From the IMG/VR virus record IMGVR_UViG_3300042691_023925, positions 1-25,939 of that record: a stretch of 25,939 nucleotides of DNA; one strand, written 5' to 3'. This DNA comes from a virus. The position numbers were made by a program, and so were the translations under genes. This document shows positions 1 through 25,939 of this stretch, piece after piece (positions within the stretch are counted from its first letter, which is position 1; every line of letters starts with the position of its first letter). The notes under the pieces were generated by a model, which did no database searches, had not been told where the DNA came from, and saw only the letters and a program-made list of their open reading frames with translations.

Positions 1-660
1 ACGCACCTCATCGGCATTCACCACAGGGGCGGCCGGGGCAGGGGCGGGAGCAGCAGCAGGCGCAGCAGCTCGGGTCTCGTTGTCCTGGGTGGGCTCGGGA
101 GCCTGCACCCCATCAGCGGGAAGGGTCATGGATCGTTCCTTTTCAGGTTGGGTTGCAGGCGGTTCCTCAGAACGCACCTGGGCCCCGGCGTCGGCCGGGA
201 TCGGGACCAGCGAGAGCTCATACGGCTCCCAGTCCACTGCGCGCTCAACCGGCACTGTGCCGGTCTCGTCACGCTCGGTCTTGTGGACCTTGTAGCCCAC
301 AGACACGTTGCGATAGATGCCGTCGATCACATCCTGGAAGATGCTCTCCACGTCATCGCGCCGGCTGAACTTCACCAGGGCGCGGCCCTCGTTGCCGTTC
401 AGCCATGCTCGCTGCACGACGCCGATCTGGCTGCGCAGCGAGTAGGAGTCGTGCGCATCGAGCAGCGGCGCCCCCTTGTTCAGGCGGTCCAGGCGCACAG
501 CGCCAGGCGCCATGCTCAGCTCCTCGATGTAGTCGCCGCGCGACCAACTCGCACGACGCACCTGGGCGCCGGTGCTCCACACCAGCTCAACAGTTCGCTC
601 CTCGACGTTGATCGTCGACGGCTCGAACATCGCCCTGGTCTGCAGCAGACCTTCGCTCAT
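1..660 (-). CDS. Prohead serine protease (HK97/U35 type), probable fusion to scaffold/capsid, partial
   Basis: Capsid maturation protease that would cleave scaffold and capsid delta domains inside the procapsid. The 220 codons in the window carry the typical core. LLDAHDSYSL places a catalytic His at residue 70, and YRNVSVGYKV places a catalytic Ser at residue 120; both fit the U35 His/Ser pattern. The domain ends near residue 165 (YELSLVPIPAD). A Pro/Ala-rich linker follows and is still open at the left edge, so the product is longer than a lone protease and is probably fused to scaffold or major capsid protein. The ATG at 660 is preceded by a good Shine-Dalgarno (AGGAG, about 666-670). It lies 24 bases after the portal stop, as in lambda gpB-gpC. 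Family assignment is from motifs; the fusion is inferred. Confidence 0.85.
   Translation of the reverse strand, partial: MSEGLLQTRAMFEPSTINVEERTVELVWSTGAQVRRASWSRGDYIEELSMAPGAVRLDRLNKGAPLLDAHDSYSLRSQIGVVQRAWLNGNEGRALVKFSRRDDVESIFQDVIDGIYRNVSVGYKVHKTERDETGTVPVERAVDWEPYELSLVPIPADAGAQVRSEEPPATQPEKERSMTLPADGVQAPEPTQDNETRAAAPAAAPAPAPAAPVVNADEVR
127..141 (-). promoter_or_regulatory. Possible internal ribosome site and ATG inside the protease gene
   Basis: Codon 178 of the protease frame is an ATG (bases 129-127) preceded by AAAAGGAACGATCC, giving an AGGAA Shine-Dalgarno-like element at usual spacing. It sits just after the protease domain, at the start of the Pro/Ala-rich linker. In lambda, an internal start in gene C makes the scaffold Nu3 separately. 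A similar nested scaffold or capsid product could be made here, but this is inference from position and the RBS only. Confidence 0.35.
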
Positions 661-684
661 GGCAGCTCCTACGGCTTCTTGATT

Positions 685-2241
685 CTAGGGTGACCCTGCA
701 GGCGTCACCTGCGGGGGTGGTGTTGCTTCGCCTGGAGGCTCACCTGCAGGCGGCAGCTCCGACCCCATCGGTCGCGCCTGCGTCAACCCCGCCGCGCTCA
801 CCTTCCTCGGGTCGGTGTCCAGCACCACCTCGCCAGCGTCCAGCAGGCGGTTCCATTCCACGTACAGCGCGATCACGTCCTCAGGCTCCAGGCCCTCCAT
901 CCGGATCGCTTCCTGCGGCGGCAGCAGGCCCGCCCGCATCTTCTGGATGATCGCCTTCGTGTCAGCCGCCGGGTCGTAGGCCTGCGGTGGCGGTGGCGTC
1001 CAGTCAGCCGTCAGCCCATCGGTCGCCACACCAGCGATGCTCGCCTGCCGCGCCCACCATCCCCACACCCGGTTGAACGCCACCGGCGCCAGCAGCTGCC
1101 ACTGCTCGCACAACGTCTGCTTGTTGAAGCTCTGCCAGCCAAGCCGGCCCGCGCTGAAGTTGGTGCCCTGGAAGTCACCCGTCAGCAGTTCGTAGGGCAC
1201 GTTCGCACCCATCGCCGTCCGCAGCAGGTACGTCCGCATGATCTGGTCGATCTCGCCCACGCTCGGCGGACTCGAGAACCGGACGTCTTGCCCAGGCCCC
1301 AGCTGGGCCATCGCGCCAGGCTCAATGCGATCGGTGATGTTCGCCTTCTGGTTGCCGGCCCCGTCGATGTCCACGATCACGCCCATCATGCAGGCGCTCA
1401 CCTTTTGCTTCAGCAGCTGCGCGTCCATGTAGTCGTCCAGGTCGCGCAGCGTGATCACCACCGGCGCCAGGCACGTCACGCCACGGGTCTGCTGCGGCCG
1501 ATCAGCCGAGAACAGGTGGATGATCTCGTCGGCCGGCACGCGGTTCGCCTGAGGCGAGATCACGCGGATCGTCGCTTCACCCGGGTGGTGGTTGTAGAGC
1601 CAGTAGTTGATCCGGATGCCGTCCGCGTCGTACTCGATCCCACGGTGCGTCCACCCGCCGTCCGGTGTGCCGGCGTTGTTCAGCCCGTCCTGGGTTTCGG
1701 CGATCCAGTCCGGCTCCAGCACCTGCAGCTGCAGCGGGATGCGCAGCCCCAGCCGGCGCATCTTCGCCGCGCTCGGGATCCGCATCCGCACCAGCACTTC
1801 ACCCGACTCCTTCCAGCACCGGACGGCCTTGGCCATCAGCCCGTCAAAGCTCGCCAGCCCCTCGAAGTCACACTGCCGTGGGTCCATTGCCCAGGCCCTG
1901 AATTCATCCGTCGCACGCTGCCCCCTGGCGCCACCGTTCCGCCGGCCGGCCTTCGCCTTGAAGCTCCACCCATCGCCAATCAGCGCCGCTTCCCACAGCT
2001 TGATGATCCGCTGCGCATACGGGTTGTTGCGCACCAGGTCGCGGGCCCGGTCGCGCTTCGTCGTGAACCCACGGCCGTTCGCCGCATCCGCGCTCGTGTT
2101 CTGCGTCAGCCAGTTGTCCACTCGCCGGCCGCGGCCGTCGGCGTCATACCGCCGCAGCTGGTCGAGCTGCAGCCTGGCCGCCTGCCGGCGCACCGCTGCC
2201 CGGGGGGCAACAACCGAGATCAGCTGGTCGAGGACGTTCAT
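685..2241 (-). CDS. Phage portal protein, lambda gpB family
   Basis: Forms the dodecameric ring at the capsid vertex through which DNA is packaged and ejected. The 518 residues match the usual length of lambda-family portals. The N-terminal part contains RDLVRNNPYAQRIIKLWEAA, the helix pattern seen near the start of this family. Further on are FEGLASFDGLMAKAVRCWKE, VLEPDWIA and DEIIHLFSADRPQQTRGVT, all typical of gpB-like portals. The C-terminal 40 residues are Pro-rich and probably disordered. The ATG at 2241 overlaps the stop of the gpW-like gene by four bases (ATGA), indicating translational coupling. It sits between connector and protease, the lambda order. Confidence 0.92.
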   Translation of the reverse strand: MNVLDQLISVVAPRAAVRRQAARLQLDQLRRYDADGRGRRVDNWLTQNTSADAANGRGFTTKRDRARDLVRNNPYAQRIIKLWEAALIGDGWSFKAKAGRRNGGARGQRATDEFRAWAMDPRQCDFEGLASFDGLMAKAVRCWKESGEVLVRMRIPSAAKMRRLGLRIPLQLQVLEPDWIAETQDGLNNAGTPDGGWTHRGIEYDADGIRINYWLYNHHPGEATIRVISPQANRVPADEIIHLFSADRPQQTRGVTCLAPVVITLRDLDDYMDAQLLKQKVSACMMGVIVDIDGAGNQKANITDRIEPGAMAQLGPGQDVRFSSPPSVGEIDQIMRTYLLRTAMGANVPYELLTGDFQGTNFSAGRLGWQSFNKQTLCEQWQLLAPVAFNRVWGWWARQASIAGVATDGLTADWTPPPPQAYDPAADTKAIIQKMRAGLLPPQEAIRMEGLEPEDVIALYVEWNRLLDAGEVVLDTDPRKVSAAGLTQARPMGSELPPAGEPPGEATPPPQVTPAGSP

Positions 2242-2444
2242 TCGTAGTCCCTGGCGGTGCTCACATAGCTCAGCGACATCGCACCCGCCGCCGGGGTCAG
2301 CCTCGAGGCGATCAGCTGCCGCGCACGCAGCAGGTCACCCATCGACTGGTACTTGACCAACTTGTCGTCATAGCGGACCTCGAGGTAGCCCCCGGCGATC
2401 GCTTCCTCGATGGCCGTCAGATGGGCCTGCGTGAACGTGCTCAT
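2238..2444 (-). CDS. gpW-like head-tail connector
   Basis: A 68-residue protein beginning MSTFTQAHLTAIEEAIAGG. It shows the two-helix, central beta-hairpin pattern of lambda gpW: a first helix, a short strand pair around LEVRYDDKLVKYQSMGDL, then a second helix LLRARQLIASRL. In lambda, gpW joins filled heads to tail connectors after packaging. A GTG start at 2453 is possible, but the purine-rich GGGGGAG element is too close to it and better spaced for the ATG at 2444. The gene lies 28 bases after TerL and overlaps the portal start by four bases. Assignment rests on size, position and this pattern. Confidence 0.75.
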   Translation of the reverse strand: MSTFTQAHLTAIEEAIAGGYLEVRYDDKLVKYQSMGDLLRARQLIASRLTPAAGAMSLSYVSTARDYE

Positions 2445-2472
2445 CGGCGCCACATCTCCCCCGCCATGCTAC

Positions 2473-4398
2473 TCAGTCCCAGAACGAGGATCTCGCCGGC
2501 GCTTGACTCGGCGCCTCAGCCGCCGGCTGCACTGGCGCTGCCGTTGGCTCATGCTCCACCACGCCGCTCGTTGCCCCTTCCTCTGCCCACCGCTCATCGC
2601 TCCAGCGGTCTGCACCAACCAGCGCTGCAGCCGCCCTGGCATAGACCCTGCAGTCGAGGGCCTCGTTGCGCGGCCGCGTCTTGATCCACTCGAACTTCGT
2701 GTACCCCCGCCGGTCGATCGTGTTGGTCAGCCGCTCGGCGCACAGCTGCCGGAAATACTCCTCGCCGTGCATCGGGAAGTGGCACCAGCCGTGCGGCAAC
2801 AGCTCCCCGTCATCCTCCGGCAGCCGGCGCCGCAGCCACCCATAGAGCTCGCTCTTGGCCGTGCTGGTCCCGACCGGCCAGATCTTCACCCCGCCTCGCA
2901 GCGCCTTGCCATTCCGCAGCACCTCCACCCGGCTCGGCGTGCCGATCACACTCACCTGGGTCTCGACGCCCTTGATGGCGATCACCTGGTTGCCCGGCTG
3001 CTTCCGCACCCACCGCTTCACCTCCTCGGTCCTGAAGCCTGAGTCGATCGCCGTCATCCGGATCGGCAGCCGCTGCCCATCACCCCGCCCAAACTCCGAC
3101 CGGATGAACTTCGACAGCTCCCGCCACACCGCTGGCTCGGCCGTGTCCCCAGCCAGCACCTGGTAGTCCAAGCTCCAGCTCTCCATCCCCGGCGCCCAGC
3201 CCACCACCTCCAGCTCGATGCGGTCCTTTTGCACGTCCACGCCGCAGGTGATGAACACCACCTGCTCCGGCACCGTGCCCAGCTCATAGGCCTCGCGGCG
3301 GTTGTACAGCGCCTCCCAGTCCGGCGCCTCGCCGTCGTCGTTCCAGCACTCCGCCAGCACCGTGTTGGTCCAGGGCTTGAGGTCGGCCGGGTTGTCCTTC
3401 GCCTTCTCATACCCCACCGCTGCCTCGGTCCAGCTGAACCACCCCAGCGGGCTGTAAAGCCCCGACAGGTGGTAGCCCTGCACCAGCCGCTCTGGGTGCT
3501 CAGCTTCCCACCAGTCGTCGCTCCACACGTCCGGGTCATACCACCAGGCCTTCGCGTCTTCCTCGATGCCCTCGCCGCACTCCTCGCAGATCAGCACCGG
3601 CGGCTGCCGCAGCGTGTTCGGCAGGCCCGGGTCCTTCGGGTCGTACCGCATCCGGTCCCAGCTGATCACCTGCCGATGCCCACAATGCGGGCAGGGGAGC
3701 TTCAGCACCTGCTTGTTGCTGTCCTCCCACTTGTTCCAGATCGCACTCCGCCCCGCGATCGTTGGCGTCGACGTCCAGCACTTCTTCGCCCTGGTGCCGA
3801 ACGTCCGCGTCCTGGCCTCCACGATCGCCAGCGGGCTGCCTTCCTCGTCCACGTCCGCCGGCCACCGGTCGATCTCATCACCAGCCAGGAAGCGGATCGG
3901 CATCGACGCCAGGCCCGACGCTGCATTCGCGCCGCCCAGGATCAGGAAGCCCCCGGCGAACTCCTTCATCAGCATCGTGTTGCCGCCGTCCCGCTCCCGC
4001 GGCGCCTTCACCTTCTCCTGAAGGCTGGGGCTGGCCTCGATCATCGGCGCGATCCGCATCTTCGAGTACCGCTTCGCCAGGTCGATCGTTGGCTGCACGA
4101 ACAGCGTCGGCGCTGGCTGGATGTCCATTGCGTAGCCCATCCAGTTGTTCAGGCTCTCGCTCTTGCCCAGCTGGGCGCCGAACACCATCACCACCTCCCG
4201 CACCTTGCTCGTCGCCGAAAGGTCATTCATGGCCTTGCGGAGGTAAGGGGTTCGCGCCGTTCTCCACGGCCCGTGCTCACTCGAGGCCTTCGGGCTCAAG
4301 ATCCGCCGCTCATCCGCCCACTCGCTCACCGTCAGCAGCGGGTCAGGCAGCAGCCCCCGCCAGAACGACTCGAAGCACAGCTCAGCGGAGGCGGGCAT
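2473..4398 (-). CDS. Terminase large subunit, lambda gpA family (GpA-type ATPase/nuclease)
   Basis: The DNA-packaging motor: it cuts concatemers and translocates DNA into the prohead using ATP. The 641 residues match the family. The Walker A-like segment FGAQLGKSE is at residues 73-81, and Walker B LAGDEIDRW is around residues 171-179. A zinc-ribbon-like insert has CPHC at 236-239 and CEEC at 271-274. The nuclease domain begins near residue 384 with CGVDVQKDRIELEVVG, whose Asp388 is the expected first metal ligand. The last 40 residues are Ala/Pro-rich. The start overlaps the small subunit by 17 bases. The full-length motifs suggest an active enzyme. Confidence 0.95.
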   Translation of the reverse strand: MPASAELCFESFWRGLLPDPLLTVSEWADERRILSPKASSEHGPWRTARTPYLRKAMNDLSATSKVREVVMVFGAQLGKSESLNNWMGYAMDIQPAPTLFVQPTIDLAKRYSKMRIAPMIEASPSLQEKVKAPRERDGGNTMLMKEFAGGFLILGGANAASGLASMPIRFLAGDEIDRWPADVDEEGSPLAIVEARTRTFGTRAKKCWTSTPTIAGRSAIWNKWEDSNKQVLKLPCPHCGHRQVISWDRMRYDPKDPGLPNTLRQPPVLICEECGEGIEEDAKAWWYDPDVWSDDWWEAEHPERLVQGYHLSGLYSPLGWFSWTEAAVGYEKAKDNPADLKPWTNTVLAECWNDDGEAPDWEALYNRREAYELGTVPEQVVFITCGVDVQKDRIELEVVGWAPGMESWSLDYQVLAGDTAEPAVWRELSKFIRSEFGRGDGQRLPIRMTAIDSGFRTEEVKRWVRKQPGNQVIAIKGVETQVSVIGTPSRVEVLRNGKALRGGVKIWPVGTSTAKSELYGWLRRRLPEDDGELLPHGWCHFPMHGEEYFRQLCAERLTNTIDRRGYTKFEWIKTRPRNEALDCRVYARAAAALVGADRWSDERWAEEGATSGVVEHEPTAAPVQPAAEAPSQAPARSSFWD

Positions 4399-4948
4399 TG
4401 CTCAGCGTCTCCAACGCTTTGGTCTGGTGCCGCTCGATGATCATCAGCACATCCTGCCGCTGCTCGGGCGTCAGCCCACCCGCTGCCTTCGCAATCTCGC
4501 CCACCATCAGTGGGCCCAGCCGCAGCACAGCGTCCTTCACCTCCTTCGCCACCTCGAACAGCTGCCGCTCCACATCCGCCTTTCGCACCAGGCTGCCATC
4601 ACGCTCCTGGTAGTCCAGCTTCAGCAGCATCGCCCGGTAGCCCTCGGCCGCCGCCTTCGCCTGGCTGTAGGTGGCCTGGCCCCGGCCGGCACCCGGCACC
4701 ATCGGCTCGGCCTCGCCTACATCCTCGCCGCGCGCGCGCGCCTTGCCCGTGTTGATCTGCCCTGCAGATCGCACCTTCTGCGGTGCCGTGTTCCGGTCCC
4801 ACTCCAGGTCCGCAATGTCCGGGTCGATCTGCCACCGGTTGCCACGCTTGCTCAGGCTCTTCACCAGCCGGCCCGACTCGATCGCTTTCCGCACCGCGCG
4901 GTCGCTCACCCCACGGCGTTTCGCATAGGCCGCAGGCGTAATCCCCAT
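4382..4948 (-). CDS. Terminase small subunit (HTH-containing, Nu1-like)
   Basis: A 188-residue protein directly upstream of and overlapping TerL. The first 50 residues form a winged/HTH-like unit (AAYAKRRGVSDRAVRKAIES, then a wing ending in NRWQIDPDIAD), as in Nu1-type small terminases that bind the cos or pac site. A Gly/Arg-rich linker follows, then a helical region (YSQAKAAAEGYRAMLLKLDY; RKADVERQLFEVAKEVKDAV) likely to mediate oligomerisation and TerL contact. The ATG at 4948 shares one base with the stop of the preceding gene (TGATG). Role is inferred from position and the HTH; the exact family (DUF1441-like or Nu1) was not determined. Confidence 0.85.
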   Translation of the reverse strand: MGITPAAYAKRRGVSDRAVRKAIESGRLVKSLSKRGNRWQIDPDIADLEWDRNTAPQKVRSAGQINTGKARARGEDVGEAEPMVPGAGRGQATYSQAKAAAEGYRAMLLKLDYQERDGSLVRKADVERQLFEVAKEVKDAVLRLGPLMVGEIAKAAGGLTPEQRQDVLMIIERHQTKALETLSNARLR

Positions 4949-5232
4949 CAGGCGCGGGCGAACTTCACCCGGTACCCTCGCGCCAGCAGCCCATCAACCA
5001 CTGCCACCGGCGCCTCACCGCACAGCTCCACCTCACCAGCCCGCGGCTGCAACTCGCACACCAGCTCCACCAGCTGCGACGGCAGCATCATCGTGTGCCC
5101 TCGCCCCTCCAGCATCTCGTCCACCGTCGTCTCGGGCCCCATGTCCCCCAGCCGCACACGCAGCGGCCATGGCCTCACATGCCCGTCCTCGCCCCACTGA
5201 CAGCCGAACACCACACCAGCAACCTCAATCAT
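4948..5232 (-). CDS. Hypothetical protein between accessory operon and terminase
   Basis: A 94-residue protein of unknown function starting MIEVAGVVFGCQWGEDGHV. No catalytic motif is recognised. It contains a short hydrophobic N-terminal strand and an acidic middle (MGPETTVDEMLEGRGH), and ends in basic RGYRVKFARA. An upstream ATG at 5286 would add 18 residues. The start at 5232 is preferred because it overlaps the stop of the upstream gene by eight bases (ATGATTGA), continuing the tight coupling of this operon. It is the last gene before TerS, so it could belong to packaging or to the upstream accessory set. Confidence 0.6.
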   Translation of the reverse strand: MIEVAGVVFGCQWGEDGHVRPWPLRVRLGDMGPETTVDEMLEGRGHTMMLPSQLVELVCELQPRAGEVELCGEAPVAVVDGLLARGYRVKFARA

Positions 5233-5602
5233 CAAAGCCCGGCAGGAATTGACGCCTCCACGGAAACAGTAGGACCGCAGGGCCACAGGCCTTCATCACG
5301 CTCGGCCACCGGCCACGGCTGCTCGTGTCCACCCACACCCAGGCTTCCACATCGCCCCACGACGACGCCTTCTCCTGCAGCGCTTCCGTCGGCGTCGCAT
5401 CCACCAGCAGCATGCCTGGCCCCGCCAGCTCCAGCAGGCTCAACCCCAACCTCGTCGACAGCGCAGCTGCCAGCGGCTCACCATCGGCACTCGCCGCATG
5501 AACACCAGGCCGGTCACGCCATCGGCACTGCGCAGCAATCAGATCCACAGCGGCATCGAAGCCCGCCCACGTCAGCTCCAGTCGCGGGGTGCGGTTATTC
5601 AT
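5225..5602 (-). CDS. Phosphoribosyltransferase-like protein, degenerate active site
   Basis: A 125-residue protein. The middle resembles the core of type I phosphoribosyltransferases: a strand followed by ADGEPLAAALSTRLGL (compare the family pattern GGxPLAxxLAxxLG), then GMLLVDATPTEALQEKASSW where the PRPP loop normally reads VDDxxxTGxT. The two consecutive acidic residues and the TG of that loop are not intact here, so catalysis as a normal PRTase is doubtful. It is coupled to the IbrB-like gene by an ATGA overlap and is followed by an eight-base overlap with the next gene. The fold suggestion is a pattern-level inference with moderate to low certainty. Confidence 0.45.
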   Translation of the reverse strand: MNNRTPRLELTWAGFDAAVDLIAAQCRWRDRPGVHAASADGEPLAAALSTRLGLSLLELAGPGMLLVDATPTEALQEKASSWGDVEAWVWVDTSSRGRWPSVMKACGPAVLLFPWRRQFLPGFDD

Positions 5603-6123
5603 CCCCTCCCTGGCACCCAGGCCTTGTTGAATCCTGGCGCCACCTTACGCACCTGGGCCGGCATTCCGGCGCGGTTCAGCAGCCGCACCACTTCCTCGGA
5701 TTCCATCCCCAGCCGCTTCTGGATCGTCCGCTGCGGCACACCCTCATCCGTCATCCGCCGCACGATCTCCGCCATCCGCACCACCGCATGCGTGCCCCGC
5801 GCCCGGTTGTGGCGGATCGTGCTCATCATCCGGTGCACCGGATCCAATCCCACCACCACCACCGGCACCTGGCCGCCAGTCAGCTTCAGCACTCGAGGAT
5901 CAGCGCTCACCGTCCACCGGTGGAAACCATCCACGATCTGGTGCAGCCCATCGCCATCCGCCGGCAGCACCACGATCGGCTGGGTCCAGCCATCCTCCAC
6001 GATGCTCACGATCAGCAGCTCCAGCTCGGGCGCCGCCACCTTGTTCGGGTTGTACGCATTACTACGCAGCCGCTCGCGCGGTAGCCACTGCACCCTCGAC
6101 ACCGGCTGCTCTGCCACGCTCAC
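5599..6123 (-). CDS. IbrB-like ParB/sulfiredoxin-fold protein
   Basis: A 174-residue protein with a ParB/Srx-type domain (residues 8-110). RLRSNAYNPNKV gives the N-terminal substrate-loop pattern, and HQIVDGFHRWTVS has DGFHR at 65-69, the usual nucleotide-binding motif position. A C-terminal HTH-like region follows (VRRMTDEGVPQRTIQKRLGM). It is the partner of the IbrA-like gene upstream. In E. coli the IbrA-IbrB pair is known as a co-activator of prophage eib genes; the biochemistry is not settled. The start is GTG at 6123, which overlaps the IbrA stop as GTGA and has a GGAGGGG Shine-Dalgarno. A longer open frame upstream is antisense-like noise over IbrA and was discarded. Confidence 0.8.
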   Translation of the reverse strand: MSVAEQPVSRVQWLPRERLRSNAYNPNKVAAPELELLIVSIVEDGWTQPIVVLPADGDGLHQIVDGFHRWTVSADPRVLKLTGGQVPVVVVGLDPVHRMMSTIRHNRARGTHAVVRMAEIVRRMTDEGVPQRTIQKRLGMESEEVVRLLNRAGMPAQVRKVAPGFNKAWVPGRG

Positions 6124-7292
6124 CGCTTCCCCTCCAGCGCCTTCACCTGCTCGAACGTCAGGCCCTTGCGCGCCGCCGCCGTGATCGCCCGCTGCGTCAG
6201 CTGGCCCTTCTTCCGGTTCTTCAGGTCGCCACGGCTCACGATCTGGCAGATGTACCGCCAGCTCAGGCCCGACATCACGTCGTCCTCCGTCTCGTGGATC
6301 GGCCGCCGCGTCTTCTTCCGGTGCATCTTGATCACGCCCGCAATCCCACGCGCGATCTGTGCTCGTTCCTTCTCCGGGTAGAGCTCCAGCAGGCTCCACG
6401 CCCACTGCTGCCACGTCATCCCTGGCGGTGGCTCCTTCAGCCCCGCACCGTACAAATCCGTCCTGGCATACCGCCCCGCAGTGCCCACACCCTCGACCCG
6501 CCGCAGCATCCGGTCCCACAGCTCCGGCCATCCCTGCGCATACTTCCACAGCCCGCCCAGCGGCTCCTCGCCGAACGGTGGCGTCACCCGCTGCAGGCTC
6601 ACGCTCGTGCCCATCAGCGCCTGCACGTCATACGCCCGGTTGTAGTCCCACCCCTGCTTGGCTGCCGCCACCCACACGTCCTCGGCCCGCCAGTCGTAGA
6701 TCGGCTTGCAGTTGAACCAGTACCCCATCCGTGGCTCGGCGATGTAGTTGTCCCGCTCCCGCCGGATCACCGTCTGCAGCCGCCGCGGGCTCTCCTGCGC
6801 ACGGATCCCCGTCAGGTCGCCCACCGTCCCCACCTCCGGCCCATACAGGCAGGGGCCCACGTCATCCAGCTGCATCCCATCCTTGAACCGCGGCACGTCC
6901 TTCACCGTCACCGCACCAGCCGGCAGTGGCCGCACCCATCGATCCCGCGCGCCTTCGTCCCAGCACTTCCACCACGGCTGGGTCCGCGCACACGCATTGC
7001 GGTGCATGATCGGCAGGCAGCACCACAGCAGCCGCACATCATCCCGCCCACGCACCCGCTCCACATACTCCACCGTCTCCGGGTAGCAGGCCTCCTCATC
7101 CACGAAGTAGACATCGAGCGGCAGCCGGCCGCGCTCCCTGGCCACCATCGCCGCCAGGTTCAGCACCACCGTCGAATCCTTCCCGCCGCTGAAGCTCACC
7201 ACCACCCGATCGAAACGGTCGTAGATCCGCCGGATCCGGTCCAGCCCTGCTTCCATCACGTCCTGGTGCGTCGCGGTCTGGCGCAGCGTCAT
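6120..7292 (-). CDS. IbrA-like PP-loop protein (PAPS reductase family, DUF3440 type)
   Basis: A 390-residue PP-loop ATP pyrophosphatase. VSFSGGKDSTVV carries the SGGKDS loop at residues 35-40. VYFVDEEACYPETVEYVERV matches strand 2 of PAPS reductases, and TGIRAQESPRR at 161-171 is the family's conserved segment. FNCKPIYDWRAEDVW completes the core. Several Cys residues (91, 92, 101, 110, 148, 195) are present. The C-terminal third (GAGLKEPPPGMTWQQWAWSL onward) matches the DUF3440-type tail of IbrA. It would activate a substrate with ATP, possibly for sulfur chemistry on a nucleotide or nucleic acid; substrate unknown. It overlaps its neighbours on both sides by four bases. Confidence 0.88.
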   Translation of the reverse strand: MTLRQTATHQDVMEAGLDRIRRIYDRFDRVVVSFSGGKDSTVVLNLAAMVARERGRLPLDVYFVDEEACYPETVEYVERVRGRDDVRLLWCCLPIMHRNACARTQPWWKCWDEGARDRWVRPLPAGAVTVKDVPRFKDGMQLDDVGPCLYGPEVGTVGDLTGIRAQESPRRLQTVIRRERDNYIAEPRMGYWFNCKPIYDWRAEDVWVAAAKQGWDYNRAYDVQALMGTSVSLQRVTPPFGEEPLGGLWKYAQGWPELWDRMLRRVEGVGTAGRYARTDLYGAGLKEPPPGMTWQQWAWSLLELYPEKERAQIARGIAGVIKMHRKKTRRPIHETEDDVMSGLSWRYICQIVSRGDLKNRKKGQLTQRAITAAARKGLTFEQVKALEGKR

Positions 7293-8014
7293 CGCGTCCG
7301 GTACTCCGCACGCTCCGCTGCAGCAGCACTCACCCCCTCGATGATCGTCCGCGTCAGCATCGGATGCTCCTCATCCGTCGGCCCGCAGTCCGAGTCCGGG
7401 TGCCACGCCACCACCACCATCCCCTGGTCATGCTCCGTCCTGAACCGGTGCTCACCATCCGCGTGGATCACGAACACCATCCCAGGCACCAGCGGCTCCC
7501 GCCCCTCAGGCGTCACGCACTGGCCGCGGCCACGGATCACCATCCCGATCCGCACGCTCGGGTGCGTGTGCATCGTCTGCTCAGTCCCCGGCGGAAACCA
7601 CAGCGCATTCAGGCATGGATCCCCCAGCTTCACCGGCGGCACCAGCAGCGTGTCCGTGCAGCCGTCGATGTACCGCAGCCGCCCGCAGGCCTCCACCGGC
7701 CCGCCCACGCTGAACATCCCCAGCCACCCCGACAGGCCGATCACCACCCCAGCGCAGCTCAGGTCGTCTGCCTTCTCCGGCCACACCCCGGCTCGCCCGG
7801 GCACCACCCCGTACATCCCCGGCTGCAGCAGGTACCGCGCACCACCACGCGGCTCCACCCACAGCCCGCCACCGTGGCAGAACACCCAGTGCGTCGAGCC
7901 CTCATCACCCAGCAGCAGCTGACCGCCACACCGCACACCCAGCACCTGCACCGGGCCCAGCTCGCGTAGCAGTCCGTTCCGCAGCTTCAGTCCCTCAAAC
8001 GCCCTCGCGCCCAT
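7289..8014 (-). CDS. Double-cupin (bicupin) protein
   Basis: A 241-residue protein. The C-terminal half (about 138-205) is a clear cupin barrel: FPPGTEQTMHTHPSVRIGMV gives His149 and His151, then GMVFVIHADGEHRF gives His189, the usual metal-binding set. The N-terminal half (about 20-90) looks like a second, degenerate barrel (THWVFCHGGGLWVEP, then YLLQPGMYGVVPG). Cupins act as metal-dependent oxygenases, isomerases or small-molecule binders. The start at 8014 overlaps the ParB-like gene by 20 bases and has a GGGAG element upstream. The stop overlaps IbrA. Position suggests it works with the PP-loop/ParB pair; its reaction is unknown. Confidence 0.75.
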   Translation of the reverse strand: MGARAFEGLKLRNGLLRELGPVQVLGVRCGGQLLLGDEGSTHWVFCHGGGLWVEPRGGARYLLQPGMYGVVPGRAGVWPEKADDLSCAGVVIGLSGWLGMFSVGGPVEACGRLRYIDGCTDTLLVPPVKLGDPCLNALWFPPGTEQTMHTHPSVRIGMVIRGRGQCVTPEGREPLVPGMVFVIHADGEHRFRTEHDQGMVVVAWHPDSDCGPTDEEHPMLTRTIIEGVSAAAAERAEYRTR

Positions 8015-8717
8015 CCATCCACTCCCTGCACACCTGCACCAGGGCCTCCGGCGTTCCCTCCAGCCCCCAGCGCTCCTTCGCCATCCGCATCGCGTTCAGC
8101 ACCACCTCCCGGTCATCCCACAGCAGGTTCACGCTGAAGACGTGCCGCTCATCCACCGGCCCGCTCTCCTGGGTCGCATCATCCGGCCCATCATCCTCGC
8201 CCTCGCCGGCTTCCACACCCGGCCGGCCATCCTCCGGCTCCACCCGCTCAGTCGCTGGCACTGCCGCAGCACCGGCCTGCTCGAACTGCCCCAGCTCCAG
8301 GCCATCGTGCAGCCGCGCCAGATCCGCCTCGCCGAACCCCAGCACCGCTGGGTCGATCTCAATCGCCTCGAGCTCCAGCGCCAGCAGGTCCAGATCCCAG
8401 CCCGCGTTCTCCGCCAGCTTGTTGTCCGCGATCACATAGGCCCGCCGCTGCTCAGCCGTCAGGTGGTCGAGCACCACCACTGGCACCTTGGGCAGGCCCA
8501 GCAGGCGCGCAGCTTCCAGCCGGCCATGGCCCGCCAGGATCCCATCGTCGCTGTCCACCAGGATCGGCGCCGTGAACCCGAACTCCTGGATGCTCGCCGC
8601 GATCTGCTGCACCTGCTCAGGGCTGTGCGTCCTGGCGTTGCGCTCATACGGCCGCAGCCGCTCCACCGGCCACATCTGCAGCCGCTTCGCCATCACTACA
8701 GGTTGGGTCTTGTCCAT
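7995..8717 (-). CDS. ParB/Srx-domain protein (methyltransferase-type ParB, no methyltransferase domain)
   Basis: A 240-residue protein whose first 115 residues are a ParB-like domain: VERLRPYERNARTHSPEQVQ, then GILAGHGRLEAARLLGL with AGHGR at 62-66, then RRAYVIADNKLAENAGWD. That last segment is usual in the ParB domains fused to phage and bacterial DNA methyltransferases. Here no methyltransferase follows. Instead there is an acidic low-complexity linker (VEPEDGRPGVEAGEGEDDGP) and a short C-terminal domain (HVFSVNLLWDDREVVLNAM). The ATG at 8717 has only a weak GAGG upstream; an in-frame ATG at 8693 is an alternative start. It is the first gene of the accessory operon and overlaps the cupin gene. 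Confidence 0.82.
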   Translation of the reverse strand: MDKTQPVVMAKRLQMWPVERLRPYERNARTHSPEQVQQIAASIQEFGFTAPILVDSDDGILAGHGRLEAARLLGLPKVPVVVLDHLTAEQRRAYVIADNKLAENAGWDLDLLALELEAIEIDPAVLGFGEADLARLHDGLELGQFEQAGAAAVPATERVEPEDGRPGVEAGEGEDDGPDDATQESGPVDERHVFSVNLLWDDREVVLNAMRMAKERWGLEGTPEALVQVCREWMDGREGV

Positions 8718-8779
8718 GCCTCACATACAACCACGGGGCCGCCAGAACCGGAACCGGGCTGGAACATCCTCCGGCGTCC

Positions 8780-8793
8780 TTCCTGATCAGAAA
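8780..8793. promoter_or_regulatory. Operator-like near-palindrome
   Basis: TTCCTGATCAGAAA is a 14-bp dyad with one mismatched pair around the perfect CTGATCAG. It lies 63-76 bases upstream of the ParB-like start, and is itself bracketed by GGCGT (8773-8777) and ACGCC (8794-8798). It could bind a dimeric repressor controlling the accessory operon; no regulator is assigned. Confidence 0.3.
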
Positions 8794-8952
8794 ACGCCCC
8801 AGCAGGGCCTCCCAAGGATCTCGCAATAAGGGCCTGGTTTTGAGAACCCTTGCGCTGCAATGAATCTGGAACCCACAAAAAAGGCTGGCTCTAGCGAAAA
8901 ATCGGGAGCGCGGCGCCCGCAAGGGATCGGGCTGCGGAGGACCCGAAGCCGT

Positions 8953-8963
8953 GGGGGGGGGGG
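8953..8963. repeat. Homopolymer tract of 11 G
   Basis: Eleven consecutive G on the plus strand, followed by TGGGG. Such runs are prone to slippage. It lies non-coding between two leftward genes, so length change could alter spacing of regulatory sites rather than a reading frame. Confidence 0.85.
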
Positions 8964-8996
8964 TGGGGCTAGTTCCGGTTCCGGTTCCCGCTGTGG

Positions 8997-9554
8997 TCAG
9001 GCACGGCCGTAGCCCCTACCCATGGCGCCCAGGGCCCTGAGGATGCCCGACTCGAGGGCCTCCTCGATGCGCACCTCAGTGCGTGCCTGGAGGGCAGGGG
9101 ACCACTTGCCCCCTGTGTAGATGGCATGGATGGATGGGCCATGGATCACATCGAGGGGATAGCGATCCTTGCCCTTGCGCCTGAAGGGTAGGCCTTTGGC
9201 CATGAAGCCCGACTTCACCACAGTGCGCTGGCCTCGGTAGATGCTCATGCTCAGGCCCCTGGTGGTCTGCCTGGGCTTGAACTGCATGGCCGTGATGGGC
9301 TTGCGGGAGGTGGTGATCACCGCGGTCTGGCCGCCGTCGGAGATGCGAGCAGTGGGGACGTCCTGCTTGATGCGGCCGGCGGAGAGGGAGTAGCGCTGGC
9401 CGATCGACTTGGCGAGGGTGGTGCGGCCTGCTCGGGCGGCATCACGGACGCCCATGCGAATGGCCTTGGGGATGTCCTGGGAGGAGAGCTTGGCGAGGGC
9501 CTGGGCGAGCTCGGTGTCACCGATGACGCGGGCGTTGATGTCGATGCGTGCCAT
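8997..9554 (-). CDS. Minor tail protein Z-like (GPZ family)
   Basis: A 185-residue protein resembling the lambda gpZ / prophage minor tail protein Z family. An N-terminal helical part (IPKAIRMGVRDAARAGRTTL) is followed by LAKSIGQRYSLSAGRIKQDV, the usual basic region, then beta-rich segments (QTAVITTSRKPITAMQFKPR; GFMAKGLPFRRKGKDRYPLD) and a helical end. In lambda, gpZ acts at the head-proximal tail end during tail completion. Its place here is odd: it is upstream of TerS rather than after the capsid genes. It starts six bases after the stop of the glycosidase-like gene, so the two probably form one unit. Confidence 0.72.
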   Translation of the reverse strand: MARIDINARVIGDTELAQALAKLSSQDIPKAIRMGVRDAARAGRTTLAKSIGQRYSLSAGRIKQDVPTARISDGGQTAVITTSRKPITAMQFKPRQTTRGLSMSIYRGQRTVVKSGFMAKGLPFRRKGKDRYPLDVIHGPSIHAIYTGGKWSPALQARTEVRIEEALESGILRALGAMGRGYGRA

Positions 9555-9560
9555 GGGCCC

Positions 9561-10466
9561 TCAGGTGATGGAGTCGATAAATGCCCGATCGGGGGCGAGG
9601 GAGTTGATGTTGCGGAGCATGGTGCCACGGAAGCCGTCCATGAGCCAGATGGGGCGGCCTGCGCGGGCGGCGGCCTGAAGGCCGGGGACGTTGGAGCGCA
9701 GCGCCCAGGAGTGGTCCGTGTCGAACACCTGCGGGCCCTTGAACCCGCCGACGGGGGCGGCCCCGCCAGGGGCGATCCAATCGGCGCCGGTGCGGCGCAT
9801 CCACTGCTGGCCGCCGGAGGGCTGCACGCCGCGTGCGTAGGAGACGCCCACGGGCTTGTCGGTGAGCTTCCGCACCTGCTTCACCACCCAGCCTTGAAAC
9901 CAGCCGGTGCTGGCCTTGGTGAGCTCGTTGCCGACCTCAAAGATCACGTTGTCGTAGGGCTCCAGGGTCTTGACCATCTTGCGGACGTGGGCCTTCTGGA
10001 AGCGGTTCCAGGGACCGCGAGTGTGCACGTCGTGGTGGGTCTTCGGGCCCTTGCCCCGGAACGGGTGGAACTCCCAGGCCCTCGGGAACAGGTCAGGCAG
10101 CGAGCCCTCGAAGAGCACCACCCCGGTCACCATGTCCCTCTCGTCGGCGGCGGCAACGGCCTTCTCCATGCGCCGGTAGAACTTCCCATTGAGGCTCAGG
10201 TCTTTCTTCCACGGCCCGCCTTTGACGCGGATCAGGCCAGGGTCGGCGCCAACGAACGGCGGGCTGGAATTTACGAATGCCTTGGTTTCAAGCGTCCAGA
10301 GGCGGGTGAAGTTGCCAGTGAGCTTGTCCAGGCTGGTGCGGTTGCCGTTGATCTCCTGCACCACGTCCCAGGTGTGGTTGCCGGCGAGGGTGATGGGTCG
10401 GCCGTCAACGAGGAACTGATCGCCGCGGATGGTGACGGTCACTGAAGGGTGGCGTGATGGGTCCAT
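9561..10466 (-). CDS. Glycoside-hydrolase-fold (clan GH-A-like) protein in the tail region
   Basis: A 301-residue TIM-barrel-like protein. The start resembles GH5-type enzymes (FLVDGRPITLAGNHTWDVVQ). Then come NFTRLWTLETKAF, MVTGVVLFEGSLPDL and, most telling, NVIFEVGNEL, where the Asn-Glu pair matches the acid/base site at strand 4 of clan GH-A. Strand-7 candidates FDTDHSWALRS and PIWLMDGFRG carry Asp where the nucleophile Glu is normally found, so activity is uncertain. No signal peptide is seen. The GTG at 10514 would add 16 residues without domain content; the ATG at 10466 fits the domain start, though its RBS is weak. As a tail neighbour it might degrade or bind a host surface polysaccharide. 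Confidence 0.65.
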   Translation of the reverse strand: MDPSRHPSVTVTIRGDQFLVDGRPITLAGNHTWDVVQEINGNRTSLDKLTGNFTRLWTLETKAFVNSSPPFVGADPGLIRVKGGPWKKDLSLNGKFYRRMEKAVAAADERDMVTGVVLFEGSLPDLFPRAWEFHPFRGKGPKTHHDVHTRGPWNRFQKAHVRKMVKTLEPYDNVIFEVGNELTKASTGWFQGWVVKQVRKLTDKPVGVSYARGVQPSGGQQWMRRTGADWIAPGGAAPVGGFKGPQVFDTDHSWALRSNVPGLQAAARAGRPIWLMDGFRGTMLRNINSLAPDRAFIDSIT

Positions 10467-10504
10467 GGTAGGTGGATTGGGCGGTTGCCCTACATGCCTC
10501 TCCT

Positions 10505-10534
10505 GCTGCCCCACCTGCCAGAAGGTAGGGCAGC
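10505..10534. repeat. 12-bp stem hairpin / dyad
   Basis: GCTGCCCCACCT and AGGTAGGGCAGC are separated by six bases and pair over 12 positions with one wobble. It has no T run on either side, so it is more likely an operator or an RNA structure in the leader of the leftward glycosidase/tail unit than a terminator. GTAGGG/CCCTAC motifs recur nearby (10489-10494, 10529-10534, 10572-10585, 10724-10729). Confidence 0.55.
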
Positions 10535-10771
10535 TTGAGATCGACTGCGCTGCCTGCGTTGTGCCCTTATTACCTTACCTACCCTACCTAGAAGGAATAA
10601 ATAGGAAGAATAGGGAGAGGGGGTATGGCGGGTGTAGGTTTTCCAAAGTGTGTGGCATAGGTGGGGCATAGGGCAGGAGGGGCAGCAAATAGAAAACCCC
10701 AGGCGTGGCCTGAGGTTTGAGGGTGCCCTACGTCGTTTCTGGTGTAGGCCATCAAGTAGGAGGAGAGGCAG
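10515..10771. other. Intergenic region between primase and tail unit
   Basis: A 257-base spacer, less GC-rich than its surroundings (10563-10640 has runs such as GGAATAAATAGG). It holds a terminator for the primase transcript (10687-10718), the right part of a 12-bp dyad (10505-10534) and scattered GTAGGG-like units. A leftward promoter for the glycosidase/tail genes is expected here, but no clear -35/-10 pair was found. No gene is seen. Confidence 0.55.
10687..10718 (-). terminator. Rho-independent terminator after the primase gene
   Basis: On the minus strand AAACCTCAGGC and GCCTGGGGTTT pair across a three-base loop with one mismatch, directly followed by TTTTCTATTT. It lies about 50 bases downstream of the primase stop, in the correct direction to end the replication transcript and separate it from the tail unit. 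Confidence 0.55.
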
Positions 10772-13024
10772 TCAGCTGCGGGACCACCTCCAGGCCCGCT
10801 GCCCATCGACCATGGACCTGCGACGGTCGTAACCCATCGATCGGAGGATGTCGGCCACGGCCATCTGGTCGGCCCGGGTCTGGCGCTCGACCGGTTTCTC
10901 GATGGCCTCGGAGAGGATGCGCTCGGTGGTGATCACCTCGCCAATGATGCGCTCGCTCAGCCAACGGGCGACAGCGGGCTCCCAGGGGCTGGAGACGAGG
11001 TAGGCCTCGTTCTCGGTGGTCACCTGCTGGGCCAGCTCGGGCGGGAGGTGGCTGGCGTCGCCATTGCGGTAGGCGTGGACGGCAGCGGACCAGATGGCGT
11101 CGCGTTCGGCCATCAGGGTCGGGGTGTCGATCGGGTCGAGCTCGGTGCGGGAGACAGGCACCACCCAGAAGCGGCGGTTGCCGGTGTCGTCCTGGAGGAA
11201 GCCGTTCTGGCGGTTGGTTGAGCCGACGATGATGCCGCGGCGTGGAAAGGCCTCGGTGGACTTGCCGTAGGGCACGCGGAACAGGTCGGTGGCCTGGGAG
11301 AGGAAGGCCTTCACCTGGCCGGCATGGCGGCGACCCATGATGTGGTCGAGCTCGGCCCACTCCATGATCCAGGAGCGGTGGAGCACCATCAGGTCGTCCT
11401 TTGAGGTGCAGTCGCCGAGGGCATCGGAGAAGAATGGCCCGCCGAGTGCTGACCAGAAGGATGACTTGCGGGCGCCCTGATCGCCCATGAGCACGCAGGC
11501 AGTGTCAAACTTGCTGCCAGGCTCGAAGGCGCGGCGGACAGCACCAATGAGGGTGCAGCGCAGCATGTGGTCGTAGAGGGTGGGCTGGCCGAGGGCCGCG
11601 TCTTCAGGGCGGAGGTAGGCGGTGGCCAGGCCGCCGATGTAGGCGGGGGTGATGGTGGCGGCGACGTGCTCCAGGTAGAGGGTCACCGGGTCGTAGGGGT
11701 GCTCGCGGGCCACCTGGATGAGGCAGTCGAGGGCAAGGTCCTTGGTGACCTTGAAGCCCTGCTCAGCAAGGGAGAGGTAGAAGCGCTCGGCACCTTCGAG
11801 GGGGCGGCCGTCGATCTCGATGCCCTGGGTGAAGGTGTTGAAGCGGATGCGGTCTTCGCCGGCTTGGATGCGGAGCATGGCGAGGAGCTCACCAGCTTCG
11901 AGCTTCTGCGGCTTGGCGAGGGTGGGTGCGTAAGGCGTAGAGTTCTTGGCGTCGGACTTCTGCGGTTCGTCGTCTGTAGGGGATAAGGCCGGGCCCTTGG
12001 AACGGGGCCCGGTTTTTTGTTGGGTGCGTGTGCGGGTGTGGAAGGCGAGGCGTGACTCGAGCTTGTCGAGGGGTGTGCCTGGTGTGGGGTTGCGGTTGGT
12101 GGCGCCATCGAAGCGGTGCCAGGCCTTGCGATCGTCGAAGTCCTTGGCCTTGGTTCGTGCTGCGTCGATGTGAAGGGCGAAGGCCTGTGAGGCGGTGAGG
12201 TCTGGTGTGTGGCCCTGGTGGCGGATCCATGCCTCAGTGCCCTGGAGGTCAAGGGAGAGGCGGAGCTGGTCGTCGTTCCAGCAGCCTGGGGTGCCGCCGG
12301 ATTCGACCAGCTCGCGGGAGTCGCGGGTGATGAAGTCGAGCAGCGGCAGTGTGGCGCTGCTGGGGGGTGGCGGTGGTGTGGTGGGCCTGGCGGTAAGGAG
12401 TGGGGTTGGGTCTGGCTCGGGGTCGCGCAGGAGGAGCTCGATGAGAGCGGTGGGTGCCTCGGTGAGCTGCTGATCGAGGGGGCCGCGGCCTGGCAGCCAG
12501 CGGTAGCCGGTGGTGTCGGGGTGAGCACCGATGACGACGGAGTAGTGGCCGTGCCAGCGGAGGTCGATCTGCTCAGCCTTGCCGTCGGTGCCGAGGATCT
12601 TGGTTGGCTTGCCGGTGGTGGGCTCCGGGTCGCCGGTGTACCAGTAGCGGCGGCCGCGCAGTTCGGGCCAGAAGTCTGGTGGGATGGTGTAGGCGATCTG
12701 GAAGCGGCCATCCCGGCCTGAGGTGAAGGCGAGGGACTTGGGGAGATCGCGCAGGGGGAGGCCCAGTCGTTCCAGTTGGGCGGTGGCGGAGATGCCGTCG
12801 TGATCGACGAACAGGAGGCCGCCTGATGTGGGCCCTGCGATGGCGCCGATGGCCTTGGCGCGGCCGGCGGTGATCTCGGCTGCGGCCTGCTGCTTGGTGA
12901 GCGGGTTGGACTGCCAGGCGTCCTGGTAAGCGCGCTTGCGGCCGTCGACGGCGACAAGGCCCCAGGTGGCGGGGAGCAGGGCGAGCTGATCGAGCAGCTG
13001 CTGGACGTCAGCTGGGTGTGGCAT
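10772..13024 (-). CDS. Primase-polymerase fused to VirE-family ATPase (phage replication protein)
   Basis: A 750-residue replication initiator. The N-terminal 200 residues resemble the bifunctional primase-polymerase domain: GGLLFVDHDG gives the acidic pair near residues 74-76, then TSGRDGRFQIAY and the His160 region. A Pro-rich linker and a middle region (about 200-380) follow. The C-terminal half is a VirE-type P-loop ATPase/helicase, with Walker A LMGDQGARKSS around 512-522, Walker B SWIMEWAELD at 551-560, and GNRRFWVVPV as the sensor/arginine segment near 615-624. It would open and prime phage DNA. The start overlaps the preceding small gene by 17 bases. A strong antisense terminator lies within its linker. 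Confidence 0.88.
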   Translation of the reverse strand: MPHPADVQQLLDQLALLPATWGLVAVDGRKRAYQDAWQSNPLTKQQAAAEITAGRAKAIGAIAGPTSGGLLFVDHDGISATAQLERLGLPLRDLPKSLAFTSGRDGRFQIAYTIPPDFWPELRGRRYWYTGDPEPTTGKPTKILGTDGKAEQIDLRWHGHYSVVIGAHPDTTGYRWLPGRGPLDQQLTEAPTALIELLLRDPEPDPTPLLTARPTTPPPPPSSATLPLLDFITRDSRELVESGGTPGCWNDDQLRLSLDLQGTEAWIRHQGHTPDLTASQAFALHIDAARTKAKDFDDRKAWHRFDGATNRNPTPGTPLDKLESRLAFHTRTRTQQKTGPRSKGPALSPTDDEPQKSDAKNSTPYAPTLAKPQKLEAGELLAMLRIQAGEDRIRFNTFTQGIEIDGRPLEGAERFYLSLAEQGFKVTKDLALDCLIQVAREHPYDPVTLYLEHVAATITPAYIGGLATAYLRPEDAALGQPTLYDHMLRCTLIGAVRRAFEPGSKFDTACVLMGDQGARKSSFWSALGGPFFSDALGDCTSKDDLMVLHRSWIMEWAELDHIMGRRHAGQVKAFLSQATDLFRVPYGKSTEAFPRRGIIVGSTNRQNGFLQDDTGNRRFWVVPVSRTELDPIDTPTLMAERDAIWSAAVHAYRNGDASHLPPELAQQVTTENEAYLVSSPWEPAVARWLSERIIGEVITTERILSEAIEKPVERQTRADQMAVADILRSMGYDRRRSMVDGQRAWRWSRS
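11989..12018 (+). terminator. Perfect antisense terminator inside the primase gene
   Basis: On the plus strand CCGGGCCC (11989-11996), an eight-base loop and GGGCCCGG (12005-12012) are followed by TTTTTT. This is a textbook intrinsic terminator, oriented opposite to the primase in which it sits. The coded residues (around TGPRSKGPAL) lie in a linker, so the DNA is free to hold a signal. It would stop rightward transcription entering the leftward replication module. Confidence 0.65.
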
Positions 13025-13217
13025 CGAGCTCGTCAGCGAGGCGGCGGAGTTCGTGGACGACGGCGCGTGGTGTGGGGCCTGGCATCTGCTGGAGCAGTGT
13101 GGCCCGTTGGCGGAGGTGCTCAGCGGTGCGCCGGCGCTCGTAGCCGACGCCAGCGGCCCAGGCTACGGAATCGCGCAATTCAAGGATGGCGAGGTTGGGA
13201 TCGTGGGTGGTGCTCAT
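13008..13217 (-). CDS. Hypothetical helical protein upstream of primase
   Basis: A 69-residue protein starting MSTTHDPNLAILELRDSVAW. It is mostly helical and basic, with a likely coiled pair (GYERRRTAEHLRQRATLLQQ; RAVVHELRRLADELD). No family is recognised. The ATG at 13217 overlaps the upstream stop by four bases, which decides it over the start at 13235. Its end overlaps the primase start by 17 bases, so the two are probably co-translated; an accessory role in replication is only a guess. Confidence 0.65.
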   Translation of the reverse strand: MSTTHDPNLAILELRDSVAWAAGVGYERRRTAEHLRQRATLLQQMPGPTPRAVVHELRRLADELDATPS

Positions 13218-13396
13218 GCGGGTTCGTCGTCCCATTCAGGGTCGAGGACTGCGGTGGAGAGGAGGTGCCCTGGGAGGAGTTCTTGGGCGGTGGTGATGGC
13301 TTGAGCAGGGGAGATGGCCATCAGCTTGAAGCGGATGGGTGGCTCACCGCGGCGGCGAGCAGTGACCACGTAGGGGAGGGGATCTGGATAGGTCAT
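13214..13396 (-). CDS. Hypothetical small protein
   Basis: A 60-residue protein beginning MTYPDPLPYVVTARRRGEPP. It has a beta-strand pair followed by a helix (SPAQAITTAQELLPGHLLST) and an acidic end (DPEWDDEPA). This looks like a small phage protein of the alpha-beta type that often accompanies replication genes, but the family is not recognised. It overlaps both neighbours by four bases (ATGA), which strongly supports the called start rather than the longer open frame upstream. Confidence 0.62.
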   Translation of the reverse strand: MTYPDPLPYVVTARRRGEPPIRFKLMAISPAQAITTAQELLPGHLLSTAVLDPEWDDEPA

Positions 13397-13632
13397 GCGG
13401 CCGGGTCCTGCTGCTGGGCAGCGGTGATGCGGCGGTGAAGCTGGCGCGCTTCGCGGACGGTGGCTTCGGTGACGATGTAGCCCCAGCCGCCGAAGCGGAT
13501 CTTGTGTTCGGCCCAGAGCTCGGGCTTCTCGGCCCAGGCGATGGCCAGCTCGTCGGTGGCAGCGTCGCAGTGGTTGGCGTCGCGGTAGAGCTTGCGGAGC
13601 CGGTGGAGTGCGGTTTGGGCAGTGATGGACAT
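13393..13632 (-). CDS. Hypothetical protein, replication module
   Basis: A 79-residue protein beginning MSITAQTALHRLRKLYRDAN. Helical, with a Trp-rich middle (AWAEKPELWAEHKIRFGGWG) and a basic C-terminal helix (EATVREARQLHRRITAAQQQ). No known domain is recognised. It is the first of three coupled small genes between the VRR-NUC nuclease and the primase. A 73-base gap separates it from the nuclease stop. The start at 13632 is chosen because the upstream continuation of the frame lies antisense-like over the nuclease gene. Confidence 0.6.
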   Translation of the reverse strand: MSITAQTALHRLRKLYRDANHCDAATDELAIAWAEKPELWAEHKIRFGGWGYIVTEATVREARQLHRRITAAQQQDPAA

Positions 13633-13694
13633 GGTGCGTGGGGGCAAGGTGCAGGCCCACGCTATGGGCGGCCGGTGCTGATGGGCTGCCGGTC

Positions 13695-13709
13695 GTAACC
13701 GTTCGTTAC
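13695..13709. promoter_or_regulatory. GTAAC/GTTAC dyad
   Basis: GTAAC-CGTTC-GTTAC is a 5+5 inverted repeat at the end of the nuclease gene, 63-77 bases upstream of the next small gene. On the minus strand it begins TGTAAC, like the 17-base motif in the divergent control region at 15511-15527. It may be an operator for the small-gene/primase part; support is weak. Confidence 0.3.
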
Positions 13710-14062
13710 AGACGCAGAATGGAGAGGGCGTCAGGGACGGAGCGTGCGATGCCAGCCAGGCCGCCGGCCTGCTGCACCATGGCGACGAAGGCCTGCTGCT
13801 GATCGGTGGGGCGGCCGCGGTCCTTGACCTCGATGGCGGAGAAGACGGCGACGCGCTGGCCCACCATGTCGGGGGTGATGGTGATGGTGCGCAGCCCGAT
13901 GAGGTCGGATGAGCCCGGGCAGAGGCCGTAGCGCACGAGCTGACCGCGCTGGTCACGGAGTGCGCCGACGTTGTTGCGCCAGAGGCGGGCGGTGCCGCCG
14001 CCGGCAGATGCAGCCAGCTGTATCTCGGACTGGATGCGCCGCTCATCCGAACGCTCTGCCAT
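13706..14062 (-). CDS. VRR-NUC domain nuclease
   Basis: A 118-residue PD-(D/E)XK nuclease of the VRR-NUC family, the small phage type related to Holliday junction-type resolvases. The motif order is complete: Glu13 in an early helix, CPGSSDLIGL with Asp53, FSAIEVKDRGRPT with Glu78 and Lys80, then DQQQAFVAMVQQAGG, the conserved Gln helix. It would cut branched replication or recombination intermediates. The ATG at 14062 lies inside the helicase C-terminus, giving a 20-base overlap. A longer upstream frame lacks domain content. Confidence 0.85.
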   Translation of the reverse strand: MAERSDERRIQSEIQLAASAGGGTARLWRNNVGALRDQRGQLVRYGLCPGSSDLIGLRTITITPDMVGQRVAVFSAIEVKDRGRPTDQQQAFVAMVQQAGGLAGIARSVPDALSILRL

Positions 14063-15446
14063 GGTTGCCTCGGGCCCGGAGGATGTGATCGGTCCAGCCG
14101 CGAGAGTAGCCGCGCTCCAGGCGGATCGCTTCGAGCTCCTCGCGGGTGCGTGCACTGCCGACCTCGGCCTGTCGGCGGCGGGCGACCACGGCGGCCGGCA
14201 GTTCCTGGAGGGTGCCATCGACGATGGTGAGCTCGCGGGGCTTGGGTGGGTCGATGGTGTGGCCGCAGCAGTCGCAGGTGAGCTGCGCTGCTGGTTGGGT
14301 GACGAAGCAGGCGGGGCAGACCCTGGTGGGTAGGGCGTCGGATGGCTTGCGCGGCTTGCCCTTGGGCCGGCCTTCGAGCGACCAGTCGCGTGGGTCAGTG
14401 GGCAGGCCGTGGCGGTGGCTGTTGCCGACGTGGTCGTTGATGATGGCGTGTTCCTTGCCCGGGCATGGGCGGAGGACGCGGCCGACCTGCTGGAGGTGCA
14501 GGCCCAGGGAGTCGGTGGGGCGGAGCAGGATGGCGCCTGTTACTGAGGGTATGTCGGTGCCCTCGCTGATGATGTCGCAGGAGGTGAGCACCTTCAGCTG
14601 GCCGGTGCCGAGGTCGTTGATCAGGCGCTTGCGGATCCCTCGATCGGTGTTGCCATCGAGCATGGCTGCGCTGATGCCCTGATTGCGGAAGGCCTCGGCG
14701 ACGGCTTCAGCGTGAGCGACGGAGATGCAGAAGGCGATGGCGGTGCCGTTGTGGTGGGGTTCGATGGTCCGGCGGTAGTGGGTGACGGCATCGCCCATGG
14801 CCTGGCCCTGGCGCAGGCGGTCTTCGGAGTCGTGCTTGCCCTTCTTGGTGTCGAAGCGGCGGACGCCTGAGAGGTCGATGCCGGGCGGGGCGAAGGTGCG
14901 GGCAGGGACGAGGAAGCCCTCCTGGGTGAGCCAGGCGGCATCGGGGCCCTCGATGAGCACGGAGAACTGATCGCCGAGGCCGCGGCCGTCGAGGCGCTCG
15001 GGGGTGGCGGTGACGCCGAGGACATGGGCGCGGGGCATGGCGGCGAGGATCTTGGCCCAGGTGCCGGCGACGGCGTGGTGGGCCTCGTCGACGATCAGCA
15101 GCTGGAAGAAGTCATCCGGGAGGGTGTGGAGTCGCCTGGCGAGGGTCTGGACGGATGCGACCTGAACGGTGTGGCGAAGGTCCTGGCGGTAGCCGGCGGC
15201 GATGATGCCGTGCTCGCAGCCGATGGCGTGCAGTGAGCGGGAGGCCTGATCCACCAGCTCCTGGCGGTGCACGAGGATGCAGACGCGGTTACCGCGGATG
15301 GCGGCCTGCTCAGCGATGTAGACGAAGGTGTAGGTCTTGCCGCCGCCGGTGGGGAGGACGAACAGGATGCGGCGGTGGCCAGCCATGAAGGCCCCGCGGA
15401 TCTCGGTAACAGCTGTGGCCTGGAAAGGCCTGAGGGCGACGGCCAT
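14043..15446 (-). CDS. SF2 DEAD/DEAH-box helicase
   Basis: A 467-residue superfamily 2 helicase of the type III restriction-subunit/RecG-like phage kind. It has a Q-like start (LRPFQATAVTEI), Walker A LPTGGGKT at 31-38, DEAH at 120-123, TATP at 146-149, then C-terminal motifs LKVLTSCDIISEGTDIPSV and LQQVGRVLRP (motif VI). A zinc-finger-like tail carries CPACF and CDCCGH. It is likely to unwind DNA at replication or recombination forks. It is the first leftward gene from the divergent promoter. Its ATG at 15446 lacks a strong Shine-Dalgarno. It is followed by the VRR-NUC gene with overlap, a common phage pair. Confidence 0.9.
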   Translation of the reverse strand: MAVALRPFQATAVTEIRGAFMAGHRRILFVLPTGGGKTYTFVYIAEQAAIRGNRVCILVHRQELVDQASRSLHAIGCEHGIIAAGYRQDLRHTVQVASVQTLARRLHTLPDDFFQLLIVDEAHHAVAGTWAKILAAMPRAHVLGVTATPERLDGRGLGDQFSVLIEGPDAAWLTQEGFLVPARTFAPPGIDLSGVRRFDTKKGKHDSEDRLRQGQAMGDAVTHYRRTIEPHHNGTAIAFCISVAHAEAVAEAFRNQGISAAMLDGNTDRGIRKRLINDLGTGQLKVLTSCDIISEGTDIPSVTGAILLRPTDSLGLHLQQVGRVLRPCPGKEHAIINDHVGNSHRHGLPTDPRDWSLEGRPKGKPRKPSDALPTRVCPACFVTQPAAQLTCDCCGHTIDPPKPRELTIVDGTLQELPAAVVARRRQAEVGSARTREELEAIRLERGYSRGWTDHILRARGNHGRAFG

Positions 15447-15463
15447 AGGGCCCGACGAATCGG

Positions 15464-15492
15464 TTGACGGTAGGGAAACGATCGCAGATTAT
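15464..15492 (+). promoter_or_regulatory. Rightward sigma-70-like promoter
   Basis: TTGACG (15464-15469) and GATTAT (15487-15492) are spaced 17 bases, driving the RecE/RecT operon at 15550. The -35 has five of six consensus bases and the -10 has four. It overlaps the -10 of a leftward promoter. Confidence 0.55.
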
Positions 15493-15515
15493 CGTGCGAA
15501 ATCAATGGGTTGTAA
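15488..15515 (-). promoter_or_regulatory. Leftward sigma-70-like promoter
   Basis: On the minus strand TTACAA (15515-15510) and GATAAT (15493-15488) are spaced 16 bases, pointing at the helicase start at 15446. Its -10 lies on the same bases as the rightward -10, so the two promoters should exclude each other. Confidence 0.5.
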
Positions 15516-15527
15516 CAGTATGTGAAG
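15511..15527. promoter_or_regulatory. Operator candidate TGTAACAGTATGTGAAG
   Basis: This 17-base motif lies over the leftward -35 and matches TGTAACAGATTGTGACG at 18772-18788 in 14 of 17 positions. TAAC...GTTA (15513-15530) gives it partial dyad symmetry. It may be the binding site of a phage regulator controlling the early promoters. Confidence 0.35.
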
Positions 15528-15549
15528 TTATGGGAAGGGAGGCCGGAGT

Positions 15550-16407
15550 ATGTGGAGTGAGGGCTTTATGGTCGGCAGCGACCCCTACATCAGGAGCATG
15601 CCTGAGCTCAAACACCTGCCCGGTCTGAGCAACGACGAGTACCACGCGCTGAAGGCTGTCAGCCCCAGCCAGATCAAAGTGCTCGGCCGCAGCCCGCTGC
15701 ATTACTTCGACCAGTTCCTGGCGCCGGACCGGGAGAAGAAGCCACCGACACCAGCGATGGAGGTTGGCACCGCGCTGCACACTGCGGTGCTGGAGCCAGA
15801 CCTTTGGAGCCAGACGGTGGCAGTGCCGCCGCACGCCTTCGACCGCCGCACGAAGGTGGGCAAGGAGCTGGCGGCGGAGTTCGAGAAGGAGGCAGCCGGC
15901 AAGATCGTGCTGAGCCCCGACGATGCCGACCGGGTGCGGCGGATGGCTGATGCGGTGCACAAGCACCCTGCGGCAAGGTTCCTGCTGGAGCTGCCGGGCC
16001 GTCGTGAGGCCAGCTACGTGTGGTCCGATCCGGCCACGGGGCTGGAGTGCAAGACCCGCCCGGACTGGCACAGCGAGGACCGCCGCCTGGTGGTCGACGT
16101 GAAGACCTCCAAGGATGCCAGCCGGGTGGAGTTCAGCAAGAGCATCGCCAACTTCGACTACCACGTGCAGGCGGCCTGGAACCAGGGCGCGCTGGGCGCT
16201 GAGCAGTTCCTGTCGCTGGTGATCGAGTCTGAGCGGCCGTTTGCGGTGGCGGTCTATCCGGCCAGCGGTGCGCTGATCGCTGCCGGTCAGCGGCGGATCG
16301 AGGCGGCGATGACGCTGCTGGCCGAGTGTTGGGCCAGTGGGGTGTGGCCCGGTTACGGCGACCTGGTGCAGGAGCCGATCGACCTGCCCGGGTGGTGCCG
16401 TGATTGA
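15550..16407 (+). CDS. RecE-like exonuclease (exodeoxyribonuclease VIII C-terminal/DUF3799 family)
   Basis: A 285-residue PD-(D/E)XK exonuclease, partner of RecT. It likely resects double-strand ends 5' to 3' for phage recombination. It has LSNDEYHALKAVSPSQIKVL near the start, GTALHTAVLEP with His77, LECKTRPDW at 165-173, VVDVKTSKDA with Asp183 and Lys185, then YHVQAAW with Tyr204 and Gln207; together these complete the active site. The ATG at 15550 has GGGAGG upstream at good spacing; in-frame ATGs at 15568 and 15598 are alternatives that do not affect the domain. It is the first gene of the rightward early operon. Confidence 0.9.
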   Translation: MWSEGFMVGSDPYIRSMPELKHLPGLSNDEYHALKAVSPSQIKVLGRSPLHYFDQFLAPDREKKPPTPAMEVGTALHTAVLEPDLWSQTVAVPPHAFDRRTKVGKELAAEFEKEAAGKIVLSPDDADRVRRMADAVHKHPAARFLLELPGRREASYVWSDPATGLECKTRPDWHSEDRRLVVDVKTSKDASRVEFSKSIANFDYHVQAAWNQGALGAEQFLSLVIESERPFAVAVYPASGALIAAGQRRIEAAMTLLAECWASGVWPGYGDLVQEPIDLPGWCRD

Positions 16408-16477
16408 GCAGGAGCTGGCCGTGTACCTGTGGGCTGTTGCCCTGGGGATGGCCTACATGGCGCTGCGGCGCCCGTGA
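16400..16477 (+). CDS. Tiny membrane peptide (tentative)
   Basis: A 25-residue frame starting at GTG, overlapping the end of the RecE-like gene by eight bases. Its product (VIEQELAVYLWAVALGMAYM, then ALRRP) is one hydrophobic helix with a basic end, as in small phage membrane peptides. No clear ribosome site is seen; coupling to the upstream stop would be needed. Coding status is uncertain. Confidence 0.35.
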   Translation: MIEQELAVYLWAVALGMAYMALRRP

Positions 16478-16496
16478 TCAACCAGAGGAGGTGTGA

Positions 16497-16673
16497 CTGA
16501 GCACAGAGCACGAGTTACCCGAGAGCCTGCAGTTCCTCGAGCCGCCGACCGTGGTGGAGGCGCTGCAGGGATTAGAGCACCTGGCGGCCACGATTCAGAT
16601 CATCGATGAGCTGAACGAAGCAGACCAGGACGCGATCGACCGATTGTTCCGATTCATTCGATTCCAACGATGA
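16497..16673 (+). CDS. Small acidic protein before RecT, apparent CTG start
   Basis: A 58-residue protein in a clean frame: LSTEHELPESLQFLEPPTVV, then an acidic helical end (QIIDELNEADQDAIDRLFRF). A TGA lies directly before the CTG at 16497, and no ATG, GTG or TTG precedes the protein-like part, so CTG appears to be the start. It is placed six bases after a perfect AGGAGG. The stop overlaps the RecT ATG by four bases (ATGA). Function unknown; position suggests it belongs to the recombination operon. Alternatives are a later GTG at about codon 19, or a frameshift from the GTG at 16491. Confidence 0.6.
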   Translation: MSTEHELPESLQFLEPPTVVEALQGLEHLAATIQIIDELNEADQDAIDRLFRFIRFQR

Positions 16674-17554
16674 CCCAGCAACAGACCAACGACCTGGCAA
16701 TCCAGGTGACCAACGTCCGCGCCGACCTGGGGCGGATGAGCAGCGAGTTCAAGGCAGCCCTGCCTGCAGCGATCCCGGTGGAGCGGTTCATCCGCACGGC
16801 GGTGACTGCGGTGCAGATGGACCCCAACCTGCTGGCAGCTGACCGGCGCAGCCTGTACGGGGCGTGCATGAAGGCAGCGCAGGATGGGCTGCAGCTGGAC
16901 GGCCGCGAGGCGGCGCTGGTGATCTTCAAGGATCGGCGCAGCGGCACCAGCAAGGTGCAGTACATGCCGATGGTGGGCGGGATCCTGAAGAAGATCCGCA
17001 ACAGCGGGGAGATCAGCACGATCACCTCGCATGTGGTGTATTCGGGCGACGAGTTCGAGTACGAGCTGGGCGACGACGAGCGGATCTACCACAAGCCGGC
17101 GATGGAAGATCGCGGCCAGCCGATCGCGGTCTATGCGATTGCGAAGGCGAAGGACGGCGGCACGTACCGGGAGGTGATGAGCGTCGCCGAGGTGCGCAAG
17201 GTCCAGAGCGTGAGTCGCTCGCGTGACAGCGGGCCCTGGACGACGTGGTGGGATGAAATGGCCAGGAAGACCGTTGTGCGGCGACTGGCCAAGTACCTGC
17301 CCAGCTGTGCGGACATCGACCAGACGTTTGAGAGCGACAACGCGAACTATGTCATGCCTGCAAGTGTTTCGGAAGTGGGCAGCAATGATGTGGTTGCAAG
17401 CCTGAATCAACAGATCCAGCGACAGATTGCCCCGGTAGAAGTGCTTGATGCTCAACCAGCCGCGCAGGTCGAGCCAACAACAACGCCAGAGCCCGTGGAA
17501 GCGGAGCAGCTGGAAACGGTCCAAGACCCGCTTGCGGTCTTCTCAGAGCAATAG
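16670..17554 (+). CDS. recT: RecT-family single-strand annealing protein
   Basis: A 294-residue annealing protein that pairs complementary single strands after RecE resection. The family pattern is clear: AIPVERFIRTAVTAVQMDPN near residue 40, LYGACMKAAQDGLQLDGREA, VQYMPMVGGILKKIRNSGEI, then VYAIAKAKDGG and WWDEMARKTVVRRLAKYLP. The C-terminal 70 residues are Gln/Pro/Glu-rich and variable, as usual. The start is coupled to the preceding small gene. The RecE-RecT order is the standard phage arrangement. Usual regulation would be as an early gene from the promoter at 15464-15492. Confidence 0.93.
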   Translation: MTQQQTNDLAIQVTNVRADLGRMSSEFKAALPAAIPVERFIRTAVTAVQMDPNLLAADRRSLYGACMKAAQDGLQLDGREAALVIFKDRRSGTSKVQYMPMVGGILKKIRNSGEISTITSHVVYSGDEFEYELGDDERIYHKPAMEDRGQPIAVYAIAKAKDGGTYREVMSVAEVRKVQSVSRSRDSGPWTTWWDEMARKTVVRRLAKYLPSCADIDQTFESDNANYVMPASVSEVGSNDVVASLNQQIQRQIAPVEVLDAQPAAQVEPTTTPEPVEAEQLETVQDPLAVFSEQ

Positions 17555-17561
17555 GCGACAC

Positions 17562-17777
17562 ATGACGGCAGACCGCGCATTTTTGACACCAAAGGAGCTC
17601 GCCCAGCGGTGGCGGCTCAACCATCAGACACTGGCCAACTGGCGGCACAAGCGCCAGGGCCCACCGTTCGTAAGGATCGGCACGCGAGTGCTGTATCCGA
17701 TGGAGGGTGTGCAGGCCTTCGAGAAGATCAGTCCAGCTTGGCTGGACACCAATTCCCAATCGCAACTGAATCCATGA
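17562..17777 (+). CDS. HTH protein, excisionase/MerR-type (helix_turn_helix_17-like)
   Basis: A 71-residue protein with FLTPKELAQRWRLNHQTLAN, then WRHKRQGPPFVRIGTRVLYP, the winged HTH pattern of small excisionase-like DNA-binding proteins. It could be the phage Xis or a small regulator. Excisionases usually sit near the integrase, which is almost 8 kb away, so a regulator is equally likely. The ATG at 17562 lies eight bases after RecT. Its stop overlaps the SSB start by four bases. Confidence 0.75.
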   Translation: MTADRAFLTPKELAQRWRLNHQTLANWRHKRQGPPFVRIGTRVLYPMEGVQAFEKISPAWLDTNSQSQLNP

Positions 17778-18319
17778 ATGTGATCACACTGGCCGGCCGC
17801 GCTGGCCGCGACCCTGAAATGAGGTACTTCGAGAGCGGCAGCTGTGTCGCCAATCTCACGTTGGCGGTGAACAGCGTGAAGCGTGATGAACCGCCGGACT
17901 GGTTCAATCTGCAGATCTGGGGCAAGACGGCCCAGGTGGCTGGGGACTATGTGCGCAAGGGCAGCCAGATCGCTGTTACTGGGCGGATGACGACGGAGCG
18001 TTGGACCGATCGGACCACCGGCGAAGAGAAGTCGAAGCCGGTGGTGGTGGTTGATCGGCTGACGCTGCTGGGCAGCAGACAGGACGCGCAGCAAGAGCAG
18101 GGGCAGGCGGCCCCGGCACCGGCGCAGGCACATGCCCCGGCACAGATGGCATCAGCAGCTGTTGCATCGCAGCAGCAGCACCCTGCCCATCAGGCGGCGG
18201 GCTGGTCCCCGAACCCGGCAGCCGGCACGGTGGCTGCGCAGCCCCTGCCACAGCAGCAGCAGGTTGCATGGAACAGCGCGCCCCTGGCGCCTCCGGATGA
18301 TGACGGCATCCCGTTCTGA
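17774..18319 (+). CDS. ssb: Single-stranded DNA-binding protein (cyanobacterial-type SSB)
   Basis: A 181-residue SSB: an OB-fold of about 105 residues (MNVITLAGRAGRDPEMRYFE; PDWFNLQIWGKTAQVAGDY; SKPVVVVDRLTLLGSR), a Gln/Ala/Pro-rich linker, and the acidic tip DDDGIPF that recruits partner proteins. It coats single-stranded DNA during phage replication and recombination. The OB-fold wording is closest to the cyanobacterial SSBs I know, which is the main hint on the host. The ATG at 17774 overlaps the HTH gene's stop. A long upstream frame has no SSB features. Confidence 0.93.
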   Translation: MNVITLAGRAGRDPEMRYFESGSCVANLTLAVNSVKRDEPPDWFNLQIWGKTAQVAGDYVRKGSQIAVTGRMTTERWTDRTTGEEKSKPVVVVDRLTLLGSRQDAQQEQGQAAPAPAQAHAPAQMASAAVASQQQHPAHQAAGWSPNPAAGTVAAQPLPQQQQVAWNSAPLAPPDDDGIPF

Positions 18320-18322
18320 GCC

Positions 18323-18820
18323 GTGATCGAAGCGGAGTATCTGGCGTCGCTGCGGCGGCGCCACCGCGCTGAGCTGGTGATCACCCTGGTGCAGCTGGAG
18401 CAGCTGTGCCCAGGGTGGTGGGCTGACTTGAGCGAGCTGGCCGACCAGTTGGGGACTGATCGCGGCTCACTGAACAAGAGCCTGACGAAGCTGGAGAGCT
18501 TGGGCCTGCTCAAGCGAAGCAGGATCAGCAACACCGGCGGCAACTGGGTGTGGTGGGTGAAGCGGAGCGAGGCCGATGAGCCGCGACCAGATGATGAGCC
18601 AGGGTGGCGGCTGCGTGATGAAGCGTCGGACAACGTGAAGCTGGTGTCGATCAGCAAGCGTTGGCAGTGGGCGGCGAACCGCGGCATCAACAAGCACACG
18701 TTCTCGTCGTTTCTGAACGGTGGGCAGCGGATGCTGCACGGTCGGTGGCGGATCGTGTCGTCGCCATGGGATGTAACAGATTGTGACGCGCAGCCGGAAT
18801 CGACCGGCAATGCGCTGTAG
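18323..18820 (+). CDS. Winged-helix DNA-binding protein
   Basis: A 165-residue protein starting at GTG three bases after SSB. The N-terminal 75 residues form a winged-helix/MarR-like pattern: LVITLVQLEQLCPGWWADLS, ELADQLGTDRGSLNKSLTKL, ESLGLLKRS, a wing with WVWWVKRSE. The rest (WRLRDEASDNVKLVSISKRW; INKHTFSSFLNGGQRMLHGR) may be a second DNA-binding part. It is likely a regulator of early genes; its target is not known. The TGTAACAG-like motif at 18772-18788 lies within its 3' end. Confidence 0.7.
   Translation: MIEAEYLASLRRRHRAELVITLVQLEQLCPGWWADLSELADQLGTDRGSLNKSLTKLESLGLLKRSRISNTGGNWVWWVKRSEADEPRPDDEPGWRLRDEASDNVKLVSISKRWQWAANRGINKHTFSSFLNGGQRMLHGRWRIVSSPWDVTDCDAQPESTGNAL
18772..18788. 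promoter_or_regulatory. Second copy of the TGTAACAG motif
   Basis: TGTAACAGATTGTGACG, matching 14 of 17 bases of the motif over the divergent promoters (15511-15527). It lies 72-88 bases upstream of the next transcription unit (18860), inside the 3' end of the winged-helix gene. Confidence 0.35.
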
Positions 18821-18823
18821 GTT

Positions 18824-18848
18824 GTGCCCACAGCCCGAAAGGGCGCAC
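18824..18848 (+). other. GNRA-loop hairpin in the leader of the next gene
   Basis: GCCC-GAAA-GGGC (18833-18844) forms a tight GAAA tetraloop hairpin, extended by outer pairs GTGC (18824-18827) and GCAC (18845-18848) with a five-base bulge. It lies 12 bases upstream of the ATG at 18860, which has no Shine-Dalgarno. It could influence translation; no known riboswitch is recognised. Confidence 0.3.
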
Positions 18849-18859
18849 CCCCTCAGACC

Positions 18860-19186
18860 ATGACCCGCATCGCTTCCCTCACCGCCGGCCAAGCCATCAA
18901 GGCTGGCTACCGCGGCTGGCACACCCCCTGCGAGTTCCTCGGCTTCTCCGACAACACCAAGGCCTACAGCGAGACGCCAGCATTCAACACCCTGGCTGAT
19001 CTGAAAACCGCCAAGGGCGCCCGCAACGCAGCCGAGATCGAGCAGCTGCAGGACCAGGCCAGCTACGGCCACAGCTTCTACGCCCTGTTCCGCGACCTCG
19101 AGGACGGCACCACCTGGGCCGCCTACCTCTGGAAGGGCGCATGGCGCGTCGGCTCATCTGCCGATCGCCTGCAGCTCGCCGCCTGA
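18860..19186 (+). CDS. Hypothetical protein
   Basis: A 108-residue protein starting MTRIASLTAGQAIKAGYRGW. It has aromatic-rich beta segments (FYALFRDLEDGTTWAAYLWK; GAWRVGSSADRLQ) around a helical middle (TLADLKTAKGARNAAEIEQL). No family recognised. The start at 18860 is chosen over the in-frame ATG at 18824, because the extra residues would run through the leader hairpin. The third-base preference (C-ending codons) differs from the genes just before it, suggesting a different origin. Confidence 0.6.
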   Translation: MTRIASLTAGQAIKAGYRGWHTPCEFLGFSDNTKAYSETPAFNTLADLKTAKGARNAAEIEQLQDQASYGHSFYALFRDLEDGTTWAAYLWKGAWRVGSSADRLQLAA

Positions 19187-19215
19187 GCGGCACCCCATCC
19201 CATCGCATCCCCACC

Positions 19216-19503
19216 ATGTCGAAACGCAGCATCACCCTCGTCGGCCGCGCCTCGCGGCTGGAGTGCCACGCCGGCCACGTCTCCTTCCTGCTCACCGTCA
19301 ATGCCAAGGGCCAGCGGCCTGAGCTCGTCGTCGAGTGCCACGCGCACCGGGAGCGCGACATCGAGGCGTTCGAGTCGATGGATGAGGGCAGCCTGGTTGG
19401 CATCATCGGCAAGCTGCAGACCCTCGTCGAGCAGCTCGGGCCCTGCATCGTGCGGCTCGACCGACTGGAGATCCTCGGCAAGCCCCTGGAGGTGGCGGCA
19501 TGA
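19216..19503 (+). CDS. SSB-like OB-fold protein without acidic tail
   Basis: A 95-residue protein resembling a shortened SSB. SKRSITLVGRASRLECHAGH matches the SSB opening, VSFLLTVNAKGQRPELVVEC the central strands, EGSLVGIIGKLQTLVEQL the region after the helix, and CIVRLDRLEILGK the closing strand seen in the true SSB of this phage (VVVVDRLTLLGS). It lacks the linker and acidic tip and several aromatic residues. It might bind single strands weakly or form a mixed complex with the main SSB. The fold is inferred by pattern. The ATG at 19216 has no strong RBS. The next start overlaps its stop. Confidence 0.6.
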   Translation: MSKRSITLVGRASRLECHAGHVSFLLTVNAKGQRPELVVECHAHRERDIEAFESMDEGSLVGIIGKLQTLVEQLGPCIVRLDRLEILGKPLEVAA

Positions 19504-19655
19504 ACGCAATCGACGCGGCGATCATCACCATCTGGCTGCTGCCCCTGGCGGTAGTGCTCACAGGCCTTTGCCTGATGTTGTCCGATTTGGCCAGCTTGCA
19601 ATTCCGGGTTCCGCATCTTCCCCGGTCACGACGTGATCACAGGAGGGCCCGCTAA
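19500..19655 (+). CDS. Small membrane protein
   Basis: A 51-residue protein: MNAIDAAIITIWLLPLAVVL opens one hydrophobic helix running to about residue 30, followed by a basic tail (RSRRDHRRAR). The ATG overlaps the previous stop by four bases (ATGA), and its stop shares one base with the methyltransferase ATG. The AGGAGG within its 3' end serves the methyltransferase. Function unknown; single-pass inner membrane protein by sequence only. Confidence 0.5.
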   Translation: MNAIDAAIITIWLLPLAVVLTGLCLMLSDLASLQFRVPHLPRSRRDHRRAR

Positions 19656-21076
19656 TGTTCAACCCCGACTTCTACCCCACGCCGCCCGAGGTGGCGGCCA
19701 CGATGCTCGACCCACTCGACCTGCGCGGCCGGGTGGTAGTAGAGCCCTCCGCCGGAAGCGGCAACCTGATCAAGGCCTGCATCGAGCGCGGCGCTGCTGA
19801 AGTGCTGGCGGTGGAGCCCGAGCCGAAGCTGCGGGCGATCCTCGCGGCCATCCCTGACAGCCGGTTGATCGGCAGCGACTGGCTCAAGGTCACCGCCGAC
19901 CAGATCAGCCATGCCGACCTAGTGGTGATGAACCCGCCCTTCTCGGCCGATGAGCACCACATCCTACACGCCTGGGCCATCGCCCCGGCCGGCTGCGAGA
20001 TCGTGGCGCTCTGCAACGCCAACACCATCGAAACCGGCCGATGGGGCAGCAGGGCCAGCCAGCAGCTGCGCACCCTGATCGAGCAGTACGGCAGCAGCCA
20101 GAACCTGGGCCCAGTGTTCGAGGACGCCGAGCGCCCCACACGTGTCAGCGTTGGCATGGTTCGCCTGACACGACCTGGCCAACGTGTAAGCGGCGCTGAT
20201 GAGTTCGACGGGTTCTTCCTGGGGCCCGATGACATCGAGGCCGAGGGGCAGGGCCTGATCAAGTACCGCCGCAGCCGCGACCTGGTGAACCGGTACGTGG
20301 AGGCCTGCCGGATCTACGACCAGCAGCTGGAGGCCGGCGTCCGCCTGCAGGCCCAGGTGGGGGGCATCTACAAGGGCGAGCTGGGCATCCAGATCACGAT
20401 GGAGGGCTGCGCCGCCAGCCGCAACCGGTTCAGGAAGGAGCTGCAGAAGTCGTTCTGGGAGTCGGTGATCGCCGAGATGTTGCCGCGCGAGATGGCCACC
20501 AGCCAGCTGGCAGGGGACATCAACAAGTTCGTGGAGCAGCAAACGAAGGTGCCATTTACCGAGCGGAACCTGTTCAGGATGCTGCAGGTCATCGCCGGCA
20601 CGACCGAACAGCGGATCGACCGAGCTGTGGAGGCCGCGTTCGATGAGCTCACCCGCCACACCGCCGAGAACCGGTGGAACGTGGAGGGGTGGAAAACGAA
20701 CGACGCCTACCTGTTCAACCAGAAGTTCATCGTGCCTTACCTGGCGGAGAAGGACTGGAGCGGCGGCACAGTCAGCCTGAAGCAGTGGAGCGGCAACTTC
20801 CCCAGGATCCGCGATCTGATCAAGGCGCTCTGCTACATCACCGGCCGGCCCTATACCGAGGTGGAGCATCCAGTCTGTGGCTACGACCGGGTGGAGCCCG
20901 GCGTCTGGCACGACTGGGGCTTCTTCGAGTTCAAGGTCTACAAGAAGGGCACGGGCCACTTCAGGTTCAAGGACCTGGAGGACTGGGCCGCCCTCAATGC
21001 GCGCGTGGCCCGGATCAAGGGCCTCGTGCTGCCGGAGAAGCTCCGGCGCAAGCCCACTCGCAAGACCACCAAATGA
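19655..21076 (+). CDS. DNA adenine-type methyltransferase with DUF4942-like C-terminal domain
   Basis: A 473-residue protein. The N-terminal 200 residues form a class I methyltransferase: FYPTPPEVAATMLDP, SAM-binding VVVEPSAGSGNLIKA (residues 27-41), and catalytic MNPPF at 92-96, which fits N6-adenine or N4-cytosine methylation. The C-terminal 250 residues (ASRNRFRKELQKSFWESVIA; WKTNDAYLFNQKFIVPYLAE; WHDWGFFEFKVYKKGTGHF) match the DUF4942 type found with such enzymes in phages. No restriction partner is seen, so it is probably an orphan, protecting phage DNA or regulating it. A perfect AGGAGG precedes the ATG at 19655. Confidence 0.85.
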   Translation: MFNPDFYPTPPEVAATMLDPLDLRGRVVVEPSAGSGNLIKACIERGAAEVLAVEPEPKLRAILAAIPDSRLIGSDWLKVTADQISHADLVVMNPPFSADEHHILHAWAIAPAGCEIVALCNANTIETGRWGSRASQQLRTLIEQYGSSQNLGPVFEDAERPTRVSVGMVRLTRPGQRVSGADEFDGFFLGPDDIEAEGQGLIKYRRSRDLVNRYVEACRIYDQQLEAGVRLQAQVGGIYKGELGIQITMEGCAASRNRFRKELQKSFWESVIAEMLPREMATSQLAGDINKFVEQQTKVPFTERNLFRMLQVIAGTTEQRIDRAVEAAFDELTRHTAENRWNVEGWKTNDAYLFNQKFIVPYLAEKDWSGGTVSLKQWSGNFPRIRDLIKALCYITGRPYTEVEHPVCGYDRVEPGVWHDWGFFEFKVYKKGTGHFRFKDLEDWAALNARVARIKGLVLPEKLRRKPTRKTTK

Positions 21077-21375
21077 CAACCGACATCAGCGCAACACTGA
21101 CCGAACGCGGCAGCCGTTACGGGCGCTTCACGGGTCATGCGCGCATCACCCAAGATCTGAAGCGCGTGATCGCTCAGCACACTCCCTTGGGCCGGACCCG
21201 CCTTGATGGCGCCCACGGCGACCACCTGGCGCCGGATCAACAGGAGGCCCTCGACATGATCTGCCACAAGATCGGTCGGATCATCAACGGCGACCCGGAT
21301 TATGCCGACAGCTGGCACGACATCGCTGGCTATGCCCAGCTCGTCGCCGATCGTCTCAACGGAGTTGAGCGATGA
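21073..21375 (+). CDS. DUF6378-like protein
   Basis: A 100-residue protein starting MTTDISATLTERGSRYGRFT. The C-terminal half (QQEALDMICHKIGRIINGDP; DYADSWHDIAGYAQLVADRL) matches the DUF6378 pattern common in phages (an ERG-YG start and a DSW-DIAGY end), whose function is unknown; a nucleotide-related role has been suggested by its all-alpha look, but this is not established. The ATG overlaps the methyltransferase stop by four bases, and its stop overlaps the next start. Confidence 0.75.
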   Translation: MTTDISATLTERGSRYGRFTGHARITQDLKRVIAQHTPLGRTRLDGAHGDHLAPDQQEALDMICHKIGRIINGDPDYADSWHDIAGYAQLVADRLNGVER

Positions 21376-21596
21376 TCCAACTCACCGATTCCACCCAGGC
21401 CGCCATGGCCCGGGTGGCCACTGCCCCCGCCACCAGCGAGCAGGGCCAGCTGCTACCCACCTTCCACACCACGCCCGACGGCGAGATCCGCATCCAGCTG
21501 GGTCAGGTGTGCGGCACGGTCAGCAGCTGGCACCTGGTGACCGGCAAGCTGGCCCAGCTCCGCAGGGTTCTGTTCTCTACCCCCACCGCATCATGA
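21372..21596 (+). CDS. Hypothetical small protein
   Basis: A 74-residue protein starting MIQLTDSTQAAMARVATAPA. The C-terminal half is beta-rich (EIRIQLGQVCGTVSSWHLVT). No family recognised. It overlaps both neighbours by four bases (ATGA), which supports its reality within this string of coupled genes. Confidence 0.55.
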   Translation: MIQLTDSTQAAMARVATAPATSEQGQLLPTFHTTPDGEIRIQLGQVCGTVSSWHLVTGKLAQLRRVLFSTPTAS

Positions 21597-21949
21597 GCAT
21601 CGACTACCGCGCCGAACTGCAACGCCTTGTGCAGGCCTATGACGATCACGGTGGCCGGTGGCCCCAGCACCATGAGGACGCACTGCACGAAGCCGTTGAG
21701 GCGGCCCGCACCACCCTGGCCCAGCCCGAACCGGAGGGGGTGAGTGAGCGGCTGCCGGAGCCAAGTGATGAGCTTCTGGAGTTTTGGCGTCAGAAGGCCA
21801 TCCTCGAGTATCACGCCAGTTGCTACGAAGTTCGGGTTTCGCGCAGCATGGCACTGCAGGCCATCGCTTGGTGCCGGCAGCAGTTTCAGCCCCAGCCAAG
21901 TCCAGTGGCTGAGCGGCTGCCGGTGCCGCAGCAGGAGGCCCCAAAGTGA
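21593..21949 (+). CDS. Hypothetical protein with internal SERLP/AERLP repeat
   Basis: A 118-residue protein starting MSIDYRAELQRLVQAYDDHG. An N-terminal helical pair is followed by a middle helix (DELLEFWRQKAILEYHASCY) and a C-terminal Gln/Pro stretch. The peptide VSERLPEP near residue 50 recurs as VAERLPVP near residue 108, with DNA that also repeats (GAGCGGCTGCCGG). No family recognised. The ATG overlaps the upstream stop, and the next gene starts with a GTG overlapping its stop. Confidence 0.6.
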   Translation: MSIDYRAELQRLVQAYDDHGGRWPQHHEDALHEAVEAARTTLAQPEPEGVSERLPEPSDELLEFWRQKAILEYHASCYEVRVSRSMALQAIAWCRQQFQPQPSPVAERLPVPQQEAPK

Positions 21950-22647
21950 CCCCCTCTCGCAACTGCCCCGCCTGCGGGGGCACGCATGTCCGCGTGCCGC
22001 TCAGCCACCGGCGCAGCTATGGCGTCTACCGCCGGCTGGAGTGCTGCCACTGCGGCCACCGCTGGACTGACCGAGAGGCGAAGACCGGCACACCCCCAGC
22101 GCCGCGCCAACAATGCCCAGAGTGCAGCTCGACCGACACTGCTGTGATCGAGTCGCGCATCATGCCCTATGGCCGCCGGCAGCGGGTGCTGTGCCGCGGC
22201 TGCAGCCACCGATGGACGAACAGGATCGGCGACATGCAGCAGGCCCGCACGCACGCACGCCGCGACGCGGGCGAACTCACCGAGGACGAGGTGCGGTTGA
22301 TCCTCACGTCGCCCCGATCGCTCCGGTCATTGTCGGTGGAGCTGCGGGTAAGCCCAGCCACCGTGCGCGGCGTGCGCACCGGTGAACTGCATGCCCAGGT
22401 CGCGCCCGATGTGCCCAGGCTGCAGGGCCAGCCGCGGCGGCGGAGCTGCACCAGCTGTCGGTTCTGGGATCCCGAGGCTGTGCGGCCGTGCACGGAAGGG
22501 TGGCCGGATCCGGAGACGGACGGGCCCGGGTACGCGAACGAGTGCGACGACTACTCACCAAAGCGTGAAGGATTGTTACGAACCCATACCGTCGCCGGGG
22601 CGGGCGGGGATGATTGCCTCAGCGGCACATCCCCTCATGCCCTCTGA
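21946..22647 (+). CDS. Protein with tandem NrdR-like zinc ribbons, HTH and Cys-rich tail
   Basis: A 233-residue protein from a GTG start. It has two zinc ribbons: Cys7-Cys10 with Cys33/34-Cys36, and Cys57-Cys60 with Cys83-Cys86. The second (QCPECSSTDTAVIESR, then RVLCRGCSHRWTN) reads like the ribbon of NrdR, the regulator of ribonucleotide reductase, but no ATP-cone follows. A HTH-like part comes next (EDEVRLILTSPRSLRSLSVE; RVSPATVRGVRTGEL), then a C-terminal Cys module (SCTSCRFWDPEAVRPC; ANECDDY). It is likely a DNA or RNA binder. The start overlaps the upstream stop by four bases. The last 25 residues are low-complexity. Confidence 0.7.
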   Translation: MTPSRNCPACGGTHVRVPLSHRRSYGVYRRLECCHCGHRWTDREAKTGTPPAPRQQCPECSSTDTAVIESRIMPYGRRQRVLCRGCSHRWTNRIGDMQQARTHARRDAGELTEDEVRLILTSPRSLRSLSVELRVSPATVRGVRTGELHAQVAPDVPRLQGQPRRRSCTSCRFWDPEAVRPCTEGWPDPETDGPGYANECDDYSPKREGLLRTHTVAGAGGDDCLSGTSPHAL

Positions 22648-22867
22648 ACTCAAAACCCTCGACTACACGGTGAACGGTGTCGACATGCTGAAGCTCAATC
22701 AGCTGCTCGAATCCCGCACCGGCCACTACCTCCAGACCGATGGCCACGGCTGGCAGATCCGCACCCCTGCCGGCAACCTGTTCATCGAATGGGCCGGCGG
22801 CACTCAGTCGCAGAATGCCGCGGCCTGCATCAGCTACCTCGCCCGCCAGGGCTTCACCCTTTGCTGA
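22637..22867 (+). CDS. Hypothetical small protein
   Basis: A 76-residue protein starting MPSELKTLDYTVNGVDMLKL. Mixed alpha/beta (SRTGHYLQTDGHGWQIRTPA; GNLFIEWAGG), ending in a helix with a terminal Cys. No family recognised. It begins 11 bases inside the end of the zinc-ribbon gene in another frame; the ATG at 22637 is chosen because the upstream part of the frame is antisense-like. Confidence 0.55.
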   Translation: MPSELKTLDYTVNGVDMLKLNQLLESRTGHYLQTDGHGWQIRTPAGNLFIEWAGGTQSQNAAACISYLARQGFTLC

Positions 22868-22875
22868 CCCCTACC

Positions 22876-23016
22876 ATGCTCTCGAAACTGAAAGGCCTTG
22901 CCCTATGGGCGGCACTGCTCCCCGCGTTCTGGTTCGTGCTGAACGACAGCCTGGCTCAGATGACGCGCAACGACTGCACCGCCGGGATCGCCCAGGCCTG
23001 CCGGAGCCTGAAGTGA
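22876..23016 (+). CDS. Small membrane or exported protein
   Basis: A 46-residue protein starting MLSKLKGLALWAALLPAFWF: a basic start, one hydrophobic helix of about 17 residues and a polar C-terminus with two Cys residues (RNDCTAGIAQACRSLK). This fits a membrane-anchored or signal-peptide-bearing product. AQ at about residues 27-28 could be a cleavage site, but no strong motif is seen. The stop overlaps the next start by one base. Function unknown. Confidence 0.5.
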   Translation: MLSKLKGLALWAALLPAFWFVLNDSLAQMTRNDCTAGIAQACRSLK

Positions 23017-23210
23017 TGTTTGGACTGATCCGTGGAGCGCAGTGGATCTGCGCACCCCAGGGCGACGGAAGCCCAGTGCCACAGGTGATCACCGTCGAGT
23101 CGAGCCGAGACAATGCCTGGCTGGCCAGCTGCCTGGATGAAGCGATCGAGCGTCAGCAGCTGCTGCGGATGGCGTTCGGCCTGGCCACTGATGTGAGGGC
23201 AATTCGATGA
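23016..23210 (+). CDS. Hypothetical small protein
   Basis: A 64-residue protein starting MFGLIRGAQWICAPQGDGSP, with beta strands followed by a helix (AWLASCLDEAIERQQLLRMA). No family recognised. The ATG at 23016 directly follows an in-frame GTG at 23013, which could serve instead. Its stop overlaps the next ATG by four bases. Confidence 0.55.
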   Translation: MFGLIRGAQWICAPQGDGSPVPQVITVESSRDNAWLASCLDEAIERQQLLRMAFGLATDVRAIR

Positions 23211-23437
23211 ACACCCGATCCCTCAACGCCCAGCCGTGGCGGTTCGAGCCAGGCGACACGGTGTATGTGCGAAACACACCGCTAGTACAGGGGTGGCCTG
23301 AAGGTCACACCGGGAAGGTGGTCGGCACCTTTGTGGCCAATGGCTGCCCGCACTACCGCGTCGTCGATGGCGACGGCGTGAGCTGGGATCTGGCGCAGAT
23401 CCACCTGTGCCGCTCGCCCCGCGGGGAGGTGCAGTGA
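23207..23437 (+). CDS. Small SH3-like (KOW-type) protein
   Basis: A 76-residue protein starting MNTRSLNAQPWRFEPGDTVY. The core (FEPGDTVYVRNTPLVQG; GHTGKVVGTFVANGCPHYRV; VSWDLAQIHL) resembles small SH3-like barrels with a G-D-V-V start and G-x-V turn, often used for nucleic acid or protein contacts. The function is not known. It overlaps both neighbours (four bases upstream, one base downstream). Confidence 0.55.
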   Translation: MNTRSLNAQPWRFEPGDTVYVRNTPLVQGWPEGHTGKVVGTFVANGCPHYRVVDGDGVSWDLAQIHLCRSPRGEVQ

Positions 23438-23697
23438 TGCCGCACCTCATCCACGAGGACAGAGATCCTCAAGCCAGCCCCAGGTGGACGATCACGCGGC
23501 ACCCTGCGGGCACCACCGACCCGCTGCTGGTGCACTGGCGCAAGCGGAGCAGGATCCGCACCCTGCTGGACCAGGTGGCGCGGTGGGACGCTGCAGCGGA
23601 CGGGTGGGACCCGTCGCGGTGGGTGCCCCGGTTCCCGATCGTGCCCCGGGACCTGCTCGACCTGGTGGAGCAGCACATGCGGGGGGTGGAGCTGTGA
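23437..23697 (+). CDS. Hypothetical protein
   Basis: An 86-residue protein starting MPHLIHEDRDPQASPRWTIT. The rest is basic and helical (VHWRKRSRIRTLLDQVARWD; RDLLDLVEQHMRGVEL) with a Trp-rich middle. No family recognised. The ATG at 23437 is preceded by GGAGG with a seven-base spacer, which decides it over the GTG three bases upstream. It overlaps the next GTG start by four bases. Confidence 0.55.
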   Translation: MPHLIHEDRDPQASPRWTITRHPAGTTDPLLVHWRKRSRIRTLLDQVARWDAAADGWDPSRWVPRFPIVPRDLLDLVEQHMRGVEL

Positions 23698-23990
23698 CCG
23701 ACCTCGTCGCCCACCTGCTGGCCAACCGCCAGCGGATCCCCAACCGCACGATCATCGCTTGCCTTGCGCTGGCCCAGCTGGCGCCCAAGCCCACCGAGCG
23801 GATCAGCGCCGAGCGGCTGATGGAGGCGCTGGAGATCAGCAATCAGCCCTACCTGAGCAAGCTGCTGGGCGAGATGCTCCGCTTCGACCTGGTGGAGTAT
23901 GAGGCGGGTGACCGTTCCGAGCCGGGCTACCTGTTCTTCCGCGTGGGGCCTCGATCACTGCAGATCAAACCAACCGCAATCAAGCCATGA
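23694..23990 (+). CDS. Winged-helix-like small protein
   Basis: A 98-residue protein from GTG, starting VTDLVAHLLANRQRIPNRTI. It shows a HTH plus wing: IIACLALAQLAPKPTERISA, ERLMEALEISNQPYLSKLLG, EMLRFDLVEYEAGDRSEPGY. The pattern is that of winged-helix regulators. Its target is unknown. The start overlaps the previous stop (GTGA) and its stop overlaps the next ATG (ATGA). Confidence 0.6.
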   Translation: MTDLVAHLLANRQRIPNRTIIACLALAQLAPKPTERISAERLMEALEISNQPYLSKLLGEMLRFDLVEYEAGDRSEPGYLFFRVGPRSLQIKPTAIKP

Positions 23991-24547
23991 GCACACCACA
24001 CCTTGAACCGAAGCAACTGGACGTCCCCCAGGTGCTGGCCCGCGACTGGATCAACCGCCACGGCACCTTCCGCACCGTGAGCACTGGCGGCCAAAGGGAG
24101 CGCACCGGCACCGACTGGGGCATGGTGATCACCGAGGCCGCTCGGTGGGGCCAGCGGCTGGGCTGGGATGCTCGCGGGGCCACTACGGGCTTGGCAGAGC
24201 GGAAGGCCGCGCCACCCCTGCGCTGCCCCGCTGCCAACACCATCGCCGAGTGCGGCGGGCCCTGCGAGCAGGACTTCCGCCTGTGCGACTGCGGGCTGCT
24301 CCAGAAGATGAACCCGCAGCGGGCTGCTGTCGCCACCACCGAGGCCCGGCCTGTTGGGTTGGTGGAGAGGGTGGCGGAGGCGATGCAGCCCGGCACGTTT
24401 GACTGGTCCGCCTACGAAGACGAAGCCCGCGCCGCAATCCGCGAGGTGGCCAAGTGGTTGGAGCAGCAGCAGGAAGTGCCGATCGGACGCAGCACGGCCA
24501 GCGCTGACTACTTCGCCGCCATGCTGGAGCAGGAGACCGACCTATGA
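23987..24547 (+). CDS. Hypothetical protein with Cys cluster
   Basis: A 186-residue protein starting MSTPHLEPKQLDVPQVLARD. The middle has a Cys-rich cluster (LRCPAANTIAECGGPCEQDF, then RLCDCGLLQ) that could bind zinc. The C-terminal part is helical (GLVERVAEAMQPGTFDWSAY; EDEARAAIREVAKWLEQQQE). No family recognised. It overlaps both neighbours by four bases. Confidence 0.6.
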   Translation: MSTPHLEPKQLDVPQVLARDWINRHGTFRTVSTGGQRERTGTDWGMVITEAARWGQRLGWDARGATTGLAERKAAPPLRCPAANTIAECGGPCEQDFRLCDCGLLQKMNPQRAAVATTEARPVGLVERVAEAMQPGTFDWSAYEDEARAAIREVAKWLEQQQEVPIGRSTASADYFAAMLEQETDL

Positions 24548-24801
24548 CTGACCAATTTCCTGACGCCACGAAAATGGTCCTCTCCCCAGCAGCTCAAGCG
24601 GTGCTGGATGGGGTGATTGAACAGTGGGATGCCGATAGGCGCCCTATTGCATCACCGTTGGCCGCTGCCGCTCTCCGCGTTGCTGCGGATAGAACGATGA
24701 GCCTAATCGGCGACATCTGCCATCCGAAGTACATGGAAGGCATCGAAGCAGCATCGGATTTCCTGGAGCGCATCGCCGCCGAGCTGGAGAACCACCAATG
24801 A
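24544..24801 (+). CDS. Small LSPAAQA-type protein, copy 1
   Basis: An 85-residue protein starting MTDQFPDATKMVLSPAAQAV, followed by helices (LAAAALRVAADRTMSLIGDI; FLERIAAELENHQ). It shares the LSPAAQA opening and the AAAL...A helix with the following gene, suggesting a tandem duplication. Function unknown. It overlaps the previous stop and the next start by four bases. Confidence 0.6.
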   Translation: MTDQFPDATKMVLSPAAQAVLDGVIEQWDADRRPIASPLAAAALRVAADRTMSLIGDICHPKYMEGIEAASDFLERIAAELENHQ

Positions 24802-25004
24802 CCCCGCCCCTCTCCCCAGCGGCTCAGGCCATCGTGGCCGCGTTCGACGAGCGCTACGAGCTGCTTGGGCCGCTGGAAGGCAACTGGCAGGAGGCCTGCC
24901 TAGCCGCCGCCCTCACAGCCCTGGCGGTCCGTATCAAGGGCGCCCCTGGCATCCGCCAGGACGTGCTCGACATCGTGAACGAGCTGGAGAGGACCGATGC
25001 CTGA
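24798..25004 (+). CDS. Small LSPAAQA-type protein, copy 2
   Basis: A 68-residue protein starting MTPPLSPAAQAIVAAFDERY, then EACLAAALTALAVRIKGAPG and a helical end. It is a shorter relative of the preceding gene: both read LSPAAQA near the start, and the DNA there differs at few positions. Function unknown. It overlaps its neighbours by four and eight bases. Confidence 0.6.
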   Translation: MTPPLSPAAQAIVAAFDERYELLGPLEGNWQEACLAAALTALAVRIKGAPGIRQDVLDIVNELERTDA

Positions 25005-25161
25005 CCACCTGATCATCGACGCCAGCCGCCAGCCGTCGCAGATCCGCTGCCTGCATTGCGGGTTCGCTCAGGATCTGCAGCTGCCCATGGCAATCAAGGA
25101 GCTTGTGGCCCTGGAGCGGCGGATCAATGCCGAGCACAAGGCCTGCAAGCCGCCTCGCTGA
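24997..25161 (+). CDS. Small zinc-finger-like protein
   Basis: A 54-residue protein starting MPDHLIIDASRQPSQIRCLH. Residues Cys18 and Cys21 (CLHC), with His47 and Cys50 (HKAC), could form one zinc site, with a helix (AIKELVALERRINAEHKA) between. This fits small phage zinc-finger regulators. It overlaps the preceding gene by eight bases and is the last gene before the 221-base spacer in front of the integrase. Confidence 0.6.
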   Translation: MPDHLIIDASRQPSQIRCLHCGFAQDLQLPMAIKELVALERRINAEHKACKPPR

Positions 25162-25164
25162 GCT

Positions 25165-25183
25165 GTGGGAACTGCGTGGGAAC
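25165..25183. repeat. Tandem GTGGGAAC pair, first cluster
   Basis: Two copies of GTGGGAAC at 25165-25172 and 25176-25183, spaced exactly one helical turn (11 bases). A near copy GTTGGAAC lies at 25209-25216. Confidence 0.75.
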
Positions 25184-25362
25184 GGATCTGAGCTGATCCC
25201 CGTAACCCGTTGGAACGACTAGGCTTTACGCCTGCGCATCACTTGATCTTGGTTCACATGACCTGGCTTACCGGCGGATCCTCTGGCATCCTCGGGGCCA
25301 GGTTTTCTGCGGATGGACCTTCCTTGCGGAATCGTCTACATCACCCCGGATCCTCGGAGTCT

Positions 25363-25381
25363 GTGGGAACGGTGTGGGAAC
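25363..25381. repeat. Tandem GTGGGAAC pair abutting the integrase start
   Basis: Two copies at 25363-25370 and 25374-25381 with the same 11-base step, ending one base before the integrase ATG. Binding here would cover the ribosome site region, so it could autoregulate the integrase. Confidence 0.75.
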
Positions 25382-25382
25382 G

Positions 25383-25939
25383 ATGAAGCTGACCAAGACC
25401 GTGGTGGAGCGCGCCACCCCCCGGGCCCAGCGGTACCGGCTGAACGACTCCCTGGTGCCGGGCCTCGCCCTGCTGGTGCTCCCCTCCGGCGCCCGCACCT
25501 GGTACCTGAGGCACCGGGTCGACGGGCGCCAGCGTGAGCTGAAGCTGGGCACCCCGGCCGAGCTCACCCCCGACGATGCCAGGCGGCTGGCCAGGGAGGC
25601 CCTCGCCCGCGTGCGCGAGGGGGGCGATCCTGTCGAGGAGCGCCGGCAGCGCCGGGAGGCCCCCACCGGCCAGGACCTCTACGAGCGCCACCGCCTGGCG
25701 CGGCAGGCCCGGCCCGGGTGGGTGACGGAGGACTTCATCTGGCGAAACCACCTGCTGCCGGCGTTCGGTCGGGTCCAGGTGGGGCGGATAACCACGCCGA
25801 TGGTGCAGGAGTTCTATGACCGGGCAGGGCGGCGGCCGGTCGCCCGCGCGGCGGTGCTGCAGCTGGCCAGGGCCCTGCGGCTCAGCGAGCGGTGGGGGTG
25901 GTGGGGCGACGGCCGGGCGCCGCGGCCCTGCCTGGGTGT
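25383..25939 (+). CDS. Tyrosine integrase, DUF4102-type (P4-like), N-terminal part
   Basis: The first 185 residues of a site-specific recombinase. The arm-binding domain (DUF4102) reads KLTKTVVERATPRAQRYRLN, DSLVPGLALLVLPSGARTWY, then LGTPAELTPDDARRLAREAL. A core-binding SAM-like region follows (DLYERHRLARQARPGWVTED; LLPAFGRVQVGRITTPMVQE). The catalytic domain with the Arg-His-Arg-Tyr set lies beyond the right edge. It would integrate the phage into the host chromosome. The ATG at 25383 directly follows two GTGGGAAC repeats. Confidence 0.9.
   Translation, partial: MKLTKTVVERATPRAQRYRLNDSLVPGLALLVLPSGARTWYLRHRVDGRQRELKLGTPAELTPDDARRLAREALARVREGGDPVEERRQRREAPTGQDLYERHRLARQARPGWVTEDFIWRNHLLPAFGRVQVGRITTPMVQEFYDRAGRRPVARAAVLQLARALRLSERWGWWGDGRAPRPCLG

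Follow-up and report, generated by a model that had tools for sequence, protein, structure and literature searches.

Phased repeat pairs upstream of a phage integrase gene as probable arm sites of an intact attP

The question raised by this locus is what function is served by pairs of a short repeat placed immediately upstream of a phage integrase gene. The window, i.e., the whole stretch of 25,939 nucleotides analyzed here, comes from IMG/VR as a virus record that is not linked to any host genome. The 8-mer GTGGGAAC occurs in it four times (n=4), all on the plus strand, with exact starts at 25165/25176 and 25363/25374, which bears out the two pairs with an 11-base step described in the initial annotation; no further exact copies were found on either strand over all 25,939 bases. 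The last pair was also correctly placed one base short of the int start, as the final copy ends at 25381 and is followed by one G and the ATG at 25383. Judged from sequence comparisons, 25163-25382 very probably represents an intact temperate-phage attP, in which the two pairs, R1 and R2 (Table 1), would be integrase arm sites flanking the attachment core.

Table 1. Features of the putative attP and of two related contigs (L175 and L211)
Feature	Location	Strand	Remarks
R1, putative P-arm doublet GTGGGAAC-TGC-GTGGGAAC	25165..25183	+	11-bp step; 22-mer 25163-25184; same place in relatives
Conserved TAACCCGTTG (YARNNNNTTG)	25203..25212	+	38 bp after R1 start
Putative attP core TCACTTGATCTTGGTTCA	25239..25256		minus strand ...ACC AAG ATC AAG TGA (T K I K stop)
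Putative strand-exchange region ATCTTGGTT, crossover interval	25246..25254		three natural A/B recombinant junctions, L175 and L211
R2, putative P'-arm doublet GTGGGAAC-GGT-GTGGGAAC	25363..25381	+	11-bp step; 22-mer 25361-25382
int, tyrosine integrase	25383..25939	+	arm-binding domain residues 3-89; gene runs off window end
277-aa protein	L175 8894-9727		between att sites
198-aa protein	L211 4277-4873		between att sites

Repeat pairs in the window and across the integrase family

The repeat unit is better taken as a 22-mer, the two copies of which are 91% identical and 198 bp apart. In a dinucleotide-shuffling test of 25161-25382 (20,000 shuffles), a single exact phased pair at a step of 9-13 arose in 379 cases and two pairs of the same 8-mer in none. 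When one mismatch was allowed, the 8-mer occurred 20 times in the window as compared to 22.6 expected; single near copies such as the one at 25209 therefore mean nothing alone. This near copy, GTTGGAAC, which the initial annotation had pointed out, is real and one mismatch off GTGGGAAC, but its reading as a further arm could not be maintained with one-mismatch copies at chance level. It is probably no arm, and the conserved YARNNNNTTG element overlapping it gives a better account of the site (25209-25216). This element starts 37-38 or 61-62 bp past the R1 start in 19/19 distinct att units, against an expectation of 1.6 from mononucleotide shuffles, although the 19 units are related and hence not independent. 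Read on the other strand, the element presumably resembles an IHF-type site.

Relatives were gathered with the int of the window and an alignment of ten full-length integrases. Close relatives were defined as 32 loci with at least 53% identity, and pairs were counted over 2.6 kb upstream with as many as 3 mismatches tolerated; both pairs were found in 25 of these loci. Among the other seven, L178 and L195 have one pair, L021 has one in range, and L091, L089, L182 and L187 have none; upstream DNA of L091 and L195 amounts to at most 106 bp. Ten of the 25 contigs with both pairs (8 distinct arrangements) have 0.55-1.9 kb between R2 and int, showing that adjacency of R2 and int is common but not universal. 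A lone R1 in L006 was seen with no core.

The motif was rejected as a general marker, as a bare pair was found in 81 viral stretches versus 50 in the reversed control. By tblastn, 23 of the 81 stretches match the integrase of the window, among them L031 weakly (26%), and two more (L017 and L066) are contigs with a cut integrase. Isolated phages yielded distant integrases only. A separate motif, CCAGTRGTGGGAACAAGGTGGGAACARGTGGGAAC, is present in three copies at 11-bp steps in a different lineage (L010, L011, L032, L034, L045, L048, L049, L059, L068, L069, L075 and L076); no relative of the window's integrase was found beside it in those viral contigs.

Integrases with an alignable start were available for 152 loci; 150 were usable and were reduced to 70 representatives, one per 80% identity cluster, all of them having 520 bp or more of upstream sequence. 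Doubling of an exact, non-simple 8-mer at period 11 within 150 bp upstream of the integrase was found in 32 of the 70 representatives, as compared to 0-5 for each other period from 8 to 25, and at period 11 none was found inside the gene or in shuffles. With 8 of 9 bases matching, a pair was present in 37/70 representatives; the 33/70 with no pair indicate that the family also uses other arm layouts. Even lineages of quite different sequence keep the 11-bp step. Moreover, of the representatives with a pair, 9/12 viral ones have their own motif pair a second time, 100-420 bp farther upstream (offsets of 197-261 bp; control with the motifs of other elements, 3/428), whereas 0/25 from genomes do (same control, 4/872); this is the contrast expected if integration parts the two pairs. 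A survey of titles and abstract beginnings did not yield a description of period-11 arms across this integrase family, which is weak evidence of absence.

Attachment core and integrated elements

The initial annotation had named an attachment core far away from the repeats as the finding that would speak against arm sites. This objection fails, as the core lies between R1 and R2 and is flanked by the pairs. Alignment of 21 R1-R2 stretches, one of which (L089) proved not to be an att unit, revealed two kinds of spacer. In the group of the window, TNAYTTNATCTTGGT is shared in place of a tRNA half. On the minus strand, all differences among relatives in this segment are synonymous in ACC AAG ATH AAR stop, with each of the three stop codons represented (TGA, the window; TAA, L050, L073, L088 and L090; TAG, L211), a pattern expected from a copy of the 3' end of a protein gene. 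No genome yielded a host gene ending in TKIK-stop, in a genome-contig scan without a cyanobacterial locus by title; the host of the window may be picocyanobacterial, given similar gene content. An integrated member of the window's own group was not found either, as a core-plus-R2 scan of viral contigs returned 8 contigs, all already known.

In the other spacer group, which belongs to sister integrases, the spacer carries a tRNA 3' half in antisense. Four of these loci were scanned with the Rfam tRNA model (cut-off 29), which matched the spacer in three, L030 just over the cut-off at 29.3 bits and L040 (28.5) and L054 (27.0) just under it; in the fourth, L038, the match is a whole tRNA outside R1. 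ARAGORN predicted a tRNA-Arg inside the L019 spacer. A whole tRNA-Met(CAT) lies about 4 bp outside R1 in L038 (948-1046), L180 (526-624) and L185 (9708-9805), and in these three loci the spacer is shorter (196 bp) and holds only part of the tRNA half. This tRNA-Met(CAT) may perhaps be a phage-carried replacement for a host tRNA broken by integration.

A comparison with the ends of integrated prophages, as called for in the initial annotation, was made for five of the 25 genome representatives, with each whole genome searched for its own pair. In all five of these distant relatives a second pair was present, and R1 and R2 each lie beside one copy of a tRNA half, which precedes R2 at the int end and follows R1 at the opposite end (5/5). 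These repeats are 34, 40, 47, 50 and 53 bp long. In three of the five, the R1-side repeat overlaps an intact tRNA called by ARAGORN (tRNA-Thr in L159 and L110, tRNA-Lys in L106); none was called there in L138 and L097. The two ends of L106 and of L097 are on different contigs, so that no end-to-end distance is given for them. The genome with L138 (G002) carries two extra R1-type pairs (L326 and L327) with similar sequence before them; the tRNA core repeat is absent beside both.

The P4-like geometry detailed below, the period of 11, the contrast between viral and integrated elements and the second pairs in 5/5 genomes together point to integrase arm sites. R1 would form the P arm and R2 the P' arm, each co-oriented doublet lying on one helix face, where the integrase encoded at 25383 would attach by its N-terminal arm domain. 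The core would imitate the 3' end of a host gene, such that integration restores that gene; the integrase would bridge arms and core to assemble the recombination complex, and integration would part R1 and R2 to the two prophage ends. Comparison bears out the architecture, the core, the parting of the arms on integration and the crossover interval.

The integrase as probable binder, and related systems

The 185 codons of int in the window match PF13356 (Arm-DNA-bind_3; E 9.2e-19), which we take to be the same as DUF4102. The integrase of L175 (same contig as L086) is 98% identical over those 185 residues and is full-length, with PF13356 and PF00589. DUF4102 is described in a tyrosine recombinase survey as an arm-binding domain of the IntSXT subgroup (PMC8138268). 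With L173 as reference, relatives that have a tRNA core and keep GTGGGAAC show 77-89% identity over residues 1-88 and 28-35% over residues 95-185. Arm domain identity is 67% in L196, 73% in L178, where the motif is GTGGGGAC, and 34-49% in lineages with other arm motifs. R1 and R2 also change in concert, e.g., L196 has GTGGGACC in both pairs. On these alignments the arm motif tracks the arm domain, and the core tracks the core-binding domain. Since motif and arm domain change together, the integrase is favored over Xis as the candidate binder, and the arm-site reading of the initial annotation, which had named Int or Xis, gains strong support from the comparison: the pairs flank the core, the motif follows the arm domain, and the pairs are found at integrated ends.

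Such attachment sites are already known from phage P4, and by sequence the site in the window is a further member. The P4 attP (NC_001609) likewise has two co-oriented arm doublets around a core, upstream of an arm-domain integrase; in this record the doublets are at 3942-3965 and 4151-4174, with a 12-bp step, and the core is at 4078-4097. Pair centers lie 75 and 134 bp from the core center in P4 and 76 and 122 bp in the window, and an arm repeat touches the int start codon in P4 as well, R2 in the window reaching to 1 bp before the int ATG. P4 differs in its 12-bp step and GGGGGCAT-type sequence, as compared to the 11-bp step and GTGGGAAC of the window, in an inverted copy over the int start and another copy inside int, and in a core that is not of the TKIK type. 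An 8-mer is likewise doubled in the attP of helper-embedded PICIs, where its two copies share one orientation and lie 81 and 132 bp from the attP center; integrase arm domains are suggested there as binders, with AlpA or an unknown protein also left open (PMC10111431). The PICI motif is, however, a different one (TGTATTGC, step 12 as printed), and PICIs are satellites targeting prophage late genes; the motif is reported not to be found in other PICIs (PMC10111431).

It is quite improbable that the pairs serve as operators for a separate repressor, or as Xis/RDF sites controlling int and recombination, rather than as integrase arms. The position of R2 on the int start, the suitability of doubled sites for a dimeric regulator and the binder left open in PMC10111431 would fit such a regulator, but motif and integrase arm domain vary in step, the P4 record annotates this layout as attP arms, and the pair is kept in the 10/25 contigs in which R2 is not next to int. 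Chance or low-complexity spacer repeats can practically be dismissed: even though a bare pair is not rare in viral DNA (the 81 versus 50 stretches above), two equal pairs were found in 0/20,000 shuffles, the 11-bp step is kept in lineages of quite different sequence, and the family-wide period test, the viral/genome recurrence contrast and the integrated-element ends contradict this explanation.

With the pairs read as integrase arms, R2 covers the ribosome-binding region of int, so that arm occupancy would probably repress int. For KplE1 intS, an attL overlapping the integrase promoter is reported to go along with negative autoregulation, as found by experiment (PMC2951348). In KplE1 and in the window alike, att arms reach into the start region of the integrase gene; KplE1 has a mapped promoter (PMC2951348), whereas in the window no sigma-70-like promoter was found at 25000-25500. 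Autorepression of int through R2 occupancy, and with it the coupling of int expression to attP occupancy suggested in the initial annotation, is plausible from the position of R2 and the KplE1 precedent, although the 0.55-1.9 kb between R2 and int in 10 of the 25 contigs speaks against it.

Single genes between attachment sites

In two contigs, each arrangement of which is also present in another sample, a single gene lies between two att sites. The order is R1A-core-R2B, a 277-aa ORF, R1B-core-R2A and int in L175 (and L176), and R1A-core-R2B, a 198-aa ORF, R1B-core-R2B, a gene and a cut integrase, reduced to residues 267-388, in L211 (and L210). Here, A is the att type of the window and B the type seen whole in L211; outside the core, about half of the aligned positions match between the two (30/58 left, 50/91 right). 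Read from left to right, the first site of L175 goes from A (49/52) to B (88/90) and its second from B (52/52) to A (97/100), and the first site of L211 goes from A (52/52) to B (90/90). All three A/B junctions are at the shared ATCTTGGTT, as integrase recombination predicts. The core-to-core units are 1161 bp (L175) and 973 bp (L211) long, and the inserts have common ends around unrelated, similarly sized genes.

No function was obtained for the 277-aa or 198-aa protein from Pfam, PADLOC or PHROGs; one weak PHROG match (E 0.0042) has no function attached. Relatives of these proteins are encoded in other viral contigs (L303, L304 and L307-L311), in which no GTGGGAAC-type pairs were found around the respective genes. 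In L021, a doubled right half surrounds a 49%-identical relative of the 277-aa ORF.

These sequences suggest that the single genes in L175 and L211 were inserted through the attachment site, in a cassette-like capture by a phage integrase. On balance, we lean slightly toward a scar, i.e., toward integration of a whole phage into the attP of another, followed by deletion down to a single gene that is no mobile cassette. Integration of phage in phage plus deletion requires no new mechanism, and the cut integrase of L211 (residues 267-388) indicates that deletions happen at such loci, and no free circle was seen; against a scar stand two inserts that share both ends around unrelated genes of similar size, and the occurrence of each arrangement in two samples. 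It is rather doubtful, though conceivable, that the phage integrase takes up circular single-gene cassettes of 1.0-1.2 kb and stacks them in its own attP upstream of int, in the manner of an integron. Each cassette would then consist of one gene and a complete armed att site, and A- and B-flanked cassettes could recombine because the 9-bp crossover and the phased arm code are shared.

Integrons hold gene cassettes with attC sites, and tandem accretion of integrative elements is found in chromosomal islands. Both resemble L175 and L211 in that single genes lie between direct-repeat att sites beside an integrase; L175 and L211 differ in having complete armed att sites in a phage genome, in place of attC or chromosomal islands, and in that mobility is a candidate property. 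Att-flanked single genes in phage were not described in the titles and abstract beginnings surveyed, again weak evidence of absence.

Genes do change sides of the attachment site: a small gene is located upstream of R1 in the window (24544-24801) and downstream of the last R2 in L211 (5230 onward), the two copies being 98% identical in DNA over 210 bp. A leader-like sequence, GAAGGATTGTTACGAACC, is present in the window (22567-22584), L174 (6028 and 8267), L175 (7114), L184 (4270) and L211 (2605 and 4233); it precedes several different genes and directly follows R2 in some relatives, and may be a promoter, a leader or a point of recombination.

Should the att-flanked genes be mobile, gene-cassette capture would be among the activities of phage integrases. 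The matched arm domains and motifs across lineages make an arm-recognition code testable. In addition, an 8-mer doubled at an 11-bp step and found again 200-260 bp away in the same orientation represents a sequence-independent signature, which would locate the attP and both integrated ends for many arm-domain integrases, with no need for the host site.
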